Translations under genes and position numbers: made by a program
The notes under the pieces: generated by a model
What the model was told of the DNA's origin: nothing
What the model saw: the letters and a program-made list of their open reading frames with translations, nothing else
Databases searched by the model: none
Origin: a virus
IMG/VR virus record: IMGVR_UViG_3300040801_001492
Coordinates: 1-64,000 of that record
Direction: 5' to 3' (one strand)
DNA: 64,000 nucleotides
Shown: positions 1 through 64,000 of the stretch, in pieces
Layout of the letters: every line of letters begins with the position of its first letter
Numbering within the stretch: the first letter of the stretch is position 1

Positions 1-1131
1 CCCCCCTGAACTTACTGATATATCATAATCCTCATTATTATAGGATATGTTGTTTTTAAGTGTTCTTGTTTGTTCGAGGCTATCAGAGCTATCGGTATTC
101 CATAGCTTTATCCCATATGTTGTATATCCAAACCCATCATACCAACCATTGTGGTAAATAGTATTATTGAATATATAGCTGCTATTTGCTGCTGTTTCGT
201 TGTCATTGAAGTTTATTCCAGCATACCTATTATATGCAATAATAGAGTTAGTAATTTTCCTTCTTAATTCTATTGAGGGATCAAGATATACAAAGCCTAT
301 CTTAAACCCGTTACCCATAGCATACAGAGAACCATTATTAAATGACCAGCAACTATCAACCTCTACGTATCCCTGGTCAAAGAAAACAAAGCCGTTATCA
401 GAACAATTCCATGCTCTGCATCCTTTAAAGTATGTACTACTTAATTCATCGTCATCCTCAATAGTCGAAAACCCTGAACCCCTTTCTCCAGGCGTATAAC
501 TATACGGATCAATACAATTATAGGCGTCACAATTTATTACCTGAACATTTCTTGGTGTGCTTAACCGAAACGCTATACCCTGTATATTATATATAACACA
601 TTCCTCAAATATCACATCCTGCCCTCCTGTTAAAAACGCAAAGCACTGCACCGGCGTTCCGCCTATACCTCCCTCAACTTGATTAACATTTCTTATGTGC
701 AGTCCTTTAAACCAACAATAATCAGCAGCAGGCTCTCTTATCCCATAATGACCTGTAACTTCAGGCACAATATTTCCACAGTCTAATATAGGTGTCTGCT
801 CCGGATAAGCCCAATAATGCACATAATTGCCTTCTGTGCCTATTTGTGTTATTTCATAACCTGTTCCACCACTTGACCTGTTGGGATAATACCAGGCACT
901 TTCTCCCTCCTCTAAATCTTTATAATAGATACCGCCCATAAAGTAAATAGTATCACCAGGGTCTATCGCCAAATGATTAAATGCTTTCCCCCATGTAGCC
1001 CATGCACCGGTAGAAGATGAATCTGTACCTGCATTAGAATCGTTACCTCTGGGCGACACATACCACGTATCCTGTCCATAAATGTTTATGCCAAGAGTTA
1101 ATATAAATAATATCACTAAGTATTTTCTCAT
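1..1131 (-). CDS. Secreted parallel beta-helix protein, C-terminus off the window
   Basis: I read this frame by hand. It is open from an ATG at 1131 to position 1, so 377 residues are visible and the end is missing. It starts with a signal peptide (MRKYLVILFILTLGINIYGQ), followed by TWYVSPRGNDSNAG, a typical opening of right-handed beta-helix carbohydrate-active or surface proteins. Later there are many short Asn/Gly-rich turns such as NNTIYHNG and NNISYNN. The stop of the upstream gene lies 2 nt before... its neighbour in transcription (1133-1894), so the two are co-transcribed at the distal end of the left arm. Beta-helix proteins in phages usually bind or degrade surface glycans, and that role is inferred here. 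A cleavable signal peptide is odd for a virion part. GC is higher than in the early arm. Confidence 0.75.
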   Translation of the reverse strand, partial: MRKYLVILFILTLGINIYGQDTWYVSPRGNDSNAGTDSSSTGAWATWGKAFNHLAIDPGDTIYFMGGIYYKDLEEGESAWYYPNRSSGGTGYEITQIGTEGNYVHYWAYPEQTPILDCGNIVPEVTGHYGIREPAADYCWFKGLHIRNVNQVEGGIGGTPVQCFAFLTGGQDVIFEECVIYNIQGIAFRLSTPRNVQVINCDAYNCIDPYSYTPGERGSGFSTIEDDDELSSTYFKGCRAWNCSDNGFVFFDQGYVEVDSCWSFNNGSLYAMGNGFKIGFVYLDPSIELRRKITNSIIAYNRYAGINFNDNETAANSSYIFNNTIYHNGWYDGFGYTTYGIKLWNTDSSDSLEQTRTLKNNISYNNEDYDISVSSGG

Positions 1132-1132
1132 A

Positions 1133-1894
1133 TTAATAAATTGAAAATTCACTATTTAACCATGTTCTTATTGATGCCTGATCCCCGCTGCTATCAGCAC
1201 CTTCTCTTACTATAACATAGAAATATGCCACATCGGAGTAATAACCAAGTGCCGCCCTGCTACCAAGCCTTATGCCGCTCATGTTCTCTGCCCCCACATC
1301 AAGACCCGTCTCTTCACTATCATTGTCTATCCTAAAGGTACTGGATGCCCCGTTGAACACTGCTGTCATCAAGTGCAACTGATCATAAACCATTGTTGCC
1401 GTTATGCCCGCCGTTGTGCCTGCATTAAGGTAAAGTTCAGTCGAATCTGACGACTGTGCCAAGCGAGGGTCTAAATTAGCATCCGATGAGCTAAAAAAAG
1501 CACCATATTGTTCATGGGTGTGTGCCCTGAGAACAAGATACACCGTAATGGGTTGGTCAAGGGTGTCTATGCCCGAATCATAATATATGTAATTATCAAC
1601 ACCATCAAAAAACACACTATCGCCTGAATGTCTTGGCATGTCTGTTAATGTTGATTGCTCTAAATGCCTATCGTTTCCAGACTTGTCATTCCATTGGTTT
1701 ATTGTGTCATTCGTTTCATAGGTCATATAAGTAGCTATAGCCTCAAATTCTGCATAGGTATTCCCATCATCCATACACGCTGGTCTGCCACTCGAAACAT
1801 AATGAGCCGAATTGACAATAAGCCCACCACTAACTTGCCCAAAGCAAATTATCGGCAGCAATAAAAGTAATATGCCAAAATATAGTTTTTTCAT
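1133..1894 (-). CDS. Secreted LamG/concanavalin A-like domain protein
   Basis: This is a 253-residue protein. Residues 1-19 form a signal peptide ending in CFGQ, the usual Bacteroidota pattern with Gln after the cut. The middle matches the concanavalin A-like (LamG) signature: INQWNDKSGNDRHLEQ, then VFFDGVDNYIYYDSG, then beta-strands ending with RLGSRAALGYYSDVAYFYVI. This fold usually binds sugars. The gene overlaps the upstream fibre-like gene by 4 nt (ATGA) and is 1 nt from the next signal-peptide gene, so three exported proteins sit in one block. It could be a receptor-binding or host-surface protein made by the phage. The fold call is firm; the role is inferred. Confidence 0.7.
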   Translation of the reverse strand: MKKLYFGILLLLLPIICFGQVSGGLIVNSAHYVSSGRPACMDDGNTYAEFEAIATYMTYETNDTINQWNDKSGNDRHLEQSTLTDMPRHSGDSVFFDGVDNYIYYDSGIDTLDQPITVYLVLRAHTHEQYGAFFSSSDANLDPRLAQSSDSTELYLNAGTTAGITATMVYDQLHLMTAVFNGASSTFRIDNDSEETGLDVGAENMSGIRLGSRAALGYYSDVAYFYVIVREGADSSGDQASIRTWLNSEFSIY

Positions 1895-3282
1895 TCTAAG
1901 TGTCCAAATATGTTAATAATTAACTGTCGTGGTTTGGCTGTCGCCTCTTTGATGGTAGCCCAAAACCATTTACCAGCAGCAACAGTCCCATTTGTCATAC
2001 CTGTTGAGGAATCTCCCGAAGTAGTGCTTGTCACCGTAAGGTCACTTGTTAATACCTCAGTAGCCCCTGCATCTCTGTAATTGTCATCATAGTACAGGTT
2101 AATATCAACATCAGGCGAGCTGCCCTGAACAACAGCAGTAACAGAATCAATGACAAGACTGTAACCCCCGCCTATCTGAGTGCCAAATAAAACACTATCT
2201 ACATTGAAAAACAGAGTGTCATTGACATTGTTATATCCTATCGTATAAGAGTACATCGGTCTTACATCATCAATAAGCAGGGGCTCATCTGTTGACCTTG
2301 CTGAATAAGGAACATAAGGATTTAAGGTATCAGCACCATCGTAGAAATAAAGGTTGCTGCTAACATCAGAGGTGATACTGTCAAGCTCAACCATATCGCC
2401 TCCTGTTACCCCTACATTTAGCTTTGCAACGGTTAGGTCTGCTATTGACGTGTTACCCGTATGGCTCTCATTAGATATGTCTGCCTTTGCGTTTATCTGC
2501 GTCTGCACATCTGTACCCGATATTGTCTTTAATAGCTCTGCATCACCCTCGGTAATCACATCATCACCTATTGTTATCTGTGTGGTGAAGGTAGGAGATG
2601 AAAACATTGTAGCTTTACTTTCGTTAGTAACATTATTAAGAGATAGATCAGTCTTTAGCTCTGCTGCAGAGCGTGCAGTAATAGTATTATCTGCGTTAAA
2701 CCTTGGAAAAGTAACTGCCGAAGGATTAGTTAAGGTAAATATATTCTGTCCTATTGTTGTACCACCGAGACTTGTTCGTCCTGTAGCTGCCACTAAACCA
2801 GTAGCACCACCATCCCATTTAAGTCGGTCTGTATATGCAGTATTCCAGTTAGTAGAATTATCTGATACAATGGAATAACTTCCTGCACCTGTACGAGACA
2901 ATAATCCATTCGATCCAAAATCACCGTCTTCTAAATATCCTTGAGTACTGTGGTCTCCCCAACCATAGGCTGTATTCCAGTTAGCTGAGTTATTAGCAAT
3001 AGAAGAACCCCAAGCAGCTCCTGTTGAAAGAGCTATACCTGCATCTGGATATGTCATACTACCGCCACCTCCTGTACCAGCCAGTCTAACACCTTGAGAA
3101 TAGAAATAAATAGTATCATTACTTATTATAGCACTATCTATTTTTTGTATATTACTACCAGATACGGAATCACCTATCTGTATTCCACTGATAGCATTTA
3201 TTCTATATTTAAAAACATTCTGACTGAAAGCAGCAGATGCTATAAATAAAAATCCTATAATTATTAGTATTAATTTCTTCAT
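1891..3282 (-). CDS. Fibre-like repetitive protein with a signal peptide
   Basis: This is a 463-residue protein. It begins with MKKLILIIIGFLFIASAAFSQ, a clear signal peptide. The rest is low-complexity Ser/Thr/Asn/Gly sequence with phage-fibre repeats: SANWNTAYGWGDHSTQGYL is echoed by STNWNTAYTDRLKWDGG, and RTSLGGTTIGQNIFTL and TFPRFNADNTITARSAAELK resemble tail-fibre stalks. The C-terminal 150 residues look like a beta-rich tip. It overlaps the next gene by 4 nt and follows 3284-3577 at 1 nt. The likely role is host recognition. Export of such a protein is unexpected, because tail fibres normally assemble in the cytoplasm. Base composition is richer in GC than most of the window, which suggests exchange. 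Confidence 0.6.
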   Translation of the reverse strand: MKKLILIIIGFLFIASAAFSQNVFKYRINAISGIQIGDSVSGSNIQKIDSAIISNDTIYFYSQGVRLAGTGGGGSMTYPDAGIALSTGAAWGSSIANNSANWNTAYGWGDHSTQGYLEDGDFGSNGLLSRTGAGSYSIVSDNSTNWNTAYTDRLKWDGGATGLVAATGRTSLGGTTIGQNIFTLTNPSAVTFPRFNADNTITARSAAELKTDLSLNNVTNESKATMFSSPTFTTQITIGDDVITEGDAELLKTISGTDVQTQINAKADISNESHTGNTSIADLTVAKLNVGVTGGDMVELDSITSDVSSNLYFYDGADTLNPYVPYSARSTDEPLLIDDVRPMYSYTIGYNNVNDTLFFNVDSVLFGTQIGGGYSLVIDSVTAVVQGSSPDVDINLYYDDNYRDAGATEVLTSDLTVTSTTSGDSSTGMTNGTVAAGKWFWATIKEATAKPRQLIINIFGHLE

Positions 3283-3283
3283 A

Positions 3284-3577
3284 TTAACTTGGTTTCTTAA
3301 ATGATGTTAATGTCTCCCAGTCAGTATCTTCGTCACCATCCCAGCCTGTATCTGTTAGTTTAATATCTAAATACAGTGTATTATCAGCAAACCTAAATCT
3401 AAACTCATTATCGCCGTCTACAAACTTAATATTCTTTAGTTCTAACGTATCTTCGTCAGAGAATTTAGTATTTATAAAATCAGCTAAAGCACTAGCCCAT
3501 CCTCTTATGAAAGGCCGACCTGCTGTATAATAATACCTACGAAAAGTTAAGTCTGGAATTATTCTAAATATTCCCAT
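3284..3577 (-). CDS. Small virion-associated protein sharing an N-terminal module with the protein at 9992-10921
   Basis: This is a 97-residue protein. Its first 50 residues (MGIFRIIPDLTFRRYYY, then RPFIRGWASALADFINTKF) match the N-terminus of the 309-residue protein at 9992-10921 (MSIFKIVPDLNFAKYHA, then KPRIADWANAIADFINHRF). The shared N-terminus probably docks to the same virion part, with different C-terminal strands. It lies between the fibre-like genes and the small structural genes, in the same transcriptional direction and with short gaps. No enzyme motif is visible. Confidence 0.55.
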   Translation of the reverse strand: MGIFRIIPDLTFRRYYYTAGRPFIRGWASALADFINTKFSDEDTLELKNIKFVDGDNEFRFRFADNTLYLDIKLTDTGWDGDEDTDWETLTSFKKPS

Positions 3578-3594
3578 GGTTATACTGATTGTTT

Positions 3595-3921
3595 TTAATT
3601 ATCTTGATAACTACCTATAATATGCACATAAATATCACTTTGATCCCCATGTATAGCATATATATCACTAAGTTTATTATGTTCTATTGTTACTTCTTCA
3701 CCAGCAGCTAATACATAACCATCGCTGGCAGTAATAGCAGATGTACCCACAGTAACAGAGGCAGCATTATCTGCATGTGCTTTAATAGTTATCCATCCTG
3801 ATTTATTTACATTATATACTTGTGTAATTGTAGTACCTACAGTTACTGTATCTGCAAAGAAAACAGTTGGATAAGATGTATTTCTAGCTATTCGTTGACT
3901 TGAATCTGGTATATTTCCCAT
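3595..3921 (-). CDS. Small beta-rich structural protein, unrecognised
   Basis: This is a 108-residue protein with no signal peptide or membrane segment. The sequence alternates hydrophobic and polar residues (TVTVGTTITQVYNV, WITIKAHADNAASVTVG, YVLAAGEEVTIEHNKL), as in a small beta-sandwich such as a decoration or head-fibre protein. The N-terminus is MGNIPDSSQRIARNTSYP. It sits in the tail/fibre block between a small membrane protein and the 97-residue module protein. A virion role is inferred from position and composition only. Confidence 0.5.
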   Translation of the reverse strand: MGNIPDSSQRIARNTSYPTVFFADTVTVGTTITQVYNVNKSGWITIKAHADNAASVTVGTSAITASDGYVLAAGEEVTIEHNKLSDIYAIHGDQSDIYVHIIGSYQDN

Positions 3922-3932
3922 TGTATTATATT

Positions 3933-4085
3933 TTAATGTCTTTTGTCAATAATCTTATCATCTTCATCTTCGGTTACATCAGGTAACTTAGGATCAACTT
4001 TTATACTTTTAAACTTTTTAGTTAAAAGAAACCCTAAAGCTACTAATATACCTACTATTCCTAAAAAAATTAATATATATTTCAT
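3933..4085 (-). CDS. Small single-span membrane protein, possible holin or spanin-like
   Basis: This 50-residue ORF runs from an ATG at 4085 to a TAA at 3933-3935. Residues 1-22 (MKYILIFLGIVGILVALGFLL) form one membrane helix. A Lys-rich stretch (TKKFKSIK) and an acidic tail (PDVTEDEDDKIIDK) follow, which is typical of a small type-I or type-III membrane protein. It lies 12 nt downstream of the BACON-like gene, in the arm that also holds the endolysin-like gene at 8183-8632, so a lysis role is possible. Nothing proves it; small membrane proteins of other function look the same. Confidence 0.5.
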   Translation of the reverse strand: MKYILIFLGIVGILVALGFLLTKKFKSIKVDPKLPDVTEDEDDKIIDKRH

Positions 4086-4096
4086 AATATGTTGTT

Positions 4097-4444
4097 TTAT
4101 TCTACGTGTATTTGTTGTGTTAAGGTAATATCTACTTGTGTGGCTTCGCCAGCATCGTCTGTTATACGTATAGTCATACTTCTAAGTGATCCTGTAGTAT
4201 TATTTTCACGTGCTTCGACTCTAAAAGAATAATCTCCTGTATCACCTGTAGTAGAAAGTATTCCCCAACCTGTACCATCACTAGTATCTACCTTTGCTAT
4301 AGAAGTATCCATATCATCAGGACTTACATCTATAGCACAATAATCGCTATAATCACCGCTATCTCCTCCGAGAAGCAGTTCGTTAGTATCTGTTGATATA
4401 ACAGGTTCTACTTCAGTATTATGTAATAAACTATGATGTATCAT
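4097..4444 (-). CDS. BACON-like Ig-fold protein
   Basis: I place the start at the ATG at 4444, where TAATG joins it to the stop of the large fibre gene, giving 115 residues. An in-frame upstream extension to 4480 would need a codon inside the neighbour. The second half fits the BACON pattern: GWGILSTTGDTGDYSFRV, then ENNTTGSLRSMTIRITD, and a final VDITLTQQ. These are the Trp-Asn-Arg-repeat-strand-Gln features of that Bacteroidota domain, which is often carbohydrate-associated. crAssphage is known for a BACON-domain protein. The tight coupling to the fibre gene suggests a tip or chaperone role. The family call is by eye. Confidence 0.5.
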   Translation of the reverse strand: MIHHSLLHNTEVEPVISTDTNELLLGGDSGDYSDYCAIDVSPDDMDTSIAKVDTSDGTGWGILSTTGDTGDYSFRVEARENNTTGSLRSMTIRITDDAGEATQVDITLTQQIHVE

Positions 4445-7320
4445 TATAAAGGACTTACTGCTGTTGAACGTGTTGACCATAAATATCTTGTTGTTCCGCC
4501 ATCATCCCACCTAAGAACAGTAGCTAGAATTACCGCTGTTGATGTGTAGGCTATAGTTGATGGGTCTGAATTAGCTGGTAATGTGAGTGTACCATTGGTA
4601 TCACTCTTTATTATCAGCACACCACTATCGCCGTCTACCATGTGGGATATACTAAGTGTGCCTGTTGCCTGTGAGGTGGGAGCCCATGTGAAGTTATGTG
4701 AAGTATCAAAATCCCAAGAAGGATTAGCATCATTATCTGTTGTTATCCATGCTACATCACCTTCATCATATACTTCCTTACTGTCTACTGTCATTGTACC
4801 AACAACATTAAAAACTCCACCACTATAAGTTAGGTTACTTTCTCCTTCTACTTCACTAGCACTTGTCCATACAGCTAACTCATTATTAGAAGGACTACCC
4901 GCTACACTAGCATAGCCTGTATGCGTATGTCCTGGATTTGAGCCCGATGTTACATTAGCTCCTGTAACTGTTGTAGCAGCTAACGTACCAGTAATCTGCA
5001 ACGTTGCACCATCCCAGTTAAGTGAACTGGCTCCTTCAACTGCACTACTACTAGTCCAAACAGCAAGATAATTATTTTGTGGTGTTCCGCTTATAGTTGG
5101 TACACCATCTACTGCAAAAGTAATAGTATTACTTGAACGAGATACGCTCATACCAGAACCTTCAGAAAAAACTATTGTTTCTCCATCATTTATAGTAGTA
5201 GCTGCTTCATTATCAGTATCAATATTAAATGATCCCATTGCATTACTGATAGATAGTGGTACTGAAGTTATATTGTCCCAATGTACCTGGCCACCACTAC
5301 CGCTTGTATTAAGTTCAGTTTCTGTATAATATCTGGCATCAAAACCAGTATAAGAAGATAAATTACTTATAGCTGATGTTGTATGTGTATGTCCAGGATT
5401 ACTTCCTGTAGTAACATTAGCACCTGTAACAGTTGTTCCTGCTATAGTACCAGTTACCTGTAAAGTACTACCATCCCAAGTAAGATTAGCATCGCCACCA
5501 ATAGAATCACCGCCTAATGTACTCCAAAAAGCTAATTGGTTCTGTACTGGTGTTCCATCTATGGCAGGCACATCATCTATTGCAAAAGTAAGAATATCCT
5601 GTCCTGCATCTACTCCTGTAGTAGGAGTAATAGTAATATTACTTCCACCTACGAAATCTACATAGTCAGTGCCTGAAGAAGCACCAACAGTTCCTTTATC
5701 TACACCATCAACCTTAAGGTTCCATCCACCATAGTAATCTTTTGTATTAAAAGTAGACCAATCGGCTGATGTCAAATAACCACTCTGTACAGCACTAGCT
5801 GATTGAGTAGCTATAGTATGTTGTCCTGATGTTAAGTGATAATACTGACCAGCACTACCACCTTGCTTAGATGTTGTATCATTGTGTGCTATTACGCTGC
5901 CTATAAATATCCAATTACTACCGTCGAATGTATGCCATCCTACGTCATTAGTAGGAGTAATAGAGTTTTCTTCTACATTAAGAGTATCACCATCGCTAGG
6001 TGTAGTTTCATCCCAAGTACTACCTGTTGAATCCCATTCATATATACGATTAGCTACCATAGCCTGTGCCGTTACTGAACTATTACCAGTAGCAGTATTT
6101 ATATATCTATCTCCATCATCAGGAGCAGCGGGTTCATTAGTAGTAAAATTAATTATATCTGTAACCCCAGTTAACCATGTTATTCCTGATGCCATAGCAC
6201 CATCTACATAACCCTTATCTACTAAAGAACGTGCAGTATAATTACCAGAATAGTCTGCATCATACTGTAATCCTGCGGGTGTACCACTTCCATCTGTAAT
6301 GGTAGTAGCACTTGTAAAGCTTAAATCATTATCTTCTATAGTTAATCCTTCAATAGTTACACCAGCATCGGTTGTTGATTCGGTTATAGTATCTACATAA
6401 AGAGTACCTGATAATTCTGCTGATCCGAATACTTCAAGTGCATATGTGGGAGCACCAATACCAATACCTACCTTACTATCTTTTAATATAGTACCTTCTA
6501 TAGTAACACCAGCATCTGCTGTATATTCAGTAAGGTCATCTATCTTTAAAATATCTCCTGAACGGCCGTCTAATAAAGCATATTGACTATGATCATCATC
6601 CGATAACCCACCTAACTCATCATGATCTAAACTAGCTTCGGCGACTATACTAGCTACTGAGCGTTTGGTTAAAAATCCTGTACCATCATCAATAGCTACT
6701 ACATGAAGCTCTGCATCATCATCAGGTAGTTCAGGCATTGTTACAAATCCAGTAGGATATATAGAGAAAACAATATCTGTTGTATCTGGTTTATAAACGA
6801 CAAATGAATATGTATAAACAGGAGTATTGGTATCTCTAATAGACCAAAAAGCAGATGTACTATAAGTACCTGTTAAGACTCTTTTAGAAGAAATAGTTAT
6901 ATCAGTATCATCTAAAGCACTAATATTTAAACCATTAGTACTTGAATCTAACTCTATAGAAGCATGATCTGTAGTACCATCATTATTAGAAAAAATTATA
7001 CCCGGCGTACCTGAACTATCTTCTATATGTAGATATTTATCTGTAGTATCATAATAAAGATTACTTTGACTATCTATATCACCACCAGTAGCACCTATCA
7101 CCAAAGGTTGCTTACCTGATTCAGTACCCCAAACTACAGGATCAGATGACCAAACAAGATTAGTACCATCATTAGATAAAAAATCACCTATATGACCACT
7201 AAATTCCAACAATGATGCTGGAAAAGTTATAGAGCCAGAATACTCTAAAGGATCATTACCTGAAGGAGCACCTGAGCTACTATAAGTAAATGGACTATCA
7301 TTAATTGAAAAAGCACTCAT
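4444..7320 (-). CDS. Large tail-fibre or appendage protein
   Basis: This 958-residue protein is rich in Thr, Ser, Gly and Asp. Repeated stalk modules are visible. One copy reads WDGSTLQVTGTIAGTTVTG then GSNPGHTHT. A second reads WDGATLQITGTLAATTVTG then GSNPGHTHT. A pair around ITESTTDAGVTIEG and LTEYTADAGVTIEG repeats in the first third. A middle segment (EPAAPDDGDRYINTATGN, then WDETTPSDGDTLNVEEN) resembles domains found in phage tail-tip and fibre proteins. No signal peptide is present, unlike the 463-residue fibre-like protein. The gene starts 4 nt inside the end of the upstream gene. The role is adsorption, as a trimeric fibre, inferred from composition and repeats. Confidence 0.75.
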   Translation of the reverse strand: MSAFSINDSPFTYSSSGAPSGNDPLEYSGSITFPASLLEFSGHIGDFLSNDGTNLVWSSDPVVWGTESGKQPLVIGATGGDIDSQSNLYYDTTDKYLHIEDSSGTPGIIFSNNDGTTDHASIELDSSTNGLNISALDDTDITISSKRVLTGTYSTSAFWSIRDTNTPVYTYSFVVYKPDTTDIVFSIYPTGFVTMPELPDDDAELHVVAIDDGTGFLTKRSVASIVAEASLDHDELGGLSDDDHSQYALLDGRSGDILKIDDLTEYTADAGVTIEGTILKDSKVGIGIGAPTYALEVFGSAELSGTLYVDTITESTTDAGVTIEGLTIEDNDLSFTSATTITDGSGTPAGLQYDADYSGNYTARSLVDKGYVDGAMASGITWLTGVTDIINFTTNEPAAPDDGDRYINTATGNSSVTAQAMVANRIYEWDSTGSTWDETTPSDGDTLNVEENSITPTNDVGWHTFDGSNWIFIGSVIAHNDTTSKQGGSAGQYYHLTSGQHTIATQSASAVQSGYLTSADWSTFNTKDYYGGWNLKVDGVDKGTVGASSGTDYVDFVGGSNITITPTTGVDAGQDILTFAIDDVPAIDGTPVQNQLAFWSTLGGDSIGGDANLTWDGSTLQVTGTIAGTTVTGANVTTGSNPGHTHTTSAISNLSSYTGFDARYYTETELNTSGSGGQVHWDNITSVPLSISNAMGSFNIDTDNEAATTINDGETIVFSEGSGMSVSRSSNTITFAVDGVPTISGTPQNNYLAVWTSSSAVEGASSLNWDGATLQITGTLAATTVTGANVTSGSNPGHTHTGYASVAGSPSNNELAVWTSASEVEGESNLTYSGGVFNVVGTMTVDSKEVYDEGDVAWITTDNDANPSWDFDTSHNFTWAPTSQATGTLSISHMVDGDSGVLIIKSDTNGTLTLPANSDPSTIAYTSTAVILATVLRWDDGGTTRYLWSTRSTAVSPL

Positions 7321-7574
7321 ACTGTACGATATTTTCTACAACGGTTATATAATATCTGAACCTGCTCATTAATATAATCATAATGGTCATCTTGAAAAAT
7401 CAAAACTCCATACTTTAAAGCATTTAATAAATTAGAAGCATACAGTAATAGGTCTAGATTAGTATTAGAAGAACGTCCTAATTTACAGTCACGTGCTATT
7501 AATAAACCTAAATCTACTAATACTGTCTTAGCCTTAACAACTAATGCATCATAATAATCCTGTGTCCAGACCAT
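7317..7574 (-). CDS. Small helical protein, unrecognised
   Basis: This 85-residue protein starts MVWTQDYYDALVVKAKTVL. It is predicted mostly helical, with Leu- and Tyr-rich stretches (LDLLLYASNLLNALKYG) and ends in RCRKYRTV. It overlaps the fibre gene by 4 nt and follows the 196-residue gene by 6 nt, so it is translated with them. A tail or fibre assembly role is possible, but there is no recognisable motif. Confidence 0.5.
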   Translation of the reverse strand: MVWTQDYYDALVVKAKTVLVDLGLLIARDCKLGRSSNTNLDLLLYASNLLNALKYGVLIFQDDHYDYINEQVQILYNRCRKYRTV

Positions 7575-7580
7575 AATATT

Positions 7581-8171
7581 TTACCATAAATCGGTTAAAC
7601 TTCTAGCACTATAGAAACCATTTATAGTCTCTACTATCTCTTCAAAATCAGTATACCTACTAAGCTCAGCTGCCCTAACAGCAGCATCTAACATGGCTAT
7701 AATAAGAAACTGTAACCTACTTTCGTGATAATCTAAATCATCTACATCGAGCTCAAAAGGAAGCTGTGCTGCTTTACAGTATGCTTCAGCAAGAAAACCT
7801 TCCGTTTCAGTATCAGTCATACTGCCTTCAGTATCGTGTTCTACATCTAGTTTTATTGTATAATATCCATCAGGAAAGTAATCAGCATCTAGAGAAGCTC
7901 CGGTACCATCTAAGAGGTCTTCGGGGTTAACATCATAATATGAATTTATTGAATCCCCGAATAAATTTACAGAAGTAGCTCCTAAACTGATTAAATTAAT
8001 ACCTCCTACTGAATCATATAATTCTAATGTATAATCTGTACTATCATATGTAACTGTTAAATCAACTGAAGTAATATCTGCATCACTAAAACCTACCCAG
8101 TCGGTATTATCAGATAACTTAAATTTTGTTGCGTTTGTATATTCTTCTATTGCAATAGCTAATGTTGCCAT
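7581..8171 (-). CDS. Virion-associated protein with a beta-rich N-terminus and helical C-terminus
   Basis: This is a 196-residue protein. The first 120 residues are beta-rich and acidic (SVDLTVTYDSTDYTLELYD, DYFPDGYYTIKLDVEHD), and the last 70 are helical (LDYHESRLQFLIIAMLDAAVRAAELS). It sits between the endolysin-like gene and the fibre genes and has no signal peptide. The mix resembles small tail or neck accessory proteins. I do not recognise a family. Confidence 0.5.
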   Translation of the reverse strand: MATLAIAIEEYTNATKFKLSDNTDWVGFSDADITSVDLTVTYDSTDYTLELYDSVGGINLISLGATSVNLFGDSINSYYDVNPEDLLDGTGASLDADYFPDGYYTIKLDVEHDTEGSMTDTETEGFLAEAYCKAAQLPFELDVDDLDYHESRLQFLIIAMLDAAVRAAELSRYTDFEEIVETINGFYSARSLTDLW

Positions 8172-8182
8172 TCTTTATTTTT

Positions 8183-8632
8183 TTAATTGAAATAATCTAA
8201 AAAACCATATTTTTTCCTTAACTTCCTATAACCAAGTAATCTATTCTTAGGATAACGCTTTATACAAACAGAAGAATCTTGATTGCCACCCAAAATATAA
8301 ATATATCTATCATCATGATTGATATAGAAACCTACATGTCCTTTCCACGATACTTTGCTCTCTCTCCAAAGAACAACAATACAACCTAATTCAGGTTCAT
8401 CTAGTTCAACACCTACATCAAGCCATGAACGTGCTGTTAATTTACCAGAACGCTCGTAATAATTTCTTTTACATAAGTAATTAATGAAAGCTGAGCACCA
8501 AGCAGTCTCATCTGTCTGTACCCAATTTTCGCCTATTTCTTCAAAAAAATCTAATATTTGTGGATTATGTTGCTCTCCAGTTATCTCTTCTAACCCATAA
8601 TACTGAAAAGCTTCATGAAGCAAATCAATCAT
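8183..8632 (-). CDS. Endolysin-like CHAP/NlpC-type peptidoglycan amidase (TIGR02594 type)
   Basis: This 149-residue protein matches the TIGR02594 family almost throughout. The catalytic Cys is C46 in TAWCSAFINYL. TARSWLDVGVELDEPELG and then VLWR follow. The catalytic His is H99 in WKGHVGFYI. The ending GGNQDSSVCIKRYP then LLGYRKLR is also typical. Such proteins cut peptide bonds in peptidoglycan. There is no signal peptide, so a holin or a virion location would be needed to reach the wall. It lies just after the terminator of the 420-residue structural gene and before the fibre block, which fits either an endolysin or a virion-associated hydrolase. Confidence 0.85.
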   Translation of the reverse strand: MIDLLHEAFQYYGLEEITGEQHNPQILDFFEEIGENWVQTDETAWCSAFINYLCKRNYYERSGKLTARSWLDVGVELDEPELGCIVVLWRESKVSWKGHVGFYINHDDRYIYILGGNQDSSVCIKRYPKNRLLGYRKLRKKYGFLDYFN

Positions 8633-8645
8633 ATAAGATATAATA

Positions 8646-8674
8646 AAGTGTAGGGGTGGTATTCCCCTACACTT
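8646..8674 (-). terminator. Strong intrinsic hairpin terminator
   Basis: A 10-bp perfect stem (AGTGTAGGGG with CCCCTACACT) has a 7-nt loop and is followed on the minus strand by TTTATTAT. On the plus strand it is followed by an AT-rich tract, so it may work in both directions. It sits directly after the 420-residue structural gene, which suggests that gene is highly expressed. Confidence 0.8.
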
Positions 8675-8688
8675 AAATTATTTTTATC

Positions 8689-9951
8689 TTAGGATACGCT
8701 GAGAACGGCATCAAAGTTAGTGTTGTCAGTAGTCAGGTCATCATCCAGAGCGATTATCATACGCCATTTAGATATTGGATTGTGTCCTGTAGTAGCAGAT
8801 GCATAATTACTTTCATGACATTCAAATGAATAAATGTCGTAAGTTTCACCGGCCACTGCTTCATCTATCCTTACATTAGGAGGATAAGCACTTACAATAC
8901 GGTCTTTATCTTGGAACTGTGCATAAGACTGCAGATAACGTATCTGGTCTTCAAGTCCTGATCCAAGAACAGGTGTTGTTGAATAAGTTACTTCTGCTGT
9001 ATTGAAATCATCAGAAGCTACATCAAACATAACCTGGAATACACTATCGGTAGCACCAACGAAGTCTCCTTCATCAGGTGTATTACCATCCATACGTACT
9101 CCCCAATTAGCAGCTAAACCAGTAGCAGAAGTAATAACTTCAGCCATATCACCAGCAGCGGTATAACTACCAGAGGCTACATTAATTGGCCTATCTACAG
9201 TTACTGTAAGAGTATCTATAGCAGTTACTTTATATACAGCACTGGTAAGTGAAGTAGCAGCGGCTGTTTTAGCTGTACCACCTAGCCTTACATAATCACC
9301 TACTGCAAGAGTTCCAGCAGCCGTGTTATACTGAAGGTTAGTACCTACAGTAAAGGTTTTAGCACCGTTAGTAATAGTTGCGTTGTTATCAAAGCAGTTA
9401 GCTGCAGTTACTGCAACATTACATACAGCATCAAAAATGACATCCCTATTCATCCTACCACGCCTAAAAGCTTTATCACCAGCAAGTGTAAGACCTAATG
9501 CAAGGTCTTCCTGGCTTGAACTAGATGCGGTTTTGTAAGGAATAGTTCTAATCAGAGGACTGTTATTCAGCGTACCAGCGGTATGCTTAAGAATAACTTT
9601 CAGTCCAAAATAGGTAGAATCGCTATCATCCATTGAACCGGATGTACCGTTATACCCAAGATAAGTTATTTGTTCTGTCCTTGCAAAGTCGGCAAGAAAA
9701 GTCTCGTTAAAGACATCTCCACCATCAAACAAAGGACTTTTATGTAACGAACCGTCAGCATCTCTCCATGCAAAAACATATTTACTGCCTGCAGCAAGAG
9801 CTGTGTCTTCTTCATAACCAAAGCCTCCTATAGCGTCCTGCTCAAGGAAAAACCCACCTGAACCATCAGGGAGATCACCTATCGCATCACCATCAGAGAG
9901 ACCATTAGCTATTGTAAGTACGGCTACATAAGTTACGGAATCTTCAAACAT
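8689..9951 (-). CDS. Abundant structural protein candidate (tail or second head protein)
   Basis: This 420-residue acidic protein has no signal peptide. It starts MFEDSVTYVAVLTIANGLSD. The middle holds a beta-rich inserted domain (ITNGAKTFTVGTNLQYN, YVRLGGTAKTAA, KVTAIDTLTVTVDRP), and the end returns to a mixed fold (YDIYSFECHESNYAS, SKWRMIIALDDDL). It is bounded downstream by a strong terminator, has a 41-nt gap upstream and uses better codons than its neighbours. This is the usual setting of a major virion protein, such as a tail-tube, sheath or auxiliary capsid protein. I cannot assign the family by eye. Confidence 0.55.
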   Translation of the reverse strand: MFEDSVTYVAVLTIANGLSDGDAIGDLPDGSGGFFLEQDAIGGFGYEEDTALAAGSKYVFAWRDADGSLHKSPLFDGGDVFNETFLADFARTEQITYLGYNGTSGSMDDSDSTYFGLKVILKHTAGTLNNSPLIRTIPYKTASSSSQEDLALGLTLAGDKAFRRGRMNRDVIFDAVCNVAVTAANCFDNNATITNGAKTFTVGTNLQYNTAAGTLAVGDYVRLGGTAKTAAATSLTSAVYKVTAIDTLTVTVDRPINVASGSYTAAGDMAEVITSATGLAANWGVRMDGNTPDEGDFVGATDSVFQVMFDVASDDFNTAEVTYSTTPVLGSGLEDQIRYLQSYAQFQDKDRIVSAYPPNVRIDEAVAGETYDIYSFECHESNYASATTGHNPISKWRMIIALDDDLTTDNTNFDAVLSVS

Positions 9952-9991
9952 AATTTTCTAAGTATTTAATTTAACAATATTTTATTTCTTT

Positions 9992-10921
9992 TTATCTACG
10001 CTCCTGTATAACAGTTACGTAATCAACTAACAAGCTTTCAGCATTAGTATCACCGGCTTTAACACCTATGACAATATGCATTTCTTCAAGCCCTGATATG
10101 GTAATGTTATGAGCATCACCAGCTACTCCATTAAGATAAGGTGTAATTATGCCAGTTGTACCGTCATTATAATCATACATGAAAGCAAGATTATAAGTAG
10201 TACCACTAACAAAATCTCCTAAATCATCGTTAGTTACTTGAGTAGCAGCATTCGATGTTTCAAACTGAATACTCATATCGCCATCTTCTTTGAAAAAGAC
10301 AGCACCATCATAGCTAGCTGCGGGGCCGTCTCCATCATCTTGAAGAAAATTAGCAGCAGCATTATCGGATAGACCGATTACCCAGTTAGCATCATCTGTA
10401 TTAGCTTCAGTAAGCTTTATACGACATTTGAACAGAAGTTTTTTGTCTGTATCAAATTTAAAAGCTTCAGTAGCAGAAGACAGGTAAGTTTCGTTATTAT
10501 CAGTATTAGTAGCATTCACTTCAAGCCATCCGCCTAGACCATCTTCAACACCTGTAGTTCCTATGGCATCAGTAACAACTGCATAACCCATAGACCCGTT
10601 AGCTATATCATCAATAGCAGGAGTGATAAAGTCATCCATAAAGATTATCCAGTCTGAAGGATCAACACCGTTCCAAACAGGAAAACCAGAGGCTGCCGAT
10701 AAATTACTTACCATAGCACCGTCTTTAAAGGTAACACTTTCTATCGTTACTCCGCTATTTTCAGTTGCTTCAGTAATAGTATCTACATTAAGATCATTCT
10801 CATCTGTAAATCTATGATTAATGAAGTCAGCAATAGCATTAGCCCAGTCTGCTATACGTGGTTTACTAGCCGCATGATACTTGGCAAAATTCAAGTCAGG
10901 GACTATTTTAAATATACTCAT
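9992..10921 (-). CDS. Virion protein: docking module plus concanavalin-like C-terminal domain
   Basis: I choose the ATG at 10921 because the upstream in-frame start is a TTG; this gives 309 residues. Residues 1-50 share the module of the 97-residue protein at 3284-3577 (FxxxPDLxF, then WAxAxADFIN). The segment ITEATENSGVTIESVTFKDG resembles the fibre repeats ITESTTDAGVTIEG of the 958-residue protein. From about residue 90 a jelly-roll-like domain appears (WIIFMDDFITP, KLLFKCRIKL, GDMSIQFETS, LLVDYVTVIQE), like a LamG lectin. The likely role is a head or tail decoration or receptor-binding spike. Confidence 0.6.
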   Translation of the reverse strand: MSIFKIVPDLNFAKYHAASKPRIADWANAIADFINHRFTDENDLNVDTITEATENSGVTIESVTFKDGAMVSNLSAASGFPVWNGVDPSDWIIFMDDFITPAIDDIANGSMGYAVVTDAIGTTGVEDGLGGWLEVNATNTDNNETYLSSATEAFKFDTDKKLLFKCRIKLTEANTDDANWVIGLSDNAAANFLQDDGDGPAASYDGAVFFKEDGDMSIQFETSNAATQVTNDDLGDFVSGTTYNLAFMYDYNDGTTGIITPYLNGVAGDAHNITISGLEEMHIVIGVKAGDTNAESLLVDYVTVIQERR

Positions 10922-10939
10922 TTGCAATTTTATTTTTAA

Positions 10940-11632
10940 TTAATAATTCAATCTTTGATCATCAGTTACAGTAAGCTGAAACCCATTAGGGTCTAGAACA
11001 GACATATGTGCTAACACTACTGCTTCTTTAACTATCTCACTCTGTACTCCTTCGTTGAGTACACAGTCAGAACCGCTTGCTATAGAATAAGTATCAGGAT
11101 GCTTAACACCAACAAACTTATAGGCTGTGGGCTCTTTACCGTCAGTAATAAACACAGGTCGGTGTGTATTATCATTATCCTCATCTAATACTGAGATAAC
11201 CCAAAACCCTTCTTCAACTGAAGGAGAAGTAAAAGGATTATCTAGGTTTTTTTGATAAAAATGGAAGCTTTTCCTTAGCAATGGTATACGTGAATAATTA
11301 GCTGTAGTAACATATTCATCTAATATCCAAAAATACTCATCATCAATCTGGCTGCTGCCAGTATCTAAAGTAAAAGCAGCTGTACCATCGCTATTTAAAA
11401 AATAACTATCGGTAGTAATAGTAGTTTCCGACTCTGATTCAATCAAAGGAGCAATAGCCGTCATACTGAGTATTCCTTTCTCAAGACCTTCCTCTAGTAT
11501 CTTACGTACTATACGCCTTTGTGCTACGGTAAATAAACTACCCCACTCTGTGTCTAAAAAACCTGGAGCATCGGAACTATTAATACTTTCATAAAGTATC
11601 TCAGCCTCTGCTCTCATCTGAGCAAACGTCAT
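10940..11632 (-). CDS. Head-tail connector-like protein
   Basis: This 230-residue protein starts MTFAQMRAEAEILYESINSS, then has helical segments FTVAQRRIVRKILEEGLEKG and a beta-rich middle. It overlaps the preceding 294-residue gene by 1 nt (TAATG), so translation is coupled. Position two genes after the capsid gene, with a helical N-terminus and a short beta insert, suits a neck or adaptor protein. No defined family was recognised, so the call rests on order. Confidence 0.45.
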   Translation of the reverse strand: MTFAQMRAEAEILYESINSSDAPGFLDTEWGSLFTVAQRRIVRKILEEGLEKGILSMTAIAPLIESESETTITTDSYFLNSDGTAAFTLDTGSSQIDDEYFWILDEYVTTANYSRIPLLRKSFHFYQKNLDNPFTSPSVEEGFWVISVLDEDNDNTHRPVFITDGKEPTAYKFVGVKHPDTYSIASGSDCVLNEGVQSEIVKEAVVLAHMSVLDPNGFQLTVTDDQRLNY

Positions 11633-12516
11633 TATTTAATGTCTTTAGCTTGTGCAACTAATTTTAAATATATATCTTCTTTTGTCTTCTCTGCTCCAGC
11701 AAGATAATTAACAAGTTCTTTATATGAATATGATACATTTTCACCTACCACCATATATTTGTTACGTGCTTCTTTAATTATCGAACCTGCTCTTATAGAA
11801 GAGTTAATAAGTGTTTTTATCTTCGAAGCAGGATCATTTACTATCTTAATAAATAAATCTGTTTCATCCTTAACTACTTTATTAACTTCTTTCTGCAGAA
11901 ACTCTAATGATGCATCTTCAGGAACAAATTTCATCTCGTTCTTCTCTAAGAAGTAAACACCTAAGATGTTTTTAAGCTTAGGAATAGAGTTTCTTATTTC
12001 ACCATACTTAGTATAAGCTTCAGCCATCTTAGCACCAGCATCCAGCTCCTGTGCTTCTTCATAGCCTTCATCAACAAGAGCAAACTTATATTCACCCTTA
12101 TTAAATCTATCTTCCCAACTAGGAGCAACAAAGGCTTGCATCTTAGTTACTCTATAACGAAGGTTATCCATTGGGTCTGATAAATCAAACTTATATCCTT
12201 CATGCATCAAATTATAATCTTTGATAACCTTAACAAAAAAGGTATGCCAAAAATTATCTTTCTTTTTGTGGATACTTAAATCTATATCCAACTCTTTTTC
12301 AAAAAACTGTTTTTCTTCATCACCTAAAGGAAATGGATTAGCATATCCGCCACGCTCAGCCTTAGGCAGCTGAAACCAGTTTTTGGCTCCCTCAATCTGA
12401 AAATATGCTACGTGTTCTGGACTCTTTACTAATTTACCTCCTCTTGGTACTGGTTTTAAAAATACTTTTTTCTTCTGTAAATAGCCTTTATCAAAGGCTT
12501 CTCCTACTGTTGTCAT
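11632..12516 (-). CDS. Lys/Glu-rich head-region protein, unrecognised
   Basis: This 294-residue protein contains IEGAKNWFQLPKAERGGYANPFP, a helical middle (YEEAQELDAGAKMAEAYTKYGEIRNSIPKLKNIL) and a helical C-terminus (YSYKELVNYLAGAEKTKEDIY). Lys and Glu are frequent throughout. It sits between the capsid-like gene and the connector-like gene, so a head-completion or minor capsid role is likely. I see no catalytic motif or membrane segment. Confidence 0.45.
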   Translation of the reverse strand: MTTVGEAFDKGYLQKKKVFLKPVPRGGKLVKSPEHVAYFQIEGAKNWFQLPKAERGGYANPFPLGDEEKQFFEKELDIDLSIHKKKDNFWHTFFVKVIKDYNLMHEGYKFDLSDPMDNLRYRVTKMQAFVAPSWEDRFNKGEYKFALVDEGYEEAQELDAGAKMAEAYTKYGEIRNSIPKLKNILGVYFLEKNEMKFVPEDASLEFLQKEVNKVVKDETDLFIKIVNDPASKIKTLINSSIRAGSIIKEARNKYMVVGENVSYSYKELVNYLAGAEKTKEDIYLKLVAQAKDIK

Positions 12517-12542
12517 ACTGTTATTTATTTAATAAAAAATAA

Positions 12543-12564
12543 TGGGGGAGGGATGCTCCCCCAT
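12543..12564 (-). terminator. Intrinsic terminator after the capsid gene
   Basis: The minus strand reads a stem of ATGGGGGAG with CTCCCCCAT around a CATCC loop, followed by TATTTTTTATT. It lies 9 nt after the capsid-like ORF, as expected for an abundant transcript. Confidence 0.8.
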
Positions 12565-12572
12565 AATTATAA

Positions 12573-14066
12573 TTACGCTCTAAGAATAGAAGGAATTACC
12601 CTAGCAGTCTTCTTCATATTGGTAATTTTTATACCACCAATATATGCTTTATAGACAGAATAACCGTCTACTGAAGTAGCCATCATCCTAGGATCAGTCC
12701 TCTTATTATATGGAGAGAAAGGGTCTCTTAATCCAGGCATATAACCGAAGAACTCTTCTTCATCCTTCACACTAACCCTAACAATGTTAGATTCACCATT
12801 AGTAGTACCTACATCGAATATATCATAGATATATGAACTTGCAAGTCCACCATCAGGGTGAGTAAGTGTATTAGGATAACCATCTTTCATAGGATCAATA
12901 GTCAGCTTAAACTTAATACCGTTTACACTAACATAATTGAGGAATTGTCCTTCATCAAGAGTAAGTTTACCGTCCATAGTTTTGATGTTAACATCACTCT
13001 GCAGATAAGTAAAGCCAGAAGCTTTATTTACTGCATCCTTATGGAATTGGTATGCACCATATTCTCCTGTTGAGAGTACAAATTCACGCCTATCTTCGGG
13101 TATCTTGCCATAAGACATATCCATAGCGAAATCAGTCAGCATATCCAATGAGAATGAGCTGTAAGAAAGTATATTACCATATTCCATCTGATCATAAAGA
13201 CCAAAACCTGAACGTATAACATTACCTGATTCACCTGTATGTCCATAAGTACCATTGTCAAGCTTGTTAGACTTACCATAAACAAGAAGTCTAGCTTTAT
13301 CTCTTTCGAACTGTACGAAGAAGTCCCATCCCAGTTTATCTATCCAGCGGGTCTGCATCTTACCATCTTGGTCAACAAAAGCATAAGCAAGAGGCTTATT
13401 TTTACCTTTGCTAATCATGTTACCAGGAACATCATAATTCTTACGAATCATTGAACAGACATTCTCTAATTGATAAGGAGCAGTATGGTGAACACCAGTA
13501 CCTCTCTTGGAGAGTTCTTGTTCAACCATACCAAACATCTCTGAGAACAATATACCTGCAGCCAATTCTTCAGCAGGTACCCAGAGGGTATCATCACTGG
13601 TAAAGTTTTGTACTTTATATCTCCACAGGTTACCTACCTGTACAGGGTCTTCAACAACCCTAAACTGATAAACTTCGGGTTTTCTTCCTACAATATGTGA
13701 TGTAGCTTCAAAATACCTTTCGTTGAACCACAGGTAAAAATGACCACGGTTAAGTCCGGCTTGATCAGCATCTTCTACTGTATCTGTTTTAGTAGTAGAA
13801 GTAGAAGCAGCTACCAATGGTATACTACGTTCATCTGATCCTTGTAAGAACCATCTGTAAGGAACATCATCATTAATATACTCAACAGGAAGCTTATTAA
13901 CCATAGAAACTATGTTATCACTTCCAATATTGAGATCATATAAACGATACATAACCTTACTGATTACTTCAGGCTCTTGCATACCAAGCCATCCTAGGTG
14001 GGATTCTCTTGTGAGTCCACTCCAGTGTTTTTGATCTACAATCTGAAGGTCACTAATTTTATTCAT
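12573..14066 (-). CDS. Major capsid protein candidate
   Basis: This 497-residue protein is the length of crAss-like capsid proteins. It follows the portal and acidic scaffold-like genes and is closed by a strong terminator. The start is MNKISDLQIVDQKHWSGLTR, with the ATG at 14066 preceded by AT-rich sequence and no Shine-Dalgarno. The interior is a mix of strands and helices without signal or membrane segments (SYSSFSLDMLTDFAMDMSY, EFVLSTGEYGAYQFHKDAVN). It ends PSILRA. A capsid (HK97-fold) role is inferred from order, length and terminator; the alternative is a large head vertex protein. Confidence 0.65.
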   Translation of the reverse strand: MNKISDLQIVDQKHWSGLTRESHLGWLGMQEPEVISKVMYRLYDLNIGSDNIVSMVNKLPVEYINDDVPYRWFLQGSDERSIPLVAASTSTTKTDTVEDADQAGLNRGHFYLWFNERYFEATSHIVGRKPEVYQFRVVEDPVQVGNLWRYKVQNFTSDDTLWVPAEELAAGILFSEMFGMVEQELSKRGTGVHHTAPYQLENVCSMIRKNYDVPGNMISKGKNKPLAYAFVDQDGKMQTRWIDKLGWDFFVQFERDKARLLVYGKSNKLDNGTYGHTGESGNVIRSGFGLYDQMEYGNILSYSSFSLDMLTDFAMDMSYGKIPEDRREFVLSTGEYGAYQFHKDAVNKASGFTYLQSDVNIKTMDGKLTLDEGQFLNYVSVNGIKFKLTIDPMKDGYPNTLTHPDGGLASSYIYDIFDVGTTNGESNIVRVSVKDEEEFFGYMPGLRDPFSPYNKRTDPRMMATSVDGYSVYKAYIGGIKITNMKKTARVIPSILRA

Positions 14067-14099
14067 TAATATTTAAATTTAAAAAAGGTTTATATCTTG

Positions 14100-15362
14100 T
14101 TATTTCAAAATAGATTGAGTTGAATCAATTATTTTTCTTATGTTTTTTTCGTTATAACTGTCATTAGCTACAACTGAACGCCCTGATTGAGAGCCTGTAT
14201 TTTTCTTTTTACTGAGGTAGTTCTGTAGTTCGGAAGCTTTCTTAGTGTTTATAACTTTCTCTATCTTACTCCAAGGCTTATCCTTATCGAAGAATCCTGT
14301 TTCATATAAATAAGCTACCTTAGCATCAAAAGAGATGGGGTCTTCCGATCTCTTAGCCCATATAGCATTTGTTGTTCTGCCATCTTGAAGCTTAACAGGC
14401 TTAGTAATAAGATTATACATCTTTTCCTTAGTCTGCTTATTAATACGCTGCTCTGGTATAATCTCAGACAGAGCATTAATATGATCTTTCAGTACCTCAA
14501 GTTGGCGTTGTCTTTCTTGCTCACCAAGCTCACGTTGGCGTTGTGCTTCCTGCTTTTGAGTTTCTATCTGCTCAGTAATAAGAGATTTAATATTTTTTAA
14601 TGCATCCTTAGATTCATTAATATCATCCCCCATATCTACTGCATTCTGCACCAGCTTATCTATCTTAGCATCTGAAAAACGAGTGGTAAGCTTATAATAA
14701 TCTGTAAGAACAGATTTTCTTAGCTCATCATTAGTCTCGCTATCTAAATCTTCTTCGGCTATATTGCTAAACTTATCATTCAATCCTGATAAGGAAGCTG
14801 CTGCATCATCGGATACGCCCTGTCCTATCATCTCTAGATAGTGTTTGTACCCTTCATCGAGATCGGTCTTAGCTGCTTCTATACTTTCATTAACCTCACC
14901 TTCTATGAGACTATGAAAAGCTTCAGCTTCGCCTTTCTCTTCAATAATCTGCTGATATTTTTCTTCATCAAAATCAGATAGTATACCCCGCTCCATCAAA
15001 TCCCTAGCAAAAATAACAGTAAAAGGAGCATCAGAAGAAGACTTTTTTGTTTCGTCAGGAGCGGGGTCGCTATCTAAATCTTTATTATCGTCCTTGTCTT
15101 CATCATCGTCATCCTCGTCATCTTCATCATCACCGCCCGACTCTAGTTCGGACTTTGCCAGTACTTGATTAATATCACTCAGATCATTGTCTGTATCTTT
15201 ATTGTCTTTGTTCTTATCTGTTGAATCTTCTTCTTCATCATCAACAGTATTTTCTTCTTCATCTTCTATTGCAGGAGTTTGTTCCAACATATCGTTAATA
15301 TCAAAAGTATCTCCGAAATCTGCAACTTCTCCAAAATCTGCATTCAATCCTTTTTTGCTCAT
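14100..15362 (-). CDS. Scaffolding-like acidic coiled-coil protein
   Basis: This is a 420-residue protein. The N-terminal 110 residues are extremely acidic (EDEEENTVDDEEEDSTDKNK, GDDEDDEDDDDEDKDDN). A helical middle and a coiled coil follow (residues about 270-300, QEAQRQRELGEQERQRQLEVLKD), then a basic C-terminus. That architecture between portal and capsid genes is the pattern of internal scaffold or core proteins, which are often cut by a prohead protease. A Bacteroidota-type promoter lies directly upstream (15380-15411), so the capsid-scaffold pair may have its own transcript. No protease motif is evident in it. Confidence 0.6.
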   Translation of the reverse strand: MSKKGLNADFGEVADFGDTFDINDMLEQTPAIEDEEENTVDDEEEDSTDKNKDNKDTDNDLSDINQVLAKSELESGGDDEDDEDDDDEDKDDNKDLDSDPAPDETKKSSSDAPFTVIFARDLMERGILSDFDEEKYQQIIEEKGEAEAFHSLIEGEVNESIEAAKTDLDEGYKHYLEMIGQGVSDDAAASLSGLNDKFSNIAEEDLDSETNDELRKSVLTDYYKLTTRFSDAKIDKLVQNAVDMGDDINESKDALKNIKSLITEQIETQKQEAQRQRELGEQERQRQLEVLKDHINALSEIIPEQRINKQTKEKMYNLITKPVKLQDGRTTNAIWAKRSEDPISFDAKVAYLYETGFFDKDKPWSKIEKVINTKKASELQNYLSKKKNTGSQSGRSVVANDSYNEKNIRKIIDSTQSILK

Positions 15363-15379
15363 TTTTATGCTAGTTTATA

Positions 15380-15411
15380 CAAAAGTAATTATTATTATTT
15401 CAATATACAAA
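15380..15411 (-). promoter_or_regulatory. Bacteroidota-type promoter before the scaffold gene
   Basis: The minus strand reads TTTG, exactly 20 nt, then TACTTTTG, which fits TTTG-N20-TAnnTTTG. It lies 18 nt upstream of the scaffold-like ATG, in the gap between the portal and scaffold genes. Confidence 0.65.
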
Positions 15412-15448
15412 TCCTTAAACTAATTTAGTAGTTCTGGTATAACGAAAA

Positions 15449-17806
15449 CTAGGTTTTCTTTACCGCCGTTTTACGCTTTATACTCAGTTCTTTCTCTTTA
15501 AGGTCTTCTAATTTTTTATTTTTACGTATAGTTTCTTCAAGTTTATCACGCTCTAAAGCAATCTTCTCATCATTATCTTCTTCTGGTTCTTCTTGATTTT
15601 GACGCATACGTTCTATTTCAAGATCAGTCTGACTATCCAAATCAGCTTTATACTTCTCCATCTCAAGCTTACGATTCTCAAGGTCAGCCTGTGCAGCTGT
15701 TGCTTCTCTCTGTGCCTGTACAGCTTGTTCTTGCGACCTCATCTGCTCTTCACGAACCTGCTCTTCAAAAGCTTCAAACTTACGCTGCAGAGTAGCTACA
15801 TCTTGAGCACGGTACAGTTCCATTATCATTGAGAATGAACCACCATTCTGCATGAAAGGTTGTGCTAAAGTCTTTAGTGTCTGTAGCATCTCCCTATCAT
15901 TAACTGAATTAGTAGTAAAAATACCATATTCACTTTCAGCAAATATATCACCATCAAAATCTAGTATCTGTTGACTACCATCATCAAGAATAAATTGACG
16001 CTTAAACTTCTGATCTCTCCAAGCAACCTTAGCCGTTTCAAGGTAAGCAGTTAAAGCACGTACTCTAAAGTTATCATGGATTGAGAAGTACTTGGCTGTA
16101 TTAAGACTGGACTGTTTAACAGAACGCTCAACACCACCTACAGTCTCACGTGATTCAATAGCACCTTTTCGCTGAGGTGTTATACCTGTACTATCAGCTA
16201 ACCTATTCTCAAGAAACTGTAATATAGCTAATAGGTTTTGTATAATCTGTGGGTCACCGAACTCATAACTACCACTATTCTGGTTCATATTACCAGCCAA
16301 TTTACCCATAGCTGCTCCTTTGCGTCCTTCATTGAAGGGGTCTTCAAAAGCGATCTTCATCTGATCTATATAGAAGAGATACTGATCCATGGTAAAGCTA
16401 TCTGGTATGAGTGCAGTATTTAACCTAGGCACCTTACCTTTATAAGTCTTAAGCTCTTCTATAAGTTTATGCATGAAGTAATTATATGCTAACTGATAAT
16501 CTTTATTTAATCCAACAAAAGAGAGTGCACGTGAGCTATTAACATTTAGTATATTACCTACTATACCAGGTGAACACTTAGAAGGATTATCTAATGACCT
16601 GAACTGTACAGGACGTGGCCCCATACGTACAAAAATATCATCACCTAACTTGGTACCTTCGTACCATTCGCTAATCCATATCCATTCAACTTGATCTTTC
16701 TCTTCATCAGTAAGGGGATACTCTTCATCTATATGCTTCTTTTGCATATCACCTTGGTCATCAAAATATGATAATACACCTACCTTACGCATACCTTTCC
16801 ACAAAGCACGCAGCTTACGTATATTACCGAACTCATCAAAACTACCTCCTAAATACGTTGATTGTCTGGCATTAGCTTCAATAACACTACCTATACCTCC
16901 CTGTTGATTAATCCAAGTCTCTAAGTTAAGAGGCTGGTTAATAAGATTATTAGAGAATATACGATTGCTAGCAGATGTATTAAAAGAATAGCCTTCTTCA
17001 AGTTTCTTTATATCACCAGGCTTAAGCTCATCATAATACTCATCTATTGCTTTACCTACAGGTATATAAGATAGTTCAACAATCATATCTGATTCTTCTA
17101 TCTTATATGTTTCAGAACTGCGTATAGCAAATACGTTCAAAGGATTAAGTTTTCTTAATACAGGCTCACCACCTTCTATATCAGCAGCTACCAGTTCTTC
17201 ATCGCCTATAAGCAAATCTTCATAGCAACGACTAAACAACTCTTTCATATCTAACTTATGAAAACCATACTGTAATATCTGTGTAGCCATACGCTCACGT
17301 CTATCACGGTAATTAAATTTCATATACTTAGATTCTTTCTCTATGCGTTTACGTGCATCTTCCTCAGAAAAAGAAGAGGCTAATACTTGATCAATAATAG
17401 ACTGATTAAGCATAGAAGTCATATCTTCTAACTTTTGGTTAAGAAGATCAGGACTGGTCATGGTAACAAGAGGGTTAAATAATGTCTCTCGTTCTTCCCC
17501 AAGCAACACAGCCATAGCTGAATTAATAAGAGGATAATTTTTATAGTCAGCAGAAAATTCGGCTTCTAAATTATATGGATTAATAACACGTTTGACTTCT
17601 TCAGGGTCAACAATATTATTAATAAGATTATAATTGTTTATCTTCTCACGCATGGTAGACCTAAATCCGTTATCTATATCTAGACCAACGAACATATCAC
17701 AGGCTTCAACACAGTCTTTGAAGAATTTCTTACCCTTCTCCGAGCGTGTTCTTTTCTGACGTGGAAAAGACATTATGCCACCTGACATAACTTTACTTGC
17801 ACTCAT
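15449..17806 (-). CDS. Portal protein, crAss-like size
   Basis: This 785-residue protein lies between TerL and the scaffold gene. The N-terminal half has portal-like helices and strands (NPLNVFAIRSSETYKIEESD, RMATQILQYGFHKLD). The segment ESRETVGGVERSVKQSSLNTAKYFSIHDNF is typical of large Bacteroidota podovirus portals. The last 130 residues are a long coiled coil (MRSQEQAVQAQREATAAQ, LEIERMRQNQEEPEEDND) ending in basic residues. The portal ring is the DNA-entry channel and terminase docking site. Length and order match crAss-like phages. The start is the ATG at 17806, and a weak TATATTTG element lies 18 nt before it. Confidence 0.75.
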   Translation of the reverse strand: MSASKVMSGGIMSFPRQKRTRSEKGKKFFKDCVEACDMFVGLDIDNGFRSTMREKINNYNLINNIVDPEEVKRVINPYNLEAEFSADYKNYPLINSAMAVLLGEERETLFNPLVTMTSPDLLNQKLEDMTSMLNQSIIDQVLASSFSEEDARKRIEKESKYMKFNYRDRRERMATQILQYGFHKLDMKELFSRCYEDLLIGDEELVAADIEGGEPVLRKLNPLNVFAIRSSETYKIEESDMIVELSYIPVGKAIDEYYDELKPGDIKKLEEGYSFNTSASNRIFSNNLINQPLNLETWINQQGGIGSVIEANARQSTYLGGSFDEFGNIRKLRALWKGMRKVGVLSYFDDQGDMQKKHIDEEYPLTDEEKDQVEWIWISEWYEGTKLGDDIFVRMGPRPVQFRSLDNPSKCSPGIVGNILNVNSSRALSFVGLNKDYQLAYNYFMHKLIEELKTYKGKVPRLNTALIPDSFTMDQYLFYIDQMKIAFEDPFNEGRKGAAMGKLAGNMNQNSGSYEFGDPQIIQNLLAILQFLENRLADSTGITPQRKGAIESRETVGGVERSVKQSSLNTAKYFSIHDNFRVRALTAYLETAKVAWRDQKFKRQFILDDGSQQILDFDGDIFAESEYGIFTTNSVNDREMLQTLKTLAQPFMQNGGSFSMIMELYRAQDVATLQRKFEAFEEQVREEQMRSQEQAVQAQREATAAQADLENRKLEMEKYKADLDSQTDLEIERMRQNQEEPEEDNDEKIALERDKLEETIRKNKKLEDLKEKELSIKRKTAVKKT

Positions 17807-17823
17807 ATGTTTTTAAATTTTTA

Positions 17824-17831
17824 CAAATATA
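17824..17831 (-). promoter_or_regulatory. Possible -7 promoter element before the portal gene
   Basis: TATATTTG on the minus strand fits the TAnnTTTG element, but there is no TTTG 20 nt upstream. The call is weak and rests on position in the TerL-portal gap. Confidence 0.3.
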
Positions 17832-17836
17832 CTATT

Positions 17837-20800
17837 TTAAATTAATTTTTCGTAATCTTTTTCTCCCCTGCTATAACGAAAATCGAATTTTTTCTTAAAC
17901 TTAGACCTATAATTAAAGCCTCCTAGTCTATTAAAAAAGTTATCCTTAAACCTATCATTAATCTTATCTTCAACATTTCTATTGATATATTTAATTCTAT
18001 CTTCTCTTAATACCATACACATACCCATAGCTGATACACGGTCAAAGTTACCATCGGGGTCCCAGGCTATAGCTTCTCTAAGATAGCCTAACGATCGTAT
18101 AGTATGTAAGTTAAGCAGTTGAGGTTTTTCTATCTTATTACCTTCCTCATCATATTCATCTTCTTCTAAAGTATATGCAGAACTAATCATCCAGTCAGCC
18201 TGTAGTTTACGACCCCAGGCATTAACAAATTTACTTGCTGTTGTGCCTTTTGAATTATGGGTAACAATAAAATCATTTATTAGGTAACATTCTGATTTAT
18301 TATTTACTGTAATACACTTAGCTTTTTCCCTATGAGAATATTTAATATCTATAATAGGTATTCCTAACATCCTGGCTTTTAATTTACCAGAAGGATTTTT
18401 AGAAAGTTTTTTTAATTTTCTAGGTAATTTAAATAAATTCTCATTAGTCCATATTTTTATAGCATAAGAATCATTACACTGTATATAGATATCTCCTTTC
18501 TTATAACCGGCCTTATTTAAATAAATCTTACTGTGATATCCTAAACTTCTAGCAATAAAGCATACATCTTCTGCTAATTGTTTTGAAATAGTATTAAACA
18601 CTGGGGTACCTTGTCCAACATATCCATCTGTATCTAATAATCCTTTTAATATATTAAGTCTAATTTCAGATGTATTAAATTTATATATATTAGGAATGAA
18701 TTTATTTATAGAAGTTTTATTATTTAAGTTTAATTTTTTTAAATATGATTCGGCATTTGGAATCCTTATATAACAATGTCTATCATCGCTTGGTGTAGTA
18801 AATTTATATATATTAGGAATGAATTTGTTGTATTCTGTTAAATCACAATAGTTAGAAGTAAATCTAACAGTATTACCTTTAGTACTTTTAACACTACCAT
18901 CTCCTAACAATAATCCAAGTGTATATGGGTCTATAGGTACATCCTGTTTATTAAATTCTACCTTAGAACTAGAAGGAATCAAATATTCATGTGTTGAATA
19001 TCCTGATTTGTGTAATCTTTTATATTTATAAAATAATTCCTTAGTAGATAATGTACTTCTTTGTTTAGTGCTTGGTTTTAAAACATCCCAAAGGTGATTA
19101 TTTGAAGCATATACTATTCTTCCGTCAAACAAAGTAATTTTATAAATATCAGTAAAATCATCAAAAGGAATATCTACTACTTTTGTAGATTGTCCATTAT
19201 CAGCGAATATTATATCTCCTATTTTAATATCTTTCCATTGTTTTTTACCAGAAGGAGTGTATATATATTCAGAATAAGGATGAGCTGTGTTGCCGAATCC
19301 TGCTCCTTTAATTAAGTCCATATCACGTAGTATCTGAGGTGTATCAGATAGATACTGCAGCAGATTCATATTCTCAGCATAGGCAAAGAATCCTTTAATA
19401 TTATTCTCATAGTTAGCTTGTGCATTATAATAACGTATAAGGCGTAAAGCAGTATCATAAAAATCAGTTGCTCTAGGTGGTCTACCTGAATACTCAGCTA
19501 CTATCCTATCTGTCCATAGGTCGAAAATAAAACATGAGCCTAATGATACTGTATAGGTTCCTTCATCACTATCAATAGGGTCTACTCCCGCTATATACCT
19601 ACCAAAAGGTACTCTACCTTCACTATCTCTCTTAGGTAACTCAAATATCTCAACACAGCCTGTTCTATCTATATCATCCTTAATAGGAAATTCACGTAGC
19701 ACAGGATGATTTTGCTGCATATCCCAATCTATCTGACCATCGGCTTTATTCTTTAATGTACCTACATAGTGAGAAGCAGTAAATTTATTAATATCTACTA
19801 CTGCTTCGGCTACCATATCCTTCAAGTCAACAACAGGAAATATATTACCTTCCCTACGCATCACGGCGTCCTGGGGCGTAATACACATTTCGGCCTTATG
19901 CTGCACTAAAGCGTTAGTATCTGTAGAACCATATTTTATCTTTATACGCTCTTCTAAGATTCTTAACAAAGCAGCAACAACATCTGAGTTACCGTTCTTA
20001 TCATAACAACCTGTACGGTTAAGATATGCGGGGAAGAAAAAAGCACATTTAGTTTGTCCTATGGCATTCTTATCATATATATTAGGTATAGCTCTTACAT
20101 GGTAACCACCTGGGCTATAAAACAAAGTTTCTGCTCCTTTGAAGTCAGCAGATTCTGTACCTCCTGTACCTCCCCCAATAAGCTGTCCTACAGATATATC
20201 ACCATCTTCTACTGAGTGTCTTGCTATCTCCCATGACTGTAATAGATAAGGATTTTTACCAAACTCTTCCCAATAAACTAAGGGGCCTCGTTTACCACGA
20301 GCCTTATCGGGGTCACCCTGTGTAGTAACACCTATAACACTATTTTGCGTACCTTTAACTAATCCTTCTCTGTTTTTATACCCCATAACCCACTGCATCT
20401 CATTATATGAGTCCTTGAGCTTTAACCTTGACCATGGAGTATGTTCAGCACACCAGTTAACATGGTGTACAAATTTATTTAATATACCATCTTTAGTAAG
20501 ATATTCTTTCTCATTAGCTATAGCAAAACAGGTTACATTATTAGTATTAATAGAAGATTCTCCGAGAATAAATGCTCTTGCTAGGTCTGAACCTGATTTA
20601 TAAGAAAATCCAACACCACGTCTCTTAAGCATAGCTACATGCTCACCTTCTTTACGTGCCTGGTCTTTATAGTGATAATATAGATAATCACCATCATAAA
20701 CATGAGGAAAATCTAATATTTTTGTACCAGACTTACCTGACTTATTTATTTTAGAAGTAAGTAGTATAGGACTATAGTTAAGATAAAAATAGTACGAGCC

Positions 20801-21172
20801 TGGTATCCATTCGCCGTCCTCACGTACTAATCCATCACGACACCTACGAGCTTCTTCTTTCCAAAAACGTGCGTAGCTTGAGTTGGGATGGGTATTAGGG
20901 TGTATTCTAGTAAATGTTTTATATTGTTGAAAATGTATAGCTGCCTGTCTAAAATAATCCATATCCTCTAATATATGAGGATTAGATATATCAACCTCTA
21001 TCTTACCTTCTTCATCTTTTGGTAAATCAGCTATACGTGGTCTATTAGGACTAATAAGCCTTTTAACAAACTCAATAGTATCTATAACATCAAATATTTC
21101 TTCTTTTAGTTCTTTAGATAGTTCTTTTAACAGAGTATCATCTAAAGGTGTTTGTATTTCATTTAGTTTCAT
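17837..21172 (-). CDS. terL: Terminase large subunit interrupted by a LAGLIDADG intein
   Basis: This is an 1111-residue precursor. The exteins are residues 1-629 and 974-1111 (about 767 together, normal for crAss-like TerL). An ATPase-like segment (KRRGVGFSYKSGSDLARAF), a Walker B-like GPLVYWEEFG and the nuclease start AGVDPIDSDEG are visible. The intein spans residues 630-973 and begins with Ala (AHPYSEYIYTPSG) instead of Cys or Ser. It ends THN before Ser974 and carries two LAGLIDADG motifs (LGLLLGDGS and LKGLLDTDGYV). After splicing, the junction is GNT-SKGTTASK. TerL packages DNA by ATP hydrolysis and cuts it. The start overlaps the HNH gene by 14 nt. Confidence 0.9.
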   Translation of the reverse strand: MKLNEIQTPLDDTLLKELSKELKEEIFDVIDTIEFVKRLISPNRPRIADLPKDEEGKIEVDISNPHILEDMDYFRQAAIHFQQYKTFTRIHPNTHPNSSYARFWKEEARRCRDGLVREDGEWIPGSYYFYLNYSPILLTSKINKSGKSGTKILDFPHVYDGDYLYYHYKDQARKEGEHVAMLKRRGVGFSYKSGSDLARAFILGESSINTNNVTCFAIANEKEYLTKDGILNKFVHHVNWCAEHTPWSRLKLKDSYNEMQWVMGYKNREGLVKGTQNSVIGVTTQGDPDKARGKRGPLVYWEEFGKNPYLLQSWEIARHSVEDGDISVGQLIGGGTGGTESADFKGAETLFYSPGGYHVRAIPNIYDKNAIGQTKCAFFFPAYLNRTGCYDKNGNSDVVAALLRILEERIKIKYGSTDTNALVQHKAEMCITPQDAVMRREGNIFPVVDLKDMVAEAVVDINKFTASHYVGTLKNKADGQIDWDMQQNHPVLREFPIKDDIDRTGCVEIFELPKRDSEGRVPFGRYIAGVDPIDSDEGTYTVSLGSCFIFDLWTDRIVAEYSGRPPRATDFYDTALRLIRYYNAQANYENNIKGFFAYAENMNLLQYLSDTPQILRDMDLIKGAGFGNTAHPYSEYIYTPSGKKQWKDIKIGDIIFADNGQSTKVVDIPFDDFTDIYKITLFDGRIVYASNNHLWDVLKPSTKQRSTLSTKELFYKYKRLHKSGYSTHEYLIPSSSKVEFNKQDVPIDPYTLGLLLGDGSVKSTKGNTVRFTSNYCDLTEYNKFIPNIYKFTTPSDDRHCYIRIPNAESYLKKLNLNNKTSINKFIPNIYKFNTSEIRLNILKGLLDTDGYVGQGTPVFNTISKQLAEDVCFIARSLGYHSKIYLNKAGYKKGDIYIQCNDSYAIKIWTNENLFKLPRKLKKLSKNPSGKLKARMLGIPIIDIKYSHREKAKCITVNNKSECYLINDFIVTHNSKGTTASKFVNAWGRKLQADWMISSAYTLEEDEYDEEGNKIEKPQLLNLHTIRSLGYLREAIAWDPDGNFDRVSAMGMCMVLREDRIKYINRNVEDKINDRFKDNFFNRLGGFNYRSKFKKKFDFRYSRGEKDYEKLI
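18254..19285 (-). mobile_element. Intein with homing endonuclease inside terL
   Basis: This coding segment corresponds to TerL residues 630-973 (344 residues). Block A is Ala-start with TPSG, and KIGDIIF follows. Two LAGLIDADG motifs, LGLLLGDGSVKS and GLLDTDGYVGQ, mark a DOD homing endonuclease. The end LINDFIVTHN is a standard C-terminal splice block with Asn last and Ser next. First-residue Ala inteins splice by a variant route in which +1 Ser is attacked directly. Both motifs keep their acidic residues, so endonuclease activity is likely intact. Confidence 0.85.
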
Positions 21173-21785
21173 TATATCCCATACTATAAAAAGAAACCAA
21201 TCTTTTAATCCATATTAAAAAATCTTCTCTACTAAGATTTCTTTTTGCTTTATTACAAATTTCACAACAAGGTACACAATTTGACTTAATATATCCTTTT
21301 AAAGAATCAATCCTATCTATACCATTAAAAACATACTTTTCATTGTTAGGTCTATTTAAATCTGCTTTACTAATCTGTAGTGGTTTTACTCCACAGTAAA
21401 TACAATTTTGACCTGTTAATTTTTTAAATTCAGCTTTTGATAATTTAAACTTAATGTTTTTATATTTAGCTCTACTCTTATATACACCATATATATGATT
21501 AAAAGATGCAGTATTTCCAGATAAATAAGAACCTCTTTTTTTATACACCCTATTGGTATTTCCTCTACACCCACAAGTTAAAGAGTTTGAAAAACAGTCT
21601 CTAGGTTTTTCAAATGTATTACCACAATCACATCTTAATAAATATATACTAGATTTTTTACCAGAGTACATTCTAACACTTCTACCTGTATATTTTATTA
21701 CAGTAGAATGTCCAAATCTTTTTCCAATAAGTTTAGCTGCTCTTTCTTCAGTAAGTTCTTGTCTAGTTTTTGTCTTTTTTTTCAT
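21159..21785 (-). CDS. Free-standing HNH homing endonuclease
   Basis: This 208-residue protein has a basic N-terminus (MKKKTKTRQELTEERAAK), two Cys pairs near residues 50-75 (LLRCDCGNTF, LTCGCRG) and a C-terminal HNH/zinc module (CIYCGVKP, then GIDRIDSLKGYI, NCVPCCEICNKAKRNLS). These are the hallmarks of phage HNH homing endonucleases. It lies between the small-terminase-like gene and terL and overlaps the terL start by 14 nt. A near-perfect 11-nt sequence, CATnATATCCC, flanks it at 21170-21180 and 21803-21813, which suggests it inserted there. It sits beside, and may have co-spread with, the intein in terL. Confidence 0.8.
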   Translation of the reverse strand: MKKKTKTRQELTEERAAKLIGKRFGHSTVIKYTGRSVRMYSGKKSSIYLLRCDCGNTFEKPRDCFSNSLTCGCRGNTNRVYKKRGSYLSGNTASFNHIYGVYKSRAKYKNIKFKLSKAEFKKLTGQNCIYCGVKPLQISKADLNRPNNEKYVFNGIDRIDSLKGYIKSNCVPCCEICNKAKRNLSREDFLIWIKRLVSFYSMGYNETK

Positions 21786-21804
21786 AAACCACTGATTATC
21801 AACA

Positions 21805-22356
21805 TCATATCCCGTCTTCGAACACAGCCTTAGTTTTGCCTCCCACCTTATCTTCTTTCTCCTGCAGTTCTTTCTTAACCATCTCTTCTAAATCAGATAG
21901 GCTCTTAAGAAGAGCACCTGATTTTTCTATCGTACCAGCTAATTTAGCAGGATCATATATAGGCTTACCTTGATTAGTAAGCTTAGTAAAATCAACATTC
22001 CTAAAGTATGTACGCATCTGGTTAACAGCATAGCGTGCATCCTTAAGAAAAGCTAATGCTAAGATATTATTTATTTTCGTTCTGTAAAACTCTCTGGCTG
22101 TTGTTACTTCTTTACTCTCTTTATAATCTTCACCAAGCGTAAGGTTAACTAATATGTCTTTTCTACGCTCTTCTTCATCTATTATCTCTGTAAAGTCGGA
22201 TTTGAAGTCTTCCATAAAGAAGACATAGGCTAATTCATCCAAAGCCTTATTCTTAGTCTTAGACCTATCTTTATCCCAGATAGCACGAAAAGGCTTAAGT
22301 CTATAAGCCTCTTCTGAGATTGTTACCTGATGATTTACTAAATCAAATAATTTAAT
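21805..22356 (-). CDS. Terminase small subunit candidate with a probable ATT start
   Basis: Immediately upstream of the HNH and terL genes. The first ATG or TTG would begin at 22242 or lower. The frame stays open and protein-like further upstream to a TAG ending at 22375 (VIKLFDLVNHQVTISEEAYR, LKPFRAIWDKDR). The best start is ATT at 22354-22356, 9 nt after AGGAGG and 2 nt after the previous stop, giving 183 residues. The protein is charged and helical (TAREFYRTKINNILALAFLK, RYAVNQMRTYF, a C-terminal coiled coil LSDLEEMVKKELQEKED). Small terminase subunits bind packaging sites and stimulate TerL. The identity is by position only. Confidence 0.5.
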   Translation of the reverse strand: MKLFDLVNHQVTISEEAYRLKPFRAIWDKDRSKTKNKALDELAYVFFMEDFKSDFTEIIDEEERRKDILVNLTLGEDYKESKEVTTAREFYRTKINNILALAFLKDARYAVNQMRTYFRNVDFTKLTNQGKPIYDPAKLAGTIEKSGALLKSLSDLEEMVKKELQEKEDKVGGKTKAVFEDGI

Positions 22357-22358
22357 AA

Positions 22359-22493
22359 CTACTTCCCTCCTTTTCTATTAAGTACTTTAAACAATAGTTT
22401 ATTCAATTCTCTATCGCTTAAATGTTTAAAATACTTAGGTTTTCCCTCTTTAGGTATACAATCATATATACCAGCTTTGGTTATTGTTTTCAT
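22359..22493 (-). CDS. 44-residue protein, unrecognised
   Basis: Its ATG overlaps the TGA of the upstream gene (ATGA at 22490-22493), and its stop lies 2 nt before the ATT start of the terminase-like gene. The sequence starts MKTITKAGIYDCIPKEGKPKYF and ends RKGGK, and the AGGAGG inside its last codons serves as the ribosome-binding site of the next gene. The short, basic C-terminus has no known motif. Tight coupling on both sides supports it as a gene. Confidence 0.55.
   Translation of the reverse strand: MKTITKAGIYDCIPKEGKPKYFKHLSDRELNKLLFKVLNRKGGK
22366..22371 (-). promoter_or_regulatory. AGGAGG ribosome-binding site for the ATT start
   Basis: AGGAGG on the minus strand lies 9 nt before ATT at 22356. 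Most genes here lack such sites, so this one decides the start of the terminase-like gene. Confidence 0.55.
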
Positions 22494-22789
22494 ACTTCAA
22501 CACAATAAGTAGGTGGTTGATGAACAGTGAGAGTATGATTATCATAGCCACTATAACGAACTGTACCTGTTCCATCATAATAAACAGGATTCCACCATGG
22601 ATACCAAGGATGTTCCCATCTATCAATATAAATAGGACTATTCCAATTAATAATAGTCTCTGTCTTTAAAGTATATTCTTTCCACTCACCTTTAGGAAAT
22701 AGTCTGTCTAGTGCTTCTATAAGCTCATTCAGCTTAATATTCTGCTCAACAGCTATTGTTTGTTCTTTCGTATCAATCTGTATTTTCAT
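22490..22789 (-). CDS. Trp-rich small protein, unrecognised
   Basis: This is a 99-residue protein. A charged N-terminus (MKIQIDTKEQTIAVEQNIKL, NELIEALDRLFPKGEWKE) is followed by a Trp/Tyr/Pro-rich segment (DRWEHPWYPWWNPVYYDGTG) and ends PPTYCVEV. No known domain is visible. It overlaps the zinc-ribbon ORF upstream by 17 nt and the 44-residue ORF downstream by 4 nt, so all three are one transcript leading to the terminase genes. Confidence 0.5.
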   Translation of the reverse strand: MKIQIDTKEQTIAVEQNIKLNELIEALDRLFPKGEWKEYTLKTETIINWNSPIYIDRWEHPWYPWWNPVYYDGTGTVRYSGYDNHTLTVHQPPTYCVEV

Positions 22790-22940
22790 ATGTTTTTCTA
22801 CATTTTAAGCATAAATAACTAATAATCTTAGCTTTTCCTGTTTTATAATAATAATCCAAGTCAAAATATCGTATATGAGGAGTTTTTTCTCCGCAATAAG
22901 GACATATTTCAGGTTTACTATCAGCATTACTTCTTAGCAT
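22773..22940 (-). CDS. Zinc-ribbon mini protein (55 residues)
   Basis: Its ATG is at 22940, overlapping the end of the 78-residue gene by 14 nt. Cys13 and Cys16 (CPYCGEK) and Cys44 and Cys47 (CLKCRKTY) form a classic zinc-ribbon spacing, with aromatic strands between (IRYFDLDYYY). Zinc ribbons of this size usually contact nucleic acid or bind a partner. It overlaps the next gene by 17 nt. Function is not predictable. Confidence 0.6.
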   Translation of the reverse strand: MLRSNADSKPEICPYCGEKTPHIRYFDLDYYYKTGKAKIISYLCLKCRKTYENTD

Positions 22941-23163
22941 CATTCTTCTTCTTTAAGCGTTTCTTATGCCAGTCAGGACAGTAAAATATACCGAAGTATG
23001 GAATACGCAGGGAAGGAAAATGTAAGATGCTCCTCTTACATCTATTTTTCATATTATATGCCTGAAGTTTAAAGGGAGCTTCGAAGGCTTTCTCCAAGTC
23101 AGAAAACTTCAAGTCTTTCTCCTTAGCTATCTTCTTCAGCAACACTTTCACTTCCCTGTTCAT
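22927..23163 (-). CDS. Basic protein, unrecognised
   Basis: This 78-residue protein is very basic at both ends (MNREVKVLLKKIAKEKDLKF and HKKRLKKKNDAKK), with a Cys in CPDW and a hydrophobic middle (ILHFPSLRIPYFGIFYC). It overlaps the 60-residue gene upstream by 41 nt and the 55-residue gene downstream by 14 nt. Basic tails suggest nucleic-acid contact, but there is no defined fold. Confidence 0.45.
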   Translation of the reverse strand: MNREVKVLLKKIAKEKDLKFSDLEKAFEAPFKLQAYNMKNRCKRSILHFPSLRIPYFGIFYCPDWHKKRLKKKNDAKK

Positions 23164-23305
23164 ACTCCTTTATATATAATAAATATAATTCTTCGTCCTT
23201 TACTTCCTGTAAACAAACGCTGCAAATCGGGGTGAAATCATCTATATAGTATAATTCATCCGACTGCTGTTCCCTCCCCAGAACTTCACAGCGTGTACAT
23301 TTCAT
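23123..23305 (-). CDS. Small Cys-rich acidic protein
   Basis: This 60-residue protein contains CTRC near the start and CSVC in the middle, giving a possible zinc knuckle, and ends in an acidic tail (YEQGSESVAEEDS). It starts 2 nt before the stop of the exonuclease gene. A regulatory or DNA-binding partner role is possible, but nothing supports a specific one. Confidence 0.45.
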   Translation of the reverse strand: MKCTRCEVLGREQQSDELYYIDDFTPICSVCLQEVKDEELYLLYIKEYEQGSESVAEEDS

Positions 23306-23307
23306 GA

Positions 23308-24264
23308 TTATCTAGCTAATGTAGTTAATAAATTCTTTCTTTTCTCTTTATCATACGAAGTTCTACGCTCTCTTGAAAACGAGCCGCAGACTTCACATCT
23401 ATAAACCTTATACTTACCTGTCTGTGTATAGTAGAAATTATCAGTCTTAGTAATATCTTTATTACCACATACAGAGCATACAGGCTTATCTGACTCTAAG
23501 TACAGCCCAATATTAGGATGTGACTTAATCCAAGGAATAAGCGTAACATACACTTCTTCAAGAAGCTTAACATCTTGCTTATTATACCTCTCCATCTCTG
23601 CCAATGCCTTATCGCTTCCCCTAACACATCTATCCCATAATTCCATACTAGTCTTTATCTTACCTTCGATACCTAAAAATGTAGCAAGGTCATCAAGCTT
23701 ATTACTAGGAAATTCGAACTGACGTTGTGCTATCTTCAAAGTATCTATCTGTCTATAAGGAGATGGAGGCAACAGGTTGTGCAAAAGAAGTCTTGCGTTT
23801 ATTCTTGGTAAATCAAACACATTACCATTATGTGCAATCACTATATCTGCTTCATCAAGGTAGTGCCACAACTCCTCTGTTATACGTGAATCATCTTCAG
23901 CCAGTGCTTCTTTTGATGTCAGCTTGGAAGCAAAAATATTATCTTCAAATAACCACTTGGCTGACCAGGTTAAAATAAACCAATTAGATAATATCTGATC
24001 TGAATATATGTTCTGTCTCCACCTGCTCCATACATATGCCTTCAAAGGAGCTGTTTCTATATCCAACAGCAGTATCTTAGGCATATTGGATGATTTTGCT
24101 TTAGGCGGTTTATAACTTCTAACTACTTGTTGTCTTATTTCTTGCTTAGCTTCTTTAATCAGATCAGGTGTAGTATTCCACCATCGAGAGAGTTTACCAG
24201 CACCCATCCGTAAAGTATAGGGCTTATCTAACAGTTTTTGTTTAATCTCTGTTTTATCTATCAT
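23308..24264 (-). CDS. RNase H-like DEDD 3'-5' exonuclease with a zinc ribbon
   Basis: This is a 318-residue protein. Residues 64-75 read ILLLDIETAP, with the D68 and E70 metal ligands. The middle carries IVIAHNGNVFDLPRIN (motif II) and a later YNKQDVKLLEEVY (motif III). The C-terminus has CSVCGN and CEVCG, a zinc ribbon. This is the RNase-H-like/YprB-type exonuclease family seen in phages. The N-terminal 45 residues (RMGAGKLSRWWN, then helical) may bind DNA. It could edit or trim DNA ends. It lies upstream of the terminase region, and its stop lies just before a gap of 27 nt. Confidence 0.75.
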   Translation of the reverse strand: MIDKTEIKQKLLDKPYTLRMGAGKLSRWWNTTPDLIKEAKQEIRQQVVRSYKPPKAKSSNMPKILLLDIETAPLKAYVWSRWRQNIYSDQILSNWFILTWSAKWLFEDNIFASKLTSKEALAEDDSRITEELWHYLDEADIVIAHNGNVFDLPRINARLLLHNLLPPSPYRQIDTLKIAQRQFEFPSNKLDDLATFLGIEGKIKTSMELWDRCVRGSDKALAEMERYNKQDVKLLEEVYVTLIPWIKSHPNIGLYLESDKPVCSVCGNKDITKTDNFYYTQTGKYKVYRCEVCGSFSRERRTSYDKEKRKNLLTTLAR

Positions 24265-24291
24265 ATTTTATTTGTTTTTAAGTACCTCTGA

Positions 24292-24660
24292 TTACTCCTC
24301 ACCGTTATCTTCACTAAAAACAAATATTATTTGCGGTACCTTATTAATTATATATCTAGGAACCAATTCCTTCCCTTCTATAAGCCCCAGCTTACGTAAC
24401 CTAGATAAACAGGCATCTACCCTTGTAGTAGATAGATTAAGCTTATTGGTTATCAGTTCCTTATTGTCTTTATTAAATATTAACATGTTACGCTCCGTAA
24501 AGGGTATCTTACGATGCTGATAGTTCAATAGAAGAAGCTCAGCATAGACACTAAGCTCTGTATTACTCAGCCTGCTAAAGGGATTAATAACGCTGAGTAC
24601 TAACAGAAGCTTACTGAAATAATTATCATCCGTTACGTTTACGTTTATTTTTAAGCTCAT
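24292..24660 (-). CDS. Winged-helix (HTH) protein
   Basis: This 122-residue protein has the helix-turn-helix region ELSVYAELLLLNYQHRK, then LITNKLNLSTTRVDACLSRLRKLGLI, with a final acidic tail (VFSEDNGEE). The second helix-turn-helix reads like a winged-helix DNA-binding domain of the MarR or replication-regulator type. It could regulate the left arm. It overlaps the 91-residue gene by 35 nt. Confidence 0.55.
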   Translation of the reverse strand: MSLKINVNVTDDNYFSKLLLVLSVINPFSRLSNTELSVYAELLLLNYQHRKIPFTERNMLIFNKDNKELITNKLNLSTTRVDACLSRLRKLGLIEGKELVPRYIINKVPQIIFVFSEDNGEE

Positions 24661-24901
24661 TGTATTTATTTCTTTTAGTACGGCTAAGTGCCCAAAAGAG
24701 CCCTAACTGCACCTGTGTAAGCTCACTTAGCATTTCTCCATCACGAAGAACCGAATCAACTAAATCAACAAAATAAACCGATTCATCCTGATATACTTTC
24801 TTAACATACTGACCGAGTTCATTATATACACAGTCACCTGCTCCTATCCTTTCCTCTGTAACCTCACTAAGAGGCATCGAATCAGTTATATAATATTTCA
24901 T
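24626..24901 (-). CDS. Small protein, unrecognised
   Basis: This 91-residue protein starts MKYYITDSMPLSEVTEERIG and is followed by hydrophobic strands and a helix (LTQVQLGLFWALSRTKRNKYN), with a basic tail. It overlaps the winged-helix gene by 35 nt and sits 1 nt from the 72-residue gene upstream. No motif is visible. Confidence 0.4.
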   Translation of the reverse strand: MKYYITDSMPLSEVTEERIGAGDCVYNELGQYVKKVYQDESVYFVDLVDSVLRDGEMLSELTQVQLGLFWALSRTKRNKYNELKNKRKRNG

Positions 24902-24902
24902 T

Positions 24903-25121
24903 CTATTTAGTGTTAAATCCTTTTATATTGCCTTTACTGTCAACTTTCTCATGTGTAGTATCTTCTGATTTCTCATTTAGAAGAATCCCGAAGAAATATT
25001 TTCTATGCTTTATATCTCTATCTGCTATATTCTTCTCTATATCATGCCATACTAGATGACTAATAATTTCTGTTTTAAATAGCGACCTACTTTTCTTCTT
25101 CTTGTCTTGTGTCTTTGACAT
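24903..25121 (-). CDS. Small basic protein, unrecognised
   Basis: This is a 72-residue protein. The first 15 residues are Lys- and Ser-rich (MSKTQDKKKKSRSLFKTE), then a helix (SHLVWHDIEKNIADRD). It overlaps the upstream 106-residue gene by 35 nt. Function is unknown. Confidence 0.4.
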   Translation of the reverse strand: MSKTQDKKKKSRSLFKTEIISHLVWHDIEKNIADRDIKHRKYFFGILLNEKSEDTTHEKVDSKGNIKGFNTK

Positions 25122-25407
25122 ATGATACTCCTTTTTGCTTTAAATTTTTCTTTATATCATGCTTATCTAAAAATTCTCTCCATGCTGATGGTGTCATCTT
25201 AGAAACATGTTTTATCTTACCTTTCTTATATAAATCTATATTAGACTGTATCTGCTTAGATAACTGCTTGAAGACTTCTTTACTCATATCCTCAGGGCGA
25301 TGACCACTAAAAATACTCCAGTACATATCTTTATCTACTTCTATACGCTGCTCCTTATCATCAACAACAACGCTCATAGTTATTGTACTATTTTTTTGCT
25401 TTTCCAT
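25087..25407 (-). CDS. Helical protein, unrecognised
   Basis: This 106-residue protein starts with a beta-hairpin-like region (STITMSVVVDDKEQRIEVDK), followed by charged helices (WSIFSGHRPEDMSKEVFKQL, MTPSAWREFLDKHDIKK). It overlaps the GroES-like gene by 20 nt. No family was recognised; position beside the GroES-like gene hints at an accessory role. Confidence 0.4.
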   Translation of the reverse strand: MEKQKNSTITMSVVVDDKEQRIEVDKDMYWSIFSGHRPEDMSKEVFKQLSKQIQSNIDLYKKGKIKHVSKMTPSAWREFLDKHDIKKNLKQKGVSYVKDTRQEEEK

Positions 25408-25705
25408 CAGCCATCTTCAGTTTAAAGTTATCTGGCTTAACAGCTATACGTATTGAATGTCGTGGTACTATAGCAAAGAAAAAATCATCCCACTTAAATC
25501 CATAAGAAGAAGCAAAGTCTGCTACTATATCTCCTACTTCTATATCATCTATAGATTCTGTTACAGCTACTACAGTAGCATAATCAATATCACCTGTTGA
25601 TTCATCACTATCAGGCATTATAATCTTAGATTTCTTCTTATGTATCTGTATCAATACATTACCATCTACCATTCTAATCTTTGAAATATCTTTTACTCTT
25701 TCCAT
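25388..25705 (-). CDS. GroES-like co-chaperonin
   Basis: The ATG at 25705 (MERVKDISKIRMVDGNVLIQI) is chosen over a TTG four codons upstream that lies in the previous gene; it gives 105 residues. The sequence fits a GroES-type barrel: GNVLIQIHKKKSKIIMPDSD, then ATVVAVTESIDDIEVGDIV. Phages such as T4 carry a GroES replacement (gp31) so that host GroEL can fold the capsid protein. In this arm it precedes the head genes, which fits. The mobile-loop-like segment lies about residues 20-32. Confidence 0.65.
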   Translation of the reverse strand: MERVKDISKIRMVDGNVLIQIHKKKSKIIMPDSDESTGDIDYATVVAVTESIDDIEVGDIVADFASSYGFKWDDFFFAIVPRHSIRIAVKPDNFKLKMADGKAKK

Positions 25706-25706
25706 A

Positions 25707-25961
25707 CTAAAATACAAAATTTGGTTGACCTTCTTTTACTTGCCAATATAAATGTTTCCATCCAGAAGGTATATAATGAGAAACACCTTGTGCGTCATAT
25801 ATTCTATGACTATGCCCACTTTTTTTAAAAGTTACGTGTAACTTTAGTGGATTTTCTATTCTTATTTCTATATCTGAAAAAACATATACTCTATATGTTT
25901 CATCACTTATATCTTTAAATTCTAAATCCGTTCCATTTATAAAACCTGCTACTCTTTCCAT
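25707..25961 (-). CDS. Small beta-rich protein, unrecognised
   Basis: This 84-residue protein has the pattern ERVAGFINGTDLEFKDISD, EIRIENPLKLHVTFKKSGHS and YIPSGWKHLYWQV, typical of a small beta-barrel. Its stop is 2 nt before the GroES-like ATG (TAGTATG spacing), so the two are coupled. No known family. Confidence 0.4.
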   Translation of the reverse strand: MERVAGFINGTDLEFKDISDETYRVYVFSDIEIRIENPLKLHVTFKKSGHSHRIYDAQGVSHYIPSGWKHLYWQVKEGQPNFVF

Positions 25962-25967
25962 ACTAAT

Positions 25968-26207
25968 TTATTTATCGTTTAAAAATTCTTCCCATTTATA
26001 GAGAAGGTTATGTTTAGTTAAAAATTCTCTCAGTTTATTCTCTCTACGTAATATTATAGCTTTCTGTATCATATTAAAACTAAGATAACCTATGCCTAAG
26101 AAGACAGCACCTGCTACTGCATAGCCATCATTAGTTACCAAATAGTGTATAAAAGCTGATATATAAAAACCTAAAAAGAATATATCTATCCATCCTACTT
26201 TATTCAT
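25968..26207 (-). CDS. Two-span membrane protein, unrecognised
   Basis: This 79-residue protein has two hydrophobic segments, about residues 5-25 (WIDIFFLGFYISAFIHYLV) and 29-50 (YAVAGAVFLGIGYLSFNMIQ), followed by a basic, amphipathic tail (ILRRENKLREFLTKHNLLYK). A holin would look like this, but early or middle expression beside metabolic genes argues for another membrane role. Confidence 0.45.
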   Translation of the reverse strand: MNKVGWIDIFFLGFYISAFIHYLVTNDGYAVAGAVFLGIGYLSFNMIQKAIILRRENKLREFLTKHNLLYKWEEFLNDK

Positions 26208-26209
26208 AA

Positions 26210-26509
26210 TTATTCTTGTTTATCTTTCCAAAGAAGAAATACCACATTACATAATACATGTGCCATCGAAGGTAATCCAGACTCATCATCTACTCTCTCA
26301 CCTTTTCTCCATGATGTCAAATGTCTCATTAATGCTGCATAGTATCTATCTTCAAAGTTATCTAATGTTTTCCAATTATCGGGGCCATATTTACCAGCTC
26401 CAAAAGTAAGTATCTTTACACAGTCTTCTACACATTCGATAGGAAGCAAATCCCATCTAAGCTTATCTGTATCATACTTAATACCAGGCTCAGTCTTTCT
26501 CGACTCCAT
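26210..26509 (-). CDS. dATP/dGTP diphosphohydrolase N-terminal-domain-like protein (PF18909 type)
   Basis: This 99-residue protein fits the family pattern KYDTDKLRWDLLPIECVED, then LTFGAGKYGPDNW, YYAALMRHLTSWRKGE and DESGLPSMAHVLCNVVFLLW. His and Asp/Glu residues are placed as in the all-alpha NTP pyrophosphohydrolase group. It is thought to hydrolyse deoxypurine triphosphates, shaping the nucleotide pool. It overlaps the DUF4406-like gene by 20 nt, and together they look like a purine-pool module. The family is recognised from motifs only. Confidence 0.7.
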   Translation of the reverse strand: MESRKTEPGIKYDTDKLRWDLLPIECVEDCVKILTFGAGKYGPDNWKTLDNFEDRYYAALMRHLTSWRKGERVDDESGLPSMAHVLCNVVFLLWKDKQE

Positions 26510-26954
26510 ATAGAACTGCTTTATCTATATACCTATAAACAGCTGTAATCTCTCCTTCAACTGTTTCAAAATCTATAATGCTATTAGTACGTTTACCTGT
26601 CTCAAAATACTTATTCATCTCATTAATCTGTTCAAAGACAGGAATATTATTCTCTATAGCTAGTTTTATCTCCATCTGAGTACCCTTAGAGGTCTCATAT
26701 CCTGGAGTAAGTATCACTGCATCAGAAGCCAATAGCCATACCTGACCCATATCAAAATAATTGTGGTAATCGTCATATCCAAACTTAATCCCCATTAGAA
26801 GATCAATAGCTGGTATATAAGGCGAATAGCCTTCTTGACGTACTTCCTCTGCTCTCTCCATCATCTTGTGCACATTATGCAAGTAGTTCACTGCGTCAGC
26901 ATTCAACTTACCCGCTACATACACTCTCTTAATCTTACTGTAATTCTTCTTCAT
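26490..26954 (-). CDS. DUF4406/nucleoside 2-deoxyribosyltransferase-like protein
   Basis: This 154-residue protein starts with KRVYVAGKLNADAVNY, then helical MERAEEVRQEGYSPYIPAIDL, QVWLLASDAVILTPGYETSKGTQMEIKLA and NIPVFEQINEM. Those are the Rossmann-like steps of the nucleoside deoxyribosyltransferase superfamily (YAGK/GxxxGT). Members transfer deoxyribose between bases or act as nucleoside hydrolases. Here it overlaps the diphosphohydrolase-like gene and lies between the tRNA-Asp gene and that gene. It likely recycles nucleosides. Confidence 0.65.
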   Translation of the reverse strand: MKKNYSKIKRVYVAGKLNADAVNYLHNVHKMMERAEEVRQEGYSPYIPAIDLLMGIKFGYDDYHNYFDMGQVWLLASDAVILTPGYETSKGTQMEIKLAIENNIPVFEQINEMNKYFETGKRTNSIIDFETVEGEITAVYRYIDKAVLYGVEKD

Positions 26955-26978
26955 ATGCTCCTTTTACTTTTGCTTTAG

Positions 26979-27050
26979 CAGTCTGTGGGAGATTCGAACT
27001 CCTAACCCCAGCTTGACAAGCTGGTATGTTACCATTACACCACACAGACT
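26979..27050 (-). tRNA. tRNA-Asp (GTC)
   Basis: The minus strand gives a 72-nt cloverleaf: acceptor AGTCTGT with ACAGACT and G discriminator, anticodon stem CCAGC with GCTGG, loop TTGTCAA (anticodon GTC), and TTCGAAT in the T loop. The first T-stem pair is a mismatch. The CCA is not encoded. It follows the 42-residue gene and precedes the DUF4406-like gene on the same strand. Confidence 0.9.
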
Positions 27051-27056
27051 AATGCC

Positions 27057-27185
27057 TTACAAGAGATTTAAAGTTTCTCTAAGCTTTACTTCTATAAGAT
27101 TTTTAACAGGTTCAGAAAGTTTATCTCCCATAACATAAAAATCTAATAGTAATTCTAATAATCTAATACGCTCCTTTGTTGTCAT
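27057..27185 (-). CDS. 42-residue Leu-rich helical protein
   Basis: The start ATG at 27185 lies 2 nt after the stop of the 85-residue gene. The sequence MTTKERIRLLELLLDFYVMG, then DKLSEPVKNLIEVKLRETLNLL, forms two amphipathic helices. It ends 6 nt before the tRNA-Asp gene. The stop and start spacing support translation coupling; function is unknown. Confidence 0.5.
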   Translation of the reverse strand: MTTKERIRLLELLLDFYVMGDKLSEPVKNLIEVKLRETLNLL

Positions 27186-27187
27186 TT

Positions 27188-27445
27188 TTATAACCAATTT
27201 ATACTTGTTTCTTTACTGTTACTATCTTCATAAATAAATACTCTATATCCATCTATTACAGCTGTAAGATAACTACGTACCTTATCTATAGTAGGTAACT
27301 TAGCTTTTACATTAAACGAATAAGTATCATTAAAAGATTCAAAGTCCTTCTTCAGCTGCTTATAGTCTTCTGACGTACAAATAACCATTACTGTATGGTT
27401 ACTCTTAGTATCTGTATGAATAAATTCTTTTATTTTATCTAACAT
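27188..27445 (-). CDS. Small alpha/beta protein, unrecognised
   Basis: This 85-residue protein starts MLDKIKEFIHTDTKSNHTVM and continues VICTSEDYKQLKKDFESFND, SFNVKAKLPTIDKVRSYLTAV and GYRVFIYED. It is the first gene after a full promoter (27467-27498), so it leads the transcript that covers the 42-residue gene and tRNA-Asp. No family recognised. Confidence 0.45.
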   Translation of the reverse strand: MLDKIKEFIHTDTKSNHTVMVICTSEDYKQLKKDFESFNDTYSFNVKAKLPTIDKVRSYLTAVIDGYRVFIYEDSNSKETSINWL

Positions 27446-27466
27446 ACTGTAAATCTTTAATTAATA

Positions 27467-27498
27467 CAAAGGTAAACATAATAATCGAGAAAACCAAA
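27467..27498 (-). promoter_or_regulatory. Bacteroidota-type promoter
   Basis: The minus strand reads TTTG, 20 nt, TACCTTTG. It lies between the tRNA-Gln terminator and the 85-residue gene. The surrounding sequence is nearly the same as in the promoter at 28132-28163, including TTGnTAAAAAATTTGG and ATTATTAT, which suggests the two derive from one another. Confidence 0.75.
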
Positions 27499-27528
27499 TT
27501 TTTTAACAACTTTTTTTAATTTTTTTAT

Positions 27529-27560
27529 AAAAAAGAACCCCAGGATCGTAACCCTGGGGT
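27529..27560 (-). terminator. Terminator after tRNA-Gln
   Basis: On the minus strand an 8-bp stem (ACCCCAGG with CCTGGGGT) is followed by TCTTTTTT. A second hairpin (TCATAGA with TCTATGA, 27563-27583) lies between it and the tRNA, possibly a 3' processing element. Confidence 0.85.
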
Positions 27561-27592
27561 GGTCATAGACTACTAATCTATGAGGGGGTATG

Positions 27593-27663
27593 TTGCCTTA
27601 TCAGGATTCGAACCTAAAACTCCAGATTCAAAGTCTGGTGTGTTGCCATTACACTATAAGGCA
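27593..27663 (-). tRNA. tRNA-Gln (TTG)
   Basis: The minus strand gives acceptor TGCCTTA with TAAGGCA plus A discriminator, anticodon stem CCAGA with TCTGG, loop CTTTGAA (anticodon TTG) and a TTCGAAT T loop. No CCA is encoded. It is 5 nt downstream of the tRNA-Thr gene in the same transcript. Confidence 0.9.
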
Positions 27664-27668
27664 GTTTG

Positions 27669-27736
27669 AGCCGGTGAGGAGAGTCGAACTCCTGTCACAT
27701 CCTTACAAGGGATGCTCTTAGACCATTTACACCGGC
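27669..27736 (-). tRNA. tRNA-Thr (TGT) lacking the 5' strand of its D stem
   Basis: The minus strand gives acceptor GCCGGTG with CACCGGC, T discriminator, anticodon stem CATCC with GGATG, loop CTTGTAA (anticodon TGT) and TTCGACT T loop. Between the acceptor and the anticodon stem it reads TAAATGGTCTAAGAG. Usual tRNAs read TAGCTCAATGGT.TAGAGC, so the four bases GCTC of the D stem appear to be deleted while GAGC remains. The D arm can hardly pair. It may be a broken gene or a truncated working tRNA. Confidence 0.75.
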
Positions 27737-27739
27737 ATA

Positions 27740-27775
27740 AAAAAAGTGGCCCCACCAGAACGGCAGTAGCCACTT
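27740..27775 (-). terminator. Terminator of the structured RNA
   Basis: On the minus strand, AAGTGGC pairs with GCCACTT; the inner part (CTAC with GTGG) also pairs. A run of seven T follows, then the tRNA-Thr gene begins. Read-through to the tRNAs would be needed if they share the upstream promoter. Confidence 0.8.
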
Positions 27776-28126
27776 GTATCTAAGGGGAAGGAATCAACAC
27801 AGTAATACCTTTTTATTATATTAATACTAATAATACTAATAACCTAATCTTTAATATATAATCTAATCCCTAGGACTCTCACCTAACCTACAGTTTTACA
27901 TCATGTTAGATTTTAGAATATCACTTGTCATAGTTAGTCTTTCACGCCCCTACCTTTCGGTACTTTTCGATTAGCTTTCCCTTAACGCTGTCCTTCGTAG
28001 TAATCCCTATAACTTGATCAATTCCTTTTGAGACTGAGAGGACTTTATCCCCTCATGCAGCCTGTCGCTACTTTTTGCATTGGTGCTACCAGGCGACTGT
28101 TATATTTAGACACTATAACTCTCAAT
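27740..28126 (-). ncRNA. Structured noncoding RNA of about 390 nt with its own promoter and terminator
   Basis: This gene-free stretch is not random. It starts just after a full promoter, ends in an intrinsic terminator and lies directly before the tRNA-Thr gene. Predicted stems on the minus strand are GTTATA/TATAAC (28119-28099), GTCGC/GCGAC (28097-28064), which can knot with GCCTG/CAGGC, GAGG/CCTC (28054-28038), GATTA/TAATC (28005-27969), TACC-GAAA-GGTA with a GNRA loop (27962-27951), CTAAC/GTTAG (27909-27883) and GACT/AGTC (27939-27874). GC content is higher than its surroundings. ROOL and GOLLD are the best-known large phage RNAs beside tRNAs; this one is shorter and I cannot place it in a known class. 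Confidence 0.6.
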
Positions 28127-28131
28127 TTTCA

Positions 28132-28163
28132 CAAAGATAAAAATAATAATTGACATTTCCAAA
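28132..28163 (-). promoter_or_regulatory. Bacteroidota-type promoter for the structured RNA and tRNAs
   Basis: The minus strand reads TTTG, exactly 20 nt, TATCTTTG. Transcription should start near 28125, which is the 5' end of the structured RNA. It lies 50 nt after the stop of the methyltransferase gene. Confidence 0.8.
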
Positions 28164-28213
28164 TTTTTTAGCAACTTTTTTATGTATAAAAATCTTAGGT
28201 TTCCCCAGAAAAT

Positions 28214-28933
28214 TTAAAATAACTGTCCCTGAGACTGTTGTGCCTGTATACGATCATTGCACTGCTTAGCATAATTAGCACTAATCTCACTTCCAACCCA
28301 GTTTCTATCTAAAATCATAGCTGCTAAAGCTGTTGTTCCACTACCCATAAACGGATCATACACCAATTCTCCTGCTCTACTAAAGTTCTTTACAAAGAAT
28401 CCAGGTATATTAAGTGGAAATATTGCTCCATGACCTTCTATCTTATTTCTAAGCTTAGTATTTTTACCTTCCCTAATAACATTACTCAAACTACCTCTTC
28501 TAAAATTACCTTTATCAAAATATCTCTTATCAGCCCCATTCTTAGCAAAAACTAATATAAATTCAAACTGACTATTCAATACCTTATCTGATATAGCAGG
28601 CTCAGCATGTATCTTATCCCATATAAGCACCTCCTTAAGGTTCTTACTAAAATACCCTATCAGCTTCCATAAAGCCTCCTTATTGCCTGATACCATCTGT
28701 ACATTATAAAATACATAGTTCTTAGTAACCCTCATCATCTCCTGTATAATATTCTTCTGCCAGACAAAATAATCATTCTGATCTAAACTATCCTTATATA
28801 CCCCATCATACTTATATATCCTATCTGTACTAAGATTATATGGCGGTGATGTAATAGTTATATCAACGAAATTATTACTCATCTTCTGCATAGTCTCCAT
28901 ACAGTCTTCTACATACAATTTATTAATCTCCAT
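28214..28933 (-). CDS. DNA methyltransferase, N4-cytosine/N6-adenine type
   Basis: This 239-residue protein has the catalytic motif TSPPYN at residues 28-33 and the S-adenosylmethionine motif DPFMGSGTTALAA near residue 195, in the beta-class order (catalytic motif first). Such enzymes modify DNA bases to resist host restriction or to mark phage DNA. The motif SPPY is common in N4-cytosine enzymes but does not settle the base. It overlaps the RusA gene by 11 nt (stop of RusA inside its start), so the two are co-expressed. No partner nuclease is visible, so it looks like an orphan methylase. Confidence 0.85.
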   Translation of the reverse strand: MEINKLYVEDCMETMQKMSNNFVDITITSPPYNLSTDRIYKYDGVYKDSLDQNDYFVWQKNIIQEMMRVTKNYVFYNVQMVSGNKEALWKLIGYFSKNLKEVLIWDKIHAEPAISDKVLNSQFEFILVFAKNGADKRYFDKGNFRRGSLSNVIREGKNTKLRNKIEGHGAIFPLNIPGFFVKNFSRAGELVYDPFMGSGTTALAAMILDRNWVGSEISANYAKQCNDRIQAQQSQGQLF

Positions 28934-29297
28934 CCCACTTAATTATCATATAATTACTATCACTCCAATACTTACTGGCATCTATATGCCATACATCCTT
29001 ATCCTCCTGCTCTAATGCATCCATAAAAGCTTTAATTAAATTATCTAAATCAGGCTTCTGATGGTGAGGCTTACCTAAAAATTCACTCCTCTTCTTCTTA
29101 CTCCAGCTCTTAGGCATAGATAAATAAAAATCTATCTTAAAATTCCTGGGTAGACTAAACTTAATTTCATTAGCTAATATATTTAATCCATCCTTATATA
29201 TATAATACCTCTCTACTACAGACCTACCCCTCCATCTATCACTCTGTGTCATCCTTGGCTTAGGTATAGGCTTAATATCAAACTTTACTTCCTTCAT
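28923..29297 (-). CDS. RusA-type Holliday junction resolvase
   Basis: I use the ATG at 29297 (MKEVKFDIKPIPKPRMTQSD), giving 124 residues; an upstream in-frame ATG lies inside the previous gene. The diagnostic segment is HHQKPDLDNLIKAFMDALEQ, then VWHIDASKYW, with the metal-binding Asp residues of RusA. The enzyme cuts four-way junctions made during recombination or replication and helps clear DNA before packaging. It is in the first operon of the left arm, beside the methyltransferase. Confidence 0.85.
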   Translation of the reverse strand: MKEVKFDIKPIPKPRMTQSDRWRGRSVVERYYIYKDGLNILANEIKFSLPRNFKIDFYLSMPKSWSKKKRSEFLGKPHHQKPDLDNLIKAFMDALEQEDKDVWHIDASKYWSDSNYMIIKWDGD

Positions 29298-29589
29298 CTC
29301 CAAATCCTTTAGGTATAACACTAAACCCTTCCTCTGCCTTAACATCATCTACCTTGAAATATAAAGTACAATCATGCCACTTCATAACCTCAATAGTATC
29401 TATATCATACTCCATCTTACTACCATGTGACGGTACATAATAACCATTGATGTGACTTAAAAACTCCTCATACGCCCATGGTGTCATATATACATAATAA
29501 TCACAATGCCTAACATCATGCTTAAACTCAATATTAACTATCCTCTCCAAAAGAGCTTCCTCCAACTTCTTCATTATATTCTTAGCCAT
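29278..29589 (-). CDS. Small protein, unrecognised
   Basis: This 103-residue protein starts MAKNIMKKLEEALLERIVNI and contains aromatic and His-rich stretches (VRHCDYYVYMTPWAYEEFL, YYVPSHGSKMEYD, MKWHDCTLYFKV). It overlaps the RusA gene by 20 nt. No motif recognised. Confidence 0.45.
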   Translation of the reverse strand: MAKNIMKKLEEALLERIVNIEFKHDVRHCDYYVYMTPWAYEEFLSHINGYYVPSHGSKMEYDIDTIEVMKWHDCTLYFKVDDVKAEEGFSVIPKGFGDEGSKV

Positions 29590-29600
29590 AATAATAATTT

Positions 29601-29756
29601 TTAATTAACCCCTACTTCCTGTATCAACTTTATCTTTACCTCCTCTATAACCGACCTGATAAATTCTCTGTAAGCATCATCACCTAACCAACCCCTCAGC
29701 TGTATTATAATATGTGAAAAATCCTTACCTTCCTCCTGTTTATTATATTCATCCAT
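29601..29756 (-). CDS. 51-residue protein, unrecognised
   Basis: The start ATG at 29756 lies 24 nt after a full promoter. The protein starts MDEYNKQEEGKDFSHI and carries an amphipathic helix (YREFIRSVIEEVKIKLIQEV). Its stop lies 11 nt before the next gene. The promoter position strongly supports it as the first gene of a transcript that includes RusA and the methyltransferase. Confidence 0.55.
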   Translation of the reverse strand: MDEYNKQEEGKDFSHIIIQLRGWLGDDAYREFIRSVIEEVKIKLIQEVGVN

Positions 29757-29779
29757 ATATACAAATTTTAATTATACCC

Positions 29780-29811
29780 CAAAGATAAGTATAATTTTTG
29801 TAACCACCAAA
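29780..29811 (-). promoter_or_regulatory. Bacteroidota-type promoter
   Basis: The minus strand reads TTTG, 20 nt, TATCTTTG, just after the terminator of the 68-residue gene. It should drive the operon from 29756 to the methyltransferase stop at 28214. Confidence 0.75.
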
Positions 29812-29838
29812 TATTTTGACACTTTTTTTCAAAAAAAT

Positions 29839-29860
29839 AAGGAGAATTTTACTTCTCCTT
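29839..29860 (-). terminator. Terminator overlapping the end of the 68-residue gene
   Basis: On the minus strand AAGGAGAA pairs with TTCTCCTT, followed by TATTTTTTTG. The stem includes the last codons and stop of the gene. Confidence 0.75.
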
Positions 29861-30055
29861 AATCTTCTTACTACAATCAGCTATCTCATCATCCACCTCA
29901 AGTATTAAATCCTGTAAATACTTCTTGTACCTCTCTAACTTATCTACCCTCTCCTTTAGGTAGCTCTTCTTAGGTACCACATCGTGAGTATTTGGATTAT
30001 AAAAATACCTGTCTAGATTAGTAGCCCAATCACCAAAATGCCATATGCTCATCAT
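29849..30055 (-). CDS. First leftward gene: small coiled-coil protein
   Basis: This 68-residue protein starts MMSIWHFGDWATNLDRYFYN, then a coiled coil (LKERVDKLERYKKYLQDLILEVDDEI), and ends in a Lys-rich stretch. It is the gene nearest the divergent control region on the left side and is closed by its own terminator, the setting of an immediate early gene. A host-takeover role is possible; nothing in the sequence fixes it. Confidence 0.5.
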   Translation of the reverse strand: MMSIWHFGDWATNLDRYFYNPNTHDVVPKKSYLKERVDKLERYKKYLQDLILEVDDEIADCSKKIKEK

Positions 30056-30454
30056 AATTACTATATTTTAAAGTTCAATAATAACTATCAAAATCTATAC
30101 CTCCTAAGAAGACAGACATGATGACACTCCTTTATATAAACACCCCGTACACTTTGTCATATATAAAACATACCCCCGGTACTTTCTGTCAGATAAAATT
30201 TATATATACTGTCAAGTGTGTAGGTCTTATACTATGTTTTTTTATTATGGTATTGACGAGTGTGTAGGTCTTGTTATTAAAATATACTTCGTAGTCGAGA
30301 GTATAGGTATAATGATAATTTTTTATACACTATAGAGTGTGTAGGTCTATTCCTAAACACACCCACGCTTATTTTGAGATTGGGTTATGGCCCGCTTTGT
30401 TGGTGGTGTTGTAACTTATTATTTATTTATTAATTAAAATTTGGAGGATTTAAA
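30056..30454. promoter_or_regulatory. Divergent control region between the two arms
   Basis: This 399-nt gap lies between the first genes of both arms. It holds two motif copies reading left (30139-30159, 30169-30191) and four reading right (30210-30230, 30253-30273, 30293-30313, 30331-30351), the right-hand ones 38-44 nt apart. The shared core is about TGAC..AGTGTGTAGGTCTT. No TAnnTTTG promoter is seen here, so these copies are the best candidates for early promoters. A 14-codon ATG ORF with an AGGAG site (30119 to 30075, minus) is too short to trust. Confidence 0.65.
30139..30351. repeat. Six copies of a 20-nt motif in two orientations
   Basis: Leftward copies read TGACAAAGTGTACGGGG and TGACAGAAAGTACCGGGG on the minus strand. 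Rightward copies read TTGACGAGTGTGTAGGTC and close variants, the third being degenerate (GAGAGTATAGG). Each set points toward its own arm, as paired promoters or protein-binding sites would. Confidence 0.7.
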
Positions 30455-30745
30455 ATGAATTTAACTAAATTTCAACCTGCTGAAGCAAGGAAAGCTCTTA
30501 AGCTTATCGAAATTGATGCTGATTGGACTGAAGGACAAAACCGTGGTATTGTCACTGTTCAGGAGTTTGTTGGTGGTGAGCCTGGTGTTAAAGCCAGATG
30601 TGAGTGTTTCTTTATGAATGAGCTTGGTGATCACCTGAAGGATGAGGATGGTAATCTTGAAGGACTCTATCTGAGTTCTAAGAAGGATTACTTGCTTAAG
30701 CCTGGTGGTTATGAAAGACCTGATGGACTTGGTGTTGTTGAGTAA
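30455..30745 (+). CDS. First rightward early protein, unrecognised
   Basis: This 96-residue protein starts MNLTKFQPAEARKALKLIEI. It is acidic (DHLKDEDGNLEG) and has a Gly-rich middle (EFVGGEPGVKARCECF). A GGAGG site stands 9 nt before the ATG, unlike most genes in this window, and the four right-pointing motif copies lie just upstream. Base composition is richer in GC than in its neighbours. High early expression is likely. The role is unknown; candidates are host-takeover or anti-defence proteins. Confidence 0.6.
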   Translation: MNLTKFQPAEARKALKLIEIDADWTEGQNRGIVTVQEFVGGEPGVKARCECFFMNELGDHLKDEDGNLEGLYLSSKKDYLLKPGGYERPDGLGVVE

Positions 30746-30753
30746 TCTTGTGT

Positions 30754-30777
30754 GGAGGGTAGCTTAGGCTACCTTCC
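30754..30777 (+). terminator. Hairpin after the first early gene
   Basis: GGAGGGTAGC pairs with GCTACCTTCC (one G-T pair). No T-run follows, so it may be a processing or pausing site rather than a full intrinsic terminator. Confidence 0.5.
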
Positions 30778-30977
30778 ATAACCTATCATAATAACCTATT
30801 AACATCTATTATACTTCTATGACATAGTTGTAGTTAGTTTCGATTTGTTTTCATAATTAAACTTTTTAGTGACATAATAAGTATTGGTTCTTTAATTACT
30901 GGTATAACTATCATAGTAGTAATAGATTGAAGAGATTGTCTTAGTTTTTCATAGTTAATAGGTTTTATGGTTTGGTT

Positions 30978-31091
30978 AAGCTGTTATGAGTGATACTAAT
31001 TGATGTAATTAACTGTTTATCAGAGTAGTTAATGGAGTATTGGCTTCATCCTTACTATTTCACATCTTTTATTTATCATTCATAACAGCTT
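30978..31091 (+). repeat. Long inverted repeat able to form a 114-nt stem-loop
   Basis: Arms 30978-30995 and 31074-31091 are complementary over 17 of 18 bases and close a 78-nt loop with its own 7-bp stem. Either a structured RNA or a DNA cruciform could result. Confidence 0.65.
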
Positions 31092-31201
31092 TCATTTAAT
31101 AGTTATAACTAAAACTATACTTTTTATTCATGTTCGATATTGATTAATCAGGCTCGGAACCTGACTTGAATACTAATTTATAAACCTTAAAACTAAATGT
31201 T

Positions 31202-31408
31202 ATGAGATGGTTATCTAAAGAATCTCCTAAAATAGGAGACACACGTATCAAGTCACATTTTCTTTGGTTACCTAAATGTGCTACAAATGTTAATGATAAA
31301 AAAGAATGGAGATGGTTTGAAGATGCTACATATGAACAAGAATATTGTGACGGTTGGGATGATATTAGTTGGTATAATACTATTTGGATAGATAAATCTA
31401 ATTTATAA
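31202..31408 (+). CDS. Trp-rich early protein, unrecognised
   Basis: This 68-residue protein starts MRWLSKESPKIGDTRIKSHF and carries WRWFEDATYEQEYCDGWDD and WYNTIWIDKS. Its Trp pattern resembles zinc- or lipid-free small beta proteins, but no family fits. It is the first gene after the long inverted repeat and is preceded by TTATGAG without a Shine-Dalgarno. Confidence 0.5.
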   Translation: MRWLSKESPKIGDTRIKSHFLWLPKCATNVNDKKEWRWFEDATYEQEYCDGWDDISWYNTIWIDKSNL

Positions 31409-31427
31409 ACCTTAAAAACTATACATC

Positions 31428-31622
31428 ATGACTTACACACAAACAATTTATTCAGCTCCTCGTAGGATATTTTCACATCGTGGTTTATCTCCTAAGGGTC
31501 ATAAACTATTGGTTACAGCTAGTAGTAAGAAAGAAAAGAAAGCTATATGGGATAAGTATGGTAAGAACTATTATAAAGATAATCCTCTTGCCAGACCGTT
31601 ACATCAGATTAAACATGATTAG
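31428..31622 (+). CDS. Small basic early protein, unrecognised
   Basis: This 64-residue, Lys-rich protein has MTYTQTIYSAPRRIFSHRGL, SPKGHKLLVTASSKKEKKAI and WDKYGKNYYKDNPLARPL. The basic, Tyr-rich sequence could contact nucleic acid. It follows the 68-residue gene in the same transcript. Confidence 0.45.
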   Translation: MTYTQTIYSAPRRIFSHRGLSPKGHKLLVTASSKKEKKAIWDKYGKNYYKDNPLARPLHQIKHD

Positions 31623-31650
31623 TAATATGTAGCTTGCCGTGAGTATGATT

Positions 31651-31713
31651 AATAGTAAGTATTGTATAAGATGCTTATCAACAAGGTTGGTTCCCTTATA
31701 TGATGCTTACTAT
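31651..31713 (+). terminator. Hairpin with T-run between early genes
   Basis: AATAGTAAG pairs with CTTACTATT, and an inner GTATAAG pairs with CTTATAT (one wobble). TTTTTG follows. It may end the first early transcript. Confidence 0.6.
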
Positions 31714-31750
31714 TTTTGTTAGTATAAATATAACTAAAACTATAAATATT

Positions 31751-32044
31751 ATGAAAAAGTATAAACCAGAGATTACAGTAGATAGAGAAACATCTACTGA
31801 ACCAGAAGATATTTTCTTTGCTGGTAATATAGTAGAATTTGTACCAGAAACGAAAACACAAAAACCATATATTGTAATGGTTGTAGAACACAGATTTATT
31901 GGGCGACCAATAGATAATAAACATTTTAAAGGTGTTATCCTTGATGAATCTGATAGTATTTATGTTACTCAAGGAGAATACAGTGAATCTTTTCATAAAG
32001 ATTCATTTAGACAATTTCATGGAACAATAACTATAAAAGTATAA
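31751..32044 (+). CDS. Early protein, unrecognised
   Basis: I take the ATG at 31751 (MKKYKPEITVDRETSTEPED) over an earlier in-frame ATG at 31700 inside the hairpin; it gives 97 residues. The sequence continues as a beta-rich protein (VEFVPETKTQKPYIVMVVEH, GVILDESDSIYVTQGEY). A small SH3-like fold is possible. No family match. Confidence 0.5.
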   Translation: MKKYKPEITVDRETSTEPEDIFFAGNIVEFVPETKTQKPYIVMVVEHRFIGRPIDNKHFKGVILDESDSIYVTQGEYSESFHKDSFRQFHGTITIKV

Positions 32045-32046
32045 TT

Positions 32047-32397
32047 ATGAAAAAGAAATTAAATTATAAACCAGGTTCAATAAGCTTTGCTGATGGATTC
32101 TTAGGAGCATCAGCTTTAGGAAGGCAAAAACATGAGGAACATACTATGGTATATGACCATAAGAAAGCTCTATCTATACTTGATAAGCTTGATAAGGATC
32201 ATATAATAAATGTAGAATGTGGTCTTGATGGTGATTGGGGTTGTAATTCTCAAACTATCTATGATAAAAAGGAGGGTTATGATAACGATATATGGTTTCA
32301 TGATGCTAGTACATGGGCTACTCCTATTATGATAGTAAATTATGATGATAGGCCAAGTGAGACTTATGAAGTATATAAAAAACTTAAAAATACATAG
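32047..32397 (+). CDS. Early protein, unrecognised
   Basis: This 116-residue protein starts MKKKLNYKPGSISFADGFLG and has a helical middle (MVYDHKKALSILDKLDKDHI) and WGCNSQTIYDKKEG. It follows the previous gene by 2 nt (TAATTATG pattern). No known domain. Confidence 0.45.
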   Translation: MKKKLNYKPGSISFADGFLGASALGRQKHEEHTMVYDHKKALSILDKLDKDHIINVECGLDGDWGCNSQTIYDKKEGYDNDIWFHDASTWATPIMIVNYDDRPSETYEVYKKLKNT

Positions 32398-32399
32398 TT

Positions 32400-32801
32400 A
32401 TGAAAGATATTGATGATATTGCTGTTGAGATAGCAGCTGGATTAGTTACACATAAAGAAATGGTAAATATGATAGGTAATAACAATCATGTATTAGCTGA
32501 AAAAGCCTATGAAATAGCTGAAGCTTTAATAGAAGAAAGTAAAAGACATAAGAGTATTTTTAGTGAAAGTAAAACTAAAAAGATAACCAAACTGCCTTCA
32601 ATGGCTAGATGTATTAAAACAGGTTATGTTAAATATTTAACCTTAGATAGTTTGTATTCTGTCTATGGTTATTATAAGGATATAGACTCTTGGGATGATA
32701 ATCATAGAGGAGTTTTTGAGATAGAAGAAGCAGATCGTATTCTTATTTTAGATGATAATGGTCAACTTTTATATGCACCTATTCATTGGTTTGAATTTTA
32801 A
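32400..32801 (+). CDS. Early protein, unrecognised
   Basis: This 133-residue protein has a helical N-terminus (IAVEIAAGLVTHKEMVNMIG, EKAYEIAEALIEESKRHKS) and a beta-rich end (SLYSVYGYYKD, RILILDDNGQLLYAP). It follows the 116-residue gene by 2 nt. No family recognised. Confidence 0.45.
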   Translation: MKDIDDIAVEIAAGLVTHKEMVNMIGNNNHVLAEKAYEIAEALIEESKRHKSIFSESKTKKITKLPSMARCIKTGYVKYLTLDSLYSVYGYYKDIDSWDDNHRGVFEIEEADRILILDDNGQLLYAPIHWFEF

Positions 32802-32805
32802 CGTT

Positions 32806-32982
32806 ATGAATGAACAATTTAACTTAGGAGATAAAGTATATTATAGTAAAAAGAGCTATGGTATACATACTGTTACTGATCATTTAATTAAACATATTAA
32901 TGATGAAGTAATAGAATACTATCAGCTAGATATAGGAGGTGATAGGTTTTGGGCTAAGACAGATAGAATTATTAAACTATAA
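32806..32982 (+). CDS. Small SH3-like early protein
   Basis: The ATG at 32806 (MNEQFNLGDKVYYSKKSYGI) is used; upstream in-frame starts sit inside the previous gene. The 58 residues read like a small beta-barrel (LGDKVYYSK, EYYQLDIGGDRFW). A one-domain accessory protein. Confidence 0.5.
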   Translation: MNEQFNLGDKVYYSKKSYGIHTVTDHLIKHINDEVIEYYQLDIGGDRFWAKTDRIIKL

Positions 32983-32994
32983 AAACTAATTATT

Positions 32995-33261
32995 ATGGAA
33001 TTAAAACTTATTTTGGCATTAATAGCCATAACACTTGGAATTATTACAATTATTTTAGCAATAGTTGATTATAAAAGAGATTTTGTTTGGACAGAAGAAT
33101 TTAATTTTATTGCCCTTCTTCTTGGTATACTTTCTATACTATCTATTGTTACTGCTGCTTTATATCTTTTTGATAAAGATTATTTAGTAGGAAGTATCTG
33201 GATATATAATACTTGTATGTTTACATATTCATTTTATAAAGCTTTAGAATTAAATAATTAA
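32995..33261 (+). CDS. Early membrane protein, three spans
   Basis: This 88-residue protein has hydrophobic segments at about residues 2-24 (LKLILALIAITLGIITIIL), 39-60 (FIALLLGILSILSIVTAALY) and 67-85 (LVGSIWIYNTCMFTYSFY). Such small membrane proteins in early arms sometimes block superinfection; none of the known families was recognised. Confidence 0.5.
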   Translation: MELKLILALIAITLGIITIILAIVDYKRDFVWTEEFNFIALLLGILSILSIVTAALYLFDKDYLVGSIWIYNTCMFTYSFYKALELNN

Positions 33262-33266
33262 TTATT

Positions 33267-33791
33267 ATGAAAGATATAGTAAAATGTATTAATACTTTTG
33301 GTAAACATGATGATTTAACTATAAATAGATTCTATAAGGTAAATTATTATAGAACTCATAACGGAACAAAAACTTTAGCATTTAATATTGCTAAATTTGT
33401 AGACATTAAAGATGATTCAGGCTATGATGCACTGCACCCTATAGAAAAATTTGTTTTTCATAGTTGTAAATCAGATTATCAACCTGGTAACAGATATATA
33501 GGCGATTTGGATAATTTTACTAACAAATATACTTGGCAAGTTATACCTTTTAATGTTAAAGAAAAACCTAAGTTTAAAGTAGGTGATATTGTACAATACT
33601 GTACAAACAATGCAAAAGATAATTATTTAGTATTAGTTACTGGCTTTGCTGAATATTATGATAATCTGTTCGAAGGTGTATTACTTACTAAAGGAATAGG
33701 TGAACATCAGATTCCTGGATATTACAGTGGTAACTTTGGAATACAATGTTTTAAGAAATTTAAAGGAAAACTAATAATAGAACAATCATGA
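33267..33791 (+). CDS. Early SH3-like protein, unrecognised
   Basis: This is a 174-residue protein. The N-terminus (DIVKCINTFGKHDDLTINRF) resembles those of the 234-residue protein at 47396-48100. A second repeat-like segment (PKFKVGDIVQYCTN) suggests two small barrels. Its stop overlaps the start of the next gene by 4 nt. Confidence 0.5.
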   Translation: MKDIVKCINTFGKHDDLTINRFYKVNYYRTHNGTKTLAFNIAKFVDIKDDSGYDALHPIEKFVFHSCKSDYQPGNRYIGDLDNFTNKYTWQVIPFNVKEKPKFKVGDIVQYCTNNAKDNYLVLVTGFAEYYDNLFEGVLLTKGIGEHQIPGYYSGNFGIQCFKKFKGKLIIEQS

Positions 33792-34225
33792 AAACTAATG
33801 TACATGCGTTTAAGAGACTTATTAAGCTTTATGAATCTATTTCTTATAAAAAGATAGAAGATAAGTTTAAGACAACTCCTTTTACAGAAGAAAATAGAGG
33901 TTTCTGCAAAACTAAAGGAGGATATATAGCTAACAACCTAACTGGTTTTGGACAAAGCCATCGATGTTTACTTTGTAAAGAATCTGATAAACTATATAAT
34001 GACTATCACATGTGTTTTACTTGTTTACATAGCATGATAAGGTGTAAAGAAGGATATCCGGATTATGAATCTCTAAAACTTAGTTGTTTAAGAAATAGTT
34101 TTGATGATTCTTATTATGATATTAGTAAATCTAAAACACCTAAAGAACTATATCTTGCCTTCAGGAGGAGAGCAAAGGATTTGAGAAAGATACTTGATGA
34201 ATTAGGCTATAAACAGCCTAAGTAA
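33788..34225 (+). CDS. Zinc-finger early protein
   Basis: This 145-residue protein contains CLLCKES, then CFTCLHSM, a paired Cys knuckle at about residues 65-85, with helices on each side (KKIEDKFKTTPFTEE, ELYLAFRRRAKDLRKILDEL). It may bind DNA or RNA. Coupled by ATGA to the 174-residue gene. Confidence 0.5.
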   Translation: MKTNVHAFKRLIKLYESISYKKIEDKFKTTPFTEENRGFCKTKGGYIANNLTGFGQSHRCLLCKESDKLYNDYHMCFTCLHSMIRCKEGYPDYESLKLSCLRNSFDDSYYDISKSKTPKELYLAFRRRAKDLRKILDELGYKQPK

Positions 34226-34257
34226 AAATATTTATTAACCTTAAAAAACTACATGCT

Positions 34258-34608
34258 ATGAATGTCAATGAATTAAAAGTTATTATTAGCTATTCTATAC
34301 CTGGAGCTATAAGAAATAAAGGCAGGTATAATTATGTTGAGAAAACTAACCAAGGTAATCTATTGCCTGAGAAGAAAAGACTCAGAACACTCAGACCTGT
34401 TGAGTATCATAAGTGTACAAAGACTATTACTCTTGGTACTGAGTTTATTAAGCACGCTATCTCTAATGATAGCAGACCATCACGTAGAGATAATGACCAT
34501 GTTAATCTTTACTGGAAAACTATGTCATGGGAAGATAAGCTATATTATCATGTACATAAATATGTCATGGATATGTATGGTAGGCTTGAATCATATTCTT
34601 TAATATAA
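34258..34608 (+). CDS. Early protein, unrecognised
   Basis: This 116-residue protein is basic with His and Tyr rich stretches (KCTKTITLGTEFIKHAISND, KLYYHVHKYVMDMYGRLES). No motif. It stands apart from the previous gene by 32 nt with an AT-rich start. Confidence 0.45.
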   Translation: MNVNELKVIISYSIPGAIRNKGRYNYVEKTNQGNLLPEKKRLRTLRPVEYHKCTKTITLGTEFIKHAISNDSRPSRRDNDHVNLYWKTMSWEDKLYYHVHKYVMDMYGRLESYSLI

Positions 34609-34627
34609 TAACTAAAACAGTAAAATT

Positions 34628-34975
34628 ATGTACCTTTTATTAGGAATACTAACAGCAATATGTATTGGAATACTTCTAATACTATGTACCCATAAGATAC
34701 TAATAAGTAAAGAACTTGTTAATGATATAAATTATGATCCTAGAAAAATACCAGGATCAAAATCAAATTTACTTTATGAAACAATAAATGTAACAAGGTA
34801 TAAATATACTTGTACACATCTTTTGTCTAATAAAACTACTATTAAGTATAAAACTTTTGTTACTTTTATTAGTAGTATGTATGCAAGTGAACAAGATTCT
34901 GCTTTTAGAGGTACTATGGAGTTAGAGAAATGGAAATTTGATAGTATACTTGAACCAGATTTTTATATTCGTTAA
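34628..34975 (+). CDS. Early protein with N-terminal membrane anchor
   Basis: This 115-residue protein starts with a membrane helix (MYLLLGILTAICIGILLILC, residues 1-20). The rest is hydrophilic, with one Cys in YTCTHL and a charged end. It is probably an inner-membrane-anchored protein. No family found. Confidence 0.5.
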   Translation: MYLLLGILTAICIGILLILCTHKILISKELVNDINYDPRKIPGSKSNLLYETINVTRYKYTCTHLLSNKTTIKYKTFVTFISSMYASEQDSAFRGTMELEKWKFDSILEPDFYIR

Positions 34976-34987
34976 ATAAATAATATT

Positions 34988-35401
34988 ATGGAAAGAATAT
35001 ATAGAATACTTAAGGAAACAGAACCTAACGGTAGTGTTAGATACACTCCTCAGTATAATGATTGTTATGGTGAATCTGATGCTTGGCGTTATTTAATATT
35101 AGAGAGTATTGATCACGGTTCAGATTATCAAACTTTACTTTGGGCAAAGAGATGTATAGACAAGAATATTGAAGAACAAAACTATATTAATAAAACTAAA
35201 GTTGAATATATTGAATATCCTCCCAATCAAGATTTAGAAGATTATTGGGAAATATGTGATGAAAAATTTCCTACAGAGGATGATGCCATTGATAGAGCTA
35301 AACAATTATTAGGTAAAAAGTGGAATAAACATACTACATTGACTCATTATTGGTGGAATCCTGAAGATGAATGTTATGAATCTGAAGAATATTCAATGTA
35401 A
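34988..35401 (+). CDS. Early acidic protein, unrecognised
   Basis: This 137-residue protein is acidic and Trp-rich, with NDCYGESDAWRYLILESID, YQTLLWAKRCIDKN, EYPPNQDLEDYWEICDEKFP and WWNPEDECYESEEYSM. It may mimic DNA, though Trp content argues for a folded domain. Unknown function. Confidence 0.45.
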   Translation: MERIYRILKETEPNGSVRYTPQYNDCYGESDAWRYLILESIDHGSDYQTLLWAKRCIDKNIEEQNYINKTKVEYIEYPPNQDLEDYWEICDEKFPTEDDAIDRAKQLLGKKWNKHTTLTHYWWNPEDECYESEEYSM

Positions 35402-35413
35402 ATAAATAATATT

Positions 35414-35596
35414 ATGAATATGAATAACATGATAAGCTTTCGTAAGATTATAGCTGTTCCTAATATTAAGATTGTAACAATATGGAATTTGCGTAGGAAA
35501 CTAAGACCTCATGATACTATTCTTATTGAGTATAGAAAAGTATTCGATGGTAAGACTCATTATTATCTTAAAGAAGAATACATTGATTTAAACTAA
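35414..35596 (+). CDS. 60-residue early protein, unrecognised
   Basis: The sequence MNMNNMISFRKIIAVPNIKI, then VTIWNLRRKLRPHDTILIEY, is basic and beta-rich. The ATG at 35414 or the internal ATG (MISF) may be the start. It precedes the 184-residue gene by 5 nt. Confidence 0.4.
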   Translation: MNMNNMISFRKIIAVPNIKIVTIWNLRRKLRPHDTILIEYRKVFDGKTHYYLKEEYIDLN

Positions 35597-35601
35597 TTAC
35601 T

Positions 35602-36156
35602 ATGAAAACAATAAAGATTAAAACAGATTATGGTGAATGGAAAGAGATTGAAGTCTCTGATGAATCCTTTAAAAACATTGAGAAAGAAGTTAAACCTAAA
35701 TTCAAAATAGATGATTGGGTATATTTTGCACATGCCTATAATCAACCGTCTGTAAGAAAGGTTAAAGTTATTGAAGGAGATCACGTTTGGATGGATAATG
35801 GTTTCAGACTTCATTATTGTTATCTCCGCCACGCTACCCCCGAAGAGATCAAAGAGCATCTTATAAAAGAAGCTGAAGAGAGAGGGTTTAAAATAGGAGT
35901 AAAAATAAAATTTATTGGTGGAAAAGGTACTGCTATTCTTAAATATAATGAGTTTGTATATCATTCGGAAGATGATGAACTATTTCTAGCACATTGGCGA
36001 ATCTACGCACAAGGAAGATGGGCTGAGATAATCGGAAGCGACACAATAAAGATAAATGGTCACGAAATCGCCATTTATCGTAATAATATAATAGTTGATA
36101 GCCTCTTAATAGAGTTTGATACAGTCAAAAAGATATACAAGCAAATGAAAAACTGA
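35602..36156 (+). CDS. Early protein of foreign base composition, unrecognised
   Basis: This 184-residue protein contains DYGEWKEIEVSDESFKNIEK, FKIDDWVYFAHAYNQPSVRK and a later TAILKYNEFVYHSEDDEL. The stretches at 35820-35850 and 36000-36080 use GC-rich codons (CTCCGCCACGC, ATCGGAAGCGACAC), unlike neighbours, so the gene looks recently acquired or recombined. No domain recognised. Confidence 0.5.
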   Translation: MKTIKIKTDYGEWKEIEVSDESFKNIEKEVKPKFKIDDWVYFAHAYNQPSVRKVKVIEGDHVWMDNGFRLHYCYLRHATPEEIKEHLIKEAEERGFKIGVKIKFIGGKGTAILKYNEFVYHSEDDELFLAHWRIYAQGRWAEIIGSDTIKINGHEIAIYRNNIIVDSLLIEFDTVKKIYKQMKN

Positions 36157-36163
36157 GGAGGTT

Positions 36164-36379
36164 ATGAAAACATTTTGGGAAAAATTAATCCATATATTAT
36201 TCATTGTGTGTTTATCTATAACTACATTATTATTATTATTTATACTTATTATGAGTATAATATTAATATGGAATGACAAATTAAATATAGAGTTATATAC
36301 AAATTTAATATATACTAGTTTGATTATGGTTGCAATTTTTGGTATACCTACTATTATTACAGGAGTTTATGAATTATAA
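36164..36379 (+). CDS. Early two-span membrane protein
   Basis: This 71-residue protein has two membrane helices, about residues 8-32 (ILFIVCLSITTLLLLFILIM) and 45-68 (LIYTSLIMVAIFGIPTIITG). An AGGAGG site stands 4 nt before the ATG at 36164, one of the few in the window. Function unknown. Confidence 0.5.
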   Translation: MKTFWEKLIHILFIVCLSITTLLLLFILIMSIILIWNDKLNIELYTNLIYTSLIMVAIFGIPTIITGVYEL

Positions 36380-36433
36380 ATAATTATTAACCAAGGGAAG
36401 ATAAAGAGGAGAAGGCAAATAACTAAAAATAAA

Positions 36434-37030
36434 ATGTATAATAAAAAATATTCAGAAGAACAAAAACTTAACGCTTTTATAGCATATGCTTCAAATGCTA
36501 ATAAATCTTGGGGAATAACTACATTAGTAAAGATGTTTATAAAGGAAAATCCTCACCTTAAGTTTAAAAACTATATGCACATTAGTAAAGCAGTATTAAA
36601 TGCTAATATAGGAACTAGATTTAAAAATAGTGTTATTATACCTTATAAATATTGTAATGGTATATCCCCATCAGAATCTAGTACTCTTAAAGAAGAACTT
36701 TCTAAAATAGCTCATTCATATTATAAGAAAAAGAAACAACAGCCTAAAAAGGTTAATAAATCAGTTTCTGCATCTTTTACTTTTCATTTTAAAGTAGGTT
36801 CTTTGGTAGTATATAAGAATAGATATACCGATACTGTTTACATAGTGATTCATACAGGAAATCATACTGTTAATCTTAGAATTATTTATTCTCCTAACCT
36901 ACATTCAATAGGTACACCTTATTATGCTGTAGATATAGATAAACTGGAACTCTTCCAAGGAACATGTACTATTACATCTGAACATAAATGTACAGTTGAG
37001 CAGGTTATTAAAACAAAAGTATTACAATGA
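36434..37030 (+). CDS. Early protein with basic and barrel-like parts
   Basis: This 198-residue protein starts MYNKKYSEEQKLNAFIAYAS and has a helix (IHISKAVLNA-type), a Lys-rich linker (YYKKKKQQPKKVNKS) and a C-terminal barrel (FKVGSLVVYKNRYTDTVYIV, VDIDKLELFQGTC). The two-part architecture suggests a DNA- or RNA-binding linker, but no family is certain. Overlaps the next gene by 4 nt. Confidence 0.45.
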   Translation: MYNKKYSEEQKLNAFIAYASNANKSWGITTLVKMFIKENPHLKFKNYMHISKAVLNANIGTRFKNSVIIPYKYCNGISPSESSTLKEELSKIAHSYYKKKKQQPKKVNKSVSASFTFHFKVGSLVVYKNRYTDTVYIVIHTGNHTVNLRIIYSPNLHSIGTPYYAVDIDKLELFQGTCTITSEHKCTVEQVIKTKVLQ

Positions 37031-37287
37031 AAAAACTATTTATTGTTATTTTATTAGGCTTATTATCGCTTAATACAGCAGAAAATACTAATAATACTGA
37101 GAAAAGTAATTTCTTTGTAATAAATACAACTATTATTTATTATAAGAAAACATATGTACGCATAAGGTCATACTATAATACTTATTATGTACAGGAGAAG
37201 AAACTTTATCAAGCATATGATGGTAGATATTCTAGTTGGCATATGAAACCTAGTAAGGCAATAAATGAATTAAAACAAAAATCATGA
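37027..37287 (+). CDS. Small secreted early protein
   Basis: This 86-residue protein has the signal peptide MKKLFIVILLGLLSLNTAE. The mature part is Tyr-rich and basic (YYKKTYVRIRSYYNTYYVQE). It overlaps both neighbours by 4 nt. Exported early proteins of phages often act at the envelope, for example to exclude other phages; that is inference. Confidence 0.5.
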   Translation: MKKLFIVILLGLLSLNTAENTNNTEKSNFFVINTTIIYYKKTYVRIRSYYNTYYVQEKKLYQAYDGRYSSWHMKPSKAINELKQKS

Positions 37288-37586
37288 GTAAAATAAGAAA
37301 TATTAATGAATTATTAACTATTCTTCAAATTGTTTTTAGAGATATACATACTACAGGTTCAACTTCTCCAACAAGTAAATGCCTATGTGCTACTATTCTT
37401 GACCTAAGGGATAAAGGTATAATAAGTGTAGAAGAATATGATTATCTTGATTTATATATAGATAAGAATCAACCATTTACTTTTTATAATTTATTTCATT
37501 CCAATGGATATTATTGGAAACCTTATAAAACAGAACCACGTCTTCGTTGGTTAAGTAAGCATATTAAAAAAACATTAAAACAATAA
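37284..37586 (+). CDS. Early helical protein, unrecognised
   Basis: This 100-residue protein has SKIRNINELLTILQIVFRD, a Cys-containing segment (SKCLCATILDLRDKGII) and RLRWLSKHIKKTLKQ at the end. Coupled by ATGA to the secreted protein gene. No motif. Confidence 0.4.
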   Translation: MSKIRNINELLTILQIVFRDIHTTGSTSPTSKCLCATILDLRDKGIISVEEYDYLDLYIDKNQPFTFYNLFHSNGYYWKPYKTEPRLRWLSKHIKKTLKQ

Positions 37587-37588
37587 TT

Positions 37589-37774
37589 ATGGAAACATTT
37601 GAAGTATATTCTAAAATATTAGATGAAAACATCAAGAAAGATGTTGTTAACTCACCTATCTGGAAAGAATGTTATCATCTAGAAGAAATTGACCCCGATG
37701 AAGACTTCTATTGTTATACTATCAAATTTGATGGTGTAAAACCTGTTCAATGTACTAAATATAAAAAGATATGA
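37589..37774 (+). CDS. 61-residue early protein, unrecognised
   Basis: The sequence METFEVYSKILDENIKKDV, then WKECYHLEEIDPDEDFYCYT, has two Cys and is acidic in the middle. It overlaps the lipoprotein gene by 4 nt. Confidence 0.4.
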   Translation: METFEVYSKILDENIKKDVVNSPIWKECYHLEEIDPDEDFYCYTIKFDGVKPVQCTKYKKI

Positions 37775-38160
37775 AAAAATTATTATTCTTATTACTATTT
37801 ATACCATTCTTTATAGGCTGTGAAAAAGAACCTATAGATGATGAGGTATGTTGGGAATGTACTATTACCGAAACATTGACACTAAGTGATAGTGATGATT
37901 TACAGTATTTTCTTGACCAAGGATATACTGAGGACGATCTTATTTGGCTAAAAGAAGTAAATACATACTGTTATAGTTCTTCTGCTCTTAATAACGAAGG
38001 ATATACTGTAAAACAATGGGAATATATACTTGAAGATTCTTTTAATCATTACAGTTCTACAAGAGCAGGTGTACCTGTATATTTTCAAGACGATAGTTTT
38101 GTTTTCTCTAAAGTAAGTTATAAAGATAGAGAAGCAGAATGTGTATTAATAACCAATTAA
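37771..38160 (+). CDS. Phage lipoprotein
   Basis: This 129-residue protein starts MKKLLFLLLFIPFFIGCEKE: a signal peptide ending in the lipobox FIGC, with lipidated Cys17. After it comes an acidic mature chain with Cys residues (DDEVCWECTITETLT, VNTYCYSSSALNN, EAECVLITN). It should sit on a membrane surface. Phage lipoproteins such as the T5 Llp block receptors to exclude other phages. That role fits but is not shown. Coupled by ATGA to the previous gene. Confidence 0.7.
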   Translation: MKKLLFLLLFIPFFIGCEKEPIDDEVCWECTITETLTLSDSDDLQYFLDQGYTEDDLIWLKEVNTYCYSSSALNNEGYTVKQWEYILEDSFNHYSSTRAGVPVYFQDDSFVFSKVSYKDREAECVLITN

Positions 38161-38172
38161 AACCATATAATC

Positions 38173-38442
38173 ATGTTAAAAGTTAATAACCTTAAAGTAA
38201 GATGGGCACATAGGTTGCCGTCAAATAATATTGAAGGACTGTCTGTATGCAATGTTTCTGATGAGAAAGAAACTATACTAGGCTCAGGTACATCAACCTG
38301 TTCTAAAGAAGATAATTTTTGCTATGATACAGGCCGTAAAATATCATTAGCAAGAGCACTTAAACAGTCTAATCTTTCTAAAAAAGAAAGAAATGAGATA
38401 TGGGAAGGATATAGAAATATGACTGAAGAATTAAGATGGTAA
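38173..38442 (+). CDS. Early protein, unrecognised
   Basis: This 89-residue protein contains two Cys groups (SVCNVSDEKETILGSG, STCSKEDNFCYDTG) and a helical, basic end (ARALKQSNLSKKERNEIWEG). No family recognised. Confidence 0.45.
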   Translation: MLKVNNLKVRWAHRLPSNNIEGLSVCNVSDEKETILGSGTSTCSKEDNFCYDTGRKISLARALKQSNLSKKERNEIWEGYRNMTEELRW

Positions 38443-38448
38443 TATATT

Positions 38449-38811
38449 ATGAAAAAGATATTAATACCAGTTGAAACTAAAGACCGACTACCAGACAAAG
38501 ATGGCGTTTATAGGACAGACCATGGCTTCGCTATTTTCAATAATGGCAAATTCACGTCATGTAAATACGGTGATGTTTTAACTTGGCTTGAAGAAGTGTC
38601 AGAGGAAGAATATTTGAAGCAGAAGATGAAGGAAGTAAATGATGATAGCATTTATTCAATAGACGATATAAACGATCTACTTTATTGTATTCAGTCTTTT
38701 ATTAGATCATTTTTCATGACTCAAAAATGGAATCATTTTAGAGAAAATTGGGATCATATTAAAAATGACAATACAATTCTTGGGGAATCAACACAGGAGG
38801 AAGAACAATGA
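38449..38811 (+). CDS. Early protein of foreign base composition
   Basis: This 120-residue protein starts MKKILIPVETKDRLPDKDGV and has RTDHGFAIFNNGKFTSCKYG, TWLEEVSEEEYLKQKMKEV and a helical tail with FIRSFFMTQKWNHFRENW. The first half is a DUF551-like fold pattern (LPDKDGVYRTDHG, W), seen in small phage accessory proteins. GC is higher in the first 200 nt. It ends with an AGGAGG site for the next ORF. Confidence 0.5.
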   Translation: MKKILIPVETKDRLPDKDGVYRTDHGFAIFNNGKFTSCKYGDVLTWLEEVSEEEYLKQKMKEVNDDSIYSIDDINDLLYCIQSFIRSFFMTQKWNHFRENWDHIKNDNTILGESTQEEEQ

Positions 38812-38906
38812 AATTTATTGACTATATAATAGAAAAGATAGTATGGTTAGCAATAATACTATTTATTGTTGCTATGGTAGTATCAATAATAAAAATATTT
38901 TGGTAA
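38808..38906 (+). CDS. 32-residue membrane peptide
   Basis: The ATG at 38808 overlaps the previous stop (ATGA) and has AGGAGG 7 nt upstream. The peptide MKFIDYIIEKIVWLAIILFI then VAMVVSIIKIFW is a single membrane helix. A real small gene is likely from the coupling. Confidence 0.55.
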   Translation: MKFIDYIIEKIVWLAIILFIVAMVVSIIKIFW

Positions 38907-38907
38907 T

Positions 38908-39006
38908 ATGAATGGAGCTGATATATTCTTAATATTTATACTGATATGGATTATTGGTAATATTATTGCTATGATTATATCAGTAACTAAAAATAGATAT
39001 AAATGA
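38908..39006 (+). CDS. 32-residue membrane peptide
   Basis: Starts 1 nt after the previous stop. MNGADIFLIFILIWIIGNII then AMIISVTKNRYK is one membrane helix with a basic end. Its stop overlaps the next ATG by 4 nt. The pair of tiny membrane peptides may act together. Confidence 0.5.
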   Translation: MNGADIFLIFILIWIIGNIIAMIISVTKNRYK

Positions 39007-39383
39007 AAGTAATAAAAGACTTTAAATTTAATATATATAAAGTAACTACTGAAGATTTTACTGTTAAATGCAATAGAGCACCATTACCTGGTACTTGTGC
39101 TACAGATGTACTGATAGAATGGGAAAGAATTAATCATTCAGGTTCTGATAACAGTAAAAAATTAGCAGAAGCTATAAAAGCTATAGTTAATTATATTATT
39201 GAAGATGAAGAAATATATTGTATAGTATTTACTGATTCAGGTGGTTATGATAATATCTATTCTGTACTAACAGATAAATATTTTACTAAAAAAGAAGGAT
39301 ATACTGTTTTTCAGTATAGACCACATGGAAAAGATAAAGATTATTATATGAGACATATAGTATATGTAAAACCTGAAAATTAA
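39003..39383 (+). CDS. Early protein, unrecognised
   Basis: This 126-residue protein starts MKVIKDFKFNIYKVTTEDFT and has VKCNRAPLPGTCATDVLIEW, a helix (SKKLAEAIKAIVNYIIEDEE) and VFTDSGGYDNIYSVL. An alpha/beta sandwich is likely. No known family. Confidence 0.45.
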   Translation: MKVIKDFKFNIYKVTTEDFTVKCNRAPLPGTCATDVLIEWERINHSGSDNSKKLAEAIKAIVNYIIEDEEIYCIVFTDSGGYDNIYSVLTDKYFTKKEGYTVFQYRPHGKDKDYYMRHIVYVKPEN

Positions 39384-39386
39384 GTT

Positions 39387-39665
39387 ATGAAAAAATTTAT
39401 ACTAATATTTATAGGTATAGTTAGTATACTTATAGAATTTTTATTAATATTAGCTGTAGTAAATATTATTATAGCTGCTATAGGAAAACCATTATTGTTG
39501 TCTATAATATTATATGTAATAGCTATATTAATATTATTTTTGTTTGTATTAGGAGTAGTATTTATTAGTGAATATATTAATACAATTATTCAACTATTTA
39601 AATATGAAAAAGCATTGAAAAAACATAATGACTTTATTAATACTAATTTAAAGAAAACTAAATAA
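39387..39665 (+). CDS. Early two-span membrane protein
   Basis: This 92-residue protein has hydrophobic segments at about residues 3-30 (FILIFIGIVSILIEFLLILA, then VVNIII) and 38-64 (LLSIILYVIAILILFLFVLG, then VVFI), followed by a cytoplasmic basic tail (FKYEKALKKHNDF). It is the last gene before a terminator. Confidence 0.5.
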   Translation: MKKFILIFIGIVSILIEFLLILAVVNIIIAAIGKPLLLSIILYVIAILILFLFVLGVVFISEYINTIIQLFKYEKALKKHNDFINTNLKKTK

Positions 39666-39835
39666 AGATGTTATCTTTCGTTGTTTTGTAATAGTTTGCA
39701 ATATGGTTTTTTTATAATCGTGTTACATTCTAAATAAATGGCGAATTAAAGCTGGCTGCCTAGTAGGTAGTTTTTAAGGTTGAGAGGGGAAGACGGCAAA
39801 CTTCCCCTCTTTTTATTAACTAAAAATTTATTAAA
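39666..39835 (+). ncRNA. Gene-free stretch with two hairpins, possible small RNA
   Basis: No ORF lies here. A hairpin (CTGCCT with AGGTAG) followed by TTTTTAAGG is at about 39755-39775, and the strong terminator at 39783-39814 follows. GC content rises in the second half. It may be a small RNA with its own terminator or only the 3' end of the early transcript. Confidence 0.35.
39783..39814 (+). terminator. Strong intrinsic terminator
   Basis: AGAGGGGAAG pairs perfectly with CTTCCCCTCT over 10 bp with an 8-nt loop and TTTT after it. It separates the early gene cluster from the next block. Confidence 0.85.
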
Positions 39836-40021
39836 ATGAGAGATTCATTGAAAATTATGCTTTACCTTATTATGAGTGTTGTTATATTAGTCATAGTATG
39901 GGTTATTATCTGTCCTATTTTATTAAATGGAGAAACTGTTCTAGAAAAAGTAGGAGGATTTGTTCTTCTAATAGGTACTCCTGCTATTATATTATTAGCT
40001 TCAGATAGATTTATTAACTAA
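39836..40021 (+). CDS. Small membrane protein
   Basis: This 61-residue protein has two hydrophobic spans, about residues 8-27 (MLYLIMSVVILVIVWVIICP) and 40-58 (GGFVLLIGTPAIILLASD). It starts after the strong terminator. Function unknown. Confidence 0.45.
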   Translation: MRDSLKIMLYLIMSVVILVIVWVIICPILLNGETVLEKVGGFVLLIGTPAIILLASDRFIN

Positions 40022-40035
40022 CTAAATATAAAACT

Positions 40036-40218
40036 ATGAAAACTACATCCGACGAAATGAAGAAAGCCAAACGTATAGCTATGCGTGATATGCTTAGCGA
40101 ATCTGTTAGTGATAAGCTAGCAATGGGAGTTGTTAAACCTTTCTTTCTAATACATGAGAAAGATATTTTATTGTATTCTAAAAGTAATATAAATGAAACG
40201 TATCCATTATACCAATAA
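40036..40218 (+). CDS. 60-residue protein, unrecognised
   Basis: The sequence MKTTSDEMKKAKRIAMRDML, then SESVSDKLAMGVVKPFFLIH, is helical and basic at the start. It overlaps the next gene by 26 nt. No motif. Confidence 0.4.
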   Translation: MKTTSDEMKKAKRIAMRDMLSESVSDKLAMGVVKPFFLIHEKDILLYSKSNINETYPLYQ

Positions 40219-40666
40219 AGACTATATAGACGTAACTAGAGAATATCATTCAACTGATATGTGGCTTAAACCGATAGGATTATGGTATTCATTAGACTAT
40301 GTATGGGAACAGGTATGTATTGGTTACAATGTACCTTGTGGTAAGAATAAACTTTTACTGGATATTATTGATGAAGGTATATTTATTATTGATTCATTAG
40401 ATAAGCTAAGAGTATTTATAGATAAATATGCTGACCTAGATAAAGGATTTATTAACTGGACAAGTGTACAGAATAAATATGATGGTTTCGAAGTACGTAA
40501 CTATAACTATATACTAAGCCAGATAAGAAAATATTATCCTTATGAGCTTGAATATATTTGGTTTAACTCACTTGATTGTGCTAGTGGATGTTTATGGAAT
40601 TTGTCAGCAATTCATAGTATTACAAAATTAGAGGAAAGCTTACAGAAATCTGGGGTTTTCTCATAA
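40193..40666 (+). CDS. Protein, unrecognised
   Basis: This 157-residue protein is Tyr- and Trp-rich and Cys-containing (DYVWEQVCIGYNVPCGKNKL, NYILSQIRKYYPYELEYIWF, LDCASGCLWNLSAI). It overlaps the 60-residue gene by 26 nt. No known fold. Confidence 0.45.
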   Translation: MKRIHYTNKDYIDVTREYHSTDMWLKPIGLWYSLDYVWEQVCIGYNVPCGKNKLLLDIIDEGIFIIDSLDKLRVFIDKYADLDKGFINWTSVQNKYDGFEVRNYNYILSQIRKYYPYELEYIWFNSLDCASGCLWNLSAIHSITKLEESLQKSGVFS

Positions 40667-40679
40667 AATATATATAATT

Positions 40680-41078
40680 ATGGAGAAATTAAAATTAGAT
40701 GGCTACAAACATGATAAAAGACAATCATTACGTACTTTTATTACTAATTTTCTTAAAACCTATAATCGAGAATATCATACCTTATATGCAGAAGGAGAGA
40801 ATGAAGGATTATTACAGACACCTTGGCGATGCTCACGTTCACTAGGTGATATAACAGCTATATGTAACTATTACTATCCTGATACAACGAAAGAGGAAGT
40901 AAAGGAAATACTATTAGGATCGGGTAAGAATCTAGTAGGACATTATTGTAGTGATATACATAAAAGAGTGTATGAACATTTATCTATACATCCTGGTTGG
41001 GTTCAAGCTGATAATGGTATGTTTGATGAATATGGTGATGAAATAACATATAATGACTATGAAGATAAGAATACATGA
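40680..41078 (+). CDS. Protein, unrecognised
   Basis: This 132-residue protein has a basic N-terminus (KLDGYKHDKRQSLRTFITNF), a Tyr/Cys middle (TPWRCSRSLGDITAICNYYY), KNLVGHYCSDIHKRVYEHL and an acidic end (YGDEITYNDYEDKNT). Overlaps the next gene by 26 nt. Position at the start of the replication block suggests a DNA-related role. Confidence 0.45.
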   Translation: MEKLKLDGYKHDKRQSLRTFITNFLKTYNREYHTLYAEGENEGLLQTPWRCSRSLGDITAICNYYYPDTTKEEVKEILLGSGKNLVGHYCSDIHKRVYEHLSIHPGWVQADNGMFDEYGDEITYNDYEDKNT

Positions 41079-41883
41079 TGAATTAAATTATCCTTTTAGT
41101 TCAATAGAAAAAGAATTATTTATAAGAGCACATGCTGACATAAAAAGTATACACTTAGCACACTCTGATAGTATAAATACCATTGATTTAATACGTAAAA
41201 TATCTAAATATTTACATTTAACAGGCTTATATACTCTTTATGATGAAAAATCTAAATATATACTAGATAGGAAATTAACTGATATACAGTGGATGGGTTT
41301 ACATACATTAGTAATACTTACTGTATCAGCATTAAATCAATATTCTGATAATATTATTTACTATAAACCAGGTAACCATATAGAAACTCCTTTTAGTACA
41401 ACACTAACAACATTAGTAAAAGTATTAGATTATCTATGTGGTAAAATATTCTATGTTAATGAAATTGAATATTCCGTATGGTTTAATATTTATCATAATA
41501 TATTAGGTAGTATATTATGTCCTGATGTTGGTGCTAGAGTTTTCTTTAATGAGAATATATATATATCACTAGAATTAGTTAAAAATCTCCTTAGTCAGGA
41601 TAATATAAAAGATATTTATAGAATTATATTAATAGAATCCGATGAACCGAGTAAATATGCTCTTAGTTTAGGCGACCTTGATTATAGAGATGAATTTGGA
41701 TATACAGTATATGATATATTAGATAGTTTAAAGAGAACTATTGTTTTTGATAAGGAGATAGATGATGATATGTATCATATAAATGAGGATGTTACTGGTA
41801 TCCTTAAATGTAACACTAATATTATAAATTATACTAATTACGATAAAATGGTTAAAAAATATACAGATGAAAAGAAGACTTAA
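41053..41883 (+). CDS. Helical protein of the replication block, unrecognised
   Basis: This 276-residue protein starts MTMKIRIHDELNYPFSSIEK; the ATG six nt later is an equal choice. It is a helical protein (IELFIRAHADIK-type, LTTLVKVLDYLCGKIFYVNE) with an acidic C-terminus (RTIVFDKEIDDDMYHINED). It lies directly before the replication genes and overlaps the next gene by 17 nt. It may be paired with the 390-residue protein after it. Confidence 0.45.
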   Translation: MTMKIRIHDELNYPFSSIEKELFIRAHADIKSIHLAHSDSINTIDLIRKISKYLHLTGLYTLYDEKSKYILDRKLTDIQWMGLHTLVILTVSALNQYSDNIIYYKPGNHIETPFSTTLTTLVKVLDYLCGKIFYVNEIEYSVWFNIYHNILGSILCPDVGARVFFNENIYISLELVKNLLSQDNIKDIYRIILIESDEPSKYALSLGDLDYRDEFGYTVYDILDSLKRTIVFDKEIDDDMYHINEDVTGILKCNTNIINYTNYDKMVKKYTDEKKT

Positions 41884-43039
41884 AGAAAATATTGCAGATA
41901 ATTCAGATGGAACAACTTCATTTACTACTTCCAATGGTGCAAGTTGGAATATATATGATGTAGAACAGGTTAAGTTTGATACTTTACAAGAATACTTAAA
42001 AGAAAGCAGAGAAGCAATGAAAATACAAAATTTTGAAGCACGACAACCTTTTATACCAGAAGAAGCTGTAAAAGAAGAACCGAAAACCAAATTACCAAAG
42101 AAAGTGAGTAAGTTTATTAATGATATGAGAGAGAAATATGAGCAGTTACAGCAAAATAAAGAACTATCTGTATCTTCTTTGTCTAATAAAGAAAGCTCAT
42201 TAGAAGATTTATTTGAAACAGATATATTGTCCTGCGTATATAATAGTTCTGTATCTTATTATCTATGGCATTCTTATCGAACTACTAAGAATCCTATATA
42301 TTTATTAGCTCTTTTTATAGGTGCTAATATTTTAAGAACTGATATACACATTAGGATAGCTTACCAATGTGCATCTAGTTTACCTTTAGATGATAGTACA
42401 GAAAGTAAGAAAAAGTTTGAATCTGTTTTGAATAGAATATATGCTCCTGGTAATTTTGATAGACGTATAAGAGGATTATTAACAAGTATACCTGGATATA
42501 AGGCTAGTAGTGATACTGAACTAATAATAGATAGTAAAAACATGTTAGAAGATATTTTACCTATAATGTTAGAACATTTTAAAAATGGTGTAGTATATCC
42601 TGAGTTTAATATCAGCGATTACTATAGTTTATTAGAACTAAAACGTACAATACGTAAGTATAATATAACTACATGTAAGCTATTAGATAAAATATTATCT
42701 TTTAAAAAAAGCATGGAATTTGAATCTATTATAATGGGTTTAACTATAGTATATATGCCCTATGAAAATATGATGATAGCATGTTTTGCTGAGGTAAATA
42801 ATGTATTATCTTCTATTAAATTATCACGCCATCATATAAAAAGTTTTAATATGTTTTTGGAAAAATATAATACAAATAATTTGGTTAAGAGCAAAAAAAG
42901 TAGTATGTTAGAACCAGTAACTATTGATGGTAAGGTATATGATAAGCATATTATTAACCAAGCTATTGAAGATTCTTTAGATGATGTATTGTTAAATGTT
43001 GAAATAGAGGAGGAACTAAATGAAGAAGAAGAAAGCTAA
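41867..43039 (+). CDS. Large helical protein of the replication block, unrecognised
   Basis: This 390-residue protein has a basic N-terminus (MKRRLKENIADNSDGTTSF) and a coiled coil at about residues 85-110 (KFINDMREKYEQLQQNKELS). The helical middle (SSVSYYLWHSYRTTKNPIYL) and acidic C-terminus (IEEELNEEEES) follow. It ends with the AGGAGG site used by the next ORF. It might bind replication partners; no motif proves it. Confidence 0.45.
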   Translation: MKRRLKENIADNSDGTTSFTTSNGASWNIYDVEQVKFDTLQEYLKESREAMKIQNFEARQPFIPEEAVKEEPKTKLPKKVSKFINDMREKYEQLQQNKELSVSSLSNKESSLEDLFETDILSCVYNSSVSYYLWHSYRTTKNPIYLLALFIGANILRTDIHIRIAYQCASSLPLDDSTESKKKFESVLNRIYAPGNFDRRIRGLLTSIPGYKASSDTELIIDSKNMLEDILPIMLEHFKNGVVYPEFNISDYYSLLELKRTIRKYNITTCKLLDKILSFKKSMEFESIIMGLTIVYMPYENMMIACFAEVNNVLSSIKLSRHHIKSFNMFLEKYNTNNLVKSKKSSMLEPVTIDGKVYDKHIINQAIEDSLDDVLLNVEIEEELNEEEES

Positions 43040-43163
43040 AAAGCCTATAATAGGTTTAGGTAAAAGTAGTTTACCTAAGGGACATCTTATATATGATGAG
43101 AATGAGTTAGAGAGAGAAACGCTTAAAATTAAATATTATGAGAGGATTAAGATTAATTATTGA
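43020..43163 (+). CDS. 47-residue basic protein
   Basis: ATG at 43020 overlaps the previous gene and has a GAGGAGG site 8 nt upstream. It starts MKKKKAKKPIIGLGKSSLPK and ends with NELERETLKIKYYERIKINY. The Lys-rich N-terminus suggests nucleic-acid contact. It overlaps the initiator-like gene by 26 nt. Confidence 0.5.
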   Translation: MKKKKAKKPIIGLGKSSLPKGHLIYDENELERETLKIKYYERIKINY

Positions 43164-43719
43164 TCTTACACGTGTAGTAGCTAATGAAATAACAATAACT
43201 GAGTATTTATCTTTATATTATATTAAACTAGTTAATGCAGGCGAAGATCATAAATTATTCTTTAAATCGTTTTTACCTTCTGATAAGGATTATACATATT
43301 TAGGACAGAAAGGATTTGTTGTCACATCTGCTTTTAGTAAGTCACAATATGAACTAACAGATAAAGGTAGAAAACTATTTCCTAACATAGATAATTCATT
43401 TGAAGAATTTTATAATATGTTTCCACATAAAGTACCTGATAGTACAGGGCACTATAGACCAGTATCTACTAAGGATATAACAAGTGTAAGTGCTCAGGCT
43501 ACTCGTAAGCTGTGGAATAGAATAATTGGGTCTAATCCTTCATTACAGGATAATATTATTGAAGGACTAAAGAAAGAGTTGAAATATAGAGAACGTAGTG
43601 GTACAATGATGTACCTTAATAATATAGATACGTGGTTACGTAATTATACATGGGAAAAATGGTTAGCTGATATTAATGATGAGGAGAAAAATGTGAATGG
43701 TAGTATGACAAAAATTTAA
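43138..43719 (+). CDS. Replication initiator or helicase-loader-like protein
   Basis: This 193-residue protein has a winged-helix-like N-terminus (ITITEYLSLYYIKLVNAGED, GFVVTSAFSKSQYELTDKGR). The C-terminal domain SAQATRKLWNRIIGSNPSLQ, then MMYLNNIDTWLRNYTWEKWL, is the pattern of phage helicase-loader and replication-organizer proteins. It lies just before the replicative helicase. The role is inferred from motif and order. Confidence 0.6.
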   Translation: MRGLRLIIDLTRVVANEITITEYLSLYYIKLVNAGEDHKLFFKSFLPSDKDYTYLGQKGFVVTSAFSKSQYELTDKGRKLFPNIDNSFEEFYNMFPHKVPDSTGHYRPVSTKDITSVSAQATRKLWNRIIGSNPSLQDNIIEGLKKELKYRERSGTMMYLNNIDTWLRNYTWEKWLADINDEEKNVNGSMTKI

Positions 43720-43736
43720 ACTTTTTTAATTAAAAA

Positions 43737-43768
43737 TTTGTAATTTTCGCATATTTTAGTTATATTTG
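43737..43768 (+). promoter_or_regulatory. Bacteroidota-type promoter before the helicase
   Basis: TTTG, 20 nt, TATATTTG, 24 nt before the helicase ATG. The pattern equals those on the minus strand. Confidence 0.75.
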
Positions 43769-43792
43769 TAGAAAGATTTGTGGGGAGAAAAT

Positions 43793-44926
43793 ATGCACTA
43801 TAAAGAGACGTTAAAACAATTACAGCTAAATAAACAGAAACGTTTAGCTGGTGATGTAATATCTATACCATGGTCATTACCTAGATTATCTAAGATATTA
43901 CCTGGTATTGAAAAATCAAGATACTATTTAGTTACTGCAAGTGCCAAAGCAGGAAAATCGCAACTCACTGATTATCTGTTTGTTTACCAACCTATCGAAT
44001 GGTTGATGAACAATATGGATTCTAATATATCACTAAAGATATTCTATTTTTCTTTAGAGATGTCTATTAAGGCTAAGTTGCTATCTGCTATGTGCTATAA
44101 GCTTTTTCAGGAGCATCAGATTGTTATTAGTCCTCAGGATTTAAGTTCGGTATTTTCATCTTATATTATGGATGATGAAATTGAACAGCTTATTCAAGAG
44201 GAGAAATTTACTCATTGGTTTGATACATTAGAATCGGTAGTTACCTATCATGATGATGTACGCAATCCTTATGGTATATTTAAAGTAATAAAATCTTATG
44301 CTGAACATCCTGATAATGGTAGATACACATATAAATCTATACCATGGCAGAATGATGACGGTACGTTTATTCAAAAGACAGTAAGGGATAAATATATTCC
44401 TGTCCGTCCTAATGAATATGTACTTATTATTGTTGACCATATAGGTTTATTACAGCCTAAGGCTGGTGATAATCTACACCAGGCTATTAGTGAGTTTAGT
44501 AGCGGATATTGTCTTGAGATGCGTGATAGATGGGGTTATTCGCCTGTAATAGTACAGCAACAAACAGCCGATTCTTCTAAGGCACAATTTACTGTCAGAG
44601 GAGATACTATTATAGATAAGATTAAACCTGATCAAGAAGGGCTGGCTGATAATAAATATACAGCCAGGGATGTAGACTTGATGATTAGTTTATTCTATCC
44701 TAAGAGATATAATATAAATTTCTATGAAGGAATAGATTTAACTAAGATCGGAGAGCAACATAGAGAGTTTGCAATTAATTTAAACAGAAATGGTATATCT
44801 AATGCATCATTACAGTTATTTTTTGTAGGTTCAAATTCTTATTTTGAAGAATTACCTAAGGAGATAAATGATTTTGATTATGAAAGATATAATCAACTGT
44901 TAACTAAAAATAAGAGGAATAAATAA
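43793..44926 (+). CDS. dnaB: DnaB-like replicative helicase
   Basis: I use the ATG at 43793 (MHYKETLKQLQLNKQKRLAG), not the upstream GTG/TTG-based extension; a GGGGAG site precedes it and the promoter ends 24 nt before. This gives 377 residues with only the RecA-like motor: Walker A SAKAGKS (about residues 49-56), Walker B VLIIVDHIG, and a conserved QQT region (VIVQQQTADSS). The N-terminal DnaB helical domain is missing, so a separate loader is expected, and the initiator-like gene fits. It unwinds DNA at the fork as a hexamer. Confidence 0.85.
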   Translation: MHYKETLKQLQLNKQKRLAGDVISIPWSLPRLSKILPGIEKSRYYLVTASAKAGKSQLTDYLFVYQPIEWLMNNMDSNISLKIFYFSLEMSIKAKLLSAMCYKLFQEHQIVISPQDLSSVFSSYIMDDEIEQLIQEEKFTHWFDTLESVVTYHDDVRNPYGIFKVIKSYAEHPDNGRYTYKSIPWQNDDGTFIQKTVRDKYIPVRPNEYVLIIVDHIGLLQPKAGDNLHQAISEFSSGYCLEMRDRWGYSPVIVQQQTADSSKAQFTVRGDTIIDKIKPDQEGLADNKYTARDVDLMISLFYPKRYNINFYEGIDLTKIGEQHREFAINLNRNGISNASLQLFFVGSNSYFEELPKEINDFDYERYNQLLTKNKRNK

Positions 44927-44927
44927 T

Positions 44928-45632
44928 ATGTCAGAATTAATAGGAATTGTAGGAGCAACTGGTACAGGAAAAAGTACAGCTATCATGCAAGACCCTGATT
45001 TAGGTATTGAAGGATTAAATCCTAAGGAAACATTTATTATCAATATAGCAAATAAACCATTGCCATTTAAAGGATGGAAGAAACACTTTATTCCTTTGAA
45101 TAAGGATGGGGAAGGAAACTTGCTTAATTCTGATAATCCAATAGATGTACTAAAAGTACTGGATTATATAGATAAGGTAAGAACAGATATTAAATATATT
45201 ATAATAGATGATTTTCAATACGTACTTGCCTTTGAATTTATGTCTAAAGCTTTAGAAAAAGGCTTTGACAAGTTTTCTATAATGGCAAAAAATGCTTTCG
45301 ATATACTTAATAAAGGACGTAAGCTAAGAGATGACCTTAAAGTATTTGTACTTACTCATTCAGAAGAGTATCAGAAAGATTTTGAAACTGTACGTAAGAT
45401 GAAAACAATCGGCAAACTTTTGGACGATAAGGTAACATTGGAAGGCTTATTTACTGTATTATTATATACCCATTCGGAATGGGATGATAAGGCAGAAAAA
45501 GGCAGTTACTTCTTTGTTACTAATAGAACAAATGATTACCCCGCCAAGAGTCCTGTACGTATGTTTGATAGTATAAAGATACCTAATGATTTGGGCTTTG
45601 TTAGCCGTAAGATTGATGAATATAATAAATAA
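44928..45632 (+). CDS. Sak4-like P-loop ATPase (annealing/recombination)
   Basis: This 234-residue protein has a Walker A at residues 9-16 (GATGTGKS) and a Walker B (YIIIDDFQY), then TVLLYTHSEWDD near the end. That is the phage Sak4-like RecA-core ATPase pattern. Such proteins help single-strand annealing during recombination or repair. It starts 1 nt after the helicase stop and is next to SSB, its usual partner. The alternative is an AAA_24-type ATPase of unknown role. Confidence 0.7.
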   Translation: MSELIGIVGATGTGKSTAIMQDPDLGIEGLNPKETFIINIANKPLPFKGWKKHFIPLNKDGEGNLLNSDNPIDVLKVLDYIDKVRTDIKYIIIDDFQYVLAFEFMSKALEKGFDKFSIMAKNAFDILNKGRKLRDDLKVFVLTHSEEYQKDFETVRKMKTIGKLLDDKVTLEGLFTVLLYTHSEWDDKAEKGSYFFVTNRTNDYPAKSPVRMFDSIKIPNDLGFVSRKIDEYNK

Positions 45633-45649
45633 TAATTTAATTAAAAACT

Positions 45650-46261
45650 ATGAGTGGAATTAATTTTAACAATGAGAGCGAGTTTATTAATGAAGTGAGT
45701 ATTTTTAACAATGGCGAACCAGGTATTGTTGAGAATGTTAAAGTGAGAGTAGAGGTGAAGTCTCCTGAAGATGAAGATAAGAAACCTGCATATAAGTTTA
45801 TTGCTCAAGATAAGCATGGAGAGATTAACGAAGGATTTTTCTATTATGAATCAGCCGAAGATAAAGGATTCAAGAATTATCAAGCACAGAGACTTATAAG
45901 GTTAGCTAAGGGAGTACTTGGGGATGATGTTGAATTTCCAGTTTTTAATACACCAAAAGAGGCACTAGATAATATTATGAAGATGGTTGCTAAAGGTTGT
46001 AAAGATAAATATTATCGTGTAGCTGTATGCTACGGTACAACCAGAAGGCCCGATTCATATCTACGCTTTAGATCATTTGGTCGTTTTATTGAGCCTATGT
46101 CGGTTGAACCGGCTACATTAAAGTTTGATAATAGCGATAATATGGTTAAGAAAGCTATAGAACCTACTAGTGAACAGTTGTTAGTACAACAGATGAACCA
46201 AAACCTACCAGAACAACCATCACCTTCTCCAGATGAAGAGAAGAGTGATCTACCGTTCTAG
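45650..46261 (+). CDS. ssb: Single-stranded DNA-binding protein
   Basis: This 203-residue protein has an acidic tail ending EEKSDLPF, the classic SSB C-terminal tip used to recruit partners. The core reads like an OB fold (GEPGIVENVKVRVEVKSPED, KPAYKFIAQDKHGEINEGFF). It coats exposed strands during replication. It lies after the Sak4-like gene and before a terminator. The tail is decisive; the family is crAss-like phage SSB by context. Confidence 0.75.
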   Translation: MSGINFNNESEFINEVSIFNNGEPGIVENVKVRVEVKSPEDEDKKPAYKFIAQDKHGEINEGFFYYESAEDKGFKNYQAQRLIRLAKGVLGDDVEFPVFNTPKEALDNIMKMVAKGCKDKYYRVAVCYGTTRRPDSYLRFRSFGRFIEPMSVEPATLKFDNSDNMVKKAIEPTSEQLLVQQMNQNLPEQPSPSPDEEKSDLPF

Positions 46262-46299
46262 GTAGAATATTTTCTCAGTATAATTATATAACCATTGAA

Positions 46300-46333
46300 A
46301 GTAGGCTCCTATATTGGGGCCTACTTTTTTTAT
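46300..46333 (+). terminator. Intrinsic terminator after SSB
   Basis: AGTAGGC pairs with GCCTACT over 7 bp with seven T after it. It ends the helicase-ATPase-SSB transcript. Confidence 0.8.
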
Positions 46334-46343
46334 CTATCTATAT

Positions 46344-47393
46344 ATGGATAAATCAATTATTGATTTTAACGATCCTATCTATGCTAATAGGTCTTTTGTT
46401 ACTAAAGAATCTTTATTGGAATATGTCAGTGAATATGATATTCTTAAGAATTATTATCCCGATATTGAACTAGGCACTGTAATCAATAGTCCTCTTCGTA
46501 AAGATAACCATCCTAGCTTTAGCTTATTCTATTCAGAAGCTAATGATTGTATTCTTTATAAAGACCAGGCTACAGGTGATATAGGTAATATCTTCGATTT
46601 TATACAAAGACTATACAATATACCCAGTTATGCTGATACCTTAGAACAGATAGCTACTGATTTTGGTATAGATAAATATTTTATTATCTCTAAACCAAAA
46701 ACTAAAAAACTTAAGGCAACTAAAGCATATCACACGTCTTATAAAGAAACATATACGTATGAGCTTAAGATAGTAGCTAGAGACTGGAAAGAATCAGATT
46801 TAGTTTTTTGGGATTCATTTGGTATATGTCTGGACACATTAAAACGATTTAATGTAGTACCTATAGAAGGTTATTATTCTAATAACCAAGGTACTTCTAT
46901 TTATGTTAATACAAGGGATTTAAGCTATGCTTTTTTAGAATATAAAGATTTACAACTTACTTATAAGATATATAGACCATTTCAGAGTAAAGAACGTAAA
47001 TGGCGAACTAATCATCCTTATGGTGTTCATCAGGGATATAACCAGTTACCTCATATAGGTGAACATCTGATAATCACCAAATCATTGAAAGATGTAATGT
47101 CTTTATATGATGTAGCATCTATTCCTTCTATTGCTATACAAGCAGAAACTAATTCTATTAAGCCTCAAGTTATGAATGAATATATCAGTAGGTTTAATAA
47201 TGTTTATACACTCTTTGATACTGATATAACAGGATTAGAAAGTATGCTTAAATATCTCAAAAAGTATAATATTATAGGTATTAGTATTCCTATAAAAAAA
47301 TATCCATTAGCAAAAGATTTTAGTGACTTAGTAAAATTTTATGGTAGTGAAAAAGCATTATATTTCTTAAATAACAAATTAAAAATTTCTTAA
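46344..47393 (+). CDS. DnaG-like primase
   Basis: I use the ATG at 46344 (MDKSIIDFNDPIYANRSFVT), because the longer reading starts inside the terminator; it gives 349 residues. The N-terminal segment with NSPLRKDNHPSFSLFY, then GDIGNIFDFIQRLY, is typical of phage DnaG-type primases without the usual CHC2 Cys set. The Toprim fold follows with LIITKSLKDVMSLYDV, then TLFDTDITGLESM (DxD metal site). It makes primers for the DnaB helicase complex. The KSLKD variant of the usual EGxxD motif is a minor oddity. Confidence 0.75.
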   Translation: MDKSIIDFNDPIYANRSFVTKESLLEYVSEYDILKNYYPDIELGTVINSPLRKDNHPSFSLFYSEANDCILYKDQATGDIGNIFDFIQRLYNIPSYADTLEQIATDFGIDKYFIISKPKTKKLKATKAYHTSYKETYTYELKIVARDWKESDLVFWDSFGICLDTLKRFNVVPIEGYYSNNQGTSIYVNTRDLSYAFLEYKDLQLTYKIYRPFQSKERKWRTNHPYGVHQGYNQLPHIGEHLIITKSLKDVMSLYDVASIPSIAIQAETNSIKPQVMNEYISRFNNVYTLFDTDITGLESMLKYLKKYNIIGISIPIKKYPLAKDFSDLVKFYGSEKALYFLNNKLKIS

Positions 47394-47395
47394 TT

Positions 47396-48100
47396 ATGGT
47401 AACAAAACTTATTTGTAAGACGCCTAAACATTATCAACTTACTGAAGGTAAAGTATATGAAGTAGTTGAATTTGTTAATGGTGAAACAAGTGTATTATTA
47501 ACTAATGATTTAGGTGTTCTAAAACGCTATTCCATGAAACTTTTTGAAAAAGAAGTAAGTGTAGATACTCTGTTTGATGAAATAATAAAAGAACTTAATT
47601 TTAAAATGCCTGTTACTCGTCCTCAAGGCAATTCTTCAGTAATTTACTTTGAAATTTTAGGACAACCTAATAATGGATTAACCTTATTTCGCTCACAGAC
47701 AAGTTGTAGCGTAAAAGATATAGAAGGTATAAATTCATTGATAGGTAGACTAAGAAGACTTATAGATCAGTATTTAGATCATAATGATAAGGTTAAACTA
47801 TTATCTGCTAATGACCGATATGAATTAAAGTCTATGTTAGGTACAGCATTGGCTGATAAAATAAACTGGACTGATATAATACAAGAAATAAAAGCAGTTA
47901 CCTTTTATTTTGTTACTACTCACTATGATAAACAAGATGGTGAAGATGTTTTTGGAGAAAATTTCAGAAATGTTTTAATGAAAACATTGCATTCTATATC
48001 TACTACACGTAACGAGAATATTAAAAATATAATAAGAAGAACTAAAAATTATTCAGGTCAAAATCTTATTGCATTAGTAATTCCAAATCCTATAAAATAA
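47396..48100 (+). CDS. Protein with barrel N-terminus, unrecognised
   Basis: This 234-residue protein starts MVTKLICKTPKHYQLTEGKV, a barrel shared with the 174-residue protein at 33267. It continues with TVIYFEILGQPNNGLTLFRS-type strands and helices (SLIGRLRRLIDQYLDHNDKV, LMKTLHSISTTRNENIKNII). It stands between the primase and the amidotransferase and may belong to either block. Confidence 0.45.
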   Translation: MVTKLICKTPKHYQLTEGKVYEVVEFVNGETSVLLTNDLGVLKRYSMKLFEKEVSVDTLFDEIIKELNFKMPVTRPQGNSSVIYFEILGQPNNGLTLFRSQTSCSVKDIEGINSLIGRLRRLIDQYLDHNDKVKLLSANDRYELKSMLGTALADKINWTDIIQEIKAVTFYFVTTHYDKQDGEDVFGENFRNVLMKTLHSISTTRNENIKNIIRRTKNYSGQNLIALVIPNPIK

Positions 48101-48107
48101 TAAAATT

Positions 48108-48896
48108 ATGAAAATTCCGAAGATTGGTATTCCATTTTGGAGAATGGGAGATAATAGTTTAGGTGTAACATTGCCTTACTATACATATTTTGAACGTTTT
48201 GGTTATATTGTAGTGCTTAATCCCATGGTTGAACCAAATCAAGAATTATATACTGATATTGACCTATTAGTATTGCCTGGTGGTGCTGATATACTACCAG
48301 AAAGGTATAATCATATGCCTAGCCTGTTTACAGGTAAGCCGGACTTGATAAAAGATTATTTTGATATGCATGTACTTCCTAGGTATATTGCTGATACAGA
48401 TATTCCTATATTTGGTATATGTAGAGGTTTTCAATCTATAGCTGTACATTTTGGATATCCATTAATACAGGATATGTATCATGAAACTAATAAACCCGAT
48501 AAGAGGTGGGAAAATGTACATAAGCTGTCTGTTAATTCAGCTTTTGTAGAAGAGATGGCAAAATTTAACGAAAAAATAGAAGATAATTCTGATAAAATAT
48601 ATGATTCACTATATAATATTAAATTACCTTTTAATCGTGAATATGACAAAATTAAGAAAAGAAATCTTATTACTTTTTCAGTTAATTCATTGCACCATCA
48701 GGCTGTATCTAGTACACAGATAGAAGAAGATAAATCTTTTAATATTATAGCCAAGTATCAAGGTGCTTTTGCTCCTTTTATTGAAGCAATGGTTTCTGAA
48801 GATAGCAGAATAGCAGGAGTACAATATCATCCTGAAGAGCTGTTTGACGAACCAATAGCTAAGTATTTAATTTATAAATTATTATATAAAGTATGA
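48108..48896 (+). CDS. Class I glutamine amidotransferase (peptidase C26-like), first gene of the amide cluster
   Basis: This 262-residue protein has the oxyanion-strand motif LLVLPGGADI, the nucleophile elbow GICRGFQS with Cys105, and His241/Glu243 in QYHPEE: a full catalytic triad. The pattern matches gamma-glutamyl-gamma-aminobutyrate hydrolase (PuuD) types, which cut gamma-glutamyl amides. In the cluster it may remove or transfer gamma-glutamyl groups. It overlaps the GGCT-like gene by 4 nt, and the following five genes are adjacent or overlapping. Confidence 0.85.
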   Translation: MKIPKIGIPFWRMGDNSLGVTLPYYTYFERFGYIVVLNPMVEPNQELYTDIDLLVLPGGADILPERYNHMPSLFTGKPDLIKDYFDMHVLPRYIADTDIPIFGICRGFQSIAVHFGYPLIQDMYHETNKPDKRWENVHKLSVNSAFVEEMAKFNEKIEDNSDKIYDSLYNIKLPFNREYDKIKKRNLITFSVNSLHHQAVSSTQIEEDKSFNIIAKYQGAFAPFIEAMVSEDSRIAGVQYHPEELFDEPIAKYLIYKLLYKV

Positions 48897-49270
48897 AAAA
48901 AGAAAGAATTTTTGTTTATGGTACCTTACTAGAAGGTTGTGGTAATCATCAATATTATCTGCGTGATGCTAAGAAACTAGGCGAACATATAACAGATTCA
49001 CAATTTACTATGCTACATTTAGGTGGTTTTCCTGGAGTTATAGGAATAGGTAATACAGCTATTAGAGGTGAAGTATATGAGATTACTGAAAATGAGTTTA
49101 GGGATATAGATGGTTTAGAAGGATATAATCCTAATAATCCTTCTTATGGTCTGTATGATAGAACACAAATAAAAACTCCATGGGGTAATGCATGGATATA
49201 CCTATATAATCATCGTGATAATCATCATTTTAATAAAATAACCTCAGGATCATGGAGAAACAAAGACTAA
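48893..49270 (+). CDS. Gamma-glutamylcyclotransferase-like protein (AIG2/GGCT fold)
   Basis: This 125-residue protein has the signature VYGTLLEG (Tyr9-Gly-Thr-Leu12) near the start and a catalytic Glu76 in IDGLEGYN. The end has WIYLYNH, as in GGCT proteins. Enzymes of this fold cyclise a gamma-glutamyl amine to 5-oxoproline, releasing the amine. It is thus another glutamyl-handling step. It overlaps the ATP-grasp gene by 19 nt, so translation is coupled. Confidence 0.85.
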   Translation: MKKERIFVYGTLLEGCGNHQYYLRDAKKLGEHITDSQFTMLHLGGFPGVIGIGNTAIRGEVYEITENEFRDIDGLEGYNPNNPSYGLYDRTQIKTPWGNAWIYLYNHRDNHHFNKITSGSWRNKD

Positions 49271-50046
49271 GAAAACGCCGTGTACAGATACGTACAAGAA
49301 ATCATTCAGCTAGACCATTAAGGGGTAATATAATGGCTGACCGTTCAGCTATTGTACGATTAGGTTCACTTACTACATTAGAGGATGCCTATACAAGAAA
49401 GAAAAATCTTAATAATATTGTTGAGATAAATACTGTGGAAGCTGTACAGAACAGTAGAGATAAATTTGCTATGAAAAAATGTTTTGATAATGCAAAAATC
49501 TCTCATGCAGACTATTACATTGATTCTACTAAAATAGATGATAGTATAGATTATCCTATTGTAGCTAAACGTAGATTTGGTTTTAAAGGTAGAGGTATGT
49601 ATCTACTATTTTCCAGAGGTGAATTTTTAAACTTTATGGAAAAGCAATATGATAAAGACTACTTCTTTGAAAAATTCTATAATTATGCACGTGAATATAG
49701 GCTACATATATGTAATGGTCAAATATTTATGGTGTGGCGTAAGTTACGTAAGAAAGATGCTGAAGAAAGGTGGTATTTTAATGATTCTAACTGTAACTGG
49801 GTAAGTGAACAGCATGAGTTATTTAACAAACCAGTTAACTGGAAAGATATATGTAAGCATAGTATAAAGGCAATGAAAGCTGTTGGATTAGATTTAGGAG
49901 CTGTTGATGTGAGGGTACAATCTGATAAGCACGAAACACCGTTATTTATTATTTGCGAAGTAAATAGTGCTCCTGCCTTAGGTAATAGGGGCATTGAAGA
50001 ATATAAAAAACAAATCCAAAATTTTATTGATAATTATGAAAAATGA
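49252..50046 (+). CDS. ATP-grasp carboxylate-amine ligase (RimK-like)
   Basis: This 264-residue protein has the ATP-grasp pattern: YPIVAKRRFGFKGRGMYLLF (ATP-binding Lys and Gly loop), FFEKFYNYAREYRLHI (ATP-binding strand), DLGAVDVRV, then IICEVNSAPAL with Glu-x-Asn for Mg. The enzyme joins a carboxylate to an amine via an acylphosphate. The basic N-terminal 25 residues (RLRKRRVQIRTRNHSARPLR) may bind a charged substrate; a second ATG at 49333 (MADRSAIVRLGS) is possible. It overlaps the COOH-NH2 ligase gene by 11 nt. Confidence 0.85.
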   Translation: MEKQRLRKRRVQIRTRNHSARPLRGNIMADRSAIVRLGSLTTLEDAYTRKKNLNNIVEINTVEAVQNSRDKFAMKKCFDNAKISHADYYIDSTKIDDSIDYPIVAKRRFGFKGRGMYLLFSRGEFLNFMEKQYDKDYFFEKFYNYAREYRLHICNGQIFMVWRKLRKKDAEERWYFNDSNCNWVSEQHELFNKPVNWKDICKHSIKAMKAVGLDLGAVDVRVQSDKHETPLFIICEVNSAPALGNRGIEEYKKQIQNFIDNYEK

Positions 50047-50932
50047 TATTTTTATTTTTGATAGTATAGGATCAGACCCTGAGTTTTTCTTAACTGATGA
50101 GAATGGTAAATATGTTTCTGGTGCTTTAGTCACTACAGGAGGTAAGCGTAAGCCGGAAAAATTAGATAAATTAGGTTTTAATATCTTTACTGATAATCTG
50201 GCAGTAGAAGGTAATATACCACCAGCATCAACATTTGATAAGTTTAATAATAATATGCTTAAGCTTATTGATTATATAGGTGAAAGAGCAGAACAGAAGA
50301 ACCTTAGTGTAGCTCATGTTGGTCAGGCTGAGTTTAGTACAGAAGATTGTAATAGTATACAAGGACAGGAATTTGCCTGCTCAGCATCATTATATGCATG
50401 GCAGGGTATATATTATAAAACATTTGATGCTGTATCTATCAATGCCTGTCGTACTACAGATTTTTCTAGAGATAGAATGAGAACAGCTGGTTTTCATATT
50501 CATATAGGCTATCATGTAGAAAATAAAACTTTTACTGATCCTTTAGTATATGACTTACTAGTGGCTAAAATATTTGACCTGTTTGTTAGCTTACCTACTC
50601 TTGAGATACAGAATAAAGAAACGTTCAGAGAAGAAAATTTTGGTTTATTAGGTAACTTTAGAAGCAAAAGATATGGTGTTGAATGTAGGTCGTTAAGCGG
50701 TTATTTTACTCATCCTACTTATTATAAATGGCTGTGGACACAGATACAACACATGTTTGAATATATCAACTCATTAAGTAAAGATGAGCTTACAGAGCTT
50801 CTGGAACTGCATATTTTTGATGCTCCTAATAAAGCTATGGTAAAACAAGAGTTTGAGAAATTTTCACCAGAGACTCCTGATATGATACATCACTTTTCTA
50901 ATTTAATTAATATTAATACTTATGCAATATAA
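50036..50932 (+). CDS. COOH-NH2 ligase type 2 (glutamine synthetase-like fold)
   Basis: I use the ATG at 50036 (MKNDIFIFDSIGSDPEFFLT) instead of one 42 nt upstream inside the previous gene, giving 298 residues. Conserved features are GSDPEFF, DNLAVEGNIPPA, HIHIG around His154 and His156, and YGVECRSLSGYF. This is the phage COOH-NH2 ligase family, a glutamine synthetase-like fold that ligates a carboxyl to an amine with ATP. With the ATP-grasp ligase it gives the cluster two ligases of different fold. It overlaps the class II amidotransferase gene by 11 nt. Confidence 0.85.
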   Translation: MKNDIFIFDSIGSDPEFFLTDENGKYVSGALVTTGGKRKPEKLDKLGFNIFTDNLAVEGNIPPASTFDKFNNNMLKLIDYIGERAEQKNLSVAHVGQAEFSTEDCNSIQGQEFACSASLYAWQGIYYKTFDAVSINACRTTDFSRDRMRTAGFHIHIGYHVENKTFTDPLVYDLLVAKIFDLFVSLPTLEIQNKETFREENFGLLGNFRSKRYGVECRSLSGYFTHPTYYKWLWTQIQHMFEYINSLSKDELTELLELHIFDAPNKAMVKQEFEKFSPETPDMIHHFSNLININTYAI

Positions 50933-52916
50933 TAAATACAACCTTATTCTTCTTGTTATTGTTGTAATCTTCTATATCATGTTGCCTGAAGATATAACAG
51001 CTGCGTGTGGTTTATTTGCTTTCTTCGGTTCTAATCCTACCAAATATTTTAGCTGGAAAGATTTTAAGATATTAGGTGTTTTTAATGATGCCAGAGGTAA
51101 TGATGCGTGCGGTATAACAACAAACGATAATGTACAGAAATATTGGCATCAGGGTATTGTTGAGTTTAAGGATGCTATAATAAAGAAAGAGATAATACAC
51201 AATTTTACTGTTAAAGACCATATCTTAGGACATACAAGAAAAGCATCTAGTGGAGGTAATTGTATAGACACAGCACAACCTTTAATATTCTATAAAAACG
51301 ATGGCCCCCCATTATCGAAAGCATATAAAGATGAAAATTATAGGCTTTGGTTGAAAAAACAGCCTAAGAAAAGTATTGTTTTTAGTGGTATACATAATGG
51401 TACAATACATAATATAGATAAGTTAGCAGAAAAATATCATGTTAAAACGAAAGATAAGAATGACACTGCTATGTTATTTGAGATACTGTTTAAAGGACAT
51501 TATGAAGTACTAACTGAATATGAAGGTACAGCATCATTAGTTTTTTATGATTACTATACCGAACAGATATATATCTGGAGAGGCGAATCCTTGGCTTACA
51601 GCAGTAGTGTTGCTGTTTCTGAAGAAAGACCATTATTTTATTATGCCCCTGCTAAGAATAATTTCTATTTATCTTCTTTAAAAAACTCATTACTATTTAT
51701 AGGAGCTCCTGAGAACCATGCAATGGAAGTACCTTCTAATACTCTGTTTGTATATCATAAAGGAAAACTGGTAAGTAATGTAGCTTATGATAGGTCGAAA
51801 GCTAAACAGGTAGTTACATATTCTTCTACAGGTAATGCATGGAATTACAGAGATAGTAATAATTCATGGGATAGGTATTCTGCAAGACATTATACGCCTG
51901 CTATACAAGGATTTCATAATAATAAGTATGGTAATAATAATACAACAGATAAGCTACGTAAAGATGATACTAAGCGTCTTTATCTTGTAACATCTGGTTC
52001 ATTCTCTAAAGGAGCTTATAGGCTAATAAATGAGAATGTAGCAGCTATTGCAATAAATAACCCACGCAGATTAGCTTTTTGTAAAGGTAGATATTGGTAT
52101 GGTAATAATTTAGCACATGGTCTATTGCCTGTTAATACTTTAGGTATCATACCACATAAAAAACAATTACCTCTAGCTATTTCTAAAGCTAAACTATATG
52201 GGTTTATTGAAGGTGTACTGGTAGAAGATTTAGCATCATATTTTATTATGCAAGATACTTATAATAACATATTAGCAGATTTAATTGAAGCAGATAAGAT
52301 TGATATAAATGATATTATTCTAAAAGAGAGGGATTTACTAGAAAATTTAGCTTTCTTTACTGACCATTTTACTGATAGTATAGTATCAGTAAGTGAGATT
52401 GAAGCAGTTAAGTTTTTAAACAATCGTAATGAATATCATTATTATACAGGTGTTACACATCCTAAATTCTCTAATAGGAAATATGCTTTTGAAAATGGTG
52501 ACCTTAATTACATAGAATATATGAGTAATATATCTTATGATCTTAACCATACACAGGAAGATGTTACTGAAGTATTGGATTATATAGAAACACCTATGGA
52601 ATTTTATGCAGAGAAAGGACAAGCTGAATCAGATATAGATGCTATAGGTAGAATACTTATACAACAAAAAGACAAAGATATACCTATTTCTTTCTTTACT
52701 AAAGTTTTAAGAGGTGAAATAGAATATGATATAAATACTAGTCTTAAAGAAGAATTTCTTTTAGCTAAATCAATATATTATAAAACATTCTATTCACATC
52801 TAAAATTTAATAGATGTGATAAAGACCAGTGTAAAGACTGTTCTTATTATGAGAAATATTTAGAATATTGTATACGTTGTGTACAAGAATCAAGTTTAAA
52901 AATTGTTACAAAATAA
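50922..52916 (+). CDS. Class II glutamine amidotransferase with long C-terminal extension
   Basis: This is a 664-residue protein. The catalytic Cys is Cys29 in ITAACGLFAFFGSN, followed by LGHTRKASSGG and HNGTIHN (His158-Gly160), the Ntn-hydrolase signatures. The Cys must become N-terminal, so residues 1-28 or, with the ATG at 50979, nine residues must be removed. Residues 8-20 are hydrophobic (ILLVIVVIFYIM), like a membrane segment or signal. The C-terminal 440 residues have no known domain and end in a Cys-rich knot (CDKDQCKDCSYYEKY, then CIRC). It would feed ammonia from glutamine to an amidoligase. Confidence 0.8.
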   Translation: MQYNKYNLILLVIVVIFYIMLPEDITAACGLFAFFGSNPTKYFSWKDFKILGVFNDARGNDACGITTNDNVQKYWHQGIVEFKDAIIKKEIIHNFTVKDHILGHTRKASSGGNCIDTAQPLIFYKNDGPPLSKAYKDENYRLWLKKQPKKSIVFSGIHNGTIHNIDKLAEKYHVKTKDKNDTAMLFEILFKGHYEVLTEYEGTASLVFYDYYTEQIYIWRGESLAYSSSVAVSEERPLFYYAPAKNNFYLSSLKNSLLFIGAPENHAMEVPSNTLFVYHKGKLVSNVAYDRSKAKQVVTYSSTGNAWNYRDSNNSWDRYSARHYTPAIQGFHNNKYGNNNTTDKLRKDDTKRLYLVTSGSFSKGAYRLINENVAAIAINNPRRLAFCKGRYWYGNNLAHGLLPVNTLGIIPHKKQLPLAISKAKLYGFIEGVLVEDLASYFIMQDTYNNILADLIEADKIDINDIILKERDLLENLAFFTDHFTDSIVSVSEIEAVKFLNNRNEYHYYTGVTHPKFSNRKYAFENGDLNYIEYMSNISYDLNHTQEDVTEVLDYIETPMEFYAEKGQAESDIDAIGRILIQQKDKDIPISFFTKVLRGEIEYDINTSLKEEFLLAKSIYYKTFYSHLKFNRCDKDQCKDCSYYEKYLEYCIRCVQESSLKIVTK

Positions 52917-52922
52917 AATATA

Positions 52923-54395
52923 ATGACAGCATATACAAAAGATATAGACGCAGTAGTTACTACCGTACAAGGAAAGAAAACCTTACGCAAATATTGTCGT
53001 TATATAGGCAAAGAGTATCATGAGATTAATGTAGATTGTTTTAAAATTAATGGTACATGGTATAGAACTAAAGGTGATAAAATTATTTATGATTATGAAC
53101 TATATAAATGGAGACTTAAATCAGATGCTCCTTTTGTAAGAGGTGTAATTGATATTCTACCTAATAATGAATATCAATACGGTCATTTTACTCCTTTGAA
53201 AGGAAAAAATATTGATATTATGGTAGGTAAATCATTATATAGAATAATGACTGGTATAGATATATCATTGATAGAAAAAGGTAGCCTTATTGAAGGTCGT
53301 AATGGTGTCTTCTATTCAGCTGAAATAAAAGATTCTTTTAAAAAAGAATTAGACCAGTATGTTAATATTGGTGGAAGACAAGCATCTTTTTATAATATAT
53401 CATGGGATTATAGCTCTGAATATAATATACCTGAATTTCAAAATGTATTTAGTAATACAAAACTAAAAGGTAAACTATATAATAATTATTATAATTATCT
53501 AAAATATACTTTCGGGATTGAGTTTGAAACAGATAATGGTGCTATTCCTGAGAGGTATCTTAGACCGATGGGTTTAATACCTTGTAGAGATGGTAGTATA
53601 GGTGGTTTCGAATATGTTACTGTACCGTTATATCAGGAGAAAGGTATACAGGCTGTACATGAGCACTGTAAATTATTATCTTATTTTTGTGTTATCAATA
53701 AATATAATTCCGTACATCTTCATCTAGGAGGTTATCCTAGAACAAAAGAACATGTTGTGGGATTATATAGAATGTTAACATTTTTACAGGACGATATATA
53801 TAAATTATTTCCTTCTGCATATAGAAATACTAGTTTATTTAAAAGACGTTCTTATTGTGAGCCTTTAGCTTATGTACCAGGTTCGCAAGATATTGATAAC
53901 TCATTAAGTAATATTATTGCAAGATTAGGAGGACGTTATGATGGTACTTTACCAGAAGGTCAACATCATCCTATGGATTTTACAGGTGAACATAAGTGGC
54001 AAATTAGTCCTAGATATAAAATAATAAATCTTATTCCTCTAATCTGGGGTAATAGAGGTACTGTCGAGTTTAGAGTACACACACCTACTATAGATTTTAA
54101 TAAAGTTATTTATTGGTTATTTATATGTTCAGCTATTTTACAATATGCAGAACAAAAATATATGAAATTTACTGTACCAACAAATAATTTTCAAAAATCA
54201 GTATCGTTATCTAAGATTATGAAAACTGTTTATCCTCTTGATATAGCTAATAAGATTATTGACTATATAGATGTTAGGACAAAATACTATGCAAATGGTA
54301 ATGATCCTTCAGGTGAACACGAAGTATTAGATGAGACTAAGCTTAGAACACTTCCTGTTAATAATATTAACCCTTTAATTAGAGTATATGAATAG
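52923..54395 (+). CDS. Amidoligase (PF12224-type)
   Basis: This 490-residue protein carries the amidoligase core in the second half: FGIEFETDNGAIP (Glu200 and Glu202 metal ligands), then GSIGGFEYVTVPL, NSVHLHLGGYP (His pair), and GTVEFRVHTPT. This is a glutamine-synthetase-like family that makes amide bonds, often on proteins or peptides. The first 190 residues are a separate mixed domain (CRYIGKEYHEINVDCFKING). It starts 6 nt after the class II amidotransferase gene, and its stop overlaps the next gene by 8 nt. Confidence 0.85.
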   Translation: MTAYTKDIDAVVTTVQGKKTLRKYCRYIGKEYHEINVDCFKINGTWYRTKGDKIIYDYELYKWRLKSDAPFVRGVIDILPNNEYQYGHFTPLKGKNIDIMVGKSLYRIMTGIDISLIEKGSLIEGRNGVFYSAEIKDSFKKELDQYVNIGGRQASFYNISWDYSSEYNIPEFQNVFSNTKLKGKLYNNYYNYLKYTFGIEFETDNGAIPERYLRPMGLIPCRDGSIGGFEYVTVPLYQEKGIQAVHEHCKLLSYFCVINKYNSVHLHLGGYPRTKEHVVGLYRMLTFLQDDIYKLFPSAYRNTSLFKRRSYCEPLAYVPGSQDIDNSLSNIIARLGGRYDGTLPEGQHHPMDFTGEHKWQISPRYKIINLIPLIWGNRGTVEFRVHTPTIDFNKVIYWLFICSAILQYAEQKYMKFTVPTNNFQKSVSLSKIMKTVYPLDIANKIIDYIDVRTKYYANGNDPSGEHEVLDETKLRTLPVNNINPLIRVYE

Positions 54396-54651
54396 AGAAG
54401 AACAAATACAATATAGTAAAAATCTTGTTAGTAAAGAGCTTATACTACTTTATGGAACTGCTATACAGGATTTATATGCTTATCAAGAGATGAATGATGA
54501 TAATATTAATCCATTACGGCTATTTATTGAGAATGAGATAGAGAAATGCGATTTGATAAGTGAAAATGAAAAATACTATAGCTTAACAGTAATTGATTCG
54601 TTAATTTTACATTTAATAGAACTAATAGAAGATGAAAGAAAAATACAATAA
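54388..54651 (+). CDS. Small acidic helical protein, unrecognised
   Basis: This 87-residue protein has MNREEQIQYSKNLVSKELIL, DDNINPLRLFIENEIEKCDL and a helix at the end (VIDSLILHLIELIEDERKI). It overlaps the amidoligase gene by 8 nt and the nuclease gene by 20 nt. An accessory role to either is possible. Confidence 0.45.
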   Translation: MNREEQIQYSKNLVSKELILLYGTAIQDLYAYQEMNDDNINPLRLFIENEIEKCDLISENEKYYSLTVIDSLILHLIELIEDERKIQ

Positions 54652-55750
54652 TTTATTGGCTGATTATTTAGCAGAAAGACAAGTACTGAAAACACCTGAA
54701 GAATATTTTAAATATCCAGCACTATCTTCTTCTATAATAAAGAATGTCTGTTATGATCCTTCTGTATTAGACAAGCCACGTGATACACTACCTAGCTTAT
54801 ATATGAATCTAGGTAGTGCTGTTGACCTAATGGTCACACAACCTGATAATACAGAAGATATAGTTGTAATGGATAGTATACCCAGTGATAATAATATTCA
54901 AATGATTGAGTTAGTATTACAACATTATCCTGATATACAGTCTTTGGAAGAACTGAATGATGAACAGGTGTCTTATCTTTATGATACTATAGGTTCACGT
55001 GTTAATTGGGGTATAAAAGTTAAAAAAGATAAGCTGGTTGATTATTCTAATGATTATTTTGTTAAGATAAAAAATAATAAAAATAAAATTATTTTAACAA
55101 AACCTTTATATAGCCTTGCTACAGATATAAGTTTAGCATTACAGACATATCCTACTACCAAACATTTGTTTAATGGTAGTAATGAGAGGTTTACTATTTT
55201 TTATCAATATAAGGTAACATTTAGTTTTAGTGGTTTAGAATTTAAAAGTATGTTTGATATATTGGTTATAGATAATGTACATAAAACAATATCTATCTAT
55301 GACCTTAAGGTAGGTGGTAATCCTTTTCTCAGTAGTTTTTATAAATTCAAATGGTATTATCAGGCAGGATTATATCAATTAGCATTATCAAAACTAATGT
55401 TTGAATTTAAGAAAATATCAAATGCTCATAAATCTTTTGGAGAAGAATATAATGTTGAAGATTTTACTTTTATACATGTTAATACAAACAATATAAAACA
55501 CATCTTCCAATATAGTGTACCTGAAGAACTACAAGATACAATAGTTAGTACAGGTTTATCAGAAGGGTTTAAATATATATATTCTTTACGTGGTATTATA
55601 AAAGCTATTAATTATTATATGGAAGCTGTAGAAGGAAATGAAAATTCATCTGTTACATATGATAATGTTATGCCATATGTATTACATATAAATAAGGGAG
55701 TAATTCCTTTATTTTATTATATGGACACAGACCTAGGTATTTTGCAATAA
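54632..55750 (+). CDS. PD-(D/E)XK nuclease (exodeoxyribonuclease VIII/RecB-like)
   Basis: This 372-residue protein contains ALSSSIIKNVCYDPSVLD (substrate-end motif), LYMNLGSAVDLMVTQPD, then FKSMFDILVIDN (D in motif II) and ISIYDLKVGGNPF (DxK motif III), YYQAGLYQLAL (motif IV). These are the RecE/RecB-type PD-(D/E)XK exonuclease marks. With the Sak4-like ATPase and SSB it forms a strand-processing recombination set. Confidence 0.8.
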   Translation: MKEKYNNLLADYLAERQVLKTPEEYFKYPALSSSIIKNVCYDPSVLDKPRDTLPSLYMNLGSAVDLMVTQPDNTEDIVVMDSIPSDNNIQMIELVLQHYPDIQSLEELNDEQVSYLYDTIGSRVNWGIKVKKDKLVDYSNDYFVKIKNNKNKIILTKPLYSLATDISLALQTYPTTKHLFNGSNERFTIFYQYKVTFSFSGLEFKSMFDILVIDNVHKTISIYDLKVGGNPFLSSFYKFKWYYQAGLYQLALSKLMFEFKKISNAHKSFGEEYNVEDFTFIHVNTNNIKHIFQYSVPEELQDTIVSTGLSEGFKYIYSLRGIIKAINYYMEAVEGNENSSVTYDNVMPYVLHINKGVIPLFYYMDTDLGILQ

Positions 55751-55756
55751 TTTTAG

Positions 55757-55764
55757 TAACTTTG
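55757..55764 (+). promoter_or_regulatory. Possible -7 element before the ribonucleotide reductase
   Basis: TAACTTTG fits TAnnTTTG, but the only TTTG upstream is 12 nt away instead of 20. Weak call. Confidence 0.3.
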
Positions 55765-55779
55765 TATAAAAATTTTTAT

Positions 55780-58254
55780 ATGATATATACAAAAAAACAT
55801 GTTTATGAAGAAACTTTAAAATTCTTTGATGGTGATGATTTAGCTACTAATGTATGGATAGATAAATATGCTTTAAGAGATAAAAAAGAGAATTTCCTGG
55901 AAAATAATCCTATGCATATGTATGAACGTGTGGCATCGGAATTGAATAGGATAGAAAGAACTTATGATAATCCTTTATCTTATGGTACTATACTTAGGTT
56001 ACTATTAGAAAGGAAGTTTATACCTGCTGGTAGTAACCTTTTTGGTATAGGTAATGATTATCAATATACTTCACTGGCTAATTGCTTTGTTATAGGTAAT
56101 ACAGAAGATAGCTATTCAGGATTACTACAGACAGATGCTGAGCAGGCTCTTCTTATGAAGAGAAGAGGTGGTGTAGGACACGACATATCACACTTACGTC
56201 CTAAAGGTAGCTTAGTACAAAATGCTGCTAAAACATCAACAGGCTCAGTATCTTTTATGAATAGATTTTCTAATACTACACGTGAAGTAGGACAGGGAGG
56301 ACGTAGAGGAGCGTTAATGCTTACCATGATAATTACTCATCCTGATATATTTGATTTTATTACAGCTAAGGATGATTTAACAAAGATTACTGGTGCTAAT
56401 ATATCAGTACGTATAACTGATGAGTTTATGGAGGCTGTTAAAAAGGACAAGGACTTTGTTTTACGTTATCCACATATACCTAATCTAGAAGGTGATATTG
56501 ATGAGCTTCCTTTGAATGAAACTATTACTAATAAGTATGGTTATATGTTTCGTAAGATAAAGGCAAGACAATTATGGAATGTTATCATTAAACAGGCTCA
56601 TAAAAATGGTGAGCCTGGCTTATTATTCTGGGATAATATAGTTAATAATTCGCCTGCTGATTGCTACGAACAGTTTCAAACAAAATCAACCAATCCTTGC
56701 GGAGAGGTACCACTCTCATTCTATGATAGTTGCAGACTTGCTTCTATGATATTACCTTCATATGTAGTTGATCCATTTACTAAAAATGCTAGATTTGATT
56801 TTGATTTATTTGCTGAGGATGTAGAGAAAGCACAGCGGTTAATGGATGATACTATTGATTTAGAAAAAGAACGTATAGAAGCTATCTTAGAAAAGATAAA
56901 TAAGGAGTATTCTGTTAATAATATTGAATCTGTACTATGGCAAAAAATACTAACATCATTATTAGACGGTCGTAGGACAGGCTTAGGTACTCTAGGATTA
57001 GCTGATGCATTAGCTATGCTTAATATACCTTATGGTAGCCCTGAGTCTATTAGAATAGCTGAGGATATACATAAATCATTAGCCTTAGGTTCTTATAGTT
57101 CATCTATTATATTAGCTAAAGAAAGAGGTTGTTTTACTGCTTATGATTATAAGAGGGAAAAAGACCATATTTTTATTAGAAAAATATATGATAAACTATC
57201 TAACAAGCTGCAGAAAGAATATGAAAAGTATGGTAGACGTAATATTAGCAATCTATCTATAGCACCTACAGGTACATTAGCTATCCTTACAGGTTATTCA
57301 AGTGGTATAGAACCTGTTTTTAAACTGTTTTATAACCGTAAGAGACGGGTAGATGAAAATCATCCTAACAAATCCTTTAAAGACGATAGTGGTGACTGGT
57401 GGGAAGAATATAAAGTATTACATCTACAGTTTAAAAAATATCTTAAGCAGTTTGGTGATATAGATGAAAAAGATTTACATAAATATATAGAAAAATCGCC
57501 TTATTATAATGTTACTACTGAAGATATTTATCCTGTGGATAAAATTAAGTTACAATCAGCTATACAACAATGGATAGATCATAGTATAAGTATTACACAT
57601 AATGTTTCTGAAGATACTACTTATGAATCTATAGAAAGTATCTATTTTAAGGCTTGGGAAACAGGATGTAAGGGTTCTACTGTATATAGGCAAAACAGCA
57701 GATTAGGTGTTCTTACATCAGGCAAACCTGAAGAGAAATTTAAACAGCATGATTCAATAAAAAGACCTAAAGATGTACCATGTGATATTTACATACCTAC
57801 CAGCAAAGGACAGAAATATGTCGTCTGTATAGGTATTATAGATAATCATCCTTTTGAGATATTTGCTTTTGATTATGATGATAATTTTAAGATACCTGAA
57901 GATAAAGGTATTCTTAGGAAAGTTAAGAAAGGATATTATGATTTAATTATACCTAATGGTAGCAATATAGTTATTAAAGATGTTACATCTAAGATGAGCC
58001 AGTCGGAAGAAGACCGTACACGTATGATTTCAACTGCCCTAAGGCACGGTGCTGATATTAAATTTGTTGTTGAACAACTTAGAAAATCTAAAGGAGATAT
58101 TACTACATTCAGTAAAGTTATTGCTAGAGTATTAAGTAAATATATTAATTCAGGTACTTTACAAAAAGCTACCTGTCCTGTATGTAATGCTACGTTAGTT
58201 TATGAAGGCGGTTGTAATATATGTAAGAATTGTGGCTTTTCAAAATGTGAATAA
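55780..58254 (+). CDS. nrdJ: Class II (adenosylcobalamin-dependent) ribonucleotide reductase
   Basis: The ATG at 55780 is used instead of a TTG upstream; 824 residues. Conserved steps are ANCFVIGN, RRGGVGHDISHLRPKGS, GQGGRRGALM, NPCGEVPL (radical Cys), GLGTLGLADALAML and APTGTLAILTGYSSGIEPVF. The C-terminus is a zinc ribbon (CPVCNATL, then CNICKNCGF). Class II enzymes use vitamin B12 and no oxygen, so the phage can make deoxynucleotides in anaerobic hosts. No N-terminal ATP-cone is visible, so allosteric control may be simplified. Confidence 0.9.
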   Translation: MIYTKKHVYEETLKFFDGDDLATNVWIDKYALRDKKENFLENNPMHMYERVASELNRIERTYDNPLSYGTILRLLLERKFIPAGSNLFGIGNDYQYTSLANCFVIGNTEDSYSGLLQTDAEQALLMKRRGGVGHDISHLRPKGSLVQNAAKTSTGSVSFMNRFSNTTREVGQGGRRGALMLTMIITHPDIFDFITAKDDLTKITGANISVRITDEFMEAVKKDKDFVLRYPHIPNLEGDIDELPLNETITNKYGYMFRKIKARQLWNVIIKQAHKNGEPGLLFWDNIVNNSPADCYEQFQTKSTNPCGEVPLSFYDSCRLASMILPSYVVDPFTKNARFDFDLFAEDVEKAQRLMDDTIDLEKERIEAILEKINKEYSVNNIESVLWQKILTSLLDGRRTGLGTLGLADALAMLNIPYGSPESIRIAEDIHKSLALGSYSSSIILAKERGCFTAYDYKREKDHIFIRKIYDKLSNKLQKEYEKYGRRNISNLSIAPTGTLAILTGYSSGIEPVFKLFYNRKRRVDENHPNKSFKDDSGDWWEEYKVLHLQFKKYLKQFGDIDEKDLHKYIEKSPYYNVTTEDIYPVDKIKLQSAIQQWIDHSISITHNVSEDTTYESIESIYFKAWETGCKGSTVYRQNSRLGVLTSGKPEEKFKQHDSIKRPKDVPCDIYIPTSKGQKYVVCIGIIDNHPFEIFAFDYDDNFKIPEDKGILRKVKKGYYDLIIPNGSNIVIKDVTSKMSQSEEDRTRMISTALRHGADIKFVVEQLRKSKGDITTFSKVIARVLSKYINSGTLQKATCPVCNATLVYEGGCNICKNCGFSKCE

Positions 58255-58256
58255 AT

Positions 58257-58454
58257 ATGAGTAACTATAATAAAGTAATATGTCCTTTTTGCAACAAACA
58301 AATACCTTATATATATGAGACTGTTTATATCTATAAAAAAAAGAAAAGACGACGGCATAAGCCAAAGAAACAGAAAATAGTTGTAGGTATTGATTTCGAA
58401 GGACATAAAAATAACTGTTCTCAATACAGAGAATTTATAAATAAAAATAAATGA
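58257..58454 (+). CDS. Zinc-finger mini protein
   Basis: This 65-residue protein has CPFCNKQ near the start and a later GHKNNCSQY, giving a C2HC-type zinc site. The middle is strongly basic (YIYKKKKRRRHKPKKQK), suggesting nucleic-acid binding. It lies between the reductase and the polymerase and overlaps the polymerase start by 4 nt. Confidence 0.6.
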   Translation: MSNYNKVICPFCNKQIPYIYETVYIYKKKKRRRHKPKKQKIVVGIDFEGHKNNCSQYREFINKNK

Positions 58455-60430
58455 TTTATTATTTAGGAGTAGAGAGACAAGATAATCAGTTTGGAATAGC
58501 TACTATAGCTATGATATATGATTATTTTAAAGATAAGAAGGAGATTGCTTTTGATACAGAAACGACAGGATTATCCCCGCAGGATAATTCTGTTCTTCTG
58601 TACCAATTAGGAGATGTAGATAATCAATTTGTTGTTAATGCTAAAGAATATGATTTATCTATCTTTAAAGATTTATTTGAAGATGAAGATAAGGTATTCT
58701 TAATGCATCATGCTGCTTTTGACTTAGGTTTTCTTTATAAGTATAAAATTCTACCTGTTAATATATGGGACACTTACTTAGCTGAAGCTGTTCTTTATAA
58801 AGGTAATAAGAAGATGCGTAAATCTTTAGATGAGGTAGCATATAGATACTGTAAAACAACCTTAGATAAGAGTATACGTGGTATAATACATAAGGTAGGT
58901 ATTACTTCTGAGGTAATAAAATATGGAGCTGATGATGTTGCTTATCTACATAGTATTAAAAGACATCAATATGCACTATTAGAAAAGAAGGAATTATTAC
59001 TGTCTATACGTCTTGAAAATGAATTTGTTAAAGCATTAGCTTATACAAGTTTTTGTGGTATCTATCTTGATAAAAACTCTTGGATAGCTAAGTTTCAAGA
59101 AGACTACGATAGTATGTTGAAGTATAAGGAACAGCTTGATGATTATATTATTGAACATGGTTATACTAAATATATAGACCAACAGCTATCATTAGATTTT
59201 GGTAATAGTAAAAAAGCATCTTGTCTTATTAATTGGTCATCACCTTTACAGGTAGGTTCGTTATTTAAAGATATAGGTATTAATATTATTGATGCTAAAG
59301 GTAAAGAGTCTGTTAATGTTAATAACCTAAAGTTTCAGGTAAATAAGTTTGATATTCTTCCTATTTATATGGAATATAAGAAGTATGAAAAATCTACTTC
59401 AACTTATGGTATGGGAGTATTAAAAACTATTAATTCTGTAACAGGCAGGATACATACTGTTTTTAGCCAAGTTAAAGATACGGGGAGAATTTCTTCAGGA
59501 GATAAAAAACGTGATAAAAATTCTATCAATTTACAGAATTTACCGGCAGAAGAACGTACTCGTAAATGTTTTCAAGCTCAGGGAGAAAATATTCTTATTG
59601 ATGCCGACTATAGTGGTCAAGAACAAATTATCTTTGCTAATTTTACTAAAGAACCTAATCTAATTAAATTTTATGAAAATGATTTAGGTGATATGCATAG
59701 CTATATAGCATCGTTAATCTATCCTGAACTACAAGGATTATCTCTATCTGAAATAAAAGAAAAATATCCTCAGTTAAGACAGAATGCTAAGGCAGCCGGT
59801 TTTGCTATCAACTATGGGGGTAATGGACGTACTATAGCTAATAATTTAAATATACCAGAGGAAGAAGGCAATGAGATTTATGAAAAATATTTTAAAGCAT
59901 TTCCTCAGGTAGAAGAATATTTTAAGAGGGTTACTTATGATGCACTTACTAAAGGACATATTTTAATAAATGATTTTATTAAAAGTAAATGTTATATTTT
60001 TCAGTATCATGAGTATCTTCAGTTAGTTAAACAGGTTAATCAGCCTGGTTTTTGGACTAATTATAGAGCATCTAAACAAAGTACTTTAACCAGAGAACGT
60101 GAATATTATAAAAGTATTGTAAGTAAATATTTTGGATTAAAGGGTGAATTTACTCGTATGTCTCTAAATTATCCAATACAGGGTACAGGTGCAGAAATGA
60201 TAAAAATGGCTACGATATTTTTCTTTAATCATTTAGTAAAAAATAATTTACTATTTAAGGTATATATAGTTAATCTTATTCATGATGAGATATTAATTGA
60301 AACACCTAAAGAATTAGCTGAAGAATTAAAAACAGTTTTACAAGATTGTATGGAAAAAGCAGGTGGTTATTTTTGTAAAACTATACCAATAAAAGCAACA
60401 CCTGTTATTTCTAATCATTGGACACATTAA
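58451..60430 (+). CDS. polA: Family A DNA polymerase with 3'-5' exonuclease
   Basis: This 659-residue protein has the exonuclease signature AFDTETTGL with Asp35 and Glu37 at the start and DDVAYLHS-type later. The polymerase carries DADYSGQE (motif A, Asp384), AKAAGFAINYGGNG (motif B, finger helix), YPIQGTGAEMI and LIHDEIL (motif C, His611-Asp-Glu). There is no 5'-3' exonuclease domain, normal for phage polymerases. It should be the replicative polymerase with the DnaB helicase and primase. Confidence 0.9.
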   Translation: MIYYLGVERQDNQFGIATIAMIYDYFKDKKEIAFDTETTGLSPQDNSVLLYQLGDVDNQFVVNAKEYDLSIFKDLFEDEDKVFLMHHAAFDLGFLYKYKILPVNIWDTYLAEAVLYKGNKKMRKSLDEVAYRYCKTTLDKSIRGIIHKVGITSEVIKYGADDVAYLHSIKRHQYALLEKKELLLSIRLENEFVKALAYTSFCGIYLDKNSWIAKFQEDYDSMLKYKEQLDDYIIEHGYTKYIDQQLSLDFGNSKKASCLINWSSPLQVGSLFKDIGINIIDAKGKESVNVNNLKFQVNKFDILPIYMEYKKYEKSTSTYGMGVLKTINSVTGRIHTVFSQVKDTGRISSGDKKRDKNSINLQNLPAEERTRKCFQAQGENILIDADYSGQEQIIFANFTKEPNLIKFYENDLGDMHSYIASLIYPELQGLSLSEIKEKYPQLRQNAKAAGFAINYGGNGRTIANNLNIPEEEGNEIYEKYFKAFPQVEEYFKRVTYDALTKGHILINDFIKSKCYIFQYHEYLQLVKQVNQPGFWTNYRASKQSTLTREREYYKSIVSKYFGLKGEFTRMSLNYPIQGTGAEMIKMATIFFFNHLVKNNLLFKVYIVNLIHDEILIETPKELAEELKTVLQDCMEKAGGYFCKTIPIKATPVISNHWTH

Positions 60431-60440
60431 TAAATAAGTT

Positions 60441-60872
60441 ATGAAAACAAGAGAAGATTTTTGGGAAGTAGATAAGCAAATGTCAAAGAAAATAAGAGAT
60501 GAAATTGAAAAAGAAGCATTAATCGAAAATAACAATCGTATACTAAACTTTATGGATTTTCTTTATGACCCTGTTACAGGTACTATGAGCACACGTAGTG
60601 GAATAAAAACAAATATTAAAGAATATATATTATGTACTTGTTCTGAACTAGAATCTCCTTGTAGCTATTGTAAAGGAAAAATTGATATGAAATTTAATTC
60701 TTCATGGGATTGGCTTATGCCTATAATTGAGGAAATATTTAATCTCGATAAAGACTTGTGGGAAGCAAGAGAAAACATAAAAGATGCATTGATGACTTTT
60801 AATATAGAAGAAACCTATTCTGAAGTTATTGAATTTATTAAGAGGTATAATAAAAATAAAGATGAAAACTGA
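60441..60872 (+). CDS. Cys-containing protein, unrecognised
   Basis: This 143-residue protein starts MKTREDFWEVDKQMSKKIRD, with a Cys cluster (ILCTCSELESPCSYCKGKI) that may bind zinc and helices on either side (KDLWEARENIKDALMTFNIE). It overlaps the metallophosphoesterase gene by 11 nt. Confidence 0.45.
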   Translation: MKTREDFWEVDKQMSKKIRDEIEKEALIENNNRILNFMDFLYDPVTGTMSTRSGIKTNIKEYILCTCSELESPCSYCKGKIDMKFNSSWDWLMPIIEEIFNLDKDLWEARENIKDALMTFNIEETYSEVIEFIKRYNKNKDEN

Positions 60873-61464
60873 AATATTACACGAAGATAGACAGAATATA
60901 TTTTTTACCTCAGATTTACATCTAAATCATGAAAGAGTAATTGAATATTGCAATAGACCTTTTTCTAATGTTATAGAGATGAATAAAACTATAGTAAATA
61001 ACTGGAATAAGGTTGTTGATACTGGAGATATAGTTTTTGTATTAGGTGATTTTTCTTTTGGTAATCAGAAGACATGGTTATATTTTATTGAACAATTAGA
61101 AGGATTTATTTATTTAGTAAAAGGTAATCACGATAAAAGTATACCTAAAGAAAATACTAATCTTAATGATAAGTTCAAATGGGTTGATGGTTTTCTTAAT
61201 ACCAGAATAATAGATACTGAATTTGATGGTAATGAACAACGAGTAACATTATGTCATTATCCTATGTTATCCTGGTATCATTCACATAAAGGAGCATGGC
61301 AACTATTTGGACATATACATTCGAATGATTATAATAAATTACTACATACAAAAGAATCTCCTTTTAAAACTTCTCAGTATGATGTAGGAGTAGATAATAA
61401 TAATTTTACTCCTGTACATTGGAATGAAATAAAAAGTATATTAACTAAACAAATAAGGTCATGA
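60862..61464 (+). CDS. Calcineurin-like metallophosphoesterase
   Basis: The ATG at 60862 (MKTEILHEDRQNIFFTSDLH) lies inside the previous gene; 200 residues. Metal-site motifs are TSDLHLNHE, GDIVFVLGDFSFG, VKGNHDKS and FGHIHSN. Such phage phosphoesterases act on nucleotides, RNA ends or protein phosphates. The family cannot tell which. Overlap with both neighbours suggests coupling with the small zinc-ribbon gene. Confidence 0.75.
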   Translation: MKTEILHEDRQNIFFTSDLHLNHERVIEYCNRPFSNVIEMNKTIVNNWNKVVDTGDIVFVLGDFSFGNQKTWLYFIEQLEGFIYLVKGNHDKSIPKENTNLNDKFKWVDGFLNTRIIDTEFDGNEQRVTLCHYPMLSWYHSHKGAWQLFGHIHSNDYNKLLHTKESPFKTSQYDVGVDNNNFTPVHWNEIKSILTKQIRS

Positions 61465-61628
61465 GTAAAGATGTAGCTACTTGTCCACTTTGTGGATCAG
61501 ATTTACAAAAAATAAATGATATTACTTACGAATGTTATGAATGTAAAATAATCGTTACATTAGAAATTGATACAAGTAATATGGAAGACGAACCTGATTA
61601 TATTAAAGGAGTAGACTATTATGATTGA
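61461..61628 (+). CDS. 55-residue zinc-ribbon protein
   Basis: The ATG at 61461 overlaps the previous stop by 4 nt. CPLCGSD near residue 8 and CYECKII near residue 29 form a zinc ribbon; the tail is acidic (DTSNMEDEPDYIKG). It overlaps the next gene by 8 nt. A regulatory partner is possible. Confidence 0.55.
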   Translation: MSKDVATCPLCGSDLQKINDITYECYECKIIVTLEIDTSNMEDEPDYIKGVDYYD

Positions 61629-61827
61629 TAAAATAGATAAATTACAAGATGTATTTGATAATGGATTAACCGAAGTATGGTTTGTATCTACTCCTACTGG
61701 TAAATTATATAAATATGTTGGCTCTATAAATAACGTATTACAAGAATTTATAGTAGAAATTGATAAAAATAATGAAGAAGATATAAACATCTATGGTTCT
61801 GATACTATTTTGGAAATTTTTGCGTAA
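61621..61827 (+). CDS. Small protein, unrecognised
   Basis: This 68-residue protein starts MIDKIDKLQDVFDNGLTEVW and has FVSTPTGKLYKYVGSINNVL. It begins inside the previous stop (8-nt overlap). No motif. Confidence 0.4.
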   Translation: MIDKIDKLQDVFDNGLTEVWFVSTPTGKLYKYVGSINNVLQEFIVEIDKNNEEDINIYGSDTILEIFA

Positions 61828-61860
61828 TTAGAGAAAAATGACTTAACCAGATGGTTTCTG

Positions 61861-61914
61861 AGAGACTTTCTATATACCAGTAATGGTATTATATCAAAAA
61901 ACATGAAAGTCTCT
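61861..61914 (+). ncRNA. Hairpin with GNRA tetraloop between genes
   Basis: AGAGACTTTC (61861-61870) pairs perfectly with GAAAGTCTCT (61905-61914). Inside, ATACCA pairs with TGGTAT around a GTAA tetraloop (61874-61889). There is no T-run after it. This is a designed-looking RNA structure, maybe a processing site, regulator or small RNA, in a 112-nt gap with no ORF. Confidence 0.5.
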
Positions 61915-61939
61915 TAAATCGTCTTAAAATAGCTTTAAA

Positions 61940-62125
61940 ATGGATTTAGATAAAAAAGAACTATATACAATAGTAATTTGGCCAGAATCACAATATTTTA
62001 TAGGAAAACCACATTGTTACCTAATAAATGATGAGCATGGTTATATAAATTTTGGAGATTCTGCTTATTTTGTTAGATTAGATATTTATGAAAATATGGG
62101 TGCTGATACAAAATTTAATAAGTAA
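61940..62125 (+). CDS. 61-residue protein, unrecognised
   Basis: The sequence MDLDKKELYTIVIWPESQYF, then CYLINDEHGYINFGDSAYFV, is beta-rich. It lies directly after the hairpin. No family. Confidence 0.4.
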   Translation: MDLDKKELYTIVIWPESQYFIGKPHCYLINDEHGYINFGDSAYFVRLDIYENMGADTKFNK

Positions 62126-62137
62126 ACAATAATAACT

Positions 62138-62551
62138 ATGAGAATAATTAAATTTAGAGCTTGGGATGAAAATGCTGAGGTTATGTTTTACTCAGACCAA
62201 GACAAAGGAGATTATTATTTCTTTTTAGATACAGATGGGTTACACGCTGGATGCCCAGAATTAACATATTCGAGTGGCCCTATGGAACCACCCCAGTACG
62301 AACACAGGGAAGTTGGCAATATCATGCAGTACACTGGGTTGTTTGACAAGAACGGCAAAGAGATATATGAATCAGATATAATGATTGCTATGATAAACTC
62401 AACCCTTGCTGAAGCTGAAGTTAAGTTCTATAATGGTTGTTTTTATTTACAGCACATAGGAGTTGAGAAAATGGCTGTGCCATTAGCTGAACAACACTAT
62501 TGGCAAGAAATTATCGGCAACATATACGAAAATCCAGAATTACTAAAATGA
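62138..62551 (+). CDS. YopX-like protein (PF09643 type)
   Basis: This 137-residue protein starts RIIKFRAWDENAEVMFYSDQ, then MQYTGLFDKNGKEIYESDIM, and ends with EVKFYNGCFYLQHI. That is the YopX-family profile, a small protein common in phages of low-GC bacteria and of unknown role. GC rises sharply within it (GGCCCTATGGAACC, CACAGGGAAGTTGGC), so it looks recently acquired. It overlaps the phosphatase gene by 4 nt. Confidence 0.7.
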   Translation: MRIIKFRAWDENAEVMFYSDQDKGDYYFFLDTDGLHAGCPELTYSSGPMEPPQYEHREVGNIMQYTGLFDKNGKEIYESDIMIAMINSTLAEAEVKFYNGCFYLQHIGVEKMAVPLAEQHYWQEIIGNIYENPELLK

Positions 62552-63303
62552 AAACATTTGCAGTAGGAGATATTCATGGTGCTTATAAAGCATTACTACA
62601 AGTATTAGAGAAATCTAACTTTAGTAAACAAGAAGATAGATTAATCTGCTTAGGTGATGTAGCCGATGGTTGGTCTGAAGTGCCTGAATGTTTTGATGAA
62701 TTATTAACTATTAATAATCTTATCTATATAATGGGTAATCATGATTTGTGGCTTTATGAGTGGCTCAAATTTGGTACTTCTCCTGATATATGGACTCAAC
62801 AAGGTGGACAAGCAACTATTGATGCTTATATAAGACGATTTGAAAAAGAAGGTAATCAATTTGCTAAAAGTCATGAATATTTTTTACATAAAGCACCTCA
62901 TTATTATATAGATGAAAAGAATAGACTATATGTACATGGTGGCTTTAATTGGCATATTCCAATAGAAGAAAATGAACCTTATGATTTAAGATGGAATAGA
63001 CATGCTTATGAAACAGCCTGCATGTGGGAAACGTATAATAAAAATTCATTATATAAATCTGATAAAGAAAAAGATTCTTTTAAAGATTATAGTGAAGTAT
63101 TTATAGGACATACTGCTACTAATTATTCTACTAATTGGAGAATACCAGCAACTGATAAACCTGTACATGTAGCTAACTTATGGAATCTTGACCAAGGAGC
63201 TGGTTGGGATGGTAAACTTACATTAATGAATGTAGACACTAAAGAATATTATCAAAGTGATATAGTTACAACACTATATCCAGAATCAAAAGGAAGGAAT
63301 TAG
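62548..63303 (+). CDS. PPP-type serine/threonine phosphatase-like metallophosphoesterase
   Basis: The ATG at 62548 overlaps the YopX-like stop (ATGA); 251 residues. Motifs are VGDIHGAYKAL, CLGDVADGWSE, MGNHDLWLYEW, VHGGFNW and IGHTAT, the PPP-family order used by lambda phosphatase. It dephosphorylates proteins or small molecules. A second metallophosphoesterase, of another subfamily, lies 1.3 kb upstream. Confidence 0.8.
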   Translation: MKTFAVGDIHGAYKALLQVLEKSNFSKQEDRLICLGDVADGWSEVPECFDELLTINNLIYIMGNHDLWLYEWLKFGTSPDIWTQQGGQATIDAYIRRFEKEGNQFAKSHEYFLHKAPHYYIDEKNRLYVHGGFNWHIPIEENEPYDLRWNRHAYETACMWETYNKNSLYKSDKEKDSFKDYSEVFIGHTATNYSTNWRIPATDKPVHVANLWNLDQGAGWDGKLTLMNVDTKEYYQSDIVTTLYPESKGRN

Positions 63304-63306
63304 ATT

Positions 63307-63744
63307 ATGAAAAAACTATTATTAACATTAGCAATTATTGCCTTGCCTTTGATGGGGTATGGGCAGATTATAAAAGTAGATGATGAATCTCATTTGGTTG
63401 TTGACAGTACCACATACAACCCAAAGACCAAGACTTTCTCTTTTTGGAGTGCGAACCAAGAATATTTAGTGATTAAAAAAGAGAAAACCACCTTTGTTGT
63501 TGATACCGTTGGCTCATCATGGAAGTATTATCATGGTGATCGTATTATTCTCCAAGACCTAATAGACTATCAAGAGTATTGCTATAATGATAGTACTGTT
63601 AGCTGGGAATATCAATTTGAAGAGATTGATAAAGGAAGCGGAGTTGGGTTTACAAACTATAACAAACCAAAGAAAAGAGTTGTTAGGCACAAAATACCAA
63701 CTTTCAACGGCTTTATTGAATGGATGAAAAATAAAGAGAAATGA
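63307..63744 (+). CDS. Secreted protein, unrecognised
   Basis: This 145-residue protein has a Bacteroidota-style signal peptide (MKKLLLTLAIIALPLMGYGQ) and a beta-rich mature chain (TFSFWSANQEYLVIKKEK, WKYYHGDRIILQDLIDY). Base composition is richer in GC and unlike its neighbours, like the exported proteins at the other end. It ends overlapping the next start by 4 nt. Confidence 0.6.
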   Translation: MKKLLLTLAIIALPLMGYGQIIKVDDESHLVVDSTTYNPKTKTFSFWSANQEYLVIKKEKTTFVVDTVGSSWKYYHGDRIILQDLIDYQEYCYNDSTVSWEYQFEEIDKGSGVGFTNYNKPKKRVVRHKIPTFNGFIEWMKNKEK

Positions 63745-64000
63745 AACAATATAAATTAACAATGGATGATGTTGTTAACTGGTGGCTAGATAAATATCAT
63801 AATACTAATATTAAAAAAGTTATTTCTGACCATCCTGAATGGGATATGGATAATTTTGATTCACATATTTTTTATGAAGAATATCAAGTAACACAGGAAC
63901 AACATGATGAATGGAGAGAATGGTTAGTTAAGAGATTAATGAAAGAATATAAATTACCACGTAAGGCAGTAGAAAAATTTTTATGGTCTATATATCTAAA
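63741..64000 (+). CDS. Partial protein cut by the window end
   Basis: The ATG at 63741 overlaps the previous stop. Eighty-six residues are visible (MKQYKLTMDDVVNWWLDKYH, helical, then WREWLVKRLMKEYKLPRKAV) and the frame is still open. Function unknown. Confidence 0.5.
   Translation, partial: MKQYKLTMDDVVNWWLDKYHNTNIKKVISDHPEWDMDNFDSHIFYEEYQVTQEQHDEWREWLVKRLMKEYKLPRKAVEKFLWSIYL

Follow-up and report, generated by a model that had tools for sequence, protein, structure and literature searches.

A phage cassette for amide and gamma-glutamyl chemistry in which a class II amidotransferase carries a hydrophobic leader directly before its catalytic cysteine

What does a phage make with six adjoining genes for enzymes that form and trim amide and gamma-glutamyl bonds, and where in the host cell do these enzymes act? 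The question is raised by our window (the whole 64,000-nucleotide stretch of DNA analysed here), which is positions 1 to 64,000 of IMGVR_UViG_3300040801_001492, the 101,445 bp record of a crAss-like (Steigviridae-like) phage; searching phages at the DNA level turned up no near relative. Coordinates and strand bear out the claim, made earlier from the sequence, of six same-direction genes overlapping or at most 6 nt apart: the six ORFs lie on the + strand at 48108-54395, the first five overlapping successively by 4, 19, 11 and 11 nt, and a 6-nt gap precedes the last. They are given here with the operon genes ahead of them.

46344..48100, + strand: DNA primase and a 234-aa ORF (47396-48100), upstream in the same operon and outside the cassette core (PHROG 12622 primase, 1.5e-53)
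48108..48896, + strand: C26, class I glutamine amidotransferase-like gamma-glutamyl hydrolase, 262 aa (Pfam PF07722, Peptidase_C26, 2.9e-26)
48893..49270, + strand: GGCT, gamma-glutamyl(amine) cyclotransferase, 125 aa (Pfam PF06094, GGACT, 6.4e-22)
49252..50046, + strand: ATPG, RimK-like ATP-grasp ligase, 264 aa (PHROG 2599, RimK-like, 1.1e-28)
50036..50932, + strand: LIG2, phiEco32-like COOH-NH2 ligase type 2, 298 aa (PHROG 3815, 4.6e-38; Pfam PF14395, 2.3e-6)
50922..52916, + strand: GAT-II, class II (Ntn) glutamine amidotransferase with leader, 664 aa (Pfam PF13522, GATase_6, 2.5e-8)
52923..54395, + strand: AMIDO, Amidoligase_2 (glutamine synthetase-like ligase), 490 aa (Pfam PF12224, 2.1e-9; PHROG 2443, 3.9e-20)

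Profile searches with Pfam and PHROG confirmed all six enzyme families that the original prediction had named, ATPG through PHROG only, as it reached no Pfam family. The Pfam assignments listed are all above Pfam's own cut-offs, narrowly in bits for LIG2 (27.5 vs 25 for PF14395) and further for AMIDO (38.1 vs 22 for PF12224). The catalytic residues proposed from the sequence are likewise all invariant in family alignments. The invariant positions, some of them additional to those proposed, are the C26 triad Cys105-His241-Glu243, the VYGTL motif and catalytic Glu76 of GGCT, and in ATPG Asp219 and the Glu236-x-Asn238 metal site. In LIG2, numbered from the ATG at 50036 (the open frame reaches back to a TTG at 49994), His154 and His156 of the His-x-His pair are invariant and are accompanied by GSDPE, Glu216 and Arg218; in AMIDO, which has an N-terminal domain of about 190 residues, invariant Glu200 and Glu202 are accompanied by His265, His267, Glu382 and Arg384. 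The closest solved chains are Lin1909 (3fij) for C26 and YtfP (1xhs) for GGCT, with E. coli YtfP differing at the Glu column, and in profile searches ATPG resembled cyanophycin synthase and D-Ala-D-Ala ligase weakly; a sequence search for solved relatives of LIG2 found none. Direct profile comparison of LIG2 with AMIDO (hhalign) was not significant (probability 2%), so that a fold common to both rests on Pfam. The enzyme classes and the cassette are, to our minds, as good as settled.

ATP-grasp enzymes of this type raise one option for the product. Since ATPG falls in the RimK-like PHROG 2599, it could work with the other ligases to tag a protein of the host or the phage with Glu or other residues, the hydrolases trimming the tag. 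Modification of host proteins has been proposed for related phage ATP-grasp ligases (PMC4431377, PMC7824862), which counts in favour of such tagging. Tagging does not, however, account for two more GS-type ligases and for a glutaminase, and no substrate protein was recognised within the window's cassette, so we consider it improbable. Protein-tagging ATP-grasp systems usually come with one ligase.

The make-and-trim pathway originally suggested for these genes is supported not only by family searches and alignments but also by very strong gene linkage. The complete set of six families is present in 64 of 163 non-redundant phage loci, and four or more of them are present in 128. When 42 independent loci were seeded by the COOH-NH2 ligase alone and neighbours were sought within 10 kb, GAT-II turned up in 41, amidoligase in 41, ATP-grasp in 38, C26 in 33 and GGCT in 24, and neighbouring cassette genes shared one strand in 188 of 188 cases. 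This linkage is far beyond chance and near-obligate. Neither of the two outcomes named beforehand as refuting the prediction, catalytic residues lost in alignment or a gene order not conserved in related phages, came about. The ligase has relatives in hundreds of phages (hosts include Escherichia, Pseudomonas, Aeromonas, Vibrio, Cellulophaga and cyanobacteria) but hardly any outside them: a scan of 84,980 bacterial and archaeal genomes gave only four, each on a MAG contig that also bears other cassette genes. The phage search needed alignments; a single-sequence scan of IMG/VR with the window's ligase gave no match. An extra fast-evolving family near the cassette (31 sequences with an invariant Cys; model pLDDT 85, no solved-fold match) was not detected in the window's genome and was rejected as an explanation of the window because of this absence.

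That similar families are known in phages, as the original prediction had it, is right but understated, for the same cassette is listed in phi14:2, LUZ24-like and phiEco32-like phages. Cellulophaga phage phi14:2, cr108_1, LUZ24-like phages and phiEco32 have four or five of the families side by side; Leptolyngbya phage Lbo-JY46 has the full six. The window belongs with the phiEco32/LUZ24/phi14:2 kind, having LIG2, amidoligase, GAT-II and ATP-grasp on one strand together with accessory GGCT and C26. Among the closest is phi14:2 (Crassvirales, Steigviridae), whose genes g037-g041 follow primase and encode GGCT, ATP-grasp, COOH-NH2 ligase, GAT-II and amidoligase, arranged as in the window; its GAT-II has a hydrophobic leader too, but the cluster lacks C26 and its proteins are only about 25-38% identical to those of the window. 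Lbo-JY46 also keeps all six families on one strand, yet it has three C26 genes, places the COOH-NH2 ligase ahead of the ATP-grasp gene, starts its GAT-II with Met-Cys and carries PncB and PRPP synthetase upstream. The phiEco32/LUZ24-like cassette (Iyer et al. 2009, as cited in later papers; UFV-P2, PMC3890496) has COOH-NH2 ligase type 2 in common with the window, as well as amidoligase, GAT-II and ATP-grasp, and in UFV-P2 also GGCT. According to papers citing Iyer 2009, a role in cell-wall modification or superinfection exclusion has been proposed. Unlike in the window, the order there is LIG2-AMIDO-GATII-ATPG with extra genes before the ligase, and the phiEco32 GAT-II starts at its Cys.

The surroundings of the cassette are those of replication, with primase upstream and exonuclease, ribonucleotide reductase and polymerase downstream, and lysis or envelope genes do not adjoin it, which counts against the envelope acceptor favoured below. 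A terminator-like hairpin (46297-46328) lies ahead of primase and none was found on the + strand inside the cassette; promoter-like matches across the region did not exceed shuffled expectation and were not used. Such a position within a replication operon would suit the making of an amide- or amino-acid-decorated base or nucleotide, as would a uracil-DNA glycosylase directly 3' of the amidoligase in cr108_1 and phi14:2 and a UDG-like family near the cassette in 43 loci. UDG is, however, a general crAss gene too (the cr108_1 record names phiCrAss001 for it), the scanned ORFs include no hydroxymethylase, 7-deazaguanine enzyme or other nucleotide-modification gene, and Pfam sees a DNA-binding domain in none of the six cassette proteins. 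As DNA or nucleotide modification also leaves the membrane leader of GAT-II (see below) unaccounted for, we regard it as highly improbable.

GAT-II itself consists, in an AlphaFold2 model, of an N-terminal Ntn domain and a beta-rich C-terminal domain. The Foldseek matches listed for the model (PurF, AsnB, GlmS, EgtC) all come via the GAT domain, and among them the C-terminal domain has no solved match. A fused synthase domain (PRTase, SIS or PP-loop) is absent, Pfam seeing GATase domains only, while Cys, Arg, His-Asn-Gly and Asp are invariant across 45 sequences. In class II amidotransferases, the Cys acts as nucleophile only as the N-terminal residue. Cys29, correctly picked out in the original prediction as catalytic, is indeed invariant; what had been missed is its place behind 28 hydrophobic-leader residues.

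50922..51005, + strand: 28-codon hydrophobic leader of GAT-II, MQYNKYNLILLVIVVIFYIMLPEDITAA (leader family in 45 loci; modelled helix 2-20)

The catalytic Cys codon (51006-51008) follows immediately 3' of this leader. Counting the window, 45 loci have such a leader of about 27 residues on GAT-II: a hydrophobic helix, a short linker, then Cys. The leader Met stands 22-32 residues before the Cys (27 or 28 in 30/45), Leu occupies -2 in 38/45, and 20 of the 30 leaders of 27-28 residues have His or Gln at -16. As a rule, the other five cassette families have no leader-like segment. All 45 leaders are hydrophobic. We rejected a start-site artefact, as none of these loci has a start codon directly before the Cys, and the leader is under purifying selection (omega about 0.23 from four independent pairs of relatives). 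In a control set of 87 Met-Cys starters, just 4 show 26 or more open codons upstream. By comparison with their close relatives L103, L107, L109, L111 and L115, L119 and L120 lack exactly the leader, and their ATG abuts the TGT Cys codon. We therefore hold it to be almost certain that the leader is really translated. From the leaderless relatives, which start Met-Cys, we infer that it is probably also removed, which would leave an active enzyme with a free N-terminal Cys. In the accessible literature on the cassette, phi14:2 included, we found no description of the GAT-II leader; the cassette itself is already known.

Could the leader be a lipoprotein or secretion signal that makes the amidotransferase periplasmic? 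A hydrophobic stretch followed by Cys does resemble a lipobox superficially, but Leu sits at -2 in 38/45, a position at which classical lipoboxes have small residues, and -1 is Asn, Tyr or Phe in 18/45, contrary to signal peptidase I rules. Lipidation, moreover, would make the Cys thiol unavailable for catalysis, although GAT-II retains its remaining catalytic residues. Finally, positive charges come after the helix, not before it (net charge +1.7 past vs +0.1 ahead). With neither a lipobox or AXA site nor a positive n-region, we rejected a bacterial lipoprotein/Sec signal as very improbable. The charge pattern, the reverse of that in an export signal, rather suggests an N-out/C-in topology.

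A closer precedent may be Bacillus subtilis PurF, which has the same fold by Foldseek. There, removal of a propeptide frees the N-terminal Cys nucleophile; this propeptide has about 11 residues and is not a membrane helix. By comparison, GAT-II of the window type has a hydrophobic leader of 22-32 residues and lacks any PRTase, SIS or PP-loop synthase domain. EgtC of the ergothioneine pathway, another fold match, hydrolyses a gamma-glutamyl amide but has about 230 residues, no such leader and a different pathway. With C26, GGCT and this EgtC-like fold, three gamma-glutamyl-cutting enzyme types come together, and many loci have 2-3 C26 paralogues and some two GGCT genes. This would fit a soluble pathway in which the ligases build an amine or short peptide under gamma-glutamyl protection, GGCT and C26 finally remove the protecting group, and the resulting metabolite acts on the host or on defence; gamma-glutamyl protection has precedents in butirosin (BtrJ/BtrG) and putrescine (PuuA/PuuD) metabolism. 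However, we recognised no recurring carrier protein, transporter or tailoring enzyme in the cassette, and a membrane leader on one enzyme only is left unaccounted for, which makes the small-molecule option unlikely in our view.

We favour instead, at a probability of roughly 0.4 for the whole, an early, co-transcribed cassette whose enzymes first form amide and gamma-glutamyl bonds and then edit them, with a membrane-tethered GAT-II and an acceptor in the envelope. ATP-grasp and the two glutamine synthetase/GCS-type ligases would activate carboxylates and attach Glu-like groups, amines or ammonia. GAT-II may be made as a cytoplasm-facing, membrane-tethered proenzyme whose N-terminal Cys is exposed by leader removal, the simplest route being self-cleavage, as is known for Ntn hydrolases, and glutamine-derived ammonia would then be released beside the membrane. 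C26 and GGCT may cut gamma-glutamyl groups either as protecting groups or in reversing or trimming the modification. The likeliest acceptor might be a membrane-bound envelope component, e.g. a lipid-linked peptidoglycan precursor that is amidated at a carboxylate; this could alter the envelope during infection and, for instance, block later phages. The original prediction had offered four targets, namely the host cell wall, a host protein tail, a small molecule and phage DNA. The leader, short of proof, moves weight toward a target at the inner membrane, such as a cell-wall precursor, and an envelope target as such is a tentative proposal. Rather doubtful is the most specific version, a zymogen in which a TM-helix propeptide is gained and lost often as a module, self-cleavage at the Cys both activates and releases GAT-II, and ammonia at the inner membrane would let the ligases amidate a lipid-linked envelope precursor. 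If true, however, it would mean a new mode of control for class II amidotransferases, by way of a transmembrane propeptide. More than 15 years after the cassette was first predicted, the leader offers a physical hint to the cellular site of its action.

Leader presence or absence changes at least 12 times on the tree and, because many close relatives lack the leader, the reaction cannot depend on membrane tethering. In the window, the leader, which starts at an ATG in the 11-nt overlap with the upstream gene's stop, is less typical than most in having no Lys past the helix and 'PED' in place of 'KPK'. Starting at an inner ATG (50979) would give a propeptide of 9 residues that excludes the helix; the window's nearest relatives, L063 and L064 (97% SH-aLRT), have leaders without a nearer Met.

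Six open reading frames follow one another in a single direction in the window; neighbours overlap by 4-19 nt except at one 6-nt gap:

48108-54395, + strand: cassette of C26, GGCT, ATP-grasp, COOH-NH2 ligase, class II amidotransferase (GAT-II) and amidoligase genes
50922-52916, + strand: the GAT-II gene

Pfam and PHROGs return the family names of the original prediction, which had seen here a pathway for amide and gamma-glutamyl bonds: Peptidase_C26, GGACT, RimK-like ATP-grasp (assigned by PHROG alone), COOH-NH2 ligase type 2, GATase_6 and Amidoligase_2. Its catalytic residues hold up too, as alignments retain the expected active-site positions among relatives in all six families, namely C105/H241/E243 (C26), YGTL and E76 (GGCT), E236-x-N238 (ATP-grasp), H154-x-H156 with E216/R218 (ligase), Cys with Arg, Asn-Gly and Asp (GAT-II) and E200/E202 with H265/H267 and E382/R384 (amidoligase). 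The cassette lies 3' of a DNA primase gene, itself preceded by a terminator-like hairpin, and 5' of exonuclease, ribonucleotide reductase and DNA polymerase genes; no such hairpin was found on the coding strand within the cassette. Portal, terminase and major head protein of the 101,445 bp virus record that contains the window match phage families, the head protein being closest to crAss-like phages (e.g. cr85_1, phi14:2, PhiCrAssBcn).

Using amidoligase, GAT-II and ligase profiles, we gathered about 215 IMG/VR loci. Once the window and four annotated phages were added, these gave 163 non-redundant clusters; all six families occur in 64 and at least four in 128 of these. Linkage was counted in 42 clusters to which only the ligase had led and whose flanks reach at least 6 kb in both directions. 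Partners were GAT-II (41/42), amidoligase (41/42), ATP-grasp (38/42), C26 (33/42) and GGCT (24/42), and all 188 of 188 neighbouring cassette genes share one strand. Two gene orders dominate, LIG2-GATII-AMIDO (crAss-like phages and others) and LIG2-AMIDO-GATII (the phiEco32/LUZ24 kind). With such linkage, strand and order across phages, the original prediction therefore stands against the two outcomes it had named as fatal, lost catalytic residues and unconserved gene order. The ligase matches 221 named phage records, Escherichia and Pseudomonas phages foremost, and only 4 among 84,980 cellular genomes, all of them MAG contigs with other cassette genes. Judged by sequence, the six genes are a conserved phage cassette. 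As such it is already known: the deposited phi14:2 record has five of the genes in the window's order, COOH-NH2_lig, Amidoligase_2, GATase_6, ATP-grasp and AIG2/GGCT are listed for LUZ24-like UFV-P2 (PMC3890496), and Iyer et al. (2009) is cited by later papers, including PMC11318856. Papers that cite it report, as a proposed role, modification of the cell wall or superinfection exclusion.

For a class II (Ntn) enzyme to act, its Cys must be free at the N terminus. Ntn hydrolases arise from precursors whose self-cleavage frees the nucleophile (PMC9140057). Among 144 GAT-II loci, Cys immediately follows the start Met in 87, and 45 carry a leader of 22-32 residues before it (27 or 28 in 30 of the 45): Met, about 17 hydrophobic residues, often K-P-K, then N-x-L-x and Cys, with Leu at -2 in 38/45 and, in most 27-28-residue leaders, His or Gln near the middle of the hydrophobic stretch. 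The residues after the helix carry a net charge of +1.7, those before it +0.1 (38 loci against 2), a pattern that points to a C-terminal domain in the cytoplasm. The other five families have no leader-like segment as a rule. The literature searched, of limited extent, holds no earlier description of the leader; this is no proof of novelty, and we regard the leader as a variant feature of a known kind of cassette.

Initiation next to Cys is excluded in leader loci because the adjoining codon is not a start codon. Among the Met-Cys starters, which serve as control, only 4/87 have at least 26 open codons upstream, and in two of these four the stretch itself resembles a leader. Measured from the ligase stop, the leader ATG lies a median 10 nt downstream and the start codon of leaderless, Met-Cys loci a median 2 nt. 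The leader is constrained at the protein level (omega about 0.23 in four independent pairs, versus 0.05 in the next 20 codons). Two leaderless loci (L119, L120) differ from close relatives (L103, L107, L109, L111, L115) by exactly the leader, their ATG being fused to the same Cys codon. On the GAT-II tree, which gives changes without telling gain from loss, the distribution of the leader takes 23 changes, of which well-supported branches force at least 12; the simplest reading is that an ancestral leader was lost repeatedly.

In the window the leader before Cys is MQYNKYNLILLVIVVIFYIMLPEDITAA, its ATG at 50922 overlapping the ligase stop and its linker acidic, not basic. An inner ATG at 50979 could serve in principle, but the start at 50922 is favoured by sequence comparison, since leaders of the nearest relatives (L063, L064; 97% SH-aLRT) lack any nearer Met. 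In the AlphaFold2 model, residues 2-20 form a helix, the Ntn domain is confidently predicted, and another domain, rich in beta structure, spans about 375-533. By Foldseek the Ntn domain matches PurF, asparagine synthetase, GlmS and EgtC, whose synthase domains Pfam does not find in the window protein.

Enzyme classes, gene linkage and leader are what the analysis shows of the cassette. As to function, its two GS-type ligases and the ATP-grasp would make amide or gamma-glutamyl bonds at the expense of ATP, with GAT-II providing glutamine-derived ammonia and C26 and GGCT cleaving gamma-glutamyl groups. Judging by its leader, GAT-II would be inserted into the inner membrane on synthesis and later freed by cleavage at Cys, so that its action would at least begin at the membrane. 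A soluble metabolite, a tagged protein or DNA would fit this less well as acceptor than an envelope precursor, and our guess, at roughly one chance in three, is a peptidoglycan precursor. Two points weigh against it: the leader is repeatedly missing from close kin, and the cassette sits among replication genes. The six-gene cassette of the original prediction is confirmed, its interpretation borne out in part.

Many cassettes (L074, L085, L103, L111, L116, L119, L199 and others) have two or three C26 paralogues, two GGCT genes or a second ligase or amidoligase match. Ten loci (L133, L135, L138, L142, L158, L160, L163, L167, L168, L213) have, 3' of the amidoligase, another class II amidotransferase that begins Met-Cys-(Leu/Ile/Val)-Ile and is mostly the shorter of the two. 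A very fast-evolving family of 230-330 aa (e.g. L067:7111-7914, L001:4147-5136, L001:5146-6048), is not detected in the window's phage genome; elsewhere, 40/47 copies have the C26 gene within 300 nt downstream. One Cys is invariant and Phe, Arg, Glu and His nearly so. Its structure is predicted confidently (pLDDT 85) and matches no solved fold, its only significant structural relatives being crAss-like phage proteins. Immediately upstream of the window's C26, a 234-aa ORF (47396-48100) has relatives in 27 loci by iterative search; one of these proteins (L159) adjoins the ligase in its own cassette. In Leptolyngbya phage Lbo-JY46 (L003:145-2676), genes for PncB nicotinate phosphoribosyltransferase and then PRPP synthetase lie just upstream of the cassette. 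Finally, the window's large terminase ORF (17837-21172, - strand; 1111 aa) matches unrelated primase, helicase-loader and terminase profiles over residues 635-979 and has a LAGLIDADG/Hom_end segment at about 834-911; it very probably contains an intein.
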